A DNA stretch of 61,281 bases from Rhodospirillaceae bacterium (lineage in GTDB: Bacteria; Pseudomonadota; Alphaproteobacteria; MPNO01; UBA2964): assembly GCA_002709075.1 (NCBI GenBank), contig PAPV01000004.1:316822-378102 (forward strand), given 5' to 3'. Below the pieces are notes generated by a model, which ran no database searches, had not been told where the DNA came from, and was given only the letters and a program-made list of their open reading frames with translations. This document shows, piece after piece, positions 1 to 61,281 of the stretch. How positions within the stretch are numbered: the first letter of the stretch is position 1; the number at the start of each line of letters is the position of its first letter. The position numbers were made by a program, and so were the translations under genes.

Positions 1-6
1 AAAAAA

Positions 7-38
7 TGGCCCTCGAAAGCTGTTCATTTCGAGGGCCA
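7..38 (-). terminator. Stem-loop terminator at left edge
   Basis: A perfect 12-bp stem (7-18 with 27-38) encloses an 8-nt loop. Six A residues precede it on the plus strand, so a leftward transcript would end in hairpin plus U-run. A second hairpin (51-57 with 72-78) follows. It probably ends a leftward transcript or separates it from the gene at 284; the gene it serves is not identifiable. Confidence 0.55.
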
Positions 39-142
39 AAGGTGGGATGTACCCCAGCCTTGGAGACTCAACTGGGGTGGCAATGTTGGAAGTAGGTTTC
101 ATGAGATACCTCAAACCAACGATGCAGATAATACATAAATTT

Positions 143-167
143 AATGAGAATGCAAGTCATTCTCATT
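143..167. promoter_or_regulatory. Palindromic operator, Fur-family-like
   Basis: Two perfect 10-bp half-sites, AATGAGAATG and CATTCTCATT, are separated by CAAGT. The half-site resembles Fur-family boxes (GAGAAT/ATTCTC type), but the spacer is longer than in the classical 19-mer. It lies about 115 bp before the start at 284, where it could repress that gene. Assignment to a metal-responsive regulator is inference from sequence resemblance only. Confidence 0.4.
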
Positions 168-283
168 CGCAATATATTATTTTTGTTATTTTCTTAGTTC
201 TTTAGAAAATATACAAAGTGCATAAGACGAAAATGTTGTAATTTAACGACACAAAATTCAACTGAACCAGAACCGGATTGACC

Positions 284-1198
284 ATGGTGCTTTTTAAAAG
301 CAACTTATCTTTTCTAACTTTTATTACTGTATTGGTTTTTGGAAACTGTGTTTTCAACGTCGAGGCAAGAGAACATAAGGATTCTATCCGGCCTGATGCT
401 GGTAATGAAAAATTCGTTTTAGAAAAATTACAAGGATATACAGACCCTAGAAACATATCAGAAATAATATACTTAATGGTTGGCAAAAGCGGTAAAAGAG
501 GTCGAGAACGGGCAGTTAAAATTCAAAAAAAGCGTGGTGTGATAGAAACTGGATTAAAAGCAGAATTTCCCAGGGGTGTGCAATGTCCGCAGATTGATAC
601 AGAAACTTGGGCGATTGACTATTCCTATAAAAGACACGGGGCGGCGCTCCACAAAGGCGTAGATATTGTGCCAGAAGAGGGAGAAGGTACTCCAGTAGTG
701 GCAATCGCTGATGGATCTGTTGTTGGCAAATTTTTTAATCGTTGGAATAGAAAAGGGATTGAATTAATGCTTCGCCATTCTCCGAAACAGACCGGCTTAC
801 CCTATTGGATTTATTCTCAATACACGCACCTCAAGAACTACCCCAGATTTGATATTGGAACACCTGTAAAAAAAGGTGAAAAAATTGGGATTACTTCTAA
901 TACTGGGCTTATGGGGAAGAGAGAAAGAAGGGACGCTCTGCATTTTGCCATTTTGTATTCAAAAAGCCCAAAATGGACTAATACCGGGAGGGCGGTGGTC
1001 CCTGCTGATGCTTTCTGGATGGATCCCAATGCGTTTTATCGAAGCAGTGGCCCATATGATTCAAAAACGTTAAGAAATTTAACAAAAGATGAAAAGAAAA
1101 TAAAAATCCCCTATCTATTTGTTGATGGCAGTCTTAATCCAAAGGAAACTAAAAAAATTTGGCCCTATGTATGCAAAAAAAAGATTGAAAAATATTAA
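284..1198 (+). CDS. Secreted M23-like (LytM) peptidase-fold protein
   Basis: A 304-residue protein with an N-terminal signal peptide (hydrophobic from about residue 8 to 22, cleavage probably near residue 28). The middle has the M23 metallopeptidase (lysostaphin/LytM) fold: HKGVD at 123-127 supplies the first zinc His and Asp, H182 lies in the YTHL segment, and H220 is in the final LHF motif. The usual HxH of that last motif is A-L-H here (A218), so the residue normally acting as general base is missing and activity is doubtful. The ATG at 284 is preferred over a TTG two codons upstream. The C-terminal 75 residues are lysine-rich and unrecognised. It would act in the periplasm on peptidoglycan or as a non-catalytic binder. 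It lies 96 bp before another exported protein on the same strand. Confidence 0.7.
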   Translation: MVLFKSNLSFLTFITVLVFGNCVFNVEAREHKDSIRPDAGNEKFVLEKLQGYTDPRNISEIIYLMVGKSGKRGRERAVKIQKKRGVIETGLKAEFPRGVQCPQIDTETWAIDYSYKRHGAALHKGVDIVPEEGEGTPVVAIADGSVVGKFFNRWNRKGIELMLRHSPKQTGLPYWIYSQYTHLKNYPRFDIGTPVKKGEKIGITSNTGLMGKRERRDALHFAILYSKSPKWTNTGRAVVPADAFWMDPNAFYRSSGPYDSKTLRNLTKDEKKIKIPYLFVDGSLNPKETKKIWPYVCKKKIEKY

Positions 1199-1294
1199 GA
1201 GGAAGAACAATTTGATTAACTTTTTTAGAGTAAAGATTTTTCTTTAAACACTATACAGAAGTCGCTTTTCCAACATTCAACTTATGAGGGAAAA

Positions 1295-2179
1295 ATGAAG
1301 CACGTTTTTGCAGTTATTCTATTTGTTTGTCTATCAGGTTGCGCATGTATCGCTAAATCTGCCGAAAATATTTATACGGGTTTAATTTCTGATGCTCACG
1401 CTCACTTGGCATCTAGAATAGAAGGAGTGGCGCCCTCGGATATCATTGAGTTGTACCGCCGAGCGGACGTATTCCGAGCTGCATTATTTGTGAATGTTAA
1501 GAAGCTCAGAGAACTACGGCCATTATTTCCAGAGAAATTTATTTTCTTTACCGATCCTTACAAAGGCAAAAGAAGTAATTATAGGTTAGCGAGGGAACGA
1601 CTGCGCAAAATTCCAGAAATGCTAGATTCAGGGATGATTTCTGGAGTGGGGGAATTCTATGCGAGTCTTAGTTCTGCACCCTTTAACAGAATGGGGATAG
1701 AAATCGACCTGACCGAGCCTACCCAAGAAAAATTCTTATCAACATTAAATGAAAAAATCGCGGTACTTCATATACACGATGAGAAAATCTCAGAATCCAC
1801 ACAGAAAATATTTGGCAAGTATCCCGGGATCAAATTTATCCTTTCGCATTGCGGGTATCAGCAGCCTGCAAGGTTGCGAGGGTTGCTGCGAAAGCATTCT
1901 AATTTATTCGCTGACCTCTCTTTAATATCGAATAACCATTTTGGACCTTTTAAATTTTCCCCTTTAATTTCAATAAGACCATCAACAGACTGGAAACAAC
2001 TCTTGATCGAATTTTCAACGAGATTTCTGGTTGGTTCAGACATTGGCGCAAACTGGAATAGGATGCAACTTCTACCTGAGATAATCTACGATTTCAGACG
2101 ATTATTAGGCAATCTACCAATACAAACAGCCGAACAGATCGCCTATAAGAATTTTGATCGATTGTTTCTAACTGAATAG
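1295..2179 (+). CDS. Lipoprotein of the amidohydrolase (TIM-barrel) superfamily
   Basis: A 294-residue protein with a lipoprotein signal: hydrophobic core followed by lipobox LSGC, acylated Cys at residue 16. The mature part looks like an amidohydrolase-2/TatD-type TIM barrel: DAHAH (33-37) as the first metal motif, a GVGE segment near 118, HIHD near 152, LSHCG near 175 and a GSDIG motif near 245 that would give the last catalytic Asp. All expected metal ligands seem present, so hydrolase activity is plausible; the substrate is unknown. The C-terminus (IAYKNFDRLF) is very like that of the protein at 13660 (IAYKNAEKLY), so the two may be distant paralogues. The start follows a GAGGGAAAA stretch. 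Confidence 0.65.
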   Translation: MKHVFAVILFVCLSGCACIAKSAENIYTGLISDAHAHLASRIEGVAPSDIIELYRRADVFRAALFVNVKKLRELRPLFPEKFIFFTDPYKGKRSNYRLARERLRKIPEMLDSGMISGVGEFYASLSSAPFNRMGIEIDLTEPTQEKFLSTLNEKIAVLHIHDEKISESTQKIFGKYPGIKFILSHCGYQQPARLRGLLRKHSNLFADLSLISNNHFGPFKFSPLISIRPSTDWKQLLIEFSTRFLVGSDIGANWNRMQLLPEIIYDFRRLLGNLPIQTAEQIAYKNFDRLFLTE

Positions 2180-2484
2180 GGTCCAATAAAATATATCACA
2201 ATTCCGTTTAAAAATGCTTAATCATAAAATAAAAAAAGTGTGGAACTGCACACGCTTGAGCAATCAAGCTGAGTCCAACCTAGGATTTTGTCTAATAGAG
2301 TAGTAGTAAAACAAAAAACCCTTTATTTGGATTAATAAAATACTTGAAAGTGTTATTGACTTTCAAAGTTGTTTAAATTTGATTTAATATCGCATTACTT
2401 TGGGAACAATGTAACCGGTGACCAGTAAAGCGGATGCAGGTGTGTTAATAAAAAAACACTGTTTTTAATTTGAAAGGAATTATT
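2180..2484. other. Non-coding stretch with two tandem hairpins
   Basis: No coding sequence is evident. At 2238-2253 GTGTG pairs with CACAC; immediately after, GCTTGA (2254-2259) and TCAAGC (2264-2269) form a stem closed by a GCAA (GNRA-type) tetraloop. The lack of a following T-run argues against a simple terminator. Further on, TTGACT at 2356 could be a -35 element for the small gene at 2485, with an AT-rich -10 region near 2380-2390. The structured part could be the 3' end of the upstream mRNA or a small RNA. Confidence 0.35.
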
Positions 2485-2625
2485 GTGATTAAAACAATTT
2501 TAGGTTTAAAACTAGCATCATCTATTTTTGCGACAGGATTAGTTGTTGGGATGAGTTTAATTATTTGCAATAAATCAAAGAAGTTTTGTAAAAATAACTC
2601 CAATGAAAATGTCCAGGACGCGTAA
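2485..2625 (+). CDS. Small single-span membrane protein (46 aa)
   Basis: GTG start with a good Shine-Dalgarno (GAAAGGA, 9 nt upstream). The 46-residue product has one hydrophobic helix (about residues 3-27) and a polar, Lys/Asn-rich tail with two cysteines, ending QDA. A stem-loop terminator follows directly, so this reads as a stand-alone transcription unit. No family recognised. Ribosome binding site, helix and terminator together support it being real. Confidence 0.5.
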   Translation: MIKTILGLKLASSIFATGLVVGMSLIICNKSKKFCKNNSNENVQDA

Positions 2626-2640
2626 GCAACCATATAAATC

Positions 2641-2673
2641 AATAACGAACCCCTTTAGTTGCGTTATTTTTTT
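2641..2673 (+). terminator. Rho-independent terminator after small membrane gene
   Basis: AATAACG (2641-2647) pairs with CGTTATT (2662-2668), extended by an inner AAC/GTT pairing, and is followed by a T-run. It lies 15 nt after the stop of the 46-aa gene. Confidence 0.6.
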
Positions 2674-2762
2674 ACAGAAAAGATTTAGTGTTGTAACCCC
2701 ATTACCTGGGAGCTCACTTTTAGCTCGTTCCAGATATTTTACAAAAACATTGCTTTAGTTTT

Positions 2763-3929
2763 TCAGTCAAGAGGCAGACCGACGTAGTTTTCTGAAAAAT
2801 TTAGTTGTGCGTTTTTGGAACATTTTAGATGGTCTAATTCAGCCTCCTGAATTTTTTGATCAAAAGCATTCTGTTCTGGAAATTTGTGCAGAGTTGTAGT
2901 CATCCACCAACTAAAACGAATGGCGCCCCAAATACGTTTGAGCGCTCGGGCAGAGTAATGGTTCAAAAGCTGAGTGTCATTCTGGTAGAAACCACAGATT
3001 GCCTCGTGAAGGTAATGTACATCAGAAAAAGCCAGGTTCAATCCCTTTGCACCTGTAGGCGGCACAATATGCGCTGCATCCCCAACTAGAAATAAATTTC
3101 CATATTGCATGGGTTCAGTAACAAAAGATCGCAGAGGGGCAATGGATTTTTCTATCGAATTCCCAATTACCAATTCTTCAGCGGCTTTATTCGGAAGCCG
3201 ATTTCTTAACTCATCCCAGAATCGTTGGTCACTCCAATTTTCAGTCGAATCCTCAATAGGTGTTTGTATATAATACCTGCTTAGAGATTCGTTGCGCATG
3301 GAAGCAAGGGCGAAACCGTTTTTATGATTTGCGTAGATTAGTTCATCACTTACAGGAGGTGTTTCTGAGAGTACACCCAACCATCCAAACGGATATATCC
3401 TTTCAAATACTTTGGAACAAGCTTTGGGTATTTGTTGCCGCGCAACGCCGTGAAAGCCATCGCACCCAATTACAAAATCACAAGATATTTTTTTGTGCTG
3501 GTTGTGATGAGTAAAGGATACAGTTGGATTTTTCGCAATCAAATTTTCGGGCATAACCTTAGAAGCAGAATTAACAACAATGTTGTCCCTCTCAACAGCA
3601 TCATAGAGATCAGCAGTAGCTTCTGTTTGTCCATAAACAGTTACGCATTTATCAACTAGATTTTTAAAATTAATCCTAAAGCTTGCATTTTTTGATGAGA
3701 GAAAAATCCCATTGTGTTTAAATCCCTCCTTCTTGAGTCTCTTACTCACACCAGCTTTTTCTAATAATTGGACACTGCCTTCTTCTAAAACTCCGGCTCT
3801 AACACGTGAAAGCACATGTTCTTTTGTATGTTTTTCGAGAACAATACAATCAATGTCCGACTGTGTTAATAACTTTGCAAGTAACAGACCGGATGGTCCC
3901 CCGCCAATTATAGCTACCTGTTTCCTCAT
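2763..3929 (-). CDS. pobA: 4-hydroxybenzoate 3-monooxygenase-type flavoprotein
   Basis: A 388-residue class A flavoprotein hydroxylase, the usual PobA length. It shows the N-terminal FAD-binding GGGPSG (residues 8-13), an RVRAGVLE segment matching the PobA RIRAGVLE motif, the middle CDGFHG motif, FERIYPFGWLG, and GDAAHIVPPTGAKGLN late in the protein. These are close to the p-hydroxybenzoate hydroxylase consensus, so conversion of 4-hydroxybenzoate to protocatechuate with NAD(P)H and O2 in the cytoplasm is likely. No protocatechuate ring-cleavage genes are adjacent. It is transcribed away from the photolyase gene; the 3930-4166 gap must hold both promoters. Confidence 0.85.
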   Translation of the reverse strand: MRKQVAIIGGGPSGLLLAKLLTQSDIDCIVLEKHTKEHVLSRVRAGVLEEGSVQLLEKAGVSKRLKKEGFKHNGIFLSSKNASFRINFKNLVDKCVTVYGQTEATADLYDAVERDNIVVNSASKVMPENLIAKNPTVSFTHHNQHKKISCDFVIGCDGFHGVARQQIPKACSKVFERIYPFGWLGVLSETPPVSDELIYANHKNGFALASMRNESLSRYYIQTPIEDSTENWSDQRFWDELRNRLPNKAAEELVIGNSIEKSIAPLRSFVTEPMQYGNLFLVGDAAHIVPPTGAKGLNLAFSDVHYLHEAICGFYQNDTQLLNHYSARALKRIWGAIRFSWWMTTTLHKFPEQNAFDQKIQEAELDHLKCSKNAQLNFSENYVGLPLD

Positions 3930-4166
3930 TTTATCTCTAGCTCAAGAAACGTTTTGGATGTTAAAAATATGCATGGTAAATGGAGTAAGCAAAAATTTAA
4001 AATTATAGTCGCAAAACATTGTCACTTGAACCCCACCTTATGTTGAACCATAAACTCAACTGACACAACTTTTTAAAAATGCTGACACACGATTTAATAT
4101 GACCTGCAACCACACAAAAGCCGTATCTGGTATACGTACGTGACCATAAACAGATGTAAAAATGCT

Positions 4167-5660
4167 ATGAATAAAAGATTCTTTGTTCTTTTTGGAAATC
4201 AATTATTTAATCCCAAAATACTGAAAGCTCTGAATTGCAACCATGTATTTATGGCGGAAGATTATGAGCTTTGTACCTACCAAAAACATCATAAGCTGAA
4301 GATTTATTTATTTCTTTGTTCAATGAGAGAGTATAGGGACGAGCTGACTAAATGTGGAATTCGGGTGACATACTTTAAGTTAGAGGATAGGTCGAACAAA
4401 TCAAATTATCTTGATTTCCTATGTGAGTTCTTAAAAAAAAATGAATTGAAACAGATTAATTTTTTCGAGATTGAGGACAAATTTCTAGAAAATAGAATTA
4501 TTAAACAAAACGCAATTGAAGATTTTGATATTCAAATTCATCGTTCGCCAATGTTTTTGTTCTCCAGAGAAGAATTTTCCTCATTTCACAAGGGTAAATC
4601 TACTTTTAGATTATCTAGCTTTTATAAGTATGGAAGGAAAAAATTTAAGGTCTTAGTAAACTCAAATCTTAATCCCATCGGGGACAAATGGTCTTTTGAT
4701 GAAGAAAATAGGAAGAAGATTCCCAACGGTTTAACGGTGCCAAAAATCAGCCGTTACGAAATGTCAAAACACCAAGAAGATGTTATAAACATTATAAATA
4801 AAAAGTTTTCAGATCACCCAGGAACATTGGCTAATATTTGGTTTCCAGTTAAGCGCAAACAAGTGTTTTTGGCATTAGATCGTTTTTTGGATGAAAGACT
4901 TGTGAAATTTGGTATTTATGAAGATGCTGTTCAAAAAGGTCGGAATTTTTTATTTCATAGCTGCATCAGCCCGTTCCTAAATATTGGTTTAATAACGCCC
5001 GACGAAGTAATCAAAAGGGTTTTAGAACATTATAACAAAGGGGGCATTCCAATAAATTCAATCGAGGGGTATATACGCCAAATTCTCGGCTGGCGGGAGT
5101 TTATAAGAGGAATTTATCATGTTAGAGGGGAGGAGCAAGAAAAACGTAATTTTTGGAAGCATAAACGCGATCTCTGCGACAGTTGGTACAAGGGTGATAC
5201 AGGAATAGAACCATTAGATGATTGTATAAAATTAGCAATCGCTGATGGGTATAACCATCATATACCGCGACTTATGATAATCAGTAATATAATGACTTTG
5301 TGTGAAATTGACCCTAAAACCATTTATAAATGGTTTATGGAGTTGTATATCGATTCGTCTGACTGGGTAATGGTGCCTAATGTATATGGTATGGCGACCT
5401 ACGCTGACGGCGGACTTATGTCTACCAAACCATATACGTGCAGTTCCAATTACATCCTTAAAATGAGTAATTACAGCAAAGGGGAGTGGTGCGATGTGAT
5501 GGATGGACTCTACTGGCGTTTCATCGAAAAACACAAAAGTTTTTATAAATCCAATCCGCGGCTCGCATTTCAGTCACGAATGCTAGAGAAGATGAAACCT
5601 GAGCGAAAGAACAGAATATTCAATAAAGCCGAAGCTTTTTTATTGCAACACACATGTTAA
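4167..5660 (+). CDS. FeS-BCP/PhrB-family photolyase lacking the Fe-S cysteines
   Basis: A 497-residue protein of the deoxyribodipyrimidine photolyase-related (FeS-BCP, bacterial 6-4 photolyase) family. It begins FVLFGNQLF like the family N-terminus and carries the paired histidines HH (364-365) in the HHIPRLM segment needed for 6-4 repair, then DWVMVPNVYGMATYADGG and the KPY segment of the FAD region. The family's four cluster-binding cysteines (PhrB C350, C438, C441, C454) align with P349, S437, E440 and a short deletion, so the 4Fe-4S cluster should be absent. The ATG at 4167 is preferred to the GTG at 4140 because it gives the conserved N-terminus. It lies 354 bp upstream of the MAA operon. 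Role: FAD-dependent, light-driven DNA repair or photoreception. Confidence 0.8.
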   Translation: MNKRFFVLFGNQLFNPKILKALNCNHVFMAEDYELCTYQKHHKLKIYLFLCSMREYRDELTKCGIRVTYFKLEDRSNKSNYLDFLCEFLKKNELKQINFFEIEDKFLENRIIKQNAIEDFDIQIHRSPMFLFSREEFSSFHKGKSTFRLSSFYKYGRKKFKVLVNSNLNPIGDKWSFDEENRKKIPNGLTVPKISRYEMSKHQEDVINIINKKFSDHPGTLANIWFPVKRKQVFLALDRFLDERLVKFGIYEDAVQKGRNFLFHSCISPFLNIGLITPDEVIKRVLEHYNKGGIPINSIEGYIRQILGWREFIRGIYHVRGEEQEKRNFWKHKRDLCDSWYKGDTGIEPLDDCIKLAIADGYNHHIPRLMIISNIMTLCEIDPKTIYKWFMELYIDSSDWVMVPNVYGMATYADGGLMSTKPYTCSSNYILKMSNYSKGEWCDVMDGLYWRFIEKHKSFYKSNPRLAFQSRMLEKMKPERKNRIFNKAEAFLLQHTC

Positions 5661-5944
5661 GGTTTCTCTAACGTAATTGAAAATGAACTTGTTATTTACC
5701 ACAAGAGGGTACAACCGTTTCTAATATCCTTGAAGTTTTTGTAAGGCGTACTGTAAAATTCTCTTTTGCGTCATAATTTTATTTAATGAAAGTTCATCAA
5801 ATTAATATAAGACTGTAAAAATTATTAATCATTAGTATGCAATAAAAGTTTTTGAACTCCTTTGTTGAATAAATTTATTGATTTTTAACCCCTTAGTTCA
5901 TATTTAATCCGCAAGAAGCTAATATCCGGAAACTAGGTAAGCGT
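5661..5944. other. AT-rich upstream region of the mys operon
   Basis: No gene is visible. The sequence is very AT-rich with several TTGAAC/TTTAAT-like segments (for example near 5852 and 5910), so the promoter of the mys operon should be here, but I cannot choose one convincingly. No terminator hairpin with a T-run was seen after the photolyase gene, so read-through from that gene is possible. Confidence 0.3.
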
Positions 5945-6016
5945 ATGATGTTTCGTATGGTTACCTTGATCACCACATTGTTAGCGAGAAAAATAATAAT
6001 TAACTGCGAACGCTAG
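5945..6016 (+). CDS. Possible 23-aa leader peptide before mysA
   Basis: ATG at 5945 preceded by AGGTAAG, then 23 codons (MMFRMVTLITTLLARK...) ending in TAG four bases before the mysA ATG. mysA itself has no obvious Shine-Dalgarno in the preceding 20 nt, so translation of this ORF could deliver ribosomes to mysA by coupling. The peptide has a short hydrophobic core. It may be fortuitous. Confidence 0.3.
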   Translation: MMFRMVTLITTLLARKIIINCER

Positions 6017-6020
6017 ATCA

Positions 6021-7754
6021 ATGACAGAAATAGAAAAGCTAATTGCTGCCTTAAATAAAATAGCAGCAGAATTAAATCAACAACACCCCGTAGAAGAGCA
6101 GATCCCGAGAGTACTGAGGTCCAAGTATTTCAGGGAGTTGATTGTATCGTTAATCAATCACCCAATGTATGATCCTAAAACTGAATTGGAATTCCAAAAA
6201 CAAGGTAAGGTAGCCGCATTACCAATTTTACGCAAAATGCGTGGATGTTTCTCACAACCTACAGTATTGTGTTTTAGTTCATTTGCTGAAATTGCGGAAA
6301 TTTTAATCCCTTCTTTGGCACCAATTTTCAGGAGCTTTCTTAACAAGCTACAAAAAAGTAATCAAGCAGGAGTTACTGTAAAGTCACTTTTATGCCTGGA
6401 TCGAGACGCAGATTTTTATCAAAACTTAACTGTGGATCTCGAGAAGAATAATCCGCACGCTTTATTCCCAACTTCACCCTACAGGGAAAGTGAGGGTTCT
6501 GTTGTCAGTTCCAGTGACGATCACACCATCGAGGCTGTAATGACACACAGGAGTTTCACTTCAATACGAATCGAAGAGAATGTCCTTGAAACTTCTAACC
6601 CAATTTTAAGCGATGTTTATTCTCCTCTCGGTCGGTGCGTGTGTTTAGTGGATAAAAATGTCGAAGAAAGCTATGGCTCAAAAATCGATAAATATTTCTC
6701 TGATAACGGTATAATCCTGCATAAGTTTGTTTATCGCGCAATGGAAATAGATAAAACACTCGCCTCAGTTGAAAAGATGTTGCACGAATTTAAAAACTTA
6801 AGTGTGGCTAGGCACGAACCGGTTTTAATAATCGGTGGCGGGGTACTTGCAGATATCGGCGGTTTAGCCTGTGCGCTTTTTAATCGGAATACTCCATACA
6901 TAATGGTTGGGTCTTCAATTGTATCTGCTATCGATGCGGGTCCGTCTCCTCGAACTTGTTGTGACGGATTCGGATACAAAAATCTGACGGGAGCATATCA
7001 TGCACCCATTCTCACCATAACCGACAAGTCATTTTTTAAAACATTACGGAAGGGTTGGCTTCGGCACGGTGTCGCGGAAATTATTAAAATGGCTATCGTC
7101 AAAGATGCAAAGTTATTTGAGCAGCTTGAAAAAATTGGAATCGATTTGATTGAAACTAAGTTTGGAACGGTTAGCCATCCAAATAGCTCTGCTATTAATG
7201 ATGCGTCTAGAGAGATACTGGCTGGAGCAATGCGTAGTTATGTTGAATCAGAATATGGAAATCTCTACGAAACTCATCAATGCAGACCGCATGCTTATGG
7301 ACATACATGGTCCCCTGGATTTGAATTGCAATCCGGATTGTTGCATGGACATGCTGTTTCAATAGGTATGGGTTTTGGTGCCTTTCTGAGCTGGAAACGA
7401 GATTGGTTGGGTTTATCTGATCTTAATCGCATTTTGAACCTGATAACTGACTACGAGTTAAGTTTATGGCATAAAATACTGCTCGATGAGGAACTTATCT
7501 GGAATGCTCAAACGAGCATTACAGATAAAAGAGGAGGTAATCTTGCAGCTCCGGTGCCGAAAGGCTGCATTGGTGAATGTGGATACATTAACGAGTTGAC
7601 ACGTACAGAACTCCGCAACAACATTTTAGAATATCAAAGTTTTTGCAATAAATTTGCGCGGAATGGACATGGAATAGAACCACTTTGTAGCGATGTGGGA
7701 TTGGAAAATCCCGCTGATGTGCTTGATATTAATAATCCAACCAAAGCAGCTTGA
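6021..7754 (+). CDS. mysA: Sugar phosphate cyclase, MAA type (demethyl-4-deoxygadusol synthase-like) with N-terminal extension
   Basis: Predicted to cyclise sedoheptulose 7-phosphate with NAD+ and a divalent metal, giving the 4-deoxygadusol core of mycosporines. The protein has 577 residues, against about 410 in the cyanobacterial enzyme. The cyclase part starts near residue 160-175 and shows GGGVLADIGG (from 272), the GVAEIIKM metal Glu (E353), HAYGHTWSP (H428) and LLHGHAV (H442), plus APVPKG near the end. YGHTWSP separates it from dehydroquinate synthase (FGHTFGHA). The loop normally reading DASVAIKVAVNH is DAGPSPRTCCDG here, reminiscent of eukaryotic homologues as I remember them. The first ~160 residues, helical with no recognised motif, are an unexplained domain. 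mysB starts 25 nt later. Alternative: 2-epi-5-epi-valiolone synthase. Confidence 0.82.
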   Translation: MTEIEKLIAALNKIAAELNQQHPVEEQIPRVLRSKYFRELIVSLINHPMYDPKTELEFQKQGKVAALPILRKMRGCFSQPTVLCFSSFAEIAEILIPSLAPIFRSFLNKLQKSNQAGVTVKSLLCLDRDADFYQNLTVDLEKNNPHALFPTSPYRESEGSVVSSSDDHTIEAVMTHRSFTSIRIEENVLETSNPILSDVYSPLGRCVCLVDKNVEESYGSKIDKYFSDNGIILHKFVYRAMEIDKTLASVEKMLHEFKNLSVARHEPVLIIGGGVLADIGGLACALFNRNTPYIMVGSSIVSAIDAGPSPRTCCDGFGYKNLTGAYHAPILTITDKSFFKTLRKGWLRHGVAEIIKMAIVKDAKLFEQLEKIGIDLIETKFGTVSHPNSSAINDASREILAGAMRSYVESEYGNLYETHQCRPHAYGHTWSPGFELQSGLLHGHAVSIGMGFGAFLSWKRDWLGLSDLNRILNLITDYELSLWHKILLDEELIWNAQTSITDKRGGNLAAPVPKGCIGECGYINELTRTELRNNILEYQSFCNKFARNGHGIEPLCSDVGLENPADVLDINNPTKAA

Positions 7755-7779
7755 AGTTGGTAGAATAAGGACAAAAATA

Positions 7780-8592
7780 ATGCATCAGCTTAGAGCCGTC
7801 ACACCTTTGTCAATTCTGGCTAAGAAATTAGACTGTCTGGCAATCGATTGCGAGAGGGGTAATTTTGATGTGCAATTCAGAAATGAACTTGAAACCTGTC
7901 GTAATTTGGCGTCTGGCCTCGATCCCTATCTGGAAATGTTGTCGACACCAGAAGATCCATGTTTAAAACGCTTGTCTGTGGAAACAAAGAAATTTGATTG
8001 GAGTGACAGTGATGACCCTGCCCTTGTTAGAGGTTTGGAGGCAGAGATGTTATCAGGTCATGTTGAGGGGCAATTTTTAAAAATGTTGGTTGAAGTGTCA
8101 GGAGCTAAAAAAATTCTAGAGGTAGGGGTTTTCTCAGGATATTCAGCTGTTGCCATGGCAAAAGGTCTGCCCGAAGACGGTAAAATAGTGGCTTGCGAAT
8201 TGGATGCGCGCGCAGCTCGGTTTGCAAAGGAACAATTTCTTAAAAATGCCCTGGATAATAAAGTTGATTTGCGGGTTGGTCCTGCTATCAAAACCCTCCG
8301 GGAACTCGCTGAACACGGAATGAAATTTGATTTAATGTTCGTTGATGCGGATAAACAGAATTATGAAAATTATGTAAAATTAGCATTAGATGAGAATCTA
8401 CTCTCCATTGGAGGTATTTTTGTAATTGATAATACTCTTTTGCAGGGTGAAGTATATTTAGAAGAAGGCGAAAAAAGTACGCCGGGCAAAGCCATATCCT
8501 CTTTTAATAAATATCTTGCTAGAGAAAATCGAGTAGAACAAGTAATAATTCCACTTCGAGATGGTGTAACATTTGCTAAGCGAACCACTTGA
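7780..8592 (+). CDS. mysB: Mycosporine O-methyltransferase
   Basis: Predicted SAM-dependent methylation of demethyl-4-deoxygadusol to 4-deoxygadusol. The 270-residue protein is a class I, metal-dependent (CCoAOMT-like) methyltransferase: LASGLDPYLE and EMLSGHVEGQFLKM near the N-terminus match cyanobacterial MysB, the SAM loop is ILEVGVFSGYSAVAMA (112-127), and metal ligands fit D189/D191 (VDADKQNY) and D217-N218 (VIDNTLLQGEVY). The ATG at 7780 with an upstream AAGG is chosen; the frame is open to 7693, but that stretch overlaps mysA and is not family-like. Its 3' end overlaps mysC by 20 nt. Similarity to MysB extends along the whole length. Confidence 0.88.
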   Translation: MHQLRAVTPLSILAKKLDCLAIDCERGNFDVQFRNELETCRNLASGLDPYLEMLSTPEDPCLKRLSVETKKFDWSDSDDPALVRGLEAEMLSGHVEGQFLKMLVEVSGAKKILEVGVFSGYSAVAMAKGLPEDGKIVACELDARAARFAKEQFLKNALDNKVDLRVGPAIKTLRELAEHGMKFDLMFVDADKQNYENYVKLALDENLLSIGGIFVIDNTLLQGEVYLEEGEKSTPGKAISSFNKYLARENRVEQVIIPLRDGVTFAKRTT

Positions 8593-9961
8593 TATAAATA
8601 GACCTGCAGTGGATATTCAATCAAAACCTATCAAATTAAAATCGCAGGGTAGGATAACGAGTGTTTTTGTGATTATTTTGTTAGCCAGCGCTTTGCCATT
8701 AAGTTTATTAATTATGGCTATAGTTTTTTTAAAATCTCAACTTATAAAAAGAGTAGAGAGGAAAACAATAAGAAGCGAAAGAATTCTTTTATCTGGTGGC
8801 AAGATGACCAAAGCACTTCAACTCGCTCGTTTATTCTCGCGCGCTGGACACACTGTGATACTAGCAGAAACTGAAAAAAATAGTGCTTCAGGACATGCGT
8901 ATTCTAATTGCGTAAAAAAGTTTTATAGTCTTCCATCTAAGGAGCAGGGTTTCGACGCTTATTGTGATAAAATGGAAGAGATAATTAGTGCCGAGTCGAT
9001 AGATATATTTGTACCTGTCGCCAGTCCAACATCCGTGTTTCAGGATGCGAAATTAAAAACAATGACAAAATCGGATTGCACCTTCTTCTGCTTTGACGAA
9101 AAAAATCTAGACATTCTAGATAATAAATACGCAGTTTGTAAAACGGCTAGTAAAATCGGCCTGTCAGCCCCTGAGGTGCATTATATTTGTGATCGCACTG
9201 AACTCTGTAATCCAGATTTATATTCTAAAGAAAAAAAATACATTCTCAAATGTTTGTCATACGATCCTGTTGGACGATTAAATCGTCCCCTTTTGCCATT
9301 CGCCGGCCAAAGTAAGTATTTTGAAGAACTTACTATTTCGAAAGAACGCCCCTGGATTTTGCAAGAGTTTATCGAGGGTAGGGAATATTGTACCCATTCT
9401 ACGGTGCAGAATGGAAAAGTTTTGCTTCATTGTTGCTGTTACTCATCAGATTTTCAGTTGCGCTACCATCATGTTGACCACCCCCCCATTTTCGAATGGG
9501 TTGTTTCTTTTGTCCGAGAACTAAATCTGACTGGGCAGATCTCTTTTGATTTTATTGAGAATGAGGCGGGCGTCATTTTTCCTATTGAGTGCAATCCACG
9601 AACTCATTCCGCAATTACATGTTTTTACAATTTTCCTAGAGCTGTTGAGGCCTTTCTACCAACACAACTTTTAACCGATGAAAAGGTTATCATGCCTCGG
9701 TCTAATGCCAAAGAAACTTATTGGCTATATTATGAATTATGGAAATTATTCACTTCGAAATCTTTGAGCAAGATATTAAGTCAGGTGCAACTTTTTCTGA
9801 GGGGAAAGGAAGCTATTTTAGATGAGAAAGATCTTCTTCCATTTTTAATGGTATATCACTGGCAAATTCCAGCGCTATTAATGAAAGCAGTATGGGCTGG
9901 AAAACCATGGGTTCGTATAGATTTTAATATTGGAAAATTAGTAGAAGCAGGGGGTGATTGA
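8573..9961 (+). CDS. mysC: ATP-grasp mycosporine-glycine synthase
   Basis: Predicted to activate 4-deoxygadusol with ATP and join glycine, giving mycosporine-glycine. The 462-residue length equals cyanobacterial MysC (about 458). A hydrophobic N-terminal segment (residues 29-54) is kept as in MysC, suggesting membrane association. Then come LLSGGKMTKALQLAR (GG at 75-76), the ATP-grasp segments KYILKCLSYDPVGRLN, WILQEFIEGREYCTHSTV and LTGQISFDFIENE, and ECNPRTHSAIT (E339, N341) for Mg-ATP. The C-terminus VRIDFNIGKLVEAGGD is near-identical to the family end. The start is a TTG at 8573 inside mysB (GTG at 8609 possible); the first ATG would remove most of the N-terminal hydrophobic segment. The stop overlaps mysD by 4 nt (TTGA). 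Confidence 0.9.
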   Translation: MLSEPLDINRPAVDIQSKPIKLKSQGRITSVFVIILLASALPLSLLIMAIVFLKSQLIKRVERKTIRSERILLSGGKMTKALQLARLFSRAGHTVILAETEKNSASGHAYSNCVKKFYSLPSKEQGFDAYCDKMEEIISAESIDIFVPVASPTSVFQDAKLKTMTKSDCTFFCFDEKNLDILDNKYAVCKTASKIGLSAPEVHYICDRTELCNPDLYSKEKKYILKCLSYDPVGRLNRPLLPFAGQSKYFEELTISKERPWILQEFIEGREYCTHSTVQNGKVLLHCCCYSSDFQLRYHHVDHPPIFEWVVSFVRELNLTGQISFDFIENEAGVIFPIECNPRTHSAITCFYNFPRAVEAFLPTQLLTDEKVIMPRSNAKETYWLYYELWKLFTSKSLSKILSQVQLFLRGKEAILDEKDLLPFLMVYHWQIPALLMKAVWAGKPWVRIDFNIGKLVEAGGD

Positions 9962-10977
9962 AGTTGGCTGGTTACAGCAAGCATGTATATCATCTTTGCG
10001 GATCACCCACATCGCAGTTTTTTTTTGATTTATCTATGATTTATGCGAGCAATATACTTTTACCTAGTGGATGGAAACAAACCTTTATTGTAGTTTACCC
10101 AAATGGTATGTGGCGAACTGGCAGATCACTTCAATCGTTAGAAGAACCAAGAGCCGCTCAATTGTGTCTCAGTGATGTTTCTACCAACTCGCTTTTAGTC
10201 CCTCATATGTTTTGTCGAGCCGGAATGTCATTTTACCGATCCCTTTTCGAAGAAATCTTAGGGTTGAGACTTGTTGGCTCTAAAGGAAACATATTAAGTT
10301 TAACCGCGGATAAAGCTCGAACGAGAGCACTGGTTGAAGGCAGTGGTATCAAGGTTGCAAAGGGCGAGCTATTAGCAGCCGGTAAAAATACATCAATTCC
10401 CCTACCATGTATCGTGAAACCAAACAATGCAGATAACTCGGAGGGCCTTTCATTAGTAAAGGTTGAAACCCAATTGAATGAGGCAATTGAATCTGCCCGA
10501 AAAGTCGACCCAAGTGTACTAGTTGAGGAATTTATTCCCGGCAGAGAAATACGGGTTGCCATTCTTGAATTAGATGGAAAATTATATATGCCGCCGATCA
10601 TAGAATACTCGGTTTCTCCCAAATATCCCATCCGTAAAATAGTAGACAAGCTTGATGTAGACGGTCTTGGTACACCAAAGTCTCAATCGACCAAGTCCTC
10701 AATAGCCATGTTATGTCCAGCGAAATTAGATAAAAAACTTCATGCAACGGTGGAACAAACAGCCAAACGGGCTCATAAAATTATAGGGGCTCGGCATTTT
10801 TCCCTTTTTGATTTTCGTATTGACGCCCGTTCTAACCACCCAGTTTTTTTAGAGGCAGGTTTGTATTGGTCTTTCAGTTCAGCAAGTATGATTACAAAAA
10901 TGCTTGTGACGACAGAGAGACCAGTGGTAGATATTGTGGATAAAATCTGGACCCAAGCTTTATTTGAAGATCCTTAA
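9958..10977 (+). CDS. mysD: D-Ala-D-Ala ligase-like ATP-grasp enzyme, amino acid-mycosporine-glycine ligase
   Basis: Predicted to condense mycosporine-glycine with a second amino acid (serine gives shinorine, threonine porphyra-334). The 339-residue protein has the MysD pattern: HLCGSPTSQFFFDLS near the N-terminus, MFCRAGMSFYRSLFE, KPNNADNSEG (K154), VEEFIPGREIRVAI (about 189-202), RHFSLFDFRID and the closing EAGLYWSF motif (E299). The start is TTG at 9958, overlapping the mysC stop; a TTG at 9964 is equally good. The first ATG (codon 27) would cut into the first conserved strand. Tight overlap implies translational coupling. Which amino acid is used cannot be read from the sequence. Confidence 0.85.
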   Translation: MKLAGYSKHVYHLCGSPTSQFFFDLSMIYASNILLPSGWKQTFIVVYPNGMWRTGRSLQSLEEPRAAQLCLSDVSTNSLLVPHMFCRAGMSFYRSLFEEILGLRLVGSKGNILSLTADKARTRALVEGSGIKVAKGELLAAGKNTSIPLPCIVKPNNADNSEGLSLVKVETQLNEAIESARKVDPSVLVEEFIPGREIRVAILELDGKLYMPPIIEYSVSPKYPIRKIVDKLDVDGLGTPKSQSTKSSIAMLCPAKLDKKLHATVEQTAKRAHKIIGARHFSLFDFRIDARSNHPVFLEAGLYWSFSSASMITKMLVTTERPVVDIVDKIWTQALFEDP

Positions 10978-11041
10978 ATAAATCTTGAGAAATACAAACA
11001 TCGTTGGAACTATAACATATTAATCATGACACCCATTTTAG

Positions 11042-11767
11042 ATGCAGGAGATTAATTTGACCCTAAAAAGCAAGAAACCTGATGGAAACCATGAAATCAA
11101 GGGCGTATCGGCACTATTCTTAGGTTCAATTGGCACAATAGCAGAAACGTCAGTGCTCCAGCTAGAGGCATTCAATAGAGCGTTTGTGAATTTTAATATC
11201 GGTTGGCGTTGGTCTGAAGAAGAATATACACAGATGTTAAAACAGGCTGGGGGTAGACGAAGGATAAAAGATTATGCTGCAAAAAAAAATCTTGTGCTTT
11301 CAGAGGCGGAAATTATAGAAATTCATCAGTGTAAGACGGATATATTTTCTGAATTACTTGTCACAAGAGAGATCAAGGCAAGGGAAGGCGTCCCGGAGAT
11401 AATAAAAAACTGCGCCGAAAAAAATATCAAGCTTGGCTGGGTCACCACTACTTCGGATCAAAATGTTAAAGCGATTAAGGACGCTACGAGCAATCAAATT
11501 GACTTTTCACTCTTCTCAACAATCATCACCGAGGATGATGTAAAAAATCCCAAACCTGCACCTGATAGTTATTTAAAGGCACTTCAAAAATTAGGTATCG
11601 ACGCTGGTGAAGCGGTTGCTGTCGAGGATAGTAATAGTGGGGTTTCTTCAGCTAAATCTGCGTCAGTCATATGTATTGCAGTGCCAGGTGAGTATGGATA
11701 TCTTCAAGATTTTACTTATGCAGACATCAGTCTTTCTGATTTGCACTGTTTAACTCTATCACATTGA
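11042..11767 (+). CDS. CbbY-like HAD protein without the catalytic aspartates
   Basis: A 241-residue HAD protein of the CbbY type: QLEAFNRAFVNFNIGWRW, a GWVTTTSDQN motif II, NPKPAPDSYLKAL with the motif III Lys, and AVEDSNSGVSSAKSA as motif IV. Motif I, normally DxDGT with the nucleophilic Asp, reads ALFLGSIGT (24-32): both aspartates are gone and one residue is added. A normal phosphoaspartate mechanism is therefore impossible, although the rest of the fold is intact. It starts 65 nt after mysD on the same strand and may be co-transcribed. It could be a non-catalytic partner, a binder of a sugar phosphate, or an enzyme with another mechanism. I have a vague, unverified memory of GSIGT-type HAD relatives elsewhere. 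Confidence 0.75.
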   Translation: MQEINLTLKSKKPDGNHEIKGVSALFLGSIGTIAETSVLQLEAFNRAFVNFNIGWRWSEEEYTQMLKQAGGRRRIKDYAAKKNLVLSEAEIIEIHQCKTDIFSELLVTREIKAREGVPEIIKNCAEKNIKLGWVTTTSDQNVKAIKDATSNQIDFSLFSTIITEDDVKNPKPAPDSYLKALQKLGIDAGEAVAVEDSNSGVSSAKSASVICIAVPGEYGYLQDFTYADISLSDLHCLTLSH

Positions 11768-11873
11768 ACTGATAGAGAGGGATAAGTACTCTTTTTATTC
11801 AAAAGTATTTAGAATATTTATTTAATAAATTGCATTGTTACTATCCAGAGTCTTCTAAGTTCAGGAGTAAACT

Positions 11874-12416
11874 ATGAAAATAAAAAACATTTCTCTTAAA
11901 GTATCGTTTGAAACTATTTCAAATCAATTTGGAAAATGGGTACCCTTTATTGCAGAAAAAGAGTTTTTTCTTAAAAAATTGGTGGTTTTAATTTCGCTGT
12001 TTTTATCAGGGATTGTCGCTGTACCTTCAGCGGCTAACGCTGGCAAATATGATTTTAGGATTAAGATTATTAATAACACAACTGCTGATTTGGAAATCCA
12101 GATGATTAAATACACCGGATACACCCTTAATCCGCTCTATATAGACGTTGAAGCTTTAATTGCTGCGGTAAATAAAGGATCTTCCCAGACAGCCCCTAAA
12201 ATATCCGTGGGTGAAAGTCTTCTTTATGATCCCCCTGATGACTCTAGGCGAAAACGCAAGCGCCGTTTTGAATTGTTATACAGGTGTACGGCAAAACATT
12301 CGTCGACTGAAAACATGAGACAATACTTCCCTAGGAATAAAAAGTGGTACAAGCGCGCTCATGCTGTAAACAACAACAATCGGTATATTTTGAAAGTTAA
12401 AAACAGTGATTGTTGA
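11874..12416 (+). CDS. Hypothetical exported protein
   Basis: 180 residues, start supported by CAGGAGT 7 nt upstream. An unusually long polar N-region (about 30 residues) precedes a hydrophobic stretch (KKLVVLISLFLSGIVAVP) and a likely signal peptidase site ANA-GK near residue 56. The mature ~125 residues contain KIINNTTADLEIQMIKYTGY, a very basic SRRKRKRRFE patch, and two cysteines (one near the end). The INNTTADLEIQ start looks like a beta-sandwich, but no family is recognised. A strong hairpin follows at 12506. Confidence 0.6.
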   Translation: MKIKNISLKVSFETISNQFGKWVPFIAEKEFFLKKLVVLISLFLSGIVAVPSAANAGKYDFRIKIINNTTADLEIQMIKYTGYTLNPLYIDVEALIAAVNKGSSQTAPKISVGESLLYDPPDDSRRKRKRRFELLYRCTAKHSSTENMRQYFPRNKKWYKRAHAVNNNNRYILKVKNSDC

Positions 12417-12505
12417 AAATAAAGCAATCAAAGTTCTTTTTGAGGAATTGATTGGTGACTTGGCTCCCTTGTAACTTTATTATTCAAAATGCCGACATTC
12501 CTAAT

Positions 12506-12527
12506 CGCCGCGGCTTTTGCCGTGGCG
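12506..12527. terminator. Strong GC stem-loop between convergent genes
   Basis: CGCCGCGGC pairs with GCCGTGGCG (one G-U) around a TTTT loop, followed by a T-rich tract. It lies between the rightward gene ending 12416 and the leftward gene ending 12582, and may end both. Confidence 0.55.
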
Positions 12528-12581
12528 GTTATGTTTGTTCTTTTTAATATATTTGGCTTTCTTAACCTCTCACCTCGCTCT

Positions 12582-12869
12582 TTATTTCATCCACGGTGGA
12601 TCGGATTCATTGTCTCGAAGTGTCCGTACCTCGCTTTTAACAGCCCAATTGTTTGGTTTTAAACTCGAATTAGCCTTTTTACGAAGACGCTCACCAGCTT
12701 CGGGACTTTTTGATATGCCCATAGGATGAAGTGTTATTTTTTTATTTTTAACCTCACCTTTTGTAAGTGTTATGATGGAAGAAGACAATTCACTTGGCTT
12801 TGTTTGACTGTTTAAGAGTCCATTTGCTCCTACCATTGTGATAAGAGCGGTAAAAAGAAGTATATACAT
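12582..12869 (-). CDS. Small putative exported protein
   Basis: 95 codons on the minus strand. The first 17 residues (MYILLFTALITMVGANG) look like a short signal peptide, preceded by AGAGAGAAA as a weak ribosome binding site. The mature part is basic (KGEVKNKKITLHP, ERLRKKAN) and unrecognised. The overlapping plus-strand frame at 12517-12729 looks less protein-like. Reality is uncertain. Confidence 0.4.
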   Translation of the reverse strand: MYILLFTALITMVGANGLLNSQTKPSELSSSIITLTKGEVKNKKITLHPMGISKSPEAGERLRKKANSSLKPNNWAVKSEVRTLRDNESDPPWMK

Positions 12870-13241
12870 TAGTTTTCTCTCTTTCTGATTTGAAAAAACG
12901 TTGATTTACTCTGCGGACTGGAATTTGATGATAAAAAATTGGAAAAATTTTTTTAGTCTGTAGCTTCAAGAAGCTATTTGTACAAATTTGACAAAGGAGT
13001 CGTTAAAAAATTCCATATTGCACCGTTAATGTTTAATTGTGACGATCTTTAATAGAGATATAAAAGTGGCGAGTTTATGAAAATATTTTGATAACTTTAT
13101 GGTCGTGCCGGGCAATTAACTATTGAATTAATGCGGAATTGTTGTGTGGAGTTCGTAAACAAGGGGTGCGGAGTTTAAAGGCTTAATATATCTTGCAAAG
13201 AAATAGTTTTACTTGATTGCTGTAAGGTGAAAAGGTTTAAA
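12870..13241. other. Intergenic region with adjacent palindromes
   Basis: No gene seen. TAGCTT-CAAG-AAGCTA (12961-12976) is followed at once by ATTTGTACAAAT (12976-12987), a perfect palindrome. TTGACA begins at 12988, so the palindromes touch a possible -35 element for a rightward transcript to the membrane gene at 13242; a convincing -10 at correct spacing was not found. Confidence 0.3.
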
Positions 13242-13505
13242 ATGTCTAAAAATCAAACTGCTCAAACTTTAGTAATTGAACGCGAGACAAGATTTGGCCT
13301 ATGGGGAGTGATAATTGGTTTTGTTGGTATTTTCGCACTTTCTTTTATTCTATCTCCCCTTGCCTTCATTTTAGGCCTCGTGGGTATCTTCAAAGGACAA
13401 ATTTTTACTGGATTAATTGCAATTATATTTTCAATTCTCGGCATATTGACTTCTGTTGTCATTATGGGTTTGATCGGTCTAAGTACAATTGCACTGATGC
13501 CATAG
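13242..13505 (+). CDS. Small two-helix membrane protein (DUF4190-like)
   Basis: 87 residues from the ATG at 13242 (five codons inside the longest frame; AAAAGG lies upstream). After a polar N-terminus there are two long hydrophobic segments, about residues 20-45 and 55-85, rich in Gly/Ile/Leu with the pattern SPLAFILGLVGIFKGQIFTGLIAIIFSILGIL. This repeats the layout of DUF4190-type proteins, but the match is by pattern only. No neighbours suggest a job. Confidence 0.55.
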   Translation: MSKNQTAQTLVIERETRFGLWGVIIGFVGIFALSFILSPLAFILGLVGIFKGQIFTGLIAIIFSILGILTSVVIMGLIGLSTIALMP

Positions 13506-13659
13506 TATGATCGCGAATTATAAACTTTATATGATTTATTACCTGTCTTTCCTCTTGGGACTATATGCATTATTGTAGAATATCAGTCGCGCATAGATCA
13601 AAACATGCTTCTCCAGAATTCATGAATTATTATTTTCTTTACGTAACCGTCTGTGTTTC

Positions 13660-14619
13660 ATGCAAAAAATAAAAGTATTTTTAACTGTTTTGTTTTTAGT
13701 AATTTTGAGCATTCCAACGAAATCCTATTGTGCAGACGACAGAATGTATAACGGCCTTCTAATCGACGCAATGGCTCAAATTGATGAAACGGTAGACTCT
13801 TCAATTGCCATCCAGAGAGTCAAGCGTGCTGGTATATCAAAGATTGCATTGTTCGCGAGAAGTCGACGATATCTCTCTGAAAATGAGCAGGCGGTTATAT
13901 CTATAAAAAAGAATAACCCAAATTTGATAATACTTGGTTCACCGAAATATTTCCTCTTGAGAAACGACTTAGAAAAAGAATACATCTCACATACCTTAAA
14001 AAATATTACAAAGCATAATTATCAATTTATTGGTGAGATTCTGTATTCCCATGCTGATAAAAGCCATGGTGAACAAACAAGAACTGGAGAGAGATATGTT
14101 GACCCTCTTGCTTACGGAACGAATGCATTCTTAAACAGTTTATTAAAATATGCTATCCCGATCATGACACATTGGGAAGTCTATGCGTGGGAGAGAGATT
14201 GGCCACGATTTAAAAAACTTTATTTTAAAAATCGTGATCAGAAATTTTTAATACCGCACATGGCATTTGCGAAACCTAGTCAGGTAGAGGAAATTTTATC
14301 TTGCAGTCCCAATGTCTTCATGACTATTTCCAAAAAGGAGAAAGATAAAAGAGCTTATTCCGATAGGGGTAAAGCTCAAAAACTAGGTTCTGGCTTTATT
14401 AGAAAGAACGGGGTATTGCGGAACAAATGGCGTTTTATACTCGAGAAATACCAGGACCGGTTGTTATTTGCGACTGATGCCCATAAGCGTTGGCGATGGC
14501 AGAAATATGAAAAGGTAGTGAAGCGTCACCGAAAAATACTAGGTCAACTTAAAGTTTCCATTGCAAAAAAAATAGCCTACAAAAATGCAGAGAAATTATA
14601 TGGTGTTACTGCAAATTGA
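13660..14619 (+). CDS. Exported amidohydrolase-fold protein with altered metal motif
   Basis: 319 residues with a signal peptide (KVFLTVLFLVILSIPT; cleavage near residue 25, SYCA-DD). The body follows the amidohydrolase TIM-barrel pattern: LLIDAMAQID near 34-42, IGEIL, IMTHWEV, FLIPHMAFAKP, FATDAH. The usual first motif DxHxH is D36-A-M38-A-Q40, so two metal histidines are replaced, while later His and Asp positions remain. The C-terminus IAYKNAEKLYG matches that of the lipoprotein at 1295. Activity is questionable; it may be a degenerate or repurposed relative. The ATG at 13660 has no clear Shine-Dalgarno. Confidence 0.6.
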   Translation: MQKIKVFLTVLFLVILSIPTKSYCADDRMYNGLLIDAMAQIDETVDSSIAIQRVKRAGISKIALFARSRRYLSENEQAVISIKKNNPNLIILGSPKYFLLRNDLEKEYISHTLKNITKHNYQFIGEILYSHADKSHGEQTRTGERYVDPLAYGTNAFLNSLLKYAIPIMTHWEVYAWERDWPRFKKLYFKNRDQKFLIPHMAFAKPSQVEEILSCSPNVFMTISKKEKDKRAYSDRGKAQKLGSGFIRKNGVLRNKWRFILEKYQDRLLFATDAHKRWRWQKYEKVVKRHRKILGQLKVSIAKKIAYKNAEKLYGVTAN

Positions 14620-14713
14620 TCCATAGAATAATAATTTTAACTTAAACATCAGCCATGAAATTTTACAGATATGGTAATCTTGGTGTCATCATACATTAGG
14701 ATAGATTTTTTTC

Positions 14714-14830
14714 ATGGGCCGTGAGGATGTAAAAATCCTACATTCAATAAATACACTCTTTTTATGTGTTAGAAACTCTAATCTTCTAGATCTTATTATC
14801 GAGGAGGATGTAGTTGTAGTAAAGGATTAG
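14714..14830 (+). CDS. Possible 38-aa protein in an intergenic region
   Basis: The 14620-14991 gap has no large gene. Within it ATG at 14714 opens 38 codons with an ordinary soluble-looking composition (MGREDVKILHSINTLF..., ending VVVVKD). The only upstream SD-like element, AGGA at about 14699, is rather far away. Nothing else was recognised in the gap. Confidence 0.22.
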   Translation: MGREDVKILHSINTLFLCVRNSNLLDLIIEEDVVVVKD

Positions 14831-14991
14831 GATACTTTAACACCTAAAAATATTTTGTTATTAATGTTTTCATCATTGTTTTTTGCAAATAGGTTAATGA
14901 AAAAAAACTGTTAATCGAAGCGCACACCATAACAAAAATATGTAGGTGAAAAAATAATATAAAAGATTAACTTCTGCACACTAAATTATGC

Positions 14992-15450
14992 TCAGTGGCA
15001 ACCCTTTCCAAATATCATAAGCCTCCAGTAGTTATATGGTAAGGGAGTAAGAAAGCCAGCAATTAACATTGGCGGCACCACCCACCAAGTTAACACCGCT
15101 CCACCGGTAAATAAGAAATCAGTGATGTTCATGGCACTCTCCATTGCAATCATTGAAATAAAGGACATCCCGATAGCTGTTTGAAAAGCATTTTTCCAGC
15201 CCATCTGTCTGCGTAAAATTATTGTTTCCAATGAAATTGAGGTAATCAAACCATTAAATATAGCAAGAATCATTATCCAAAAGATCGGCCAATCAATTTC
15301 CATGAACTGAAAATACGCTATTGTCCCAAGGTCCCCTATAGAGCAACCCAAAAGACACCATAACGTATTCTTGGATGCAGCCATCCAAGTTACGCCGCAT
15401 GTCCAGTTAGTTTTCTTTTTGGTCTTTGTTAATGTCATAAAATATTTCAC
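14992..15450 (-). CDS. DUF4396 family membrane protein
   Basis: 152 residues matching the DUF4396 pattern: WMAASKNTLWCLLGCSIGDLGT, SISLETIILR, AFQTAIGMSFISMIAMESAMNITDF, and the closing AGFLTPLPYNYWRLMIFGKGCH with conserved Cys and His. There are about four membrane segments. The function of the family is unknown; conserved Cys, His, Asp and Glu in membrane segments suggest metal binding (inference). The ATG at 15438 (residue 5) is an alternative start. Confidence 0.75.
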   Translation of the reverse strand: MKYFMTLTKTKKKTNWTCGVTWMAASKNTLWCLLGCSIGDLGTIAYFQFMEIDWPIFWIMILAIFNGLITSISLETIILRRQMGWKNAFQTAIGMSFISMIAMESAMNITDFLFTGGAVLTWWVVPPMLIAGFLTPLPYNYWRLMIFGKGCH

Positions 15451-15503
15451 TTTCGTAATATGGATGGAGCCGATAGAGAGATCACTCCTATTTTTATATA
15501 CAG

Positions 15504-15791
15504 CTATCTATGTCTTAGTAATACAAAGATGTTTGATGCTCCTATAGCATGATTGTGGATAAGATATAATTTTAAAAATGGTAAGAGGGTGAAAGAAATT
15601 ATATCAGTTTTTCCACCCAATTGAGTGTCTTCACCAGCACAGAGAATTGAGTATTTTTCATGGTGAATAATATTTAGGTTGATACAAATTATCATGAAAC
15701 TAAAATATAATATTAGGACTAAGCTTGGGAAGATAAAGATAAATTTTATTGATATTAGAATATCAAAAATCAGAAGTAATGGGTTACTCAT
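15504..15791 (-). CDS. Doubtful 95-aa hydrophobic ORF
   Basis: An open minus-strand frame with a long hydrophobic N-terminal half (FDILISIKFIFIFPSLVLILYFSF) and no recognised family. In AT-rich DNA such frames arise by chance; no good ribosome binding site is apparent. It is listed because nothing else explains 15451-15850. Confidence 0.2.
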   Translation of the reverse strand: MSNPLLLIFDILISIKFIFIFPSLVLILYFSFMIICINLNIIHHEKYSILCAGEDTQLGGKTDIISFTLLPFLKLYLIHNHAIGASNIFVLLRHR

Positions 15792-15852
15792 ATATAGAAA
15801 ATTCCAAATAAGAATTTTAAAAAATTTGTAGAAACGAGCTAAATTATAAGCG

Positions 15853-15942
15853 GTGCAGTCTTATAAAAGATCTACACGTGCAATTGCGTCACAAGTTGGT
15901 GTGAGTCGGGGAACCGTGTCTAAATTTTTCAAGTTTGAGTAA
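15853..15942 (+). pseudogene. Helix-turn-helix remnant
   Basis: From a GTG at 15853, about 29 codons read VQSYKRSTRAIASQVGVSRG and TVSKFFKFE, then a stop. The core (RAIASQVGVSRGTVSKF) is a textbook helix-turn-helix like those of transposases or small regulators, but the frame ends right after it. It is most likely a fragment of a mobile-element or regulator gene. Confidence 0.4.
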
Positions 15943-15954
15943 GGAGGTAAGCAA

Positions 15955-16140
15955 ATGAAAGTTCTGAAGGTATTGGAGAGTGCAGAGGTGATAATTGCAG
16001 AAATAGAGGTAAATCTTGGGAACAAGAAACATTCCTCTCCCACGCTCTGTGTTCTTTGTGATGAAAAAATCGTTCCACTGAACACTCCAGACGGTCGTCC
16101 AATCCTTATGAATATGGAGAATGCAGTTAAATTCTCATAA
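15955..16140 (+). CDS. Small protein with strong ribosome binding site
   Basis: 61 codons with an excellent Shine-Dalgarno (AAGGAGGT, 6-7 nt before the ATG), beginning 12 nt after the HTH remnant. The product is amphipathic and contains a C-x-x-C pair (LCVLCDEK) that might bind metal, followed by PLNTPDGRPI. No family recognised. Placement after the HTH fragment suggests a small accessory or mobile-element operon. Confidence 0.5.
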   Translation: MKVLKVLESAEVIIAEIEVNLGNKKHSSPTLCVLCDEKIVPLNTPDGRPILMNMENAVKFS

Positions 16141-16227
16141 GTAGATATTTTGAAAAACGACAGCCTTAAGCTTAAAATCCGACGAAATTTTGCGTACCCC
16201 AACGTTTGTTGGCATGTTTGAGTTTTA

Positions 16228-16377
16228 TTGGAGATTGCACAAAGTTCTATAGCGATTGCTGAAGAACTGAAGAGCACTTCCAATCAATTGCAGGACGAAG
16301 AATGGAAAGGTTTGGATGTTGCCGAGTATCGAATCGTAAATGCAAGTGCTGTGCTGTTGGAGTTGTATGGCAATTAA
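16228..16377 (+). CDS. Possible 49-aa helical ORF or gene fragment
   Basis: From a TTG at 16228, 49 codons encode a strongly helical, charged peptide (EIAQSSIAIAEELKSTSNQ..., ending VLLELYGN). An in-frame stop precedes it and no clear ribosome binding site is seen, so it may be the tail of a broken gene. Its amino acid pattern looks protein-like. Confidence 0.25.
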   Translation: MEIAQSSIAIAEELKSTSNQLQDEEWKGLDVAEYRIVNASAVLLELYGN

Positions 16378-16518
16378 ACCAATACGTTTTAATTCGCATG
16401 CCCAAATGCTGAATCTCTATTAATTTTCAGTACACGCTTCTTGCTCGTCATAAATGTTGTCGTGTTTCTTAAGTTCTATTCCAATCAAGCTTTTTAGTTA
16501 AGTTCCCTCCGTAACCCC

Positions 16519-16845
16519 CTAGTATTTTATATGTCTTAATCCTTGTGACACCCCCGATTCACTACTTTTGGTTCTGACGAAAAAAGCACCATTGGTGTTT
16601 TTGTATTTAGGTATGTTATCGGCTTCAAGCCGCATTATATAATTTCTCTGGATCGGATTTCCCCATGCATTGATGTTATATGAGCACCTTACCTTCGCAC
16701 TTGTTTCAGCAATGGTTCTCCAGCCTGCTGCTTCATTTTGCTTATTTATATATTCTGCAAGAGTATTAGCCTCGTTTATGCTGCCTCGCTCTGTAATTCT
16801 TGTGCGAGGATGGCCGACTTTAGAGCGTCAAAATTCTTACTCTGT
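16519..16845 (-). pseudogene. Open frame without start beyond hsdS
   Basis: On the minus strand, in another frame overlapping the last ~23 codons of hsdS, an open stretch continues to a TAG at 16519. Most of it reads like ordinary protein (NEAAGWRTIAETSAKVRCSY, MRLEADNIPKYKNTNGAFFV). No ATG, GTG or TTG occurs before the internal methionine (IMRLEA). It looks like the 3' remnant of a gene joined to hsdS by deletion or frameshift. The product family is not recognised. Confidence 0.35.
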
Positions 16846-17873
16846 TTTTTATAAATTTTTATCAGGTTTCTAATTTGTTTCGTTAACAGGTTTATTTGTT
16901 TTAATAAACTGATTTGTTCATCAAGCGACAATTTAGGAAGTGGACATTCCAAAATATGTTTTTTTCTCAGATTCGTTTGATTTTCTCCATCATTAAAACT
17001 TAAAAAATGTGGATGCCTATTTAGAACAATTTGGAGAAACTGCGGGTGAAAATGATTACTTCTAATGCAGCAGATCCGCTGATTGAGAGAGTATTTTCCA
17101 CTTGCAGTTATTCGCATCGTCTTTGCCAAAGCTTTTCCATTTGGGAAATCGCTCACAACCATTACATTATCCCCCTCAATCAGCGGAAACTTCTGTTTGG
17201 TTGTAAACTTTGCTATATTTCCATCAGATGATATAAATCTCGAGTTTACTAAATAAAATTTCCCGTCGTCAGAAATATCTTTTTCATGCGCTTTTCCATT
17301 ATAGAACTCGCATAGTTCACCCAGTGTTGATTGTTCATATTTTTTCAACGAGCTTCTAAAGGTTTGCTCTGTGTATGCGGCATAGCCATTAATTGCATTG
17401 CCTCTCTTCAATTCATTAAGCTTTATAGCTTTATCAATTGAACTAAAGGCAGCATCAAGTTTGGCTGCGATGCGTCTTTGCTCTGTGAGTAGAGGATAGG
17501 AAACTTTATAATCTTTAAAGTTAGCCATTTTTATGAAATTGGTTGCAGAACCGAATTGTTTATTGGAGTTCACATCCTTCCAATTTAACAGCAGGTGAAA
17601 GTATAAAAATTTAGGTAAAATTTTAATGTCATGTATTACGTAAGTTCTCTGATAGGAGTCAAAGTCACCTTCATAAAAATATACATCACCAATGTTAGCT
17701 CCATTGCCTGGCAGGATTAAACACTCACCAGAAAATCTTTTTGTATCACTATATAGGTGCGTTGCTGCGCAAGTATAGAATCTGTACCTACCGTTCTTAG
17801 CTGCATGATTAGCATCCCATTTACCAGTTGAGACACTCGCTAGATCTGTGAGATTTGAAGTTTTCCACATCAC
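16776..17873 (-). CDS. hsdS: Type I restriction-modification specificity subunit
   Basis: 365 residues with the two-fold HsdS layout: a target recognition domain, a central helical spacer (EQRRIAAKLDAAFSSIDKAIKLNEL), a second recognition domain starting near STLGELCEFYNGKAHE, and a C-terminal helical spacer (DEQISLLKQINLLTKQIRNL). It should set the bipartite DNA sequence methylated by HsdM. It overlaps hsdM by 4 nt (ATGA), so the two are co-translated. Length is slightly short for the family but both halves are present. No hsdR is found on either side. Confidence 0.85.
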   Translation of the reverse strand: MMWKTSNLTDLASVSTGKWDANHAAKNGRYRFYTCAATHLYSDTKRFSGECLILPGNGANIGDVYFYEGDFDSYQRTYVIHDIKILPKFLYFHLLLNWKDVNSNKQFGSATNFIKMANFKDYKVSYPLLTEQRRIAAKLDAAFSSIDKAIKLNELKRGNAINGYAAYTEQTFRSSLKKYEQSTLGELCEFYNGKAHEKDISDDGKFYLVNSRFISSDGNIAKFTTKQKFPLIEGDNVMVVSDFPNGKALAKTMRITASGKYSLNQRICCIRSNHFHPQFLQIVLNRHPHFLSFNDGENQTNLRKKHILECPLPKLSLDEQISLLKQINLLTKQIRNLIKIYKKQSKNFDALKSAILAQELQSEAA

Positions 17874-19324
17874 AGCAACTCCTTAATCGCCCGCAATGTG
17901 TGCGCAGCTTGAACGTCTAATTTTTCAATTTGGGAGATAATTTCTTCTGGAGTACGATTATCTACTTCTGCCACAAGATTAGGATTTTTCACAGCCAAAT
18001 CCCACGTTTCTGAGTTGATATCCGCAGCATCCACCAGCCAGCTGTTTTTGCTAAGCTCCTTCGTTTTTGACATCTCAACAAACTCAGCTAAGTCTTTTTC
18101 ATTTAGTGGGTTTTTTTTGCCAATATTCCTGCCTGCATCCAACTGATAATACCAAATCTTATCTGTTGGTTTGCCCTTTTCAAAAAACAGTACAACTGTT
18201 TTGACGCCTGCACCATTAAATGTACCACTCGGCATATCTAATACAGCACTCAAGCTGCACTCCTCTAGCAAATGTTTGCGAAGTGCTGTGCTGGCGTTGT
18301 CAGAGTTGGTTAGAAAAGTGTTTTTTATTACTACGCCTGCTCGTCCACCAACATTTAGTATTTTGATAAAATGCTGCAAAAATAGATAAGCAGTTTCGCT
18401 TGTCTTTATCGGAAAGTTTTTCTGGAACTCCGCTCGCTCCTTACCACCAAAAGGAGGATTGGCAAGCACTACGTCAATTCTGTCTTTCAGCTGTATTTCA
18501 GCAATATCTTCTGAGAGAGTGTTAGTGTGAATAATATTAGGCGCTTCAACTCCATGCAGTATCATGTTCATAATGCCAATCACATAGGCGAGTGATTTTT
18601 TCTCTTTGCCTACAAACGTGTATTTCTGTAGCTGCTCATAGTGAGCGGAGCTCAATTCACCCTGCCCCCGCATAAATGTATATGCCTCAGACAAAAATCC
18701 AGCAGTACCAACGGCAGCGTCATAAACAGTTTCGCCTATCTGAGGGTTCACAACTCTTATGATGCTTTTTATGAGCGGGCGTGGGGTGTAATATTCTCCG
18801 CCATTCTTACCAGCATTACCCATATTTTTGATTTTATCTTCGTAGAGGTTGCTTAGTTCATGTTTGTCTTCGTTACTAAGAAACCGCAACTTATCAACTT
18901 CGTTGATGACATCACGTAAGATACAGCCACTCTGTAGCTTGTTACGTAACTCACTGAAGATTTCACCAATCTTGTAGTTGGTGCTGTGTGGGTTATCTGT
19001 TGTTTGCTTAAAGCTAGCTAAATGTGGAAACAACTTGAAATTAACAAAATCCCTTAAGTTATCGCCTCCCATTGCAGAATCGTTGTCCAGAGAACCGTCA
19101 GCTCGCTTTGGTGCTGCCCATTTAGCCCAACGAAACTCACCATGAATAATGCGGCTACATCTTTCGCCATTAAGTAGCGCTTTTGTCTCTTTTTCAGACT
19201 CAAAATCATCTAGATATTTGAGAAACAATATCCAGCTTGTCTGCTCGATGTAATCAAGCTCGCTGCTGCAACCGGCGTCTTTCCAGAGAGTATCGTCAAT
19301 ATTTTTGAATGCCGCTTCAAACAT
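17870..19324 (-). CDS. hsdM: Type I DNA methyltransferase subunit
   Basis: 484 residues. An N-terminal helical HsdM domain (IDDTLWKDAG, WILFLKYLDDFE) precedes the catalytic domain: EYYTPRPLIKSIIRV, the SAM-binding DAAVGTAGFLSEAY motif, and the NPPFGGKE catalytic motif (NPPF) typical of N6-adenine methyltransferases. All key motifs are intact, so it should methylate adenine in the sequence chosen by HsdS. The restriction subunit is absent in the ~4 kb on both sides, so this is an orphan methylation module or one whose R gene was lost. Confidence 0.88.
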   Translation of the reverse strand: MFEAAFKNIDDTLWKDAGCSSELDYIEQTSWILFLKYLDDFESEKETKALLNGERCSRIIHGEFRWAKWAAPKRADGSLDNDSAMGGDNLRDFVNFKLFPHLASFKQTTDNPHSTNYKIGEIFSELRNKLQSGCILRDVINEVDKLRFLSNEDKHELSNLYEDKIKNMGNAGKNGGEYYTPRPLIKSIIRVVNPQIGETVYDAAVGTAGFLSEAYTFMRGQGELSSAHYEQLQKYTFVGKEKKSLAYVIGIMNMILHGVEAPNIIHTNTLSEDIAEIQLKDRIDVVLANPPFGGKERAEFQKNFPIKTSETAYLFLQHFIKILNVGGRAGVVIKNTFLTNSDNASTALRKHLLEECSLSAVLDMPSGTFNGAGVKTVVLFFEKGKPTDKIWYYQLDAGRNIGKKNPLNEKDLAEFVEMSKTKELSKNSWLVDAADINSETWDLAVKNPNLVAEVDNRTPEEIISQIEKLDVQAAHTLRAIKELL

Positions 19325-19504
19325 TTTGCGCCTATTTATAAATTACGAATATCACTATGGTGCAGTAAAACGGAACTCCAATTTTTATTAAAGAGAAACA
19401 TGGCTTAATAATCAATAAACTTTCATTTGCAAACTGTTAGAAAACTCATCTACCCTCTGTAGTAAGGTCGAAACTTTACTACGATCTAAAAAGGTGGCAC
19501 CTGT

Positions 19505-19645
19505 GTATTTCGATGCATGACGCATTGAGAAAATATGAATGCCAACCGGCAAAAGTTTGGTCCATGGGAGAGGGGTTTAGAATAGGATTTAAAAGGCGTA
19601 AAATTTATACCAAATAAATCGAGGACAAGCCGTGAAGGCTAGCGT
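19505..19645 (+). pseudogene. Truncated duplicate of the 3' end of the beta-trefoil gene
   Basis: This stretch closely matches the last codons and 3' flank of the gene ending at 21199. ATGAATGCCAACCG, GGTCCATGGGAGAGG, TTTAGAATAG, AAAAGGCG and CCGTGAAGGC occur in the same order as in 21134-21237, with point changes, a frameshifting G and a deletion before them. It also keeps a degenerate version of that gene's terminator. It is the decayed remnant of a tandem copy lying just upstream of the intact gene. Confidence 0.7.
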
Positions 19646-19729
19646 TCATCGCAGGTAAATTTTTGTATAGTTTTGAGGGAATGGAGTTTTTTTTAAAGAA
19701 AACAAGTGGTTCCATTGGAAGGAGAGAAC

Positions 19730-21199
19730 ATGTTTAAATGTCTATCAATTTTTCTAGGCTTAGTTTTTGTATTATTTCAGACAACAATCAGTTCCGCAAA
19801 CAATCCAGCCCGTTCTGTAATGAAACCACTGAAAAATGTGAGTATGGTTCTTGATGCCCATGCGCAGATTATTTCCAAGAATTTTCGAACAAACACGAAC
19901 CTCTCACAAATTTGTAAAGCCGTTGTAAGGGAACGTTTTCGAAGTTTGCAACGTGAGTTATCATCAGAATGTAATAACAACACAGGGCAAATAATACTTA
20001 GACTTACCACGAACGCTTTGTTGCCGAAGCTCCTGCGGGGTATGGTATTTGAAGTCACACCCCTTTATGGCCGGAAAATGGTTCCATTTACCAACCGAGA
20101 AGCTCAAAACAAGAATAGGATCACAAACTGGAGTTGCAGAGTTAGCGCACGCAAGCCAAACGCAGATTATTTAAGGGTTGGAGGGCACTCAATTAATATC
20201 TTTGACGCTGCTGTAGAAGAACATAGTAGAAGTGTTCCAAGTGACAGGCGTTCAAAGTTTATGGGACTGTTAAGAAGTTGCGCAGGAAAAGTGATAAATA
20301 CAAATTTCGATAATGGTTCAAACACGGCTGAAAATAGGAGCAAGCTAGGTTCTAGAAAAAATTCACGAAACCAAAAACCTCGGAAAACAAAACAAATAAA
20401 ACCAAAGCCTAAGCTTCCAAAAATTGGACTGGCGAAACCACAAAAGCCACCCAAGTTTGGGGTGCCCAAGTTTTCAGCTAATGCGGGTTCCTTCGGTGGT
20501 AGCCCTCAATGCGTTAGTGCAGTAAAAACCTTACAGTCCAAAAATATGTTAGGTAGCGCTGGAACCCTGATAAGGAACAATTGTTCTGTGATGTATAGGA
20601 AGAAATGGCTAAAAGGACGAGGAACGACTAATACCAATGTGTGTCGACCTGCTTGGAATGCTCTTGCAAAAACTAAAGCATTGCGGGCGACAAAAGTTTT
20701 GGTTACACGGAACTGCCCAATCATTTATGCCAAGGGGTGGCGTAACCCGAGAAAGATCAATCTGCCGGAGCAATCAAAGACTAGGAAGCCCAAGTTTCTA
20801 ATGACACTAGCAGGGTTAATGAACAAGCCTGTGTGTATTCGGGCAGCTAAGGGGCAGTATATTGTTGTTGAGAGGAACCAAAGAATTGTGAATGCTAATC
20901 GTAAGAAGTGTGGCCCATGGGAGACATTTATCATTCGCAAGAATGCGATTTACAACACAGCCTGGAAGACCTATTTATCGTGTCAGCCAAATGGTAGATT
21001 GGAGGGCAACCGGAAGAAAGTTGGCTCCTGGGAAAGAATAAGGGTTATACCTCAAAAAGACGGCACCTTTGCTTTCCGATGCATGGCTCATGGCAAGAAA
21101 TACCTTGTTGCGGAAGGCGCTGGTGGCAAGAACATGAACGCCAACCGTAAAAAGGCTGGTCCATGGGAGAGGTTTAGAATAGAACCTAAAAGGCGATAA
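19730..21199 (+). CDS. Exported protein with C-terminal fascin-like beta-trefoil
   Basis: 489 residues from the ATG at 19730, chosen for its AAGGAGAG ribosome binding site. Signal peptide (SIFLGLVFVLFQTTISSA), then an N-terminal region of ~170 residues with several Cys, a very basic Pro/Lys linker (about residues 205-260, including KPKPKLPKIG), a middle Cys-containing repeat pair (CVSAVKTLQ.../CRPAWNALAK..., each followed by RNNC or RNCP), and a C-terminal domain with three repeats ending in GPWE/GSWE (CGPWETFII, VGSWERIRV, AGPWERFRI) as in fascin/actin-crosslinking beta-trefoils. Such domains bind sugars or proteins. Role unknown; possibly cell surface or extracellular. A terminator follows. 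Confidence 0.65.
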   Translation: MFKCLSIFLGLVFVLFQTTISSANNPARSVMKPLKNVSMVLDAHAQIISKNFRTNTNLSQICKAVVRERFRSLQRELSSECNNNTGQIILRLTTNALLPKLLRGMVFEVTPLYGRKMVPFTNREAQNKNRITNWSCRVSARKPNADYLRVGGHSINIFDAAVEEHSRSVPSDRRSKFMGLLRSCAGKVINTNFDNGSNTAENRSKLGSRKNSRNQKPRKTKQIKPKPKLPKIGLAKPQKPPKFGVPKFSANAGSFGGSPQCVSAVKTLQSKNMLGSAGTLIRNNCSVMYRKKWLKGRGTTNTNVCRPAWNALAKTKALRATKVLVTRNCPIIYAKGWRNPRKINLPEQSKTRKPKFLMTLAGLMNKPVCIRAAKGQYIVVERNQRIVNANRKKCGPWETFIIRKNAIYNTAWKTYLSCQPNGRLEGNRKKVGSWERIRVIPQKDGTFAFRCMAHGKKYLVAEGAGGKNMNANRKKAGPWERFRIEPKRR

Positions 21200-21592
21200 A
21201 TCCATACCAAATACAGCTAAGACGGGCCGTGAAGGCCCGCTCTTTTTTGTAATTCTTTAAATATAATAAATAAACACCAAATAATTTGATCAGATTAAAA
21301 AATACCGAGGGTGAAAGGTCAATCCGGAGAAAAGGCGATACCTTTTTCCAATAAATATTTAAGAATAAATATTATTTTCTGGTCGGGACGGAACAAATCG
21401 AGTCATGAAACTTTGACTGTATTTGTGATGATTATGCTTGTTTGATAATATCCAGAAAAGCATTCGGATAATTCAACCTAAACAGGCGTTCTTTAAACTC
21501 TCCATGTTAACAAAAAGCATGGTAATTGTTGAAAAAAAGATTACTCTATTCTTTCAGTGGAAATTTCTTGTATATAGATAAATTTAAACCAA
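21200..21592. other. Intergenic region with terminator, otherwise empty
   Basis: It begins with the terminator at 21223-21247. The remaining ~340 bp is AT-rich; I see no gene, repeat or recognisable site. The promoter of the gene at 21593 must lie near its right end. Confidence 0.3.
21223..21247 (+). terminator. Rho-independent terminator of the beta-trefoil gene
   Basis: CGGGCC (21223-21228) pairs with GGCCCG (21234-21239) around GTGAA, followed by CTCTTTTTT. It starts 24 nt after the stop codon. Confidence 0.75.
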
Positions 21593-22126
21593 ATGCAATT
21601 CACTAAATACATTTTACTATTAATAATTGTGTTTGCTTTACCGAGTACAATCACCAGTGAGGCACTTTGTGAAAATACATTCTCAAAAGCAATTTCGGAA
21701 GCAGTGTCCAACAGGATCCGTAATGTAATAGAAAAGCAAATTGAATCCTTGAAGAAGAATGATTCGGAAACAGCTTTTATGTTTGCTTCACCAAATATAC
21801 GGGAACAGTTTGGAACGCACGACAATTTTATGAGGATGATTAAAGAAAACTATTCTGTAATTCTTTCCCATTCTAGCTTTGAATTTCGTGACTTGGAAAA
21901 ATTAGATAATATTGGATTTGTGCAAACGGTTTTTTTTGAAAAAAAAAGTGGAAAAGCAATATTGGCAATGTATTTCATGGAATTGCAGCCGAATGGAAAA
22001 TGGTACATTAATGGGTGCAAGTTGATTGCTGCAGCAGGCATAGTAACCGAAAAATACCCAAACCATGTAACATATCGGTTATGGGAAGCGTTAGCAAAGT
22101 TAAAATATTTCCACACGAAGAGTTAA
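21593..22126 (+). CDS. DUF4864-family exported protein
   Basis: 177 residues with a signal peptide (YILLLIIVFALPSTITSEA, cleavage near residue 23-26). The mature part fits DUF4864: VIEKQIESLKKNDSETAFMFASPNIREQFGTHDNFMRMIKENYSVI and later PNGKWYINGCKLI. This is a nuclear-transport-factor-2-like alpha+beta fold of unknown function, probably periplasmic. No Shine-Dalgarno is clear. A hairpin follows between it and the convergent ABC gene. Confidence 0.65.
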   Translation: MQFTKYILLLIIVFALPSTITSEALCENTFSKAISEAVSNRIRNVIEKQIESLKKNDSETAFMFASPNIREQFGTHDNFMRMIKENYSVILSHSSFEFRDLEKLDNIGFVQTVFFEKKSGKAILAMYFMELQPNGKWYINGCKLIAAAGIVTEKYPNHVTYRLWEALAKLKYFHTKS

Positions 22127-22145
22127 ACAAACTCTGACAATTAAT

Positions 22146-22174
22146 CACCTGTGGCCAAGGTGTCTGTGTTTTTT
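22146..22174 (+). terminator. Weak terminator between convergent genes
   Basis: CACCT (22146-22150) pairs with AGGTG (22158-22162) around GTGGCCA, followed after six bases by TTTTTT. It lies between the DUF4864 gene and the convergent ABC ATPase gene. Confidence 0.4.
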
Positions 22175-22177
22175 CTC

Positions 22178-23164
22178 TTATGCTATATTGTTAGGTATCT
22201 TATTTTTTTCCTCCAATCCAGTTACCTTTATGAAAATATCCTCTAAGTCTGAATCTACAGTAACGAGATCTATAATTTCTAGTTTCTGATCGCCAAGCGC
22301 AGCAATGATTTCGCCTGCGACTATCTCACTTGGTGAAAAATTAAAAATTATGCATGTGGGACTTAAGAGGGATCCACCCATTAATGTAAGTTGGGGCTCT
22401 AGTTTTTTGATTGGCGAACCAAGTGTTACCTTGAGCATTCTTTGATCAATCTGACTGATTAAGTCGTCTGTGTTTTCACAAGTGACCACATTACCCTGAT
22501 CAATAATAGCTATTCGGTCACACATTTCTTGGGCTTCTTCCAGATAGTGAGTTGTTAAAACGATCGTAACACCCTCTTTATTCAGTTCGTGCATGTAGGC
22601 CCACAGTTGACGACGAAGTTCTACATCTACGCCAGCGGTTGGTTCATCCAAGACGACCACAGGTGGTGAGTGGACCAATGCTTTCGCAATAAGCAATCGG
22701 CGTTTCATTCCTCCGGATAGAGACCGGGCGTAAGCATGGGCTTTGTCGGCTAATCCAAGTGCACCAAGAAGTTCCATCGTTTTTCTTTCGCGTTTGGGAA
22801 CGCCATAAAGTCCCGCTTGAAATTCTAATGCCTCGTAGGGAGAGAAAAATGCATCGAGATTTACCTCCTGAGGCACTATTCCGATTGCGGAGCGTGCCAT
22901 TCGCATGTCGTGGTCTATATCATAACCCCATATTTTTGCTTCTCCTCCGGATTTTATGACCATGCCTGCTAAAATATTGATTGTTGTGGATTTACCTGCT
23001 CCGTTAGGTCCTAGTAATCCAAAAATCTGACCGCGTGGTACTTTTAAGCTTATACAATCGAGTGCTCTGACGGCCGAATTTTGATCACTTACAAAGTAAG
23101 TCTTTGTAAGATTATTAAGCTCAATTGCGTTGTCTGGTAAGGTTAATTTATTAGATTTTTTCAT
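22178..23164 (-). CDS. ABC-2 type transporter ATP-binding protein
   Basis: 328 residues from the ATG at 23164; the frame is open to 23239, but the extra 25 residues are not ABC-like. Walker A GPNGAGKSTT, signature LSGGMKRRL, Walker B VVVLDEPTAGVD and the switch His in TTHYLEEAQEMCDRIAIID are intact. The C-terminal ~90 residues form the regulatory tail common in NatA/CcmA-like exporters. It would energise an inner membrane exporter, but the ABC-2 permease normally next to such genes is absent here, so partner and substrate are unknown. Confidence 0.85.
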   Translation of the reverse strand: MKKSNKLTLPDNAIELNNLTKTYFVSDQNSAVRALDCISLKVPRGQIFGLLGPNGAGKSTTINILAGMVIKSGGEAKIWGYDIDHDMRMARSAIGIVPQEVNLDAFFSPYEALEFQAGLYGVPKRERKTMELLGALGLADKAHAYARSLSGGMKRRLLIAKALVHSPPVVVLDEPTAGVDVELRRQLWAYMHELNKEGVTIVLTTHYLEEAQEMCDRIAIIDQGNVVTCENTDDLISQIDQRMLKVTLGSPIKKLEPQLTLMGGSLLSPTCIIFNFSPSEIVAGEIIAALGDQKLEIIDLVTVDSDLEDIFIKVTGLEEKNKIPNNIA

Positions 23165-23262
23165 AATGTTAAAGTTTATATTTAATTTATATTGCAAGCA
23201 AAGGCTTTGGACACTCCTAACCCTTTGGTTCAGTATCATTCGGTGCTATAAGGGTCAATGAA

Positions 23263-23490
23263 ATGACTTCTGTGAAGGAACTTTGTGTGGCTTCTAACTC
23301 CGCTAACAATGCACCTCAACCGCCAGAAATTATTGAGGTAGAAGAACTTGTTGTTGCTTGTGATGGCGGAGGCGGCGCATTAGGACATCCAAGAGTATTT
23401 TTAACACTTGATAATGGTCGTGCAGAATGTGGTTATTGCGACAGACTTTTTATTTTAAAGGCTGGGGTAAAGGTTGCCCGTAGCCATTGA
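23263..23490 (+). CDS. zf-CHCC zinc-finger protein
   Basis: 75 residues. The C-terminal part has the zf-CHCC pattern: [34 protein letters not shown], with Cys, His and the CGYC pair as zinc ligands. The same module forms the C-terminus of the complex I subunit NDUFS6; bacterial stand-alone versions are of unknown function. It sits 33 nt before polA on the same strand and is probably co-transcribed with it. Confidence 0.8.
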
Positions 23491-23523
23491 TTAGCTGAAA
23501 AAGTTCCTAGAGGAGAACTATGT

Positions 23524-26307
23524 ATGAAGGATAAGAGACATTTAATCCTCATCGATGGCTCTGGTTATATCTTTCGTGCTTATCATGCACTTCCTCCTAT
23601 GCGTAGACCTGATGGGTTGCTTGTAAATGCTGTTTATGGTTTCACTACCATGTTGCAAAAGCTTGTGGAGGATTCAAAAGGTGATTGGCTTGGAGTAATA
23701 TTTGACACCGCTCGAGAGACATTCCGTACTGAAATATACCCCGAATATAAAGCAAATAGACCGCCTCCGCCTGATGATCTGGTGCCCCAGTTTCCGTTAA
23801 TACGTGATGCTACCACTGCACTAGGTCTCCCTCAGGCAGAAATGGAAGGGTTTGAAGCAGACGATCTTATAGCAACTTATGCAACCAAAGCAGTGGCCGA
23901 TGGAAATCGAGTAACGATTGTTTCGTCAGATAAGGATCTGATGCAGTTGATTGATGATGATATTTCAATGTTAGATCCAATTAAAAATACCCTTATATCG
24001 TATCCAGAGGTAGAAAAGCGTTTCGGAGTAACCCCCGAAAAGGTTATTGATGTTCAATCCTTAGCAGGAGATACGGCAGATAATGTGCCAGGCGTCCCAG
24101 GCATTGGTATTAAAACAGCAGCGCAGTTGATTGCAGAATATGGAAATCTCGATACTTTGTTAGAAAGAGCGCATGAGATAAAACAGCCTAAGCGCCGTCA
24201 AAATTTGATTGATTATGCCGACCAGGCCCGTATTTCACGAGATCTAGTAACGTTGGAACGTAGTGTGCCGGTTGAACTCGATTACGCCACGTTTAATTTG
24301 CACGCACCAGATCGAAAGATATTTATTAACTTCTTGCAGGAACAAGGGTTCAAGTCGTTGCTTGCTCGAATTGAATCAGAGGATTCAGAAAGCTATCTTC
24401 CAAATAACCCAAACCTTTTAGGTGAAGACAAAAGTGAAAAACCGAACTCGTACGTTTTGATTCAAAATCTTGAATTACTTAACAGATGGGTTTCGTCGGC
24501 GACTGAACAGGGCATAGTAGCTGTTGATACTGAAACTGACTCTCTAGATAGTTTAAACGCCAAGTTGGTTGGGATATCACTTGCTCTTAACAAACCTGTG
24601 GATGGAATTCGTGCCTGTTATTTGCCCTTAGCGCATGTATCAGGTCCTTTACAAGGTTCTCTCGATCTTGTCGAGGTTCCTGATAAAAATAGCAAAGTTC
24701 CTAATCAAATACCCTTCGTCGATGCTATTAAAGCCCTTAAACCTTTGCTGGAAAATCCTGGTGTATTAAAAATTCTACATAATGCCAAATATGATGCGGA
24801 GATTTTTGCGCAACATGACGTGAAGATTGGTCCAGTCGATGATACAATGCTTCTCTCTTACGTATTAGATTCTGGGCTCCATAACCACGGTATGGATGAA
24901 CTTGCGAGGAAACTGCTTAATCGAACCACAATTAAGTTCTCTGATGTGACTGGCACTGGTCGGAAAAAAATTCCTTTTGCCGAAGTATCTTTGGAAATTG
25001 CTAGAGATTATGCTGCTGAGGATGCTGATGTGACATTGGCATTGCATTCTTTTTTAAAACCGAGATTGGTCAAAGAGCGCGTAACTAGGGTTTACGAGAG
25101 GATTGAAAGACCACTGATAAATGTCCTACAGGCGATGGAAACAGAAGGAATTCTGGTGAACTCTGAGGAGCTAAAGCGTCTATCGGATGATTTCGAGGGA
25201 CGCATATGCTCATTAAGCGAAGAAATTCATGTACTCGCTGGAGAACAATTCAATATTGGTTCTCCTAAGCAATTAGGTGAAGTCTTATTTGAAAGAATGG
25301 ACCTGCCTGGTGGAAAAAAGGGCAAAACCGGTGCTTTTGGAACCGGGGCCGATGTTTTAGAGGGTTTGGCTGCTCAGGGCCACAAGTTGCCGGAACTTGT
25401 GCTTGAGTGGAGACAGCTCTCCAAGCTGAAAAGTACATACACGGACTCATTACTAAGAGAAATCAATCCTAGAACGGGCAGAGTGCATACATCTTATTCG
25501 CAGGCAGTGACTTCAACCGGACGTTTGTCTTCAAATGATCCCAACCTGCAGAACATTCCGGTTCGCACTGAGGATGGTCGCAAAATACGCGAGGCTTTCA
25601 TTGCCCGTAATGGGCATGTGTTGTTATCAGCAGATTATTCACAAATTGAACTTCGCCTGCTCGCCCATGTGGCAGATATCAGCGAATTAAAAGATGCCTT
25701 TCACAATGGTGCCGATATTCATGCTGCGACAGCAAGTGAGGTGTTTAATATTCCTCTGATGGAGTTGGATGCAGCAACTCGAAACCGAGCAAAGGCTATT
25801 AATTTTGGAATTATTTATGGCATTTCTCCTTTCGGTCTTGCTCGGCAGCTCTCTATTACTCAGAGTGATGCCAGGATTTTCATGGATGCTTATTTTCAAA
25901 AATATCCGGGTGTAAAAAAATATATGGATGCCACGAAGGAATTTGCGCGGCAGCAAGGCTTCGTATCTACAATATTTGGAAGAAAAATTCATGTGCCGGG
26001 AATTAAAGATAAAAACCCAGCTAGGAGAAACTTTCATGAACGTGCTGCAATAAATGCTCCACTTCAAGGTTCAGCTGCGGACATTATCAAAAAAGCGATG
26101 ATCAGAATGCCAGAAAATTTGAAAAATTCTGGGGTGAGGGCGCGCATGCTTTTGCAAGTGCATGATGAACTAATTTTTGAAGTTCCGGAAAACGAATTAG
26201 ATGATACTGTTGCTTGTGTGAGTGAAGCAATGGAGACGGTAGTAAAGCTCTCTATTCCTTTAGTATGCGATACAGGTTTTGGGAAAAGCTGGGCAGATGC
26301 ACATTAG
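23524..26307 (+). CDS. polA: DNA polymerase I
   Basis: 927 residues, normal length. Domains in order: 5'-3' exonuclease (LILIDGSGYIFRAYHALPP, EGFEADDLIATYA, SSDKDLMQLID); 3'-5' proofreading domain with AVDTETDSLD, LHNAKYDAEIF and YAAEDADVTL supplying the acidic residues; polymerase with GRLSSNDPNLQNIPVR, ADYSQIELRLLAH (motif A), RNRAKAINFGIIYG (motif B) and QVHDELIFEVPE (motif C). All three activities appear intact. It fills gaps in repair and replaces Okazaki primers. Start ATG 23524 with AGAGGAGAA upstream. Confidence 0.96.
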   Translation: MKDKRHLILIDGSGYIFRAYHALPPMRRPDGLLVNAVYGFTTMLQKLVEDSKGDWLGVIFDTARETFRTEIYPEYKANRPPPPDDLVPQFPLIRDATTALGLPQAEMEGFEADDLIATYATKAVADGNRVTIVSSDKDLMQLIDDDISMLDPIKNTLISYPEVEKRFGVTPEKVIDVQSLAGDTADNVPGVPGIGIKTAAQLIAEYGNLDTLLERAHEIKQPKRRQNLIDYADQARISRDLVTLERSVPVELDYATFNLHAPDRKIFINFLQEQGFKSLLARIESEDSESYLPNNPNLLGEDKSEKPNSYVLIQNLELLNRWVSSATEQGIVAVDTETDSLDSLNAKLVGISLALNKPVDGIRACYLPLAHVSGPLQGSLDLVEVPDKNSKVPNQIPFVDAIKALKPLLENPGVLKILHNAKYDAEIFAQHDVKIGPVDDTMLLSYVLDSGLHNHGMDELARKLLNRTTIKFSDVTGTGRKKIPFAEVSLEIARDYAAEDADVTLALHSFLKPRLVKERVTRVYERIERPLINVLQAMETEGILVNSEELKRLSDDFEGRICSLSEEIHVLAGEQFNIGSPKQLGEVLFERMDLPGGKKGKTGAFGTGADVLEGLAAQGHKLPELVLEWRQLSKLKSTYTDSLLREINPRTGRVHTSYSQAVTSTGRLSSNDPNLQNIPVRTEDGRKIREAFIARNGHVLLSADYSQIELRLLAHVADISELKDAFHNGADIHAATASEVFNIPLMELDAATRNRAKAINFGIIYGISPFGLARQLSITQSDARIFMDAYFQKYPGVKKYMDATKEFARQQGFVSTIFGRKIHVPGIKDKNPARRNFHERAAINAPLQGSAADIIKKAMIRMPENLKNSGVRARMLLQVHDELIFEVPENELDDTVACVSEAMETVVKLSIPLVCDTGFGKSWADAH

Positions 26308-26420
26308 ATTTTCTCTTTAATATGAAGTTTTCTAAGAAATTTTGACCTACTAAATCTCTTTTTCAATAAAAAACAAGTCATTTATAATTTGAGTATTTTA
26401 GTTGTTCCGCTTTTGTTTCC

Positions 26421-27305
26421 TTAATCTGTTTCTCGTCGAGCAAGATAAATTGCAGAACTAGCAATAATAACTCCACCAACCCAAATCCAAATGTCAGGTA
26501 TTTCCCTAAACATAAAAAATCCTACTGCGGCAGCAATTGGCAAACGGGTATAATGTAATACCACTACAAGTATAGCGTCACCATGCAGATAGGCACGGCT
26601 TAAAATTCGTTGATTGGCTAACTCCAATAAGCCTATAACTGCCATCCAAATTAATTGTTCGAATGTTGGAGTCGACCAAACAAACAAGCTGGAAACCAGG
26701 GCTAGCGGCAAGATTGTGAGAATGTTCCATATTGCAACTGTGTCGGGATGTTCGCTTCTTGCTAACAGTTTGCGATTGATTGGATTCCAACTTTGAACAA
26801 CAACTACCCCAAGTACATAAATTACGCCTATATTCAGCTCTACAAGACCTGGTCTTACGATAATAATTGCACCTAAAAAACCAAAGATGATTGCAGTCAT
26901 ACGATTACCCCCGATGGCTTCTCGTAAAACTATTGCAGCTAATACAGAGGCAAAGATTGGCCGAGTGAAGTGAATTGCTGTTATGTCAGCTATTGGAAGA
27001 TATTTGGCAGAGAGATAAAAAAACGTGCTAGCTAAAAATGCTAGCCCGCCGCATAGGATCGTTAGCCCCGGACGGTTTGGTATGAGAAAAACTTTTGCAT
27101 TTTTTATAATGAGTGGAGAAATAGCGAACAATCCAAATAGTGCCCGAAAAAAAATAATTTCAAAAATATTGATTTCATTAGCAATAAGCCGAACTATCCC
27201 CAACTGGGTCGTCATTAGAATTCCTGAAATAATAATTAAAACCCCGCACTTGTACGGTTCAGGCCAGACCTTTATTTTTTGAACAAAATTTTGTAGCGGT
27301 CTCAT
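26421..27305 (-). CDS. EamA-family (DMT) transporter
   Basis: 294 residues with ten predicted membrane helices in the two-fold EamA/RhaT layout of the drug/metabolite transporter superfamily (first repeat includes FFRALFGLFAISPLII, ADITAIHFTRPIFASVLAAIVLRE; second ends with YTRLPIAAAVGFFMFREIPDIWIW). It overlaps the upstream paralogue by 4 nt. Substrate unknown; the family covers metabolite exporters. Confidence 0.85.
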   Translation of the reverse strand: MRPLQNFVQKIKVWPEPYKCGVLIIISGILMTTQLGIVRLIANEINIFEIIFFRALFGLFAISPLIIKNAKVFLIPNRPGLTILCGGLAFLASTFFYLSAKYLPIADITAIHFTRPIFASVLAAIVLREAIGGNRMTAIIFGFLGAIIIVRPGLVELNIGVIYVLGVVVVQSWNPINRKLLARSEHPDTVAIWNILTILPLALVSSLFVWSTPTFEQLIWMAVIGLLELANQRILSRAYLHGDAILVVVLHYTRLPIAAAVGFFMFREIPDIWIWVGGVIIASSAIYLARRETD

Positions 27306-28201
27306 ACATGATCTCGTTGCCGTGCTGCGGCAGCTTCTTTGTTAGCTATATAGGTCGATGAGGCACAGATTATCGTGGCTCCTACCCACACCCATGATTC
27401 TGAAACTTCATTGAATACGTAGAGTCCAATAATTGCTGCAATTGGTAATCGTAGAAATGATAATGCAAGCACAAAAGACGCATCAGCAACCGCAAAGGCA
27501 CGTGATTGTGCCCGTTGTGTCATCATCCCTGTTAATCCAATACCAATCAACCAAGGCCATTGCTCAAGTGTAGGTGGTACCCAGACTATAAATGCAGGCA
27601 TTATCGAAATCGGTATCATTATAAGTGAATGATAAAAAGCGATTGTGTCTGGTTGATCATATTTAGTCAGAAACTTCATGATGATTGTGTTCGCGGTTTG
27701 AAAAGCGACTCCACCAAGAGCAAGTAGAATGCCGAGGTTTAAAGCTTCAAAACCGGGACGAATTATTATTAACATACCAATAAAGCCTATGAAAAGAGCG
27801 ATCCAACGACGACCATATGATACCTCGTGTAAAACTATTATTGCCGCAATTGTCCCAAAGATTGGTCTGGTGAATGTAATTGAGACCATATCTGCTAAAG
27901 GAATCATTGTTGCAGAAACAAAGTATAGGCAACTCACAAAGTAGGCCAACGTTCCTCTAGTGATAGTCAGAAATGGTTTTTGAGTGTTTAAACCCGTCGC
28001 ACCTGCTTTTATTACCCAAGGTAGCATGAAAATCACACCAAAAAGACAACGAAAAAATACCGCTTCGAAAACATGTAGTTCTGGCGTAACTTTTCTTACC
28101 CCAATCATAGTAAGAGTGAAACCAACTCCGGCCAGGGTTATCCAGAGGGTGGCTTTTGTTGTGGTGCTTATAAACAGCTTGCGTTTTTTGGCCCATTTCA
28201 T
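27302..28201 (-). CDS. EamA-family (DMT) transporter, tandem paralogue
   Basis: 299 residues, ten membrane helices, same architecture as its downstream neighbour and clearly related to it: ADMVSITFTRPIFGTIAAIIVLHE and SFLRLPIAAIIGLYVFNEVSESWVWVG correspond to segments there. Overlap of 4 nt implies translational coupling, so the two could form a heteromer or be recent duplicates with different substrates. Inner membrane; substrate unknown. Confidence 0.85.
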   Translation of the reverse strand: MKWAKKRKLFISTTTKATLWITLAGVGFTLTMIGVRKVTPELHVFEAVFFRCLFGVIFMLPWVIKAGATGLNTQKPFLTITRGTLAYFVSCLYFVSATMIPLADMVSITFTRPIFGTIAAIIVLHEVSYGRRWIALFIGFIGMLIIIRPGFEALNLGILLALGGVAFQTANTIIMKFLTKYDQPDTIAFYHSLIMIPISIMPAFIVWVPPTLEQWPWLIGIGLTGMMTQRAQSRAFAVADASFVLALSFLRLPIAAIIGLYVFNEVSESWVWVGATIICASSTYIANKEAAAARQRDHV

Positions 28202-28265
28202 ATTTTCTTACAGGCCTAAGATACGAAAAGAAAAATTTAAATGTTACAAGTTAAGATGTATATTT

Positions 28266-29882
28266 TTATATTTTTGAATGAATTCCGGCTCTATTAACAT
28301 CATCATTTACATGTTTCTCGAATTGCTTGAAATTAGTTTCAAATTCTTTGGCCAGTTTTTGGGCAGTTGAGTCATACTGTTCTTTGTTAGGCCAAGTTTT
28401 TCTGGGAGTTAAAACTTCGGCCGGCACATTGGAACAATTTTTTGGCACCAAAAGCCCAAAGTTCGAATCAATGTGCATTTCAACAGCATCAAGTCTGTTT
28501 TCTAACGCAGCATTCACCATTGCTTTAGTGTGTGAGATTTTCATTCTGTCTCCAGTTCCATACACACCACCACTCCATCCAGTATTAACTAACCAGCAAT
28601 TTGACTTGTGTTTGGCTATTTTTTCACCAAGTAACTTTGCATAAACAGTTGGATGTCTTGGTAAAAATGGTGCACCAAAACATGTTGAAAATGTTGCTTC
28701 TGCTCCTGCTGTCATTCCGCGTTCAGTGCCGGCAACTTTTGCCGTATAACCTGAGAGAAAGTGATACATCGCTTGATCTGCAGACATTTTACTGATCGGG
28801 GGTAAGACCCCGAAAGCATCTGCTGTTAACATTATTATATTTTCTGGGTGGTCTCCCATACCCGAAGGATCAATATTTTTTAGATAATCAAGCGGATAAG
28901 ATGATCGCGCATTTTCTGCAAGTGATCCATCATAGAAATCTGGCTTCCGCGTTGTTGGATCGAGAATAACATTTTCTAAAACAGTACCAAATCTTCGTGA
29001 CGCCGCATAAATTTCAGGTTCAGCCTCAGCAGAGAGATTTATAGTTTTAGCGTAGCAACCTCCTTCAAAATTAAATATACCGTTGTCCGACCAACCGTGC
29101 TCGTCATCGCCGATCATAGTTCGACTTGAGTCAGATGAAAGGGTAGTTTTCCCTGTTCCAGATAATCCAAAAAATATGGCGGTATCGCCTCGCGCTCCAA
29201 CACTTGCAGAACAATGCATTGTCATAATACCGAGTGCAGGTAAAATCCAGTTCATTACCCCGAAAATACTTTTTTTGATTTCTCCAGTGTAGTGGCTTCC
29301 TCCTACTAATACAGTTTTTTCTGGAATGTTTACTAGGATACAGACTTCACTGTTAGTACCGTCCGAATGTGGAATGGAATGAAAATCTGGCACTTGTATT
29401 ACGGTCCATTCAGGCCGGAATACGGTGAGTTCTTTATGCTCAGGTTGTATAAACATATTTCGAGCAAAGAGGCTATGCCAAGCATTTTCTGTAATAACTC
29501 TAACGGGTAATCGATAGGTTGGGTCGGCCCCGCAGTAGCAATCCTGAACGAAGACTTCTTTTCCCTTTAAGTAGTCCATCATACGGCTGTGAATGATGCT
29601 AAATTTATCGTTTCCAAGTGGTTGGTTGACTGGCCCCCACCATACATCCTTGTCGATTGAGGGGTCTTTTATCATAAACTTATCTTTTGGTGATCTACCT
29701 GTATATTCGCCCGTTTTAGTTACGAATGCCCCATCTATCGATAAAACACCTTCTGACCGGCGAAGTCCCGCTTCATATAATTGTGGTGTGGTTGAGTTCC
29801 AATGGGCTGCAGAAACTCCTCGCAACCCATGGTTTTCAATGCCAAAACTACTTATATATGGTCCAATTTGGTCCACGCTCAT
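28266..29882 (-). CDS. pckA: Phosphoenolpyruvate carboxykinase (ATP)
   Basis: 538 residues, standard length. Shows YTGRSPKDKFMIKD, the HYTGEIKKSIFGVMN segment, the kinase P-loop GLSGTGKTTLSSD, IGDDEHGWSD, and the substrate-site NTGWSGGVYGTGDRM. It converts oxaloacetate and ATP to PEP, opening gluconeogenesis. In many alphaproteobacteria it sits divergent from chvI/chvG exactly as here. Start ATG 29882 follows AGGAG on its strand. Confidence 0.96.
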   Translation of the reverse strand: MSVDQIGPYISSFGIENHGLRGVSAAHWNSTTPQLYEAGLRRSEGVLSIDGAFVTKTGEYTGRSPKDKFMIKDPSIDKDVWWGPVNQPLGNDKFSIIHSRMMDYLKGKEVFVQDCYCGADPTYRLPVRVITENAWHSLFARNMFIQPEHKELTVFRPEWTVIQVPDFHSIPHSDGTNSEVCILVNIPEKTVLVGGSHYTGEIKKSIFGVMNWILPALGIMTMHCSASVGARGDTAIFFGLSGTGKTTLSSDSSRTMIGDDEHGWSDNGIFNFEGGCYAKTINLSAEAEPEIYAASRRFGTVLENVILDPTTRKPDFYDGSLAENARSSYPLDYLKNIDPSGMGDHPENIIMLTADAFGVLPPISKMSADQAMYHFLSGYTAKVAGTERGMTAGAEATFSTCFGAPFLPRHPTVYAKLLGEKIAKHKSNCWLVNTGWSGGVYGTGDRMKISHTKAMVNAALENRLDAVEMHIDSNFGLLVPKNCSNVPAEVLTPRKTWPNKEQYDSTAQKLAKEFETNFKQFEKHVNDDVNRAGIHSKI

Positions 29883-30523
29883 CTCCTACAGCTTAAACGT
29901 TTCGCCCTTTGCTAGGCTGTGTTGAAAATATGCTTATGTCCAGAACTCTTAGGATAAACCTGAAAGATACCTCATGGTCACAAATTTTTTTTGCAACATA
30001 AACATACAACTCTTATCACGCAATATTACTTTTCCACAGGTGTTTAAGAGTCTTTTATGGAAGACTTGAGGAAAATCAATTTCTTTAATGCGAGCAATTG
30101 GGAAGCAGAGTATGAGTTTGTTAAGTGTTTTGAAACATTAGTCGTGCGGATAACTTTGTTCAATCAAAGACAACCAGCTATGGATGAATGTAAATGATTT
30201 GCCATTGGGATTCTGAGGTCTTTAAGATTTTTATTCGCCATAAAATCGGTTTTTGCAGGGTAAATTTATTTATCTAGTTTAAATTTTTAATTTCAAAATT
30301 TATACAGTTTAAGTGCACAATACTCTGGAATAGATAGCCTTCTTATTGAATAATAGTGAAATTCCAAATCCGGTAACTATGTGACAGTGGTTCAAATTGA
30401 CTTGATAAAAGTAAAGATCAAAAACTTTTGCATACATTTTTGTAAATAAAAAGTTTTTTGCCCTAATTGTGCCTATTTCTTCATACAAATAGTTACAAAA
30501 ATTTATCTCTGGAGGAAAATTAG
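29883..30523. other. 640-bp divergent intergenic region pckA/chvI
   Basis: No convincing gene. It must carry the divergent promoters of pckA and chvI. A 46-codon plus-strand frame (30057-30197) and an 87-codon minus-strand frame overlapping chvI have no supporting signals. A run of AT-rich sequence and a good Shine-Dalgarno (TGGAGGAAAA) just before chvI are visible; I recognise no operator. Confidence 0.4.
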
Positions 30524-31222
30524 ATGGGAAGTAAAATCGCACTGGTAGATGACGATCAAAATATCCTAACATCTGTCTCGATGGCGCTCGAAGCCGAGGG
30601 GTATACAGTTCGCACTTTCAATGATGGTGATTCCGCGTTAACTGGGTTGATCTCCCGTCCCGTAGATCTTGCGGTTTTGGATATTAAGATGCCCAGGATG
30701 AATGGGATAGAGCTTCTGCAGCGTTTGCGACGGCGGACATCTCTTCCCATAATTTTCCTTACGTCTAAAGATGATGAGGTTGACGAAATACTTGGTCTCC
30801 GAATGGGCGCAGATGACTACGTTAAAAAGCCTTTCTCTCAACGGCTCTTAATAGAGCGCATCAGTACGCTGCTTCGTAGAGTAGAAGTTAGGCAAGGACT
30901 TGGAACCACTAAACTCGAGCCGCCAGTATTGAGGGGAAATTTGACTATTGACACATCTAGACACCTTTGTTTGTGGAAAAGTGATGAAGTACACCTTACT
31001 GTTACTGAATTTTTAATATTAAAGGCACTGGCAATAAGGCCTGGTCATGTTAAAAACAGAAATCAGTTAATGGATGCTGCTTACGGTGAAAATATTTATG
31101 TTGATGACCGTACAATTGACTCCCACATCAAAAGAATAAGGAAAAAATTTAGAGTGGTTCATGATGATTTTGATCATGTTGAGACGTTATATGGAATTGG
31201 TTATCGGTATCGAGATGATTAG
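30524..31222 (+). CDS. chvI: ChvI-type response regulator
   Basis: 232 residues. Receiver domain: acidic DDD near residue 9-11, phospho-acceptor D53 ([11 protein letters not shown]), conserved Thr in FLTSKDDE and Lys in YVKKPFS. The C-terminal winged-helix DNA-binding domain (OmpR/PhoB class) includes [12 protein letters not shown] and [18 protein letters not shown]. Immediately followed by its sensor kinase. In alphaproteobacteria ChvI/ChvG responds to acid and cell-envelope stress; divergence from pckA is a common arrangement. Confidence 0.92.
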
Positions 31223-31292
31223 TACATTATTCTTTAAACTATCGTAGTCTTACATCTAAAAGAATGATGCAGAATTGAAAGTTATTGAGAGT

Positions 31293-32903
31293 ATGGCTAG
31301 ATCATCCCATGCTAGCTATGGGCACATTTCGCCTCTTACTAGGCGAATCTTGAGCATCAATATACTCGCATTGGTTATACTTGCAGCTGGGTTGTTGTAT
31401 CTCAACCGATATGAGGAAAATTTGATTTCAGCTGAATTAAAAGTTCTGCGGACCCAAGGAAAAATTTTCGCTGGAGCACTCGGACAGGGAGCATGGCGTG
31501 ATCGTGGGAATAGTGACTCAGAGATTTATCAAGCTGACGCAGGTCAAATGCTACGTCGATTAGTATCTGTTACTGGAGTGCGCGGAAGATTATTTGGTAC
31601 CGATGGCAGCTTGATTGCTGATTCTCGTCGTTTGATGGGTTCTGATGGGGGTTTAATTGAAATTTCCGAGCTACCCCCGCCCAATGATCATAACGTTTTT
31701 CGTTCATTCGCGGAGACGTACTATGAAAAGCTCGTTTCACTGCTTCCTGGCAGAAGAGACTTGCCACGGTACTCTGAGCCATTTGATGATGGATTGGGGG
31801 GCTATCCTGAAGTAAGGCATGCACTTGTTGGTGAGCACAGAGATGCCCTTCGGGTTGTTATGAATGGTCGTTTAGTTTTAACGACCGCAGTGCCAGTTCA
31901 AAGATTCAAGAAAATAATAGGAGTAGTTTTGCTCTCCGCGTTTGGAAACAAGATTGATGAGGCAGTGAGGGAGGTAAGATTTGATATAATCAAGGTTTTC
32001 GGGGCTTCACTTACGGTTACTGTACTTCTTTCATTCTATCTTGCAGGCACAATTGTTCGTCCGCTCCGACGCCTTGCTAAAGCCGCTTACCGAGTTAGGG
32101 TATCCCCAGGACGTGTACAATCTAAACCTGACCTTCATCGGCGGAATGATGAAATCGGCGACTTAGCCGACGAGTTAAACGCCATGACTGAGGCGCTTTG
32201 GGCGAGGCTTGATGCGATTGAAAGTTTTGCTGCAGATGTTTCACACGAAATTAAGAATCCATTGACTTCACTTCGAAGTGCTGTTGAAACTGCTTTGAGG
32301 TTAGAAGATTCTGCCCAGCAAAAGAAGTTGATGGCTATCATTCAGGTTGATGTTCAGCGCCTCGATAGGCTAATAACTGACGTTGCTGCTGCCTCCCGCC
32401 TCGACACGGAATTGTCTCGTGAAGAGCGTACCCGTTTGAATTTAGAAAAGTTATTGCAAGCTTTAATTACAGTACATGAAACTACTAGTAGGACAAATAA
32501 AGCGACGCTAAAATTTACCAGTCTTGTTGAGGGCGATGCTTATGTTTTTGGTGACGAGGGTCGTTTAGTGCAGGTTTTTCAGAATCTACTTAATAATGCC
32601 TTTTCTTTTACACCAAAAAACGGACTAATAGAAATCTATGTTGAATTAGATACAGATTGGGTTACTGTTTGTGTGCAAGATAATGGCCGAGGAATACCCA
32701 GTTCTAGTCTTAGTCGAATATTCGATCGATTCTACAGCGAGCGGCCTGTGTCGGAGAGATTTGGAGCACATTCCGGACTGGGTTTGAGTATTTCGCGTCA
32801 AATAGTTGAAGCGCATGGAGGGGTTATAAAAGCAGAAAATTCTCTCTCTGCTTCCAGGGAGATTATCGGTGCTCGTTTTATTGTTTGTCTTCCACGCGCC
32901 TAA
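31293..32903 (+). CDS. chvG: ChvG-type sensor histidine kinase
   Basis: 536 residues from the ATG at 31293 (TTG 31275 possible). N-terminal membrane helix (ILSINILALVILAAGLLYL), a ~200-residue periplasmic sensor region, a second helix (VFGASLTVTVLLSFYLAG), HAMP segment (RPLRRLAKAA...), then the kinase core: SFAADVSHEIKNPLTSLRSA (phospho-His), N box QNLLNNAFSFTP, and G boxes DNGRGIP and GLGLSISRQIVEAHGG. It phosphorylates ChvI. All catalytic boxes are intact. Confidence 0.92.
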   Translation: MARSSHASYGHISPLTRRILSINILALVILAAGLLYLNRYEENLISAELKVLRTQGKIFAGALGQGAWRDRGNSDSEIYQADAGQMLRRLVSVTGVRGRLFGTDGSLIADSRRLMGSDGGLIEISELPPPNDHNVFRSFAETYYEKLVSLLPGRRDLPRYSEPFDDGLGGYPEVRHALVGEHRDALRVVMNGRLVLTTAVPVQRFKKIIGVVLLSAFGNKIDEAVREVRFDIIKVFGASLTVTVLLSFYLAGTIVRPLRRLAKAAYRVRVSPGRVQSKPDLHRRNDEIGDLADELNAMTEALWARLDAIESFAADVSHEIKNPLTSLRSAVETALRLEDSAQQKKLMAIIQVDVQRLDRLITDVAAASRLDTELSREERTRLNLEKLLQALITVHETTSRTNKATLKFTSLVEGDAYVFGDEGRLVQVFQNLLNNAFSFTPKNGLIEIYVELDTDWVTVCVQDNGRGIPSSSLSRIFDRFYSERPVSERFGAHSGLGLSISRQIVEAHGGVIKAENSLSASREIIGARFIVCLPRA

Positions 32904-33001
32904 ATTTAAGCATCTAAAATATCAAGGTGGGATCTCCCTATGTGCACCATCAGAGTTATTCTTTGAAAATAAATTAGTTGAATTGAGAAAAGATTTTTTT
33001 G

Positions 33002-33895
33002 ATGACAGAAACCTCTAAAATATTTTCTTTAAACCGTTCCACTGATGTTGTTATAGTGACCGGTATGTCAGGTGCTGGAAAATCCACCGCTTTGAAAACA
33101 CTAGAGGATATTGGTTTTGAGGCGGTTGATAATTTGCCACTATCTCTCGTGGCTGATGTTGTAGCTACCCGAAGAACACAGGGTTCAGCTTTAGCAATAG
33201 GTGTTGACATACGAACTAGGGATTTTGCGGTTAAAGCGGTTTATTCCGAGATAGATCAATTGACTACTGTAAGTGATAAAAATGTAGCTCTTATTTTTCT
33301 TGATTGCGATAATGAAATTTTACGTCGCCGTTACTCGGAAACACGTCGGAGGCATCCGCTCGCTATGGACCGAAGAATACTGGACGGTATTGTTCGTGAG
33401 CGCGCATTGGTGTCGCCACTTCGTGATAAAGCAGATTTAGTAATCGATTCTACAATGTTGAAAATCTCTCAATTAAAAAATATCTTGATTAATCATTTCA
33501 ACCAGTCTGAGCGTTCAACTTTCGTGATAACAGTAATATCCTTCTCTTATCGTCACGGTGTTCCGCGTGAGTCTGATTTAGTGTTTGATGTCAGGTTTTT
33601 ACGTAATCCACATTATGAAAACTCATTAAGGTCTCGAACCGGCTTGGATTTTGAAGTTGGAGAGTTTGTGAAATCGGATTGCAGTTTTGAAGTATTTTTT
33701 AATAATTTAACATCATTGTTGGAACCACTTCTACCGCGTTATCAAAACGAGGGCAAAAGTTATTTAACGATTGCTGTTGGGTGCACAGGTGGCAAGCATC
33801 GTTCGGTTTTTGTTGCTAAAAAACTCGGGGAATGGTTACGTAATAGTGGGGAAGTGGTCAACATTAGCCACAGAGAAATTTTGACTGAGGCGTAA
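33002..33895 (+). CDS. rapZ: RapZ-family nucleotide-binding protein
   Basis: 297 residues, start ATG 33002. Walker A GMSGAGKSTA (21-30), Walker B-like VALIFLDCD, RRRHPL, and the C-terminal domain with SFSYRHGVPRESDLVFDVRFLRNP and CTGGKHRSVF that binds RNA or sugar-phosphate ligands in RapZ. In enterobacteria RapZ guides RNase E to GlmZ; in alphaproteobacteria it is linked to the PTS by gene order, and its exact role is less clear. It lies directly after chvG, where hprK is normally interposed. Confidence 0.9.
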   Translation: MTETSKIFSLNRSTDVVIVTGMSGAGKSTALKTLEDIGFEAVDNLPLSLVADVVATRRTQGSALAIGVDIRTRDFAVKAVYSEIDQLTTVSDKNVALIFLDCDNEILRRRYSETRRRHPLAMDRRILDGIVRERALVSPLRDKADLVIDSTMLKISQLKNILINHFNQSERSTFVITVISFSYRHGVPRESDLVFDVRFLRNPHYENSLRSRTGLDFEVGEFVKSDCSFEVFFNNLTSLLEPLLPRYQNEGKSYLTIAVGCTGGKHRSVFVAKKLGEWLRNSGEVVNISHREILTEA

Positions 33896-33937
33896 TCCGT
33901 TTGCTTCTTTTTGTTTTAGGGGGATATTAGACACGAT

Positions 33938-34345
33938 ATGATTGGCCTTGTTCTCGTTACACATGGAAGATTGGCATTAGAATTTATTTCGGCATTGGAG
34001 CACATTGTTGGAAAACAAAAATGTATATCATCAGTATGCATAGCACCTGATGATAATATGGAGAAACGCCGCGCAGATATTCTGGATGCCGTTTGTTCCG
34101 TAAGTGCTGGGGATGGCGTAATTTTATTGACAGATATGTTTGGTGGAACACCTTCAAATTTAGCCATTTCAATAATGAAAACCTCGGACGTTGAGGTTAT
34201 TGCGGGAGTGAACCTGCCAATGTTAATTCAGTTGGCACAAGTTCGCTCATCATCTTCCTTGAAGGATGCGGTAAATGAAGCTCAGGATGCGGGTCGAAAA
34301 TACATTAACGTGGCCTCACAATTGTTAGCTGCTCGAAACAAATGA
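33938..34345 (+). CDS. PTS EIIA component, mannose family
   Basis: 135 residues. Phospho-acceptor H9 in GLVLVTHGRLA and the second motif VILLTDMFGGTPSNLA identify an EIIA of the mannose class. No EIIB/C/D permease genes are nearby, so, as in other alphaproteobacteria, it probably works in a regulatory PTS together with HPr and PtsN rather than in sugar uptake. Overlaps the HPr gene by 4 nt. Confidence 0.9.
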   Translation: MIGLVLVTHGRLALEFISALEHIVGKQKCISSVCIAPDDNMEKRRADILDAVCSVSAGDGVILLTDMFGGTPSNLAISIMKTSDVEVIAGVNLPMLIQLAQVRSSSSLKDAVNEAQDAGRKYINVASQLLAARNK

Positions 34346-34653
34346 TGACCAGTAACAAATATGATCACAGAAAGGAAGCAGTTGTAGTGAACCGCCGGGG
34401 TCTTCATGCGCGAGCTGCAGTAAAAATTGCGTCGCTAGCGGAAAAACACAATGCAGACGTCAACGTAATTTCAAATGGAGTTCTTGCGCCTGCGACCTCT
34501 ATCATGAGCTTGATGTTGCTTGCTGCAGGGCCGGGCGATAAATTATGTTTTGAGGCAACTGGCGCTGATGCCTTGTTAGCTATTGACGAGTTAACATCTC
34601 TTGTAAATTCTGGCTTTAACGAAGATTGTGACGGTTGTTACGGTAAAAAATGA
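34342..34653 (+). CDS. ptsH: HPr phosphocarrier protein
   Basis: 103 residues. Active-site H22 in RRGLHARAAVKIA and the regulatory Ser (S53) in ATSIMSLMLLAA, equivalent to the HprK-target Ser46, are conserved. It relays phosphate from EI (PtsP or PtsI, not in the window) to EIIA proteins. The regulatory Ser is kept even though hprK is not at its usual place beside rapZ. ATG at 34342 or 34345. Confidence 0.92.
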   Translation: MMTSNKYDHRKEAVVVNRRGLHARAAVKIASLAEKHNADVNVISNGVLAPATSIMSLMLLAAGPGDKLCFEATGADALLAIDELTSLVNSGFNEDCDGCYGKK

Positions 34654-34762
34654 TCTCTCGTAATATTTTTTAAATACTTTAAAGAATTTTTCTTATAGCT
34701 GCTGTACGCACATTACTATTTTAGGATATAAAGCTTTTTATCCACACTCTTATTAGGATTAG

Positions 34763-36064
<1,302 letters not shown>

Positions 36065-36372
36065 CACCCTAATGTTTTGCTTTGTTGATTTGTGTTAATA
36101 AGTCGAATTAAAAATTTGCGCTTTCATAAGTTTGGTTTGGCATAGAGTTGAGGTAGTTATTAGAAATTAAGTTTTGAGTAACATTTAGGGTATGTATAGG
36201 GCTGCAACGCGATGTTATTGTTTAGCAAATAATATATCTGGGAGTATGTTAACTTAAATCCACTAAATAGATCATTAAAGCTTGGTAGCTTTTCAAGAAA
36301 ATTTGTATTCAGAATTGAATAATATTGATTTCTGCACTTGAAGAAATCGTTTCTGCGGACTAAAAGCGTTCC
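36065..36372. other. Empty intergenic region
   Basis: 308 AT-rich bases between ahcY and tsaE. No gene, strong hairpin or recognisable operator was found; it should hold the promoter for the tsaE-amgK-murU-addBA run. Confidence 0.3.
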
Positions 36373-36876
36373 ATGTGCAGAGTTATAACGGGTGCTTCTT
36401 TTCTAAAGGTTGAAATTGACAATCAAAAGAAAATAGAATCATTTGCAGTTGATTTAGCAAAACATTGTAAGACCGGAGATATTCTTGGGCTTAATGGCCG
36501 GCTAGGAATAGGAAAGACAACATTCGCGCGTGCTTTCATAAATGCAATAGGCAGTTCCCTAGGCCATGCAACCGAAACTGTTCCAAGTCCGACTTATACA
36601 TTGATGCAAGTATATTCTTTTGGCTCTTTAGAGATTTATCATGCAGATCTATACAGGTTAGAAAATTTAGACGAAATCTGGGAATTGGGACTGGAAGACT
36701 CATTCCATCAGGGAATCACTATTATAGAATGGCCTGACCGTATGGGGCCTTTTTTACCTTTAAGCACGCTTCAAATTTTTATAAGTCCTGGGAAACGGTC
36801 GGAGAATCGTTTACTTGAATTTTATGGTTGCAGTGATTGGAAGTTTCGCCTGACGAGAGAGAAAATGCATGGCTAA
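36373..36876 (+). CDS. tsaE: tRNA t6A biosynthesis ATPase TsaE
   Basis: 167 residues. Walker A GRLGIGKTTFARA, SPTYTLMQVY and the IIEWPDR motif are typical. With TsaB, TsaC and TsaD it makes N6-threonylcarbamoyladenosine on ANN-decoding tRNAs. First gene of an operon with amgK and murU, overlapping amgK by 8 nt. Confidence 0.9.
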   Translation: MCRVITGASFLKVEIDNQKKIESFAVDLAKHCKTGDILGLNGRLGIGKTTFARAFINAIGSSLGHATETVPSPTYTLMQVYSFGSLEIYHADLYRLENLDEIWELGLEDSFHQGITIIEWPDRMGPFLPLSTLQIFISPGKRSENRLLEFYGCSDWKFRLTREKMHG

Positions 36877-37879
36877 ACAAATACGGAGCACCTTAGATTT
36901 TCTGCGCGAAATAGGATGGGAAAATTGTACGCGCAATAAATTACCAAATGATGCCTCGTTTCGCAATTATGAAAGGCTTGAATTGAATGGTGAAACTGCG
37001 ATTCTAATGGATGCAACGCATCCCTCAGAAGACATTCAGCCTTTTTCCCAAATTGCATATCATCTCTTAAAATTGGGTTACAGCGCCCCCAGAATCTTAG
37101 CTGAGGATAGAAAATCCGGTTTCATGCTTTTGGAAGACCTTGGGCCGGGCACTTTTTCTAAAATTCTAAGATCCAGAGAAAATGAACATTTTTTATACAA
37201 ACTAGCAACGGATTTTTTGATAGAATTTCACGAACATGCTGATGTCGTAATTCCAAAAAGAATTGAATGCTACAACGAAGAAATACTTTTAGCTGAAGTA
37301 AATTTATTTTTGGATTGGTATTTACCTAATATTTTGGATAATGCTCTACCGGAGAAATCTAAAACTGAATATGTTTCAGCTTGGAAGAAAGTCCTTCCTT
37401 ATGGACTAAATGTTCCAAAAACATTGGTTCTCCGGGATTTTCACGTTGACAACTTAATTTATCTCCCTGAAAGAGCAGGGATTGGTGCTTGCGGTCTTTT
37501 AGATTTTCAAGATGCTGTTAAGGGGCCTATAACCTATGATCTTGTTTCTTTGTTAGAAGACGCCCGTCGTGATATTTCATCTGAGTTGGTTGATGAGATG
37601 TTGGAACATTATGTATCTTCATTTAATAATTTCAGTCGAGTTGATTTTTTTACCTCTATGGCAGTTCTAGGAGCCCAGAGGCATACAAAAGTAATAGGAA
37701 TTTTTACAAGACTATCCCAAAGAGATAGAAAATCAAATTATCTTATTCATATTCCTCGTGTATGGCAGATGCTAGAGAACGCATGCATGCATCCAGCATT
37801 ATTCCCATTAAAGAGTTGGTTGGATACTAATATTCCGTCTCATCAAAGATGTGTTCCGAAAACAGGGAGTATTCGTTGA
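36869..37879 (+). CDS. amgK: N-acetylmuramate/N-acetylglucosamine kinase AmgK-like
   Basis: 336-residue aminoglycoside phosphotransferase-fold kinase: NDASFRNYERL near the N-terminus, GFMLLEDLG, catalytic LRDFHVDNLIYL and the metal-site LLDFQDA. Position between tsaE and a MurU-like nucleotidyltransferase is the signature of the anomeric peptidoglycan recycling route, in which AmgK makes MurNAc alpha-1-phosphate. Overlaps the next gene by ~31 nt. Confidence 0.85.
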   Translation: MAKQIRSTLDFLREIGWENCTRNKLPNDASFRNYERLELNGETAILMDATHPSEDIQPFSQIAYHLLKLGYSAPRILAEDRKSGFMLLEDLGPGTFSKILRSRENEHFLYKLATDFLIEFHEHADVVIPKRIECYNEEILLAEVNLFLDWYLPNILDNALPEKSKTEYVSAWKKVLPYGLNVPKTLVLRDFHVDNLIYLPERAGIGACGLLDFQDAVKGPITYDLVSLLEDARRDISSELVDEMLEHYVSSFNNFSRVDFFTSMAVLGAQRHTKVIGIFTRLSQRDRKSNYLIHIPRVWQMLENACMHPALFPLKSWLDTNIPSHQRCVPKTGSIR

Positions 37880-38601
37880 GACCAAATAAAGCTATGGTAC
37901 TTGCCGCTGGATTGGGTCTCCGTATGCGACCAATTACTTTGAGTGTGCCTAAACCACTCGTGCCTCTGCATGGAGTCTCACTAATTGACCGAGTTCTTGA
38001 CCATTTAATTGAGGTACAAGTTGACTTGGCAGTGATCAATTTGCATTACCTTAGTCACCTCATTGAAAACCATTTGTCCAAGCGCACACACCCAAATATT
38101 GTGTTTTCTCATGAAAAAAGAGTTCTTCTTGAAACGGGTGGTGGTATCGCAAGGGCTTTGCCTCATCTTGGAGAGTCCCCGTTCTTTGTGGTTAATGCTG
38201 ACATCGCATGGACTGATGGGGCCCTGCCAGCCTTGAGTCGTTTATCCGGGTTTTGGAAGGATTCCATGATGGATGCTTTACTCTTGTTGCATCCGGTGTC
38301 TGCAGCGACCGGTTATGATGGAATAGGTGATTACATAATAGGGGCCGATGGTCGTCTCAGAAAGGCCAAGAACGAGGAACCTGCGCCATACGTTTTTACT
38401 GGAATACAACTATTGAGCCCATTAATTTTTGAACGTACGCCCAAACGTGTTTTCCCGCTGAATGTTCTCTACAATAAGGCTCAAAGTCAGGGGCGTCTTT
38501 TCGGTCTGGTTCATGATGGAGAATGGCATCATATTGGAACTCCTCTAGGGTTACAGATAGCGGAATCATGTTTTTCCATACGGCAAAAAGGAAATGGATA
38601 A
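37849..38601 (+). CDS. murU: N-acetylmuramate-1-phosphate uridylyltransferase MurU-like
   Basis: 250-residue nucleotidyltransferase: AMVLAAGLGLRMRPIT (dinucleotide-binding loop), VPKPLVPLHG, LETGGGI and FFVVNADI. With AmgK it should regenerate UDP-MurNAc from recycled muramic acid, bypassing early Mur steps. ATG 37849 overlaps amgK; a TTG at 37876 (the TTGA overlap) is an equally good start. Similar enzymes make GDP-mannose, but context favours MurU. Confidence 0.85.
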   Translation: MCSENREYSLRPNKAMVLAAGLGLRMRPITLSVPKPLVPLHGVSLIDRVLDHLIEVQVDLAVINLHYLSHLIENHLSKRTHPNIVFSHEKRVLLETGGGIARALPHLGESPFFVVNADIAWTDGALPALSRLSGFWKDSMMDALLLLHPVSAATGYDGIGDYIIGADGRLRKAKNEEPAPYVFTGIQLLSPLIFERTPKRVFPLNVLYNKAQSQGRLFGLVHDGEWHHIGTPLGLQIAESCFSIRQKGNG

Positions 38602-41575
38602 AACTGAGCACATATGGAATATTCCAGCGGGCACTCCTTTTGTTGATGCACTTGCAAATGGTTTGTTAGCTAAGGCTGATGCAAAGAAATTAGATCTTGC
38701 AGATTTCATTGTTTTATTACCTAACCGTCGAGCCTGTCGAGCTCTTGCAGCAGCTTTTTTGCGTCAGTCTGATTGCGATGCCCTTTTATTACCTCGCTTG
38801 ATGCCAATTGGTGAAATGGAAGATCAGGGGCCATTGGATGAGAATGAAACTTTTTTTGAAGACAGTCCGAATTATTTACTCCCTGCTATTGAAAAATCTC
38901 AGCGCATATTGCTTTTGGCTCGTCTGATAAGTCAAAAAAGTGTGAACACCAGCGGAGATCAGCCACTATCGCCAGGAAATGCTATAAGGTTAGCTGGCGA
39001 TTTGGCTGCTTTTCTTGATCAGGTTCAAACAGAAGGACTTAGTTTTTCTGATTTAAATACTTTGGTTCCAGATTATTATGCAGATCACTGGAAGGTAACA
39101 CTTAACTTCTTGGAAGTGCTATCAACGGGTTGGCCGAAGGTATTAGAGGCTCTTGGCTGCATTGATCCAGCTGCACGGCGGAATAATCTTATACGTTCGC
39201 GCGTTCTGGAATGGAAAAAAAAACCCCCGTCGTTCCCAATATTTGCAGCTGGATCTACCGGAAGTATACCAGCCACAGCCGAATTGCTGGAGATGATAGT
39301 TTGTTGTTCTGCGGGCGGTGTGATTTTACCTGGCTTGGATACAAGTTTAGATTCTGAAACTACCCAATTACTTGGTCCAACTCATCCTCAATATGGAATG
39401 ACCCGGTTTCTTCAAAGACTGTCAATATCACCAGATCAGGTAACTTTATGGCCTCATAGTTTGCCTTCTGCATCTTCCCCCGAGCGTTTTAGGCTTTTAA
39501 CTAAGGCTTTTGCACCGATTAATAGCTCTAATCTAAAAAAATTTTCCAGTGAAAATGAAGCTCTAAACAAGGTCAGACTGGTCGAGTGTCCCAGTCATAC
39601 AGAGGAAGCTGGCGTGATTGCACTTGCACTTCGTGAAGTGCTTACCATTCCCGGAAAAACAGGGGCACTTGTTACCCCTGATCGCAGTTTGGCAAGAAGG
39701 GTTGCGGCAGAACTACAACGCTGGAATATTGAAATAAATGATTCTGCAGGTCGTCCCTTGGGAAATACACCGCCCGGTTTGTTCTTTCGATTAATTGCGA
39801 AAACATTCGCGGATGAATGTGCTCCATTACCACTGTTATCAATGCTTAAACATCCCTTTGCTGCTGGCGGTGCAGCCGTTGGAACTTTTCGATCGAACGT
39901 TAGAAAGCTCGAAATGGGGGTACTCCGTGGTCCGCGACCTGCCGCAGGACTTAGTGGAATACTTGCCGAGTTAAGAAAGACGTATAAAACAAAACTTATA
40001 GAAGAATGGTTTCTGTCTTTTTGTGAGATGGCAAAGCCATTTGAAAAAATTATGGCTTCAGAAGACAAACATTCTCCAAGCAAAATTATACAAGCTCATG
40101 TGACGTTTGCAGAGTCTCTTGCAGCTACAAATGAAAAAAGTGGTATCCAAAGACTTTGGACTGGTGATGCAGGCGCTGCTGCCGCTGAGTTTTTTTCTAG
40201 GATTATTGCTGCGGAAGGTTTAGATCCAATGCTACCCTCCGATTACCCTGATTTTTTAGATGCAATGTTTGCAGGGCAGACTGTTCGTTCTAGTTTTGGA
40301 ACTCACCCGAGGTTGAATATATGGGCTCTTCTTGAAGCACGGCTGCAAAATGCTGATTTAGTTTGTTTGGGAGGTTTGAATGAAGGTAGTTGGCCAGATG
40401 CGTCGACTTCAGATCCTTGGATGAGTCGTCCAATGCGTGAAGCTTTTGGATTGCCGTCGTTCGAACGTCGGATAGGCCTAAGCGCACATGATTTTACGCA
40501 AGGATTTTGTGCTGAAGAGGTTCTAATGACCAGAGCACAAAAAGTTGATGGTAGCCCAACTGTTCCATCGCGTTGGTTATTGATGCTTGAGACACAATTA
40601 CGTATTGGTGTCCCAAACAATGGCAAAAATTGGGATAGAAAAATCAGACAGAGGGGAAAGAAACTTTCAGGCTGGCAGCTTGGTATTGATCGCCCCCTGA
40701 GCATAGAAGCAGGATCCCCTCCGCAACCGAAACCCCCGGTGTTATTTCGTCCCCGTAAACTCTCTGTTACGGCAATTGAGACATGGAGAAGGGACCCGTA
40801 CTCAATTTTTGCAAGATACATACTAAAATTGCGTCCGCTTGAAAAAATAGACACACATCCCAATGCAACTGATCGTGGCAATATTATACATAAAGCATTG
40901 GATGCTTTTTTACGTGAGACAGAGAGTAATTTGTCGGATGATCCTTTAGAGGAATTAATTTCGATCGGGAAAAAAGAATTTGGATCGGCTTTTGATCGCC
41001 CAGGAGTTAGAGCATTCTGGTGGCCGCGCTTTCTCAGAATTGCGAAATGGTTTGTCGAGCAGGAAATCTTAAACCGAGCGGATCGGCAGAAAGCATGGAC
41101 AGAAATTGAAGGCCGAGTTGATTTTCAAGCACCCGCTGGCGTGTTCACATTGACGGCACATGCGGATAGGGTCGATTTGCTCGCAAACAACACGCTAAAA
41201 ATAATTGATTACAAAACAGGTCAAAAACCCACTAATGCCGCTATACGTGCCGGTTTTTCTCCCCAACTACCTCTTGAAGCAGCAATTCTCTCAGCTAATG
41301 GATTTAATGGTATTGAGGCTAAGCCTGTTTCAAAACTGGAATTTTGGACGTTGTCGGGTGGTCGAAAGCCCGGTGTTGTTGAGAGCATTAATGATGACAT
41401 TGCCGATTTGGCTCAGAAGGCATACGAAGGGTTAGTAGCTCTTGTTGCTCGATTTGATGATCCGGCCACACCTTATTTATCTCAACCTAATCGAAGTTGG
41501 ACTAAGCGTTTCGCAGAATACGACCACTTAGCGAGGGTAATCGAATGGGCCGACAGTGAAGAGTTTGGACAATGA
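38594..41575 (+). CDS. addB: AddB subunit of double-strand break repair nuclease
   Basis: 993 residues. N-terminal inactive helicase-like domain (FIVLLPNRRACRALAAAF in place of Walker A), LRARLQ-like LEARLQNADLVCLGGLNEGSWPD, and a C-terminal RecB-type nuclease with HADRVDLLANNTLKIIDYKTGQKP (catalytic Asp and Lys of the DYKTG motif). It partners AddA in resecting broken DNA ends for RecA. Overlaps addA by 4 nt and murU by 8 nt. Confidence 0.92.
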   Translation: MDKTEHIWNIPAGTPFVDALANGLLAKADAKKLDLADFIVLLPNRRACRALAAAFLRQSDCDALLLPRLMPIGEMEDQGPLDENETFFEDSPNYLLPAIEKSQRILLLARLISQKSVNTSGDQPLSPGNAIRLAGDLAAFLDQVQTEGLSFSDLNTLVPDYYADHWKVTLNFLEVLSTGWPKVLEALGCIDPAARRNNLIRSRVLEWKKKPPSFPIFAAGSTGSIPATAELLEMIVCCSAGGVILPGLDTSLDSETTQLLGPTHPQYGMTRFLQRLSISPDQVTLWPHSLPSASSPERFRLLTKAFAPINSSNLKKFSSENEALNKVRLVECPSHTEEAGVIALALREVLTIPGKTGALVTPDRSLARRVAAELQRWNIEINDSAGRPLGNTPPGLFFRLIAKTFADECAPLPLLSMLKHPFAAGGAAVGTFRSNVRKLEMGVLRGPRPAAGLSGILAELRKTYKTKLIEEWFLSFCEMAKPFEKIMASEDKHSPSKIIQAHVTFAESLAATNEKSGIQRLWTGDAGAAAAEFFSRIIAAEGLDPMLPSDYPDFLDAMFAGQTVRSSFGTHPRLNIWALLEARLQNADLVCLGGLNEGSWPDASTSDPWMSRPMREAFGLPSFERRIGLSAHDFTQGFCAEEVLMTRAQKVDGSPTVPSRWLLMLETQLRIGVPNNGKNWDRKIRQRGKKLSGWQLGIDRPLSIEAGSPPQPKPPVLFRPRKLSVTAIETWRRDPYSIFARYILKLRPLEKIDTHPNATDRGNIIHKALDAFLRETESNLSDDPLEELISIGKKEFGSAFDRPGVRAFWWPRFLRIAKWFVEQEILNRADRQKAWTEIEGRVDFQAPAGVFTLTAHADRVDLLANNTLKIIDYKTGQKPTNAAIRAGFSPQLPLEAAILSANGFNGIEAKPVSKLEFWTLSGGRKPGVVESINDDIADLAQKAYEGLVALVARFDDPATPYLSQPNRSWTKRFAEYDHLARVIEWADSEEFGQ

Positions 41576-44500
41576 AAAATATCCCCGTGCTTGAAGAAGC
41601 CCAATGCGCACAGGATAGGGCATCTGATCCACACTATTCGGTGTGGGTTGGTGCATCGGCAGGAACGGGAAAGACCAAGGTTTTAACCGACAGGGTTTTG
41701 TCATTGCTGTTGGAAGGAACCCCGCCGCATAAAATTCTGTGCTTGACATTTACACGAGCTTCTGCGGCGGAAATGTCCAATAGAATCAACCGCATTTTGT
41801 CGCAATGGGCTATTTCAACTGATAATTTTCTATGCAATGAAATTGAGAAATTAGTAGGTGATACAGTAAATTTTGAAACTTTAAAAAGGGCACGCGGTCT
41901 TTTTAGGAACGTTTTGGAAACACCAGGTGGAATGAAGATTCAAACTCTTCATTCCTTTTGTGAGTCATTGCTTGCTCGCTTCCCTTTGGAAGCTGGTATC
42001 GCCCCGCATTTCACTGTAATGGATGAGAGGGAAGCAAAGGAGGCGTACTCAGAAGCACAAACAAAAATTCTTTCTGCTGCCGTTTCTGGGAATGAAGCTT
42101 TATCAGAAGCGATAGAATGTCTTGCTTATTATTTAGATAACCAACGTTTTTCAGATATAATGCGGTCTTTGTTGTCAGAACGAAGCCGATTATCGAAAGT
42201 ATTTGCAAAAATTTCCGGACCTGCCACGGGTGCTGAAGTTTATCGCCGAATGAATGTTGGCAAAGATCAAACGCAAACCTCAGTGACTCGGGCAGCATGT
42301 TTGGATAAAAAATTAGATAAAATAGCAATCAAGGACGCAGCAACCGTGATGTTGCACTCAACTACTGCAACAAATCAAAAACGAGGTAAGATTATTGCGG
42401 ATTGGCTCTCTAATAACGGCACCAAACGTGTTGAACAATTTAATGTTTATAAACATGCGTTCATTGGGAAAACAACCGGATGTGAATATAAAACAATTCT
42501 TACCAAGAAGTTAGCTGAAAAGTTTCCAGAAAAGGAGGAGGTTCTTCAGAAGGAAGCTAAAAGGTTACTACAAGTTGTTGAAAAATTGAATGCAGTTGTT
42601 ACCGCTGAGGCTACAACAGCACTTCTCACTGTATGTAGTTTCCTGTACCAAGAATACGAGGAATGGAAAAATCGTCATGGACGCTTAGACTATGACGACT
42701 TGGTCATAAAGGCACGCACATTATTTGAAAAATCGGGAGGAGCCTCTTGGGTTTTATATAAATTAGACGAAGGAATTGACCATATTCTACTAGACGAGGC
42801 CCAAGATACCAATCCTGATCAGTGGGCGGTAGTGGCGGCTTTGGCTCAAGAATTTTTTTCTGGAGATAGCGCACGGGATTTGAATCGTACAATCTTTGCT
42901 GTCGGAGATACCAAGCAGTCAATTTATAGTTTTCAAAGGGCGGAACCGGCTGCATTTGAAAGAATGCGCAGGCATTTTCGTGATAAAGTGACTGCTATAA
43001 ATCGACAATGGGACGACGTTTCGCTGAAGGTTTCTTTTCGTTCTACTGAACCTATTTTAAACGTGGTAGATAAAGTTTTTTCTCAGGATCCAGCCTCAGA
43101 TGGTGTAATTAAACAAGAACAATTACGACATATTGTACACCGAGCAGGGGAGGGCGGCTATGTGGAAATGTGGCCACCGGTCGCTCCTGTTGATCAAACT
43201 GAAGATCGTCCATGGGAATTACCTATTATCCGTCGCAATTATCTTCAACCTGCCGTTAGATTGGCTAAAACGATTGCGGGGCAAATTGACTTCTGGCTTA
43301 GAAACAAGGAGATTTTGGAAAGTCAAGGACGGCCTATTCGTCCGGGTGACATTATGGTTCTGGTGCGTCGAAGGGGTGGGTTCGTAGATCATTTGGTGCG
43401 AGAACTAAAAGCGCTCAGAATTCCAGTAGCAGGAATAGACCGAATGATTTTGGGAGAACAACTCTCAGTGCTTGATCTTATTGCACTCGGCGAATTTTTG
43501 CTGTTGCCGGAAGACGATTTAAATCTTGCGACGGTCTTAAAAGGACCTCTTTTCGGATTGACTGATGACGATCTTTTTGTATTTGCATCGGAACGAGGAA
43601 ATCGAACATTATGGCAATCATTTACGATAAATTCTGAAGAAAACCCGCGTTATAAAATTGCATTTAGCGAGCTTTCGGACTTGCTATCGCGCGCTGATTT
43701 TGTACCCCCATACGAACTTTTCGCCGATGTTCTTACAAAACGGACGGGGCGTAAAAAAATTGTAGCCCGGTTAGGGCTTGATGCGTTGGATCCGATTGAT
43801 GAGTTCTTAGCTCATGCTTTGTCTTATGAGAAACGCGGCCCTGCTTCTCTGCAAGGGTTTATTCAGTCTGTTTCGACTGATTCAGAAGATGTTAAACGCG
43901 ATCTCGAAGAGGGAACTCGCGACGAAGTACGTATTATGACAGTGCATGGTTCTAAGGGGCTGCAGGCGCCTATTGTTTTTTTACCGGACACAATAACAAA
44001 ACCAAAGCGCCCACGAGAGGTGTTTTGGACGAATGATGATTTCCCCTTATGGGCACCAAGTGCTGAAAATGCAGTGGGTTTGGCTGCTGAAGCTCGCGAC
44101 GCAGCATTTAAGAAGCAGGACCAAGAATATCGGCGATTGCTTTATGTGGCACTCACAAGAGCCGAAGACAGACTTACAGTTTGTGGTTGGGAAACACATC
44201 AACGGTCAAGCGTCGATAATTGGTATTCTCTTGTAAAAAAGGCAATGCAACAATTTTCTGTACCGATGGATTTAACGGTTTATTCCCGTGCGGGTTGGAG
44301 AGGCACAGGTTTTAAGGTTTCGGTTTTGCAAACAGAAGAAGTTGAGACGTCTAATAAAGGAGGTGAGCCCCATGGAGAAGCAGTTGTTCCTCCAGAATGG
44401 ATGTTACATCCACCGCCTCCGGAAGAGTGTAGTGTAGAAACACTAGCTCCATCTCTACTAGAGGAAGATTTAAATATTCCTTCATCTCCGACTTCTAGCA

Positions 44501-45006
44501 TAGAGGAATCTCGATTCAAACGCGGTCTAATAATCCACAAACTGCTGCAGTATCTTCCGGAGGTCTCTCTGGAACAACGCCAAACTGCAACTTTAAAATA
44601 TTTAGGTAACCCAATTCATGGTTTGACTTTAAACCAACAAAATGCAATCGCTAACGAAATATTTTCAATAATACAAGATCCACAATATGCTTCGGTGTTT
44701 TCTTTAAAAAGTCGTGCTGAAGTTCCAATTACAGGTTTAATTGGAGCTTCAAAGGTGTCCGGTAAGGTTGACCGTCTGGTTGTTGGTCGCAGGGAAATTT
44801 TGATTATTGATTATAAAAGTAAGCGCTTCCCGCCACAAAACACTGATGAGGTGCCGATAAATTATTTGAAACAAATGGCGGCATATCGTGCTGTTTTAGA
44901 GAAAATTTGGCCTCAACGCAAGGTTTCTTGTGCTATATTGTGGACAATAGAACCACGGATTATGATGTTAGATAGTCAGCATCTAGAGTCTTTAATGCCG
45001 GGTTGA
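41572..45006 (+). CDS. addA: AddA helicase-nuclease
   Basis: 1144 residues, UvrD-like: Walker A GASAGTGKTKVLTDR, ILCLTFTRASAAEMSNRI, HILLDEAQDTNPDQW (Walker B), GDTKQSIYSFQRA, MTVHGSKGLQAPIVFLPDT, LLYVALTRAEDRL, and a C-terminal nuclease with SGKVDRLVV and ILIIDYKSKRFPP. Both helicase and nuclease motifs are intact. Works with AddB in recombinational repair. Confidence 0.94.
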   Translation: MKNIPVLEEAQCAQDRASDPHYSVWVGASAGTGKTKVLTDRVLSLLLEGTPPHKILCLTFTRASAAEMSNRINRILSQWAISTDNFLCNEIEKLVGDTVNFETLKRARGLFRNVLETPGGMKIQTLHSFCESLLARFPLEAGIAPHFTVMDEREAKEAYSEAQTKILSAAVSGNEALSEAIECLAYYLDNQRFSDIMRSLLSERSRLSKVFAKISGPATGAEVYRRMNVGKDQTQTSVTRAACLDKKLDKIAIKDAATVMLHSTTATNQKRGKIIADWLSNNGTKRVEQFNVYKHAFIGKTTGCEYKTILTKKLAEKFPEKEEVLQKEAKRLLQVVEKLNAVVTAEATTALLTVCSFLYQEYEEWKNRHGRLDYDDLVIKARTLFEKSGGASWVLYKLDEGIDHILLDEAQDTNPDQWAVVAALAQEFFSGDSARDLNRTIFAVGDTKQSIYSFQRAEPAAFERMRRHFRDKVTAINRQWDDVSLKVSFRSTEPILNVVDKVFSQDPASDGVIKQEQLRHIVHRAGEGGYVEMWPPVAPVDQTEDRPWELPIIRRNYLQPAVRLAKTIAGQIDFWLRNKEILESQGRPIRPGDIMVLVRRRGGFVDHLVRELKALRIPVAGIDRMILGEQLSVLDLIALGEFLLLPEDDLNLATVLKGPLFGLTDDDLFVFASERGNRTLWQSFTINSEENPRYKIAFSELSDLLSRADFVPPYELFADVLTKRTGRKKIVARLGLDALDPIDEFLAHALSYEKRGPASLQGFIQSVSTDSEDVKRDLEEGTRDEVRIMTVHGSKGLQAPIVFLPDTITKPKRPREVFWTNDDFPLWAPSAENAVGLAAEARDAAFKKQDQEYRRLLYVALTRAEDRLTVCGWETHQRSSVDNWYSLVKKAMQQFSVPMDLTVYSRAGWRGTGFKVSVLQTEEVETSNKGGEPHGEAVVPPEWMLHPPPPEECSVETLAPSLLEEDLNIPSSPTSSIEESRFKRGLIIHKLLQYLPEVSLEQRQTATLKYLGNPIHGLTLNQQNAIANEIFSIIQDPQYASVFSLKSRAEVPITGLIGASKVSGKVDRLVVGRREILIIDYKSKRFPPQNTDEVPINYLKQMAAYRAVLEKIWPQRKVSCAILWTIEPRIMMLDSQHLESLMPG

Positions 45007-45085
45007 CGTTTTTCTTAACGCTATCTAACCTTTGTTGGATAATTTGCAAAACCTTCAGTTAAGAATTTTTTTAGAAGGAAAAAAA

Positions 45086-45406
45086 ATGAGTACAAAATCA
45101 ATCTCTGATGCGTCTTTTGAGTCTGATGTTTTGAAGGCTGAAAAACCTGTACTTTTGGATTTTTGGGCCGAGTGGTGTGGTCCTTGTAAACAAATTGGAC
45201 CGTCACTAGAAGAAATTTCTGAAGAAATGGATGCAAATCTTGTTGTTGCCAAGATAAATATTGATGAGAACCCAGAAACACCCACTAAGATGGGGGTGCG
45301 CGGTATTCCAACCTTAATGCTCTTCAAGGAAGGTGAAGTGGTCGCAACCAAAGTCGGTGCACTCGAAAAAAGTAAACTAATAGAATGGATAAATGAGTCA
45401 ATTTAG
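45086..45406 (+). CDS. trxA: Thioredoxin
   Basis: 106 residues from the ATG at 45086, chosen for the conserved length and the GAAGGAAAAA ribosome binding site; the open frame extends to 45032. Active site WAEWCGPCK, then the cis-proline [11 protein letters not shown]. Cytoplasmic disulfide reductase. Downstream of addA as in many alphaproteobacteria. Confidence 0.95.
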
Positions 45407-45428
45407 ATTTGTTTGTTTATGCCAATTC

Positions 45429-45448
45429 TTTGCATGAGATCATGCAAA
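45429..45448. terminator. Hairpin between convergent trxA and folC
   Basis: TTTGCATG pairs perfectly with CATGCAAA around AGAT. It sits in the 45-bp gap between convergent genes, but lacks a clear T-run after the stem on either strand, so terminator function is probable by position only. Confidence 0.35.
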
Positions 45449-45451
45449 AAA

Positions 45452-46786
45452 TTATGGTGGAGTGCCGTTTTGCTCAAGAAAAGCACCGGCCAGATAAAGT
45501 GATCCGCACACAAGAATATTTCCAGAGGCGGCAATCGAAGTGGCTATGTTTATGGCATCCATTATTGAATCGGCTTCTTGAGACTTGAAACCTAATGCTT
45601 TTGCCGCCTTCGAACAGTCAGCAGCACTAAGAGATGATGCTTCACCAGGTATCTTGATGCAGATTAATTCGGAAGGCGCAAAAGATAATCGTTCTAAAAA
45701 AGCCTTTGGATCTCTTGTGTTGATAGAACCAAAAATCATTATTGTTGTTTGTTTTCTCCAGTTTTTGCAGAACTCTGAAATTACCTCCGCGGCGGCCGCA
45801 TTATGACCTCCATCAATCCATATTTTCCAAAGTTTAGGAAGCTGTGATATAAAATTCCCCTCCGTTATGAGTTGCATCCGACCAGGCCAAACAGCATTTT
45901 TAATTCCTGCTGCTAATGCTTCCTCACTAATTTTATGATGTGGAATTCGGCGGGCAATTATCACTGCTTGTGCAGCATTATTATGTTGGTGAAGGCCTGG
46001 TAGGGCGGGTAAAGGAAGTTTAATTTCTTTATTCTTATCAATAACACAAATTCCGTTACTCTCGCTCCGCACATCCCATTCGTGGCCTTGCACAATTAGT
46101 GGTGCTTTTATTTTTATGGCCCTTTGATTGATAACAGACTGAGCAATGTCTGTTTGCTTAGAGATGATAGCCGGAACCGCAGACTTGAGTATTCCCGCTT
46201 TTTCGAATGCAATCGCGTCAAGAGTGTTTCCGAGGAAGCGCATATGGTCCATGGCTACGGGAGTAATGGCAGTTAGGGAAGGTCTTTCGATCACATTTGT
46301 GGCATCAAATCGACCACCCAAACCCGTTTCAATCAATGTTACATCTGCTTTCGTCCGGGAAAATGCTAAAAACGCGGCTGCAGTTGTTATTTCAAAAAAA
46401 GTAATATCTTGGCCTCGATTCGCTTTTTCACACTCCTCGAGAAGTGCCACTATTTTCGTATCCGGTAAGTTCTTTCCAGCAACTGTAATCCGCTCTGAAA
46501 ATCGTACTAAGTGAGGCGAAGTATAGCGATGAACGGTCAAGTTAGCTGCTTCGCAAATTGCTTGTAAAAAGGCTAAGCAAGATCCCTTGCCATTTGTACC
46601 GGCAATATGTATCGGACAGGGAAACCTCTTCTGTGGGTTGCCAATTTTTTTTAACAACCGTTTTATGCGATTGAGGGACAAGTCAATTAGACTTGGATGT
46701 AGATCATGAAGCCGTTTTACAACGGTATCACTCTGCAGCTTCGCGCTCTTGGTTAATATATTTACTGCTTTTATTGGAAGATGCAA
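45452..46786 (-). CDS. folC: Folylpolyglutamate/dihydrofolate synthase
   Basis: 444 residues, Mur ligase fold: P-loop HIAGTNGKGSCLAFLQ, TSPHLVRFSERI, ETGLGGRFDATNV, and WIDGGHNAAA. Adds glutamate to folates and makes dihydrofolate from dihydropteroate. The start at 46786 lies inside accD (59-nt overlap); no nearer standard start codon precedes the conserved region HDLHPSLIDLSL, so the overlap looks genuine. Confidence 0.93.
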   Translation of the reverse strand: MHLPIKAVNILTKSAKLQSDTVVKRLHDLHPSLIDLSLNRIKRLLKKIGNPQKRFPCPIHIAGTNGKGSCLAFLQAICEAANLTVHRYTSPHLVRFSERITVAGKNLPDTKIVALLEECEKANRGQDITFFEITTAAAFLAFSRTKADVTLIETGLGGRFDATNVIERPSLTAITPVAMDHMRFLGNTLDAIAFEKAGILKSAVPAIISKQTDIAQSVINQRAIKIKAPLIVQGHEWDVRSESNGICVIDKNKEIKLPLPALPGLHQHNNAAQAVIIARRIPHHKISEEALAAGIKNAVWPGRMQLITEGNFISQLPKLWKIWIDGGHNAAAAEVISEFCKNWRKQTTIMIFGSINTRDPKAFLERLSFAPSELICIKIPGEASSLSAADCSKAAKALGFKSQEADSIMDAINIATSIAASGNILVCGSLYLAGAFLEQNGTPP

Positions 46787-47654
46787 TTGGCACTATTTTA
46801 GCTGAATTTGTATTCTTCAAAATAGCATTAATTCGGATCAATTCATCTCGAAGCTCATGTCTATGCACTACACGATCTATCATTCCATGCTCTAGTAAAT
46901 ATTCTGCACGTTGGAACCCCTCTGGCAGTGTTTCCCGGATTGTTTCTTCAATTACTCTTGCTCCAGCAAAACCAATAACAGCACCGGGTTCAGCAATTGC
47001 TATATCCCCTAACATGGCAAATGATGCTGAAACACCACCAGTAGTTGGATCGGTGAGAACTGTAATATAAGGCAACCCTGCTTCTTTCACCTCATTGACC
47101 GCGATAATAGAACGTGGCATTTGCATTAATGATAATATACCTTCTTGCATTCTTGCTCCGCCAGAGGAGGTTATTGCAATTAAAGGGGATTCCTTTAGCA
47201 CAGCAAGTCGGGCCGCTGAAATAAGCCCTTTTCCTAATGCTATTCCCATCGACCCACCCATAAAACTAAAATTCATTATTGCTACAATCACGGCATTTCC
47301 ACCCATTTTGCCGTGGGCCACGATCAACGCGTCATCTTCGCCTGTAGTATTTCTAGAGTCTTTTAACCTGTCCGTATAACGTTTTTTGTCGCGGAACTTT
47401 AGCGGATCACCTTTGAGCCCCGCCAATTGAACGGTCTCAAAGACACCGTGATCAAAAAGGGTTTCCAAGCGTTTTTTAGCAGCCAATCGCATATGATGAT
47501 TACAATGTGGACATACATTATGGGCGGCCTCTAGTTCCCTATGAAATATCATTTGTTCACAGGACTGACATTGTTTCCAGAGGTTGTCTGGGATATTTTC
47601 TTTTTCAACTAAAGCCCGGATTTTAGGCCTTACATAATTCTTTAGCCAGTTCAT
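46728..47654 (-). CDS. accD: Acetyl-CoA carboxylase carboxyltransferase beta subunit
   Basis: 308 residues. N-terminal zinc ribbon (CQSCEQMIF...CPHCNHH), then the carboxyltransferase core: MGGSMGIALGKGLI, SSGGARMQEGI, TDPTTGGVSASFAMLGD. With AccA (elsewhere) it carboxylates acetyl-CoA for fatty acid synthesis. Between trpA and folC, the classic alphaproteobacterial placement. Confidence 0.95.
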   Translation of the reverse strand: MNWLKNYVRPKIRALVEKENIPDNLWKQCQSCEQMIFHRELEAAHNVCPHCNHHMRLAAKKRLETLFDHGVFETVQLAGLKGDPLKFRDKKRYTDRLKDSRNTTGEDDALIVAHGKMGGNAVIVAIMNFSFMGGSMGIALGKGLISAARLAVLKESPLIAITSSGGARMQEGILSLMQMPRSIIAVNEVKEAGLPYITVLTDPTTGGVSASFAMLGDIAIAEPGAVIGFAGARVIEETIRETLPEGFQRAEYLLEHGMIDRVVHRHELRDELIRINAILKNTNSAKIVPIASSNKSSKYINQEREAAE

Positions 47655-47670
47655 TTTAAACTCTTTTTCC

Positions 47671-48495
47671 TTAGTTCATACGGGCAGTATGAACTCCGTT
47701 TGCCATCTCACTTACGTATTGTAACACATTATTAACGCAATCGGGAGAACCAATTCCATCTGCTATTTTTTCAACAATTGCAGATCCTACTACAGCCGCG
47801 TCGGCAATGCTAGCAATCTCCGCCGCTTGCGCCGGTGTCCTTATTCCAAAACCTACGGCTATGGGAAGATTGCTCTGTTCACGAATTTTACCGACTGCAT
47901 TTCTAATATCCAAAGTTTCTGCAGACTGAGTTCCAGTTATACCAGTAATTGATATGTGATAAATAAAACCACTGGCAGTTTTCACGAGTTTTAGCAAACG
48001 TTTTTTATCACTTGTTGGAGTGGTTAATCTAACAAAATCTATACCTGCTTTAATAGCTGGTTGAACTAGTTCCTCCTCCTCCTCAGGCGGCAAATCAACA
48101 ATAATCAATCCGTCAACACCAACATTTGCGGCAGAGACGGAAAATCTCTCTGCTCCATAAGAATAAATTGGATTATAATAGCCCATTAATATTATTGGAG
48201 TATCAGCGTCCTGTTTACGAAACTTTTCTACCATTTTTAGCGTTTTATCCATATTCTGACCCGAGGCAAGAGCTCTTTTTGAAGATAATTGGATTGCAGG
48301 TCCATCCGCCATTGGATCCGTGAAAGGCATACCAATTTCAATTAAATCAGCACCGGCGTGTGGTAGTCCCATCAGGATATCTTCGGAAGATTTTTGATCT
48401 GGATCCCCTGCCGTTATAAAGGTTATCAATCCAGCTAGCTTTTTTTCTGCCAAAGATTCAAACCGAGCTTTAATTCTTCCTTCTCTATTAATCAT
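47671..48495 (-). CDS. trpA: Tryptophan synthase alpha subunit
   Basis: 274 residues: [21 protein letters not shown] with the catalytic Glu and Asp, [14 protein letters not shown], and [11 protein letters not shown]. Cleaves indole-3-glycerol phosphate to indole, channelled to TrpB. Overlaps trpB by 4 nt. Confidence 0.95.
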
Positions 48496-49709
48496 ATTGT
48501 AACCCCCAAGGCATTTGCCACAGAGAATACATCCTTGTCACCTCGACCACACATGTTCATTACAAGCAAATGATCCGATGATAAATTTGGAGCGATACGT
48601 CTGACATAGGCCAGTGCGTGAGCGGGTTCTAGTGCTGGAATAATTCCTTCTAGTTCGCTGCAAAATTGAAAAGCATCCAAGGCCTCTTTATCGGTGGCTG
48701 AAACATACTTCACCCGTCCGTTATCTCGAAGCCATGCATGCTCAGGACCTATTCCGGGATAATCCAGCCCCGCGGAGATGGAATACGCTTCCTCAATTTG
48801 ACCGTTGTCATCTTGCAGCAAGTATGTACGATTACCGTGCAACACACCCGGTCTGCCGGCACTTAAGCTTGCGGCATGTTGCCCGGTCTTAAGACCCTTT
48901 CCTGCGGCCTCAACTGCGTAAATATTTACGTCCTCCATATCAAGAAATTCATAAAATAGGCCTATTGCGTTTGAGCCGCCACCAATGCAGGCAACTAGCG
49001 TGTCCGGCAATCGACCCTCAGCACGTTCCATCTGTTCACGAACCTCACGGCCAATAACAGCTTGAAAATCACGAACCATCGCTGGGTACGGATGTGGGCC
49101 GGCTACAGTTCCAATAATATAAAAAGTGTCATCCACGTTGCTCACCCAATCCCTCAGCGCCTCATTCATTGCATCCTTGAGAGTTCCGGATCCCGATTGA
49201 ACAGGTACGACTTTTGCACCAAGCAACTTCATACGGAATACGTTAGGTGCTTGCCGCTCAATGTCGGTTTCTCCCATATATATTACGCATGGCAATCCAA
49301 ACCTTGCGCAAACAGTGGCAGCGGCTACACCATGCTGTCCAGCCCCTGTTTCAGCAATAATTCTCTTTTTCCCCATCCTCTTTGCTAGCAGAATTTGGCC
49401 AATGGTATTATTAATTTTATGGGCGCCCGTGTGGTTTAGTTCGTCGCGCTTAAAATATATTTTTGCACCACCAATCGACGCTGTGAGCCTTTCGGCGAAG
49501 TAAAGTGGACTGGGTCTACCAACATAATGACGTAAAAAGTAATCAAGCTCATCCAAGAACAATTTGTCGGTTCTAGCTAAGGTATAAGCCTTTTCTACAT
49601 CGATTATCAGAGGCATTAGAGTTTCTGCAACATACCTACCCCCGTATATGCCAAAATGCCCTGCAGTATCGGGAAAGTTTTTGTAGCTATTGGGTTTTTC
49701 TACATTCAT
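48492..49709 (-). CDS. trpB: Tryptophan synthase beta subunit
   Basis: 405 residues: [22 protein letters not shown] with the PLP Lys, [10 protein letters not shown], and the phosphate-binding [10 protein letters not shown]. Condenses indole with serine. In a trpF-trpB-trpA run read leftward; trpF lies 62 nt upstream. Confidence 0.96.
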
Positions 49710-49771
49710 CGTTTTACCTTGAGAAAAGACGTTGCCGAAGGTTTCTATTAAATTAGGAAAAAAAGCTCATG

Positions 49772-50419
49772 CTACAGTTGTTTTACGCAACCAAGAAAAT
49801 CTGTAATTAAATTAATATTTTTTTTACCCACTCGACTTTCTACTCCGGAAGAAACATCAAGAAAAGTAGCACCACTGATGTTTATGGCTTCCCTAATATT
49901 TTGCACATTCAAACCACCAGACAATATCCAGGGGTATGTTAAATCTTTGTTTGCCAACCAATTCCAATTGAAAGATATAGCATTACCACCAGGCAATGCG
50001 TTAGGAAACTGTTCTGGTGGTTTTGCATCAAAAAGTATCCAATCAACGTGGTTTTTATATTTACATGCGGCAGTAATATCTGACATGTCCGCAACTTTGA
50101 TAGCTTTGATGAGTGGCAACCCAACTACCTGTCCAATTTGCGCAGTTCTCTCTGGTGTTTCCTCACCGTGCAATTGCAGAAGATCAAGAGGTACAGTTTT
50201 AACCAGTTCTAAGATTTCTATATCAGTCATATCGACAATAAGTCCAACCCGCAGAATTTTTTTTGGCACTTCAACAGCTAGGCGGGCCGCCTCATGTAGG
50301 TTCAGTGCTCGAGGTGACCGCGAAAAAAAAACGAAGCCTATTGCATCTGCTCCGCCTAAAATTGCAGCTTCCAAGCTTTCCTTAGTATTTATGCCACAGA
50401 TTTTTACTTTTACAGTCAT
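49772..50419 (-). CDS. trpF: Phosphoribosylanthranilate isomerase
   Basis: 215 residues: KICGINTKESLEAA with the catalytic Cys, GFVFFSRSPR, DLLQLHGEETPE, and WILSGGLNVQN. Third enzyme of tryptophan synthesis. One base separates its start from the pyrF stop. Confidence 0.94.
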   Translation of the reverse strand: MTVKVKICGINTKESLEAAILGGADAIGFVFFSRSPRALNLHEAARLAVEVPKKILRVGLIVDMTDIEILELVKTVPLDLLQLHGEETPERTAQIGQVVGLPLIKAIKVADMSDITAACKYKNHVDWILFDAKPPEQFPNALPGGNAISFNWNWLANKDLTYPWILSGGLNVQNIREAINISGATFLDVSSGVESRVGKKNINLITDFLGCVKQL

Positions 50420-50420
50420 T

Positions 50421-51119
50421 TCAATTGATTGCCTCTATCTCAGCGGCAATTCTAGTTGCAGCTTTAGCAGGCACTTTAGCTTGGGTAATAGGTCGACCTA
50501 TAACTAAAAAATCTGCTCCTGCTGCCACCGCTTCTGCTGGTGTCATTGTACGCTTTTGATCGTTTGTGGCGGCCCAATTGGGTCTAATTCCTGGTACTAC
50601 CAAAACACATTCTTTCCCCAATTCAGCTCTTAGACGAATAATTTCATGTGATGAGGCTACAATACCATCAGCGCCGTTATCTCTTGCTAATTTTGCTAAT
50701 GTAACCACATGCCGTTCCAATGGGTCTTTTATCCCAATCGATTTTAATTCATTCTCAGCTAGACTGGTTAATACCGTAACCGCTAATATCATTGGCATAT
50801 TACATTGCTTCGCATCGATCGCTGCCCGGATCATTGCTCCCCCTCCCGAAGCGTGTATAGTTGTCATAAAACAGCCAGTTCGTGCCGCAGCTCTTATGGC
50901 CCCCTCGACAGTATTGGGAATATCGTGGAATTTAAGATCTAAAAAGACCGGCATTCCCAACGCTGTAATTTGTTTTACTCCATCTGGGCCATTAGCGGTA
51001 AAAAATTCTTTTCCTATCTTTAACCCACCCACAAGTCCTTTTAGAGATTTCCCAAGAGAGAGAGCATAATTGAGATCCGTCGTGTCAATGGCACAGAAAA
51101 CACGATCTTCGGCTTTCAT
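50421..51119 (-). CDS. pyrF: Orotidine 5'-phosphate decarboxylase
   Basis: 232 residues: FCAIDTTDL, the catalytic FLDLKFHDIPNTV (Lys and Asp pair), VVPGIRPNWA and FLVIGRPITQA. Last step of UMP synthesis. Confidence 0.95.
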   Translation of the reverse strand: MKAEDRVFCAIDTTDLNYALSLGKSLKGLVGGLKIGKEFFTANGPDGVKQITALGMPVFLDLKFHDIPNTVEGAIRAAARTGCFMTTIHASGGGAMIRAAIDAKQCNMPMILAVTVLTSLAENELKSIGIKDPLERHVVTLAKLARDNGADGIVASSHEIIRLRAELGKECVLVVPGIRPNWAATNDQKRTMTPAEAVAAGADFLVIGRPITQAKVPAKAATRIAAEIEAIN

Positions 51120-51207
51120 AATCGACCCCGATTATTTGTCATATTGATTAAGCATTGAATAGAAGGGGAAGTAATCAGACATAATTGATAGCAGTATAAT
51201 TTCGGTT

Positions 51208-51516
51208 TCAAACTTTATTTGCCCGTTCGGTTTTTCTAAGCACTGAAAATGATGGGTCTTGACTCAAATTTTCTGCAGTATTTTTTAATAGCTGATCATC
51301 TCTTGGATATTTTTTAATGATTTTTGAGGTCTTCTTGAAAAGCATTCCAATAATTATTCCTATGGAAACGCTTAACAAAACGGCCAGGCCGACTTGTGTC
51401 TCCAACACGAATGGCAAAGGCCATAACTCCACGATTATAGAAGTGCGATTGCCCACAGCAAATATTGCCGCTATGATTATTACAACCCAGAAGAAAAAGC
51501 TGCGAATAATTCCCAC
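51208..51516 (-). CDS. lapA: LapA-domain (DUF1049) membrane protein
   Basis: 102 residues with two N-terminal membrane helices (FFFWVVIIIAAIFAVGN and VGLAVLLSVSIGIIIGMLF) framing a short segment with NRTSIIVELWPLPF, and a polar tail. This is the LapA/DUF1049 pattern, usually placed between ihfB and pyrF in alphaproteobacteria. It may take part in lipopolysaccharide assembly like enterobacterial LapA, which is inference. Confidence 0.75.
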   Translation of the reverse strand: MGIIRSFFFWVVIIIAAIFAVGNRTSIIVELWPLPFVLETQVGLAVLLSVSIGIIIGMLFKKTSKIIKKYPRDDQLLKNTAENLSQDPSFSVLRKTERANKV

Positions 51517-51544
51517 TTTTAACTACCAATTATAAAAGTTTCTA

Positions 51545-51838
51545 TCAATCGAGCGGCCGCTGCCTGTTGAGGCGCAAACGTAACTCTTTTCCTACTTTAA
51601 AAAAAGGAACAGATTTTTCTTCTACATGAACAGTTTCCCCTGTTCGAGGATTTCTGCCGTTGCGTGCGTCTCTTTTTTTAATGGAAAAAGCTCCAAAACC
51701 CCGAAGTTCAACACGATTCCCTTGTCCCAGCGCAGAAGTTATTTCCTCAAAAATTGTGGAAACAATTTTTTCAACATCGCGCTGGTAAAGATGTGGATTT
51801 TTTTCCGCTAACCGAGCAATAAGTTCTGATTTAGTCAT
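51545..51838 (-). CDS. ihfB: Integration host factor beta subunit
   Basis: 97 residues from the ATG at 51838 (frame open five codons further). [43 protein letters not shown] with the DNA-intercalating Pro, [11 protein letters not shown]. Bends DNA; partner IhfA lies elsewhere. Between sppA and lapA. Confidence 0.93.
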
Positions 51839-51894
51839 GCAACGTTGCCCCAATTATCGCGCAAAAATTATTTGTAAAGCCCTTTAATAAACTA

Positions 51895-52806
51895 TCAATC
51901 GTAAGGGTGCCAGACCGACACAAGACCGTCAAGTGTAAGTCGCTCGGAGAGAGATAATTTCTCAGTAAAACCACTTAATTTTTTGAGCCAACCTTCCATG
52001 TCTTTTTCGGAATTTAGAATTCGGGATGGTAGATCTTTACTGATAGACCTCTCAGACTCCAACCAAATTTTGGCCTCGCGCTGACCTCCAATAGCATCTA
52101 TTAATCCATTGTTCAGAGCCATTCTTCCTGAAAAAACTCTTCCATCGGATAGAGTTTTGACACGTTCCAAATCCATTTTGCGTCGGTTGGCAACCATTTC
52201 GGTGAACATTGAAAACATGTCGTTAACCATCGCTTGACTTGCGGCGCGTGTCTCGGGAATCATCTTCTCTAGTGGGCCGGGTGTACCCTTTAGAAGCCCA
52301 CTTTTTATTGTCTCCACAGTAATTCCTAAACGCGAGAGCAATGTTGTAATTTCAGCGCTTTGCAACAGAACCCCTATTGAGCCAGTGACTGTTCCATTTT
52401 GTGCAAAAACTCTATCAGCAGCAATCGCTACCATATAACCTGCAGATGTTGCTAGATCCCCCATAACGGCTACAACTGGTTTTTTTTCTGCGAACTGGCG
52501 CAGAGCGCGGTATAATGTCTCTCCACCTACGATTGTCCCCCCTGGGGAATTAACATGTACTAGCAGCGCTTTGGTACTATCATCATCCCGTGCTTTCTGG
52601 ATAAGCGAGAGTAAATCAGGATTATTGCGAATAATACCAGAAATCTTAAGAACTGCGATGTGCCCTGCCCCTGAAAAATCCTTCTTGAGGCCATTTGCGA
52701 GAATTAACCCAACAAGGATAGTCGAGACTATCGCAACCGCTCTCCACAAGGTGAGTTTGCGTTTCAACCGTTTTCTGTCTAATAAATAGTCCCCGTCAAT
52801 CGCCAT
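51895..52806 (-). CDS. sppA: Signal peptide peptidase SppA
   Basis: 303 residues, single-domain form. One N-terminal membrane helix (AVAIVSTILVGLILANG), VNSPGGTIVGGETL, the nucleophile region DLATSAGYMVAIAAD with catalytic Ser, and IKSGLLKGTPGP with the catalytic Lys. Periplasm-facing membrane serine protease that degrades signal peptides. Confidence 0.92.
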   Translation of the reverse strand: MAIDGDYLLDRKRLKRKLTLWRAVAIVSTILVGLILANGLKKDFSGAGHIAVLKISGIIRNNPDLLSLIQKARDDDSTKALLVHVNSPGGTIVGGETLYRALRQFAEKKPVVAVMGDLATSAGYMVAIAADRVFAQNGTVTGSIGVLLQSAEITTLLSRLGITVETIKSGLLKGTPGPLEKMIPETRAASQAMVNDMFSMFTEMVANRRKMDLERVKTLSDGRVFSGRMALNNGLIDAIGGQREAKIWLESERSISKDLPSRILNSEKDMEGWLKKLSGFTEKLSLSERLTLDGLVSVWHPYD

Positions 52807-52844
52807 TATGATAGTCCCGGCATAATATCAAGCAAAAAAATAAT

Positions 52845-54629
52845 TTAAGTAGTTTCGTCTTCATTATCCTTTGTGATACTGTTTGTTTTTTCTTTATCCT
52901 GAGCATCGTCGTCATCCTCAGCTTTACGAATTGCCGCACCAAGGATGTCTCCCAGGCTGGCACCTGAGTCTGACGAACCGTAGTCTGCCATTGCTTTACG
53001 TTCTTCCACCGCTTCATGTTGTTTAATCGATAGGCTCAATTTGCGGTCACGCTTGTCAACATTTGTTATGAGTGCATCTATCCTGTCTCCTACTGAAAAT
53101 CTGTCGCTCCGTTGTTCGCTCCTTTCACGCGATAAGTCCGAACGCCGAATAAAACCTGGAATATCACCGGATACGGTAACCTCCAATCCGGAGTCAGTTA
53201 CTCCTGAAACAGTACAAGTTACTGTGTCACCCTTCTTAAAATTGCCGGCTGCTGATTCAAAAGGATCTGAAGATAATTGTTTAATTCCCAAGCTTATTCG
53301 TTCTTTCTCAATATCTATATCGAGAATTTTTGCTTTGACGGTATCCCCTTTCTTATAATCATTGATTGCTTCCTCGCCCTGCTTTTCCCATGAAATATCA
53401 GACAGGTGCACCATGCCGTCGATTTCTTCTAGTAAACCAATGAAAAGTCCAAATTCGGTTATATTTCGAATTTCTCCTTCTATTTCTGTCCCCACAGGAT
53501 AGCGACCCATAAAATCCGCCCATGGATTTTCCTGGGTTTGCTTTATTCCGAGTGATATTCGCCGCTTCTGCGGATCGACATCTAACACCATTACGTCGAC
53601 TTCTTGGCTAGTAGAAATAATTTTTCCTGGATGAACATTTTTTTTGGTCCAGCTCATCTCTGACACATGAACTAGTCCCTCCACACCGGGCTCTAGTTCA
53701 ACAAAAGCTCCATAGTCTGTAATGTTGCTTACTCGTCCAGTGAAGCGACCATCCAGAGGATATTTTGCTTCAGCTCCCTCCCAAGGGTCAGTCTCAAGCT
53801 GTTTCATTCCTAACGAAATTCGCTGTGTTTCTGAGTTGAAACGTATAACCTGAACTTTAACACTCTGCCCAACGTTTAAAACTTCACTGGGATGATTAAT
53901 TCTGCGCCAAGCAACATCTGTGACGTGCAGAAGTCCGTCAACGCCGCCAAGATCAACGAATGCCCCATAATCAGTAAGATTCTTTACAACACCCTCTATT
54001 ATTTGGCCTTCTTTCATACCATCCAGAAGTTCAGCACGCTGTTCAGCACGGCTTTCTTCTAATACCGCTCTTCTGGATACCACTATGTTTCCTCGCCGAC
54101 GGTCCATTTTTAAAATCTGGAAAGGTTGTGGCATGCCCATTAGCGGATTTACGTCTCGAACTGGTCTAACGTCAACTTGGCTCCCAGGTAGAAATGCAAT
54201 TGCACCAGAGAGGTCAACGGTAAATCCACCTTTCACTCTGCCAAATATAGTGCCGTTTACTCGTTCGGTGCTATCAAATGCTTTCTCTAACATTGTCCAG
54301 GCTTCTTCTCGCCTCGCTTTTTCTCGGCTAAGCATTGCTTCTCCGTTTCGATCTTCCATTCGTTCGAGATAAATATCAACAATATCGCCTACTGTTACCG
54401 ATGTGTCGTTATCATCGGTCCCTAGACCAAATTCTCTCAGTGGTATTCTCCCCTCGGATTTTAACCCGACATCGACGACCACAGAGTCGCCGTCAACGCC
54501 GATCACTGTTCCCTTTACAACCGATCCTTCGGAGAGTTCGCCTTCGCTAAAAGTTTCTTCCAGCATTGCAGAAAAATCTTCATCACTCATTGCTGCATCA
54601 TTTTTGGAAGTAGCCGATTCCGTCGTCAT
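52845..54629 (-). CDS. rpsA: 30S ribosomal protein S1
   Basis: 594 residues from the MTTES start at 54629. Six S1 repeats are visible; the later ones carry NLTDYGAFVDL, NITDYGAFVEL and NITEFGLFIGL cores. The tail is acidic (KAEDDDDAQDKEK). Binds mRNA on the 30S subunit. Between ihfB/sppA and cmk, the usual order. Confidence 0.96.
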   Translation of the reverse strand: MTTESATSKNDAAMSDEDFSAMLEETFSEGELSEGSVVKGTVIGVDGDSVVVDVGLKSEGRIPLREFGLGTDDNDTSVTVGDIVDIYLERMEDRNGEAMLSREKARREEAWTMLEKAFDSTERVNGTIFGRVKGGFTVDLSGAIAFLPGSQVDVRPVRDVNPLMGMPQPFQILKMDRRRGNIVVSRRAVLEESRAEQRAELLDGMKEGQIIEGVVKNLTDYGAFVDLGGVDGLLHVTDVAWRRINHPSEVLNVGQSVKVQVIRFNSETQRISLGMKQLETDPWEGAEAKYPLDGRFTGRVSNITDYGAFVELEPGVEGLVHVSEMSWTKKNVHPGKIISTSQEVDVMVLDVDPQKRRISLGIKQTQENPWADFMGRYPVGTEIEGEIRNITEFGLFIGLLEEIDGMVHLSDISWEKQGEEAINDYKKGDTVKAKILDIDIEKERISLGIKQLSSDPFESAAGNFKKGDTVTCTVSGVTDSGLEVTVSGDIPGFIRRSDLSRERSEQRSDRFSVGDRIDALITNVDKRDRKLSLSIKQHEAVEERKAMADYGSSDSGASLGDILGAAIRKAEDDDDAQDKEKTNSITKDNEDETT

Positions 54630-54748
54630 GTGTGTACCCAACCTGTTAAAATATTTTCCAAATTATACCAACTTCCCGTGGTTTTCCAATTTTCGGGCTG
54701 ACACCAAGATGACGAAATCGATCACCGTCATTTGATGCCAGATTATTT

Positions 54749-55387
54749 CTAAGAAGATATGTAGTCGAGCGCAATAGCAAAGGCTGAATCTGCATCCAAA
54801 AACGTTGTGTCTAAAACAAAAGCGTCCTTAGCTGGCGCAAGGGGAGATATACTGCGTGACATGTCACGGGTATCTCGTTCCCGCATATTCCTCAGAATGC
54901 GCGAATATATAGCGTCTACGCCCCTTTCCCGCAACTCCTTAACACGTCTTCTTGCACGAACACAAATATCTGCATCTACATAGATTTTCCAATCCGCGTC
55001 AGGACAGATAACTGTTCCAATGTCGCGTCCATCAAGAACCGCGCCTAGTTTTTCGTTTGGCGGGGCACTTGCGAATTTCTTTTGAAAAGCAATTAGCGTT
55101 TTCCGAACTAGAGGAATCGATGCAGCTATACTTGCCGCTCGCCCTATCTCTTCTGATCTCAAATCAATATTTTTAAGGTTTTCTATTTTTAATTCTCTAG
55201 CGGCATCAATTGCGGCGGTTTGTGTATCAAATTTGTGACCGTTTTTTATCACACTGTACCCGACAGCTCTATACAAAATTCCAGTATCCAAATACGCAAA
55301 ATTTAAATGTTGCGCAATACGACTTGCGAGTGTTCCCTTGCCACTGGCAGCCGTCCCATCAACTGCGACTATGGATGAAGTGATCAT
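54749..55387 (-). CDS. cmk: Cytidylate kinase
   Basis: 212 residues: VDGTAASGKGTLASRIA P-loop, YLDTGILYRAVG, and LDGRDIGTVICPDAD. Phosphorylates CMP and dCMP. Twelve bases from aroA, co-transcribed with rpsA. Confidence 0.95.
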   Translation of the reverse strand: MITSSIVAVDGTAASGKGTLASRIAQHLNFAYLDTGILYRAVGYSVIKNGHKFDTQTAAIDAARELKIENLKNIDLRSEEIGRAASIAASIPLVRKTLIAFQKKFASAPPNEKLGAVLDGRDIGTVICPDADWKIYVDADICVRARRRVKELRERGVDAIYSRILRNMRERDTRDMSRSISPLAPAKDAFVLDTTFLDADSAFAIALDYISS

Positions 55388-55398
55388 GAACTTTCAAA

Positions 55399-56715
55399 TT
55401 ACCTGATAATTGCACCAACTTTAGACATAATATCTTTAAAATTGGGAAAACTTGTATCAATACTACTACCATCATCAATAGAAACTGGTTTTTCTGCCGA
55501 TGCACCTGCAACGATGAATGCCATTGCGATGCGGTGGTCCATATGAGTTTTCACGTGTCCGCCGCCTTTAATTTTTCCCCCTGCACCATTCACTATTAGA
55601 TCATCGCCTTCAATATTCACTGAAACTCCACACTCAACTAGTCCTTTTGTGATTGTCGCTAATCTATCACTCTCCTTGATACGCAATTCGGATAGCCCTC
55701 GCATACAGGTTCGACCATGAGCGAATGCCGCTGCGATCGCCAAAATCGGATATTCATCAATCATTGTCGGTGCGCGCTCCGATGGAACCACTACTCCTCT
55801 AAGTCTTGCTGACTCTACCTCTATATCAGCTACAGGCTCTCCAGCCTCAGATCGAGGATTTAAAAAATTAATATTAGCCCCCATCTCAGACAAAGTGGTA
55901 AACAAACCCGAACGAAGTGGGTTTATCCCTACATTGTCAATTCGTAGCTTGCCGGCGGGCGAGAGTAGTGTTGCAACTAATGGGAACGCAGCAGAGGAAG
56001 GATCGCCAGGGACATTTATTTTTTGTGCTTTTAATTCGGGCTGTCCAATCAACGAAATGAGGTGATGACCATTTGGTAGTTCTTCAGTGTTAACTGTTGC
56101 CCCAAAATTACTCAGCATAAGTTCTGTATGATTTCTGGTCGATCGTTCTTCAGTTACTGAGGTGACCCCTGGAGTATTTAGTCCAGCAAGCAGTACTGCG
56201 GACTTTACTTGTGCTGATGGCATAGGCATATGATAATGGATCGGAATAGGTTGTTCTGTTCCAGAAATCATTAATGGCATATTGCCCTGTGTTGAAGTAA
56301 TCCTCGCACCAATAAGCTCTAATGGAGTTGCCACTCTATCCATTGGTCTTTTACGAAGTGAGGCATCACCTGTAAAATGAGCTGTTAAATCGTGTGTCGC
56401 TAACAGTCCCATAAGTAGTCTAGCACCGGTTCCAGCATTTCCTAAATCGAGTACGGTAGATGGTTGTGCAAGGCCACCAATTCCTGCGCCGTGGACATGC
56501 CAATTACCTCTCTCATCAGGTGCTGTATCGATACCCATAGCTAGAAGTGCTTTTGCAGTTTTAAGCACGTCCTCTCCTTCTAGGAGACCGCAGATAGTTG
56601 TTTCCCCTGCAGCAACAGCGCCGATTATCAGTGCACGATGGGAAATAGATTTATCTCCAGGCACTTGAATGTTGCCGTTAATTTCATTTACAGGGTAAGA
56701 TGTTAAAACGGTCAT
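55399..56715 (-). CDS. aroA: 3-phosphoshikimate 1-carboxyvinyltransferase (EPSP synthase)
   Basis: 438 residues: VPGDKSISHRALI, LGNAGTGARLLMG, PSAQVKSAVLLAGL and RIKESDRL. Sixth enzyme of the shikimate pathway, feeding the tryptophan genes downstream. LGNAGTGARL has Ala where glyphosate-sensitive class I enzymes have Gly-Thr-Ala (NAGTAMR), which resembles the Agrobacterium CP4 class II pattern. Confidence 0.95.
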   Translation of the reverse strand: MTVLTSYPVNEINGNIQVPGDKSISHRALIIGAVAAGETTICGLLEGEDVLKTAKALLAMGIDTAPDERGNWHVHGAGIGGLAQPSTVLDLGNAGTGARLLMGLLATHDLTAHFTGDASLRKRPMDRVATPLELIGARITSTQGNMPLMISGTEQPIPIHYHMPMPSAQVKSAVLLAGLNTPGVTSVTEERSTRNHTELMLSNFGATVNTEELPNGHHLISLIGQPELKAQKINVPGDPSSAAFPLVATLLSPAGKLRIDNVGINPLRSGLFTTLSEMGANINFLNPRSEAGEPVADIEVESARLRGVVVPSERAPTMIDEYPILAIAAAFAHGRTCMRGLSELRIKESDRLATITKGLVECGVSVNIEGDDLIVNGAGGKIKGGGHVKTHMDHRIAMAFIVAGASAEKPVSIDDGSSIDTSFPNFKDIMSKVGAIIR

Positions 56716-56890
56716 GCTATTTTCCAGAATTGTTGCCCGGTCATACTTGTTGAATGGTTAATCAGTTAATGCCTTTTAACACATTGAAATGCGAAACATA
56801 TAGTTTGATTTAATAAAAATTAATTTTGACAGGATTTAAGTATCATGGCATGGCAAGAGGCTAAATTGGCCAATAATAAGGAGATTTCAA

Positions 56891-57283
56891 GTGGCCGAAT
56901 CAAAATTGGGTATTAAGAGAGTTTGTCCAAAGTGCGAGGCAAGATTTTACGATTTAAAGAGAAACCCCGCTATTTGCCCTAAATGTGGTTATGAATACGA
57001 TGCCTTGGTCGTATTACGACCTCAGCGTTCCCGGAAGGCTGAACTATCTAAACCCGAAGTAGAACCTAGTAGTCCTAAAAACTCGGTGGGTTCTGAACCA
57101 GAGGTGAATGAAGCCGGTGACATTGAAGGGATAGAGGACATTGATGATGTAGAAATTGATGTAGCCGACGATGGCGATGAGGACAGTGTTTTTGAGGACT
57201 CGGAAGATTTAAATGTTTCTGATGATGTTATTGGTGTAATTGATCAGTCTTCGGAGACCAAGGAGTTTGATTACCTTCGGTAA
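56891..57283 (+). CDS. TIGR02300-family zinc-ribbon protein
   Basis: 130 residues; GTG start with AAGGAG 7-8 nt upstream. The N-terminus has CPKCEARFYDLKRNP and CPKCGYEYD, a four-Cys zinc ribbon with the FYDL motif of TIGR02300. The second half is very acidic (DIEGIEDIDDVEIDVADDGD), low complexity. The family is found beside tRNA-Ala and aroA in alphaproteobacteria; function unknown. Confidence 0.88.
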   Translation: MAESKLGIKRVCPKCEARFYDLKRNPAICPKCGYEYDALVVLRPQRSRKAELSKPEVEPSSPKNSVGSEPEVNEAGDIEGIEDIDDVEIDVADDGDEDSVFEDSEDLNVSDDVIGVIDQSSETKEFDYLR

Positions 57284-57396
57284 AATCATTTGATCCTATT
57301 TCTTGGAAAAAAATGAAGTTTTTTTTGAAAAGTAAAAATATAGTCTTTGGAAAATTATTGAATGTGATTTGTAGGGGGGAGTAGAAGAAATTGATA

Positions 57397-57472
<76 letters not shown>

Positions 57473-57774
57473 AACTTAAACTCAAAGGTAACATTCAACT
57501 ATAGTAGTAAGGACACCCTTTGCTGTTCAGGGATAAAATTATTTTCAATTATCGTCGATGTTCAAGGCTGCGATAATTTAAGATAATGAATAAATTTTGC
57601 AACTGAGTTAAAATTAGTGATTTATTAGTTTTTTATTAGAAGTAAATTTCTTATTGGGTCAGATTGAGCTATATTTGTAACTTGCCGGTTGTATAACAGT
57701 GTAGTATCAGGTTTTCGAGAGAATTCTGAGATTATTCAGTTACAGATCTGTGTAAAAAGAAAAATAGGGAAAAA
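57473..57774. other. Empty intergenic region after tRNA-Ala
   Basis: 302 AT-rich bases between tRNA-Ala and the end of ptsN. I find no gene, no repeat of the tRNA 3' end (attachment-site type) and no integrase remnant. Confidence 0.35.
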
Positions 57775-58239
57775 CTAAGCCGCGTTTGTTCTAGGAATTT
57801 CGGTAAGTGTACGATAAATGCCTTTTCCGTCTTTGGCAGTTCTTAGACGCTCACACCGACTCGTGTCACGCAATAATCGGGAAACACGAGCCAGTGCCTT
57901 GAGGTGATCTGCTCCTGCACTCTCTGGAGCCAATAATAAAAAAATTATATCCACCGGTTGATCATCGACAGAGTCGAAATTCACTGGTCTGTTTAATCGT
58001 GCGAACATACCACATAATTTTTTTAAATCTGGAAGTTTTCCGTGAGGTATTGCCACACTTCGACCTACACCAGTTGTTCCAAGCCTTTCCCGCTCTAGGA
58101 GCACGTCAAAAATTACTCGTTCGTGCAAGCCGGTAAGTTGTGCAGCATGTTTGGCCAGTTCCTCCAAAACAAGTTTTTTACTTGTCGCCTTTAAATTTAG
58201 AACAATGCTCTCTGGTGTGATGAAATCTACAAGTTCCAT
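57775..58239 (-). CDS. ptsN: PTS IIA-like nitrogen regulatory protein
   Basis: 154 residues: VGRSVAIPHGKLPDLKKL with phospho-acceptor H66, and DIIFLLLAPESAGADHLKALARVSRLLRD. EIIA-Ntr, end of the PTS-Ntr relay; works with HPr (34342) and an EI elsewhere. Near rpoN, as usual, but without the hpf gene in between. Confidence 0.94.
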   Translation of the reverse strand: MELVDFITPESIVLNLKATSKKLVLEELAKHAAQLTGLHERVIFDVLLERERLGTTGVGRSVAIPHGKLPDLKKLCGMFARLNRPVNFDSVDDQPVDIIFLLLAPESAGADHLKALARVSRLLRDTSRCERLRTAKDGKGIYRTLTEIPRTNAA

Positions 58240-58261
58240 GATGGTCTTACCATTAAGATTT

Positions 58262-58351
58262 TTAGATGCAGTTTTTCTTGCAATATTTTTTAATCCAATT
58301 CTTGCGTCCGTGTTTAGGGTGAAAATGCTGAAGAACTAATTCAACTGTCAT
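58262..58351 (-). CDS. Possible 29-aa ORF upstream of ptsN
   Basis: ATG at 58351 opens 29 codons (MTVELVLQHFHPKHGRKNWI..., Lys/Cys-rich end), stopping 22 nt before the ptsN start. No Shine-Dalgarno. It occupies the spot where hpf is expected but shows no resemblance to it. It may be a chance frame or leader. Confidence 0.2.
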   Translation of the reverse strand: MTVELVLQHFHPKHGRKNWIKKYCKKNCI

Positions 58352-58470
58352 TTATTAACCCTTGTAGGATTATCAGAAGAACGGATTCTTGCTTTATTTT
58401 CGATAACTAACAAATCTTAAAGGATGCCCCCACACCCTAAACTTTAGCAGTTTTAAATGTCAGCGAAGGG

Positions 58471-58500
58471 AAAATAAGGCTGTGCTACCTGATATGTCAA
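58471..58500 (-). promoter_or_regulatory. Candidate sigma-70 promoter for ptsN
   Basis: On the minus strand TTGACA (58500-58495) and TATTTT (58476-58471) are spaced by 18 bp, about 230 bp upstream of ptsN, inside the 58240-58546 gap that otherwise holds no gene. The -35 is consensus; the -10 matches four of six. Confidence 0.4.
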
Positions 58501-58546
58501 CAGTCTGATTTTTGTAAAAGAATGGTTAAACCGGAAATAATCTTTT

Positions 58547-60160
58547 TTATTTTGCATTAACAATAATTGATTTGTCCCGTCGACGCTGAACAGAGGACGG
58601 GATTTTCATCCCTTCTCTGTATTTTGCAACCGTTCTTCGAGCGATTTCAATCCCGTCTTTTTTTAATAAAGATACGATTTTGTCGTCTGATAGGATTTTT
58701 GAGGGTGGCTCATTGTCAATAAGCTTTTTGATTCGCGCACGAATAGCTTCGACTGATATACTATCGGGACTTTGGGAGTTACCTAAAGAAAAGGTAAAAA
58801 AATACTTCAGTTCAAACATGCCGCGAGGAGTGGCCATGTATTTATTTGTGGTAACTCGACTAACAGTGCTCTCGTGTATATCTAGTATTTCAGCAATATC
58901 TTTTAGTATTAAGGGCTTTAAAAATTCAACCCCATTTTCTAAAAAGGACGTCTGATGGCGAACGATTTCAGAAGAAACTTTTAGAATTGTTTGGGCTCGT
59001 TGATGAAGTGCCCGCATTAGCCAATTTGCAGATTGGTAACAAGACGTAATGTATTCTTTATCTTTTTTTGACTTCGCTCCCTTACTAACTTCGGAGTAAT
59101 AACGATTATTGACCAAAATGCGTGGCAAATTATCATTATTCAACTCCACTGACCATTTTTCCTCTTTTCCCTTTTTTATTATTACATCGGGGGTGATTGG
59201 CTGTGTTAGAAAGTCCTCAAAACACAGCGCGGGTTTCGGATTTAAGGATCGAATTTCCTCGATCATTTGAGTTAAGTCTTCTTCGTCGATGTTACATGTT
59301 TTTAGAAGTAATTTGAATTCTCTTTTTGCTAGAAGATCAAGGTTTTCTACTAGTTTTTGCATGGCTGGATCAAAACGATCTTTTTCTCTAAGTTGTATTT
59401 CTATGCACTCGGCAAGGTTGCGAGCACCAATACCAGATGGATCGAGTTTTTGGACTTTTTTTAGAGTTTTTTCGACGCGTTCGACTTCACAGCCTAATCC
59501 GTTTGCAATTTCCATAGTTGGCGTTGAAAGATAGCCTGTTTCATCCAAAAGATCGACAAGAGTATTCGCAATAAGACGTTCCTGCGGATTAGGAATGTCG
59601 AACGCAATTTGTGTTAACAAATGGTCTCGCAGTGTTTGTTTGGTCTCTGGTGTAAGGTCTAAGAACGTGTCATCAGTATTTGAACTGCCAGAGCTCTGAA
59701 CTTGCCAATGTAGTGAATCATTTTCTGCACTTTCTGCAGAGTCTGAAGGACTTTCTTGTGCCCACACATCATTATAGTCAGCATCTAATGCAGCATTGCT
59801 CTCATCCGGAATGTTCTGTGAACCGACCAGATCCACCGCGTCAAGATGATCCTGTGAACTGTTTGATTCAGTAATTAAATGATCTGAGGAGTTTTCACCC
59901 TGATTATATATTTCCCCGGTATCATTTTGGGATTTGACGTTAAGATCATCGTTTGTTGGTTCATTCGTAGTTCCAGATTGATTTTCTACTCCAGAGGCTT
60001 GGTCTTCCTTTTGCAACAGTGGATTTTGTTCGAGCTCTTTTTCTACAAATTCGGCAAGTTCAAGATTGGACAGCTGCAACAACTTAATCGCCTGTTGTAG
60101 CTGCGGCGTCATGACCAAGGTCTGAACCTGTCGCAGGTCCAATCTCGGGGTCAGGGCCAT
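58547..60160 (-). CDS. rpoN: RNA polymerase sigma-54 factor
   Basis: 537 residues. Region I MALTPRLDLRQVQTLVMTPQLQQAIKLLQLSN; an acidic, Ser/Asn-rich region II (about 55-165); core-binding region; helix-turn-helix DIAEILDIHESTVSRVT; and the RpoN box ARRTVAKYREGMKIP near the C-terminus. It directs activator-dependent transcription, often of nitrogen genes. It follows lptB on the same strand. Confidence 0.96.
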   Translation of the reverse strand: MALTPRLDLRQVQTLVMTPQLQQAIKLLQLSNLELAEFVEKELEQNPLLQKEDQASGVENQSGTTNEPTNDDLNVKSQNDTGEIYNQGENSSDHLITESNSSQDHLDAVDLVGSQNIPDESNAALDADYNDVWAQESPSDSAESAENDSLHWQVQSSGSSNTDDTFLDLTPETKQTLRDHLLTQIAFDIPNPQERLIANTLVDLLDETGYLSTPTMEIANGLGCEVERVEKTLKKVQKLDPSGIGARNLAECIEIQLREKDRFDPAMQKLVENLDLLAKREFKLLLKTCNIDEEDLTQMIEEIRSLNPKPALCFEDFLTQPITPDVIIKKGKEEKWSVELNNDNLPRILVNNRYYSEVSKGAKSKKDKEYITSCYQSANWLMRALHQRAQTILKVSSEIVRHQTSFLENGVEFLKPLILKDIAEILDIHESTVSRVTTNKYMATPRGMFELKYFFTFSLGNSQSPDSISVEAIRARIKKLIDNEPPSKILSDDKIVSLLKKDGIEIARRTVAKYREGMKIPSSVQRRRDKSIIVNAK

Positions 60161-60206
60161 CCCTTCCTTCCTTAGCTCAGTAATATGTTTACATGTTGGT
60201 GCTTAT

Positions 60207-60971
60207 TCATAAGCTAAATCTTTCGCCTAAATATACTCGTCTTACATCAGAGTGGGATACAATTTCATCGGCTGTTCCATTCATTAATACTCGCCCATCA
60301 TGTATAATATATGCTCGATCAACAATATCTAATGTCTCCCGAACGTTGTGATCTGTAATTAATACACCTATACCACGATCTTTAAGTTTTGTTATTAGTG
60401 TCCGGATGTCATTTACAGCAATGGGATCTATCCCTGCAAGAGGTTCATCAAGTAACATAAAATTTGGTTTGGCTGCCAGTGCGCGTGCTATTTCAACGCG
60501 ACGACGCTCACCCCCTGAAAGTGCAATTGCGGGTGTATGTCTTAAATGTGTTAGGGAAAATTCAGCCAATAAAGTCTCCAATCTGGCTTCACGTTCATCT
60601 CGGAGTGGCTCTGCAACTTCGAGCATTGCCCGAATATTATTTTCAACATTCAAACCACGAAAGATTGATGCCTCTTGAGGAAGGTAACCTATTCCACTCC
60701 TTGCTCGACGATACATTGGGAGCGCGGTAATATTTTCATCATCAAGAGATATTTCTCCATAGTCTGGAGAAATAAGCGCTGTAATTATATAAAATGTAGT
60801 TGTTTTGCCGGCTCCATTGGGTCCCAAGAGTCCTACAACTTCACCGCGTTGCACGGAAAGGGAGACATCCCGTAACACAGGACGTTTTTTGTACGATTTA
60901 CCGACATTCCGAACCATAAGACCGGAATTCTTGGAGACTAACTGAGGTGTTTCAATATTAGATTTATTCAT
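60207..60971 (-). CDS. lptB: LPS export ABC transporter ATP-binding protein
   Basis: 254 residues: Walker A GLLGPNGAGKTTTFYI, signature ALSGGERRRVEIARAL, Walker B FMLLDEPLAGIDPI, switch His in VLITDHNVRETLDIV. Powers LptFG-driven extraction of lipopolysaccharide. Directly downstream of lptA and upstream of rpoN, the standard order. Confidence 0.95.
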   Translation of the reverse strand: MNKSNIETPQLVSKNSGLMVRNVGKSYKKRPVLRDVSLSVQRGEVVGLLGPNGAGKTTTFYIITALISPDYGEISLDDENITALPMYRRARSGIGYLPQEASIFRGLNVENNIRAMLEVAEPLRDEREARLETLLAEFSLTHLRHTPAIALSGGERRRVEIARALAAKPNFMLLDEPLAGIDPIAVNDIRTLITKLKDRGIGVLITDHNVRETLDIVDRAYIIHDGRVLMNGTADEIVSHSDVRRVYLGERFSL

Positions 60972-61062
60972 ATTGTTATTTTAATAATAAATTGAGCTTA
61001 AGAATAATAACGCGTTTTAATAGTTTTGGCTAATTGCTGGTCAACTATCGTCTCTGATAAGG

Positions 61063-61281
61063 TCAATTTTTGTTAACTTTTTTTGATTTTATTAAACCCT
61101 GCACCCTTTCCCCCCTTTTTCCTGTGAGTTTGCTTATTCCTGTATTTAAATTTACTTCCCCTGAGCTTCCATTAAGCTGATCATCGTCCTTTGTAATTCG
61201 GACATCATCGTGAACTTGAATTATGCCAGTCATCACATTGTAAATACCACGTTTAGCTCTAACGATCTCATTTTCAGATGA
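61063..61281 (-). CDS. lptA: LptA, C-terminal part (cut by window edge)
   Basis: The last 72 codons of a gene entering from the right edge. ENEIVRAKRGIYNVMTGIIQ, VRITKDDDQLNGSSGEVNL and GISKLTGKRGERVQGLIKSK match the C-terminal beta-jellyroll strands of LptA, the periplasmic bridge for LPS transport. Stop TGA at 61063-61065, 92 bp before lptB. Confidence 0.85.
   Translation of the reverse strand, partial: SSENEIVRAKRGIYNVMTGIIQVHDDVRITKDDDQLNGSSGEVNLNTGISKLTGKRGERVQGLIKSKKVNKN

Follow-up and report, generated by a model that had tools for sequence, protein, structure and literature searches.

The gene at 11042-11767 (+ strand) encodes a CbbY-like HAD protein in which both catalytic aspartates of motif I have been replaced, and it belongs to a family, here called GSIGT after the altered motif, that shares this change. 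Because the replacement is fixed family-wide and under strong selection, the GSIGT proteins are a real family of 'dead' phosphatases, large, mostly marine and uncharacterised, and not a collection of decayed genes. The window, meaning the whole stretch of 61,281 nucleotides of Rhodospirillaceae bacterium DNA that was analysed, carries the gene directly downstream of mysA (DHQ-synthase-like sugar phosphate cyclase, 6021-7754), mysB (O-methyltransferase, 7780-8592, start inferred in an ORF that opens at 7693), mysC (ATP-grasp, 8573-9961) and mysD (D-Ala-D-Ala-ligase-like, 9958-10977), all on the same + strand. The HAD gene begins after a gap of 64 nt from mysD, and a search of 10900-11900 of the window, which covers the interval between these two genes, gave no terminator-like site. 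Mycosporine operons of alphaproteobacteria may thus have a fifth gene, for which this one is a candidate. An AGGAG at 11046-11050 sits 6 nt upstream of a TTG at 11057, and for this reason the TTG may be the true start of the HAD gene instead. A photolyase-related gene (DPRP 1.6e-56, with FAD_binding_7) lies directly upstream of mysA at 4167-5660 (+ strand), and together with the mys operon it could possibly form a UV-protection island.

The 241 aa product was assigned from its open reading frame, Pfam, a PDB match and a structural model. Pfam HAD_2 matched at 1.1e-26 with 94.4 bits (cut-off 23.8), and the closest solved relative by sequence was RsCbbY from Rhodobacter sphaeroides (PDB 4uar-4uau, 1.8e-33). 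CbbY is a xylulose-1,5-bisphosphatase (XuBP phosphatase). Structure prediction agreed with the sequence matches on a HAD_2/CbbY-like fold, which has a Rossmann-like core and a helical cap: an AlphaFold2 model built from 42 GSIGT family members reached a pLDDT of 94.3, and its top PDB match using Foldseek was apo-CbbY (4uar, TM 0.79/0.85). Further top matches were, according to their entry titles, CbbY D10N with bound xylulose-1,5-bisphosphate (4uau, 4uat). CbbY and the window protein have in common motifs II-IV, the W/Y/GG.R cap residues and Glu35, while the window protein lacks both motif I aspartates and carries E37S and H40Q. Unlike CbbY, this GSIGT copy has no Calvin-cycle genes beside it.

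Classical HAD phosphatase chemistry requires an aspartate nucleophile and an aspartate acid/base, the two aspartates of the DxD in motif I. Pairwise alignment of the motif I region gave LFLGSIGTIAETS for the window protein and ILFDVDGTLAETE for RsCbbY. LGSIGT thus stands in place of the normal FDVDGT, with G28 and I30 at the positions of the catalytic aspartates (GSIGT for DxDGT, residues 28-32, 11123-11137, + strand). The rest of the active site was retained, with Thr137 of motif II (11450-11452), Lys171 of motif III (11552-11554) and the acidic pair Glu195-Asp196 of motif IV (11624-11629) all encoded in place on the + strand. The original prediction had described a CbbY-like protein with an LGSIGT motif I and intact motifs II-IV and had excluded the normal phosphatase mechanism from the loss of both aspartates, and both statements held.

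The motif I replacement is more general than was first thought. CbbY-like matches were found in 41 of 385 alphaproteobacterial genomes, and seven of the 30 loci fetched (the window and L014-L019) carried a GSIGT-type motif I, the rest reading DVDGT apart from two in which the aligned part starts downstream of the motif. A DNA pattern fixing only G-x-[IVM]-G and flanking residues matched all GSIGT loci and none of the normal CbbY genes when tried on the fetched loci. Scanning the genome contigs with this pattern yielded at least 120 loci, all CbbY-like with [FLIV]G[SA][IV]G. The taxa among the loci listed were SAR11, SAR116, Rhodobacterales, PS1, some gammaproteobacteria and a MAG of the cyanobacterium Chamaesiphon. 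Together with the window, G025 (a genome of the window's order) and the other fetched copies, the scan loci fell into 46 clusters at 70% identity. A copy was also found on a Roseobacter litoralis plasmid in the plasmid search, 2 of 386 cyanobacterial genomes carried the motif, and a single-sequence scan of viral contigs returned no relatives. The Chamaesiphon MAG (G412) holds two close GSIGT copies on separate contigs (C123:29621-30304 and C196:5994-6677), a weaker CbbY-like match and, elsewhere, mysA-mysB. Sequencing error or chance was ruled out as the source of LGSIGT, as the change recurs in all of the at least 120 loci.

Substitution around motif I was concerted across the family (D28G, V29S/A, D30I, E37S and H40Q). 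G28, E35, N45, R74, K171 and E195 were invariant in the 46 cluster representatives, and T137, D196, K98 and R114 were each present in 44-45 of them (T137 and D196 in 44). Ser29 was rejected as a substitute nucleophile, being Ala in some members. An intermediate-looking variant was seen in Tropicimonas (L078:6900-7592), where the motif reads GSVGTLAEMAEVH, the CbbY His is kept and the Ser is absent. In a tree built without the motif I columns the GSIGT proteins, including that of the window with its [FLIV]G[SA][IV]G near the N-terminus, separated from 16 intact CbbY proteins with support of 100/98; as these columns were excluded, the clade is not produced by the motif itself. Selection was purifying: median dN/dS (NG86) was 0.04-0.25 in each of the 12 clusters with usable pairs, values that come from clusters other than the window's, as the nearest relative of the window protein is 43.7% identical. 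Family conservation and this purifying selection also ruled out a pseudogene or frameshift. Because the motif is family-wide, the family forms one clade and dN/dS is low, the loss of the motif I aspartates is old, concerted and kept by selection.

The order mysABCD-HAD, with the HAD gene directly after mysD, was observed in three divergent clusters, namely the window, G025 (motif I MFGAIGVIAETS) and L107 (single cell AG-365-F14). L107 was located through the motif itself, which leaves G025 as the independent case. Association with the mys operon is read here from this conserved gene order. Pairwise identity was 40-44% among the three HAD proteins and 44-49% among their MysD proteins. The three HADs formed a single clade (100/99) nested inside the GSIGT family and share clade-specific residues including W133 and G54. 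We read this as a single recruitment of a GSIGT protein to a mys operon. The original prediction had proposed selection for another role, and the fixation of GSIGT across the 46 clusters, the low dN/dS and the constant place of the mys-linked clade after mysD all support it.

In the sampled genomes mysA is rare, occurring in 2 of 27 of the order, 1 of 385 of the class and 1 of 398 of the phylum. No further mysA was found in the sampled Pseudomonadota, and the plasmid search for mysA gave a single match, in Nostoc. In the window's order, the two mysA genomes of the sample each have the GSIGT gene. In the other direction, 3 of 40 genomes with the GSIGT family had a mysA-like match (E<=1e-40): L107 with its linked cluster, Chamaesiphon with an unlinked mysA-mysB, and Roseibium with a 32% match and no mysC. 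Nearly all GSIGT members outside the three clusters do not adjoin mys genes. Both GSIGT-carrying cyanobacteria have mysC, as compared to 19 of 146 overall, with the mysC of one (G861) about 330 kb away; two cases are too few to be more than suggestive. The link between GSIGT and mys genes is real but narrow. The survey of homologues called for at the outset thus found the GSIGT-type motif conserved throughout, and it found mys co-occurrence in three clusters and not in most members. Homologues that share the motif but lack a link to mys genes, named by the original prediction as grounds for refutation, thus make up most of the family, and a function defined by the MysA precursor is not supported.

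Many SAR11-type copies lie downstream of a solute-binding protein and two permeases of a sugar-type ABC transporter, and some lie upstream of an SDR and a SnoaL-like gene. In a SUP05 locus (L061:138-7955) the GSIGT HAD gene is found among two SnoaL-like genes, SDR, LacI, cupin, MetE-like, alpha/beta hydrolase and RraA genes, and many of these neighbours recur around SAR11 copies. From their gene content the SAR11 and SUP05 neighbourhoods look like loci for the uptake and catabolism of some compound. That these catabolic loci are tied to mycosporines is only an idea. In a Cognatishimia MAG (L102:3361-5755) the GSIGT HAD gene adjoins a 33% relative of the photolyase-like protein seen in the window; another photolyase-like ORF lies close by, and the locus has no mys genes. 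A photolyase gene was ruled out as a general GSIGT partner, as L102 was the only such case among the 120 loci listed.

Our preferred reading, held tentatively, is that the protein is a HAD pseudophosphatase that would bind, but not hydrolyse, a small sugar-like ligand that is phosphorylated or anionic, acting as a metabolite-binding accessory. The CbbY-derived protein would retain the sugar-phosphate cleft while being unable to form the phospho-aspartyl intermediate, and it could serve as a sensor, buffer or chaperone for the bound metabolite. We infer the binding from the invariant Lys171, Arg74 and Glu195, from Thr137 and Asp196, and from the D10N structures; as CbbY D10N holds xylulose-1,5-bisphosphate, loss of the nucleophile does not stop ligand binding in this fold. 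Asp28 is also a Mg2+ ligand, and its loss may make phosphate binding weaker. A pure scaffold is disfavoured because such cleft residues would be expected to disappear. For the copy in the mys operon, this would mean a pathway metabolite that carries phosphate, either sedoheptulose 7-phosphate or one of the phosphorylated intermediates expected of MysC/MysD; sensing of sedoheptulose phosphate is a guess. As most family members do not adjoin mys genes, the ligand of the family may be generic rather than mys-specific.

An altered enzyme would account just as well for the charged residues that are conserved. The main rival, which we consider doubtful, is that the CbbY cleft has been turned to a new, non-phosphatase reaction (for example that of an isomerase, epimerase or lyase) through Glu35, Lys98, Lys171, Arg74, Glu195, Asp196 and the new Gln40 and Ser37. 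Five positions in the motif I region switched together and were then fixed, the charged cleft residues are near-invariant, and the neighbours of many SAR11 and SAR116 copies, an ABC transporter together with SDR, SnoaL, RraA or MetE-like genes, form an arrangement resembling a catabolic route. However, Ser29 offers no nucleophile given its replacement by Ala in some members, and we know of no HAD-fold enzyme that lacks the Asp nucleophile. A broader reading, in which GSIGT proteins are a large and ecologically abundant family of nucleophile-less HADs with their own chemistry or ligand and one unrecognised class of small molecule, perhaps mycosporines or related cyclitols, might link a few mys operons with the uptake/catabolic operons of SAR11 and SAR116, seems to us quite improbable. 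A phosphatase with an alternative nucleophile could still use the phosphate-binding Thr and Lys, but motif I holds neither Asp nor a conserved substitute, and we give this explanation almost no weight.

The majority of copies without mys linkage, together with the distant mysC in G861, would suit a pseudophosphatase with a general role in stress or sugar metabolism and an incidental place beside mys genes. This is rather unlikely, as gene order is kept in three clusters despite the divergence of their HAD proteins, the linked genes form one clade, and within the order each of the two mysA genomes sampled has the gene. The fixed position directly 3' of mysD and the residues specific to the mys clade could instead point to a protein-protein partner, such as a regulatory or stabilising subunit of an operon enzyme (MysD here). 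Yet the invariant residues line the cleft and not a surface patch, and the neighbours elsewhere are different proteins, which makes such a partner unlikely.

In a GATOR-GC analysis, the mycosporine clusters of Actinomycetota, Pseudomonadota and Bacillota were reported to have HAD and TauD/TfdA genes as conserved members (PMC11888242). The HAD gene of that study resembles the window gene in co-occurring with mys genes; its MAA section makes no mention of motif I, a missing nucleophile or the catalytic competence of the HAD (PMC11888242). Bacterial HADs that lack the nucleophile seem to have received little study, as no paper on a bacterial family of such catalytically dead proteins was found in the open-licence full-text literature. 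The GSIGT family is common in abundant ocean bacteria and strongly selected, and with three compact mys operons and ligand-bound CbbY structures at hand it provides a simple test case for the reuse of a phosphatase fold once its chemistry has been lost.
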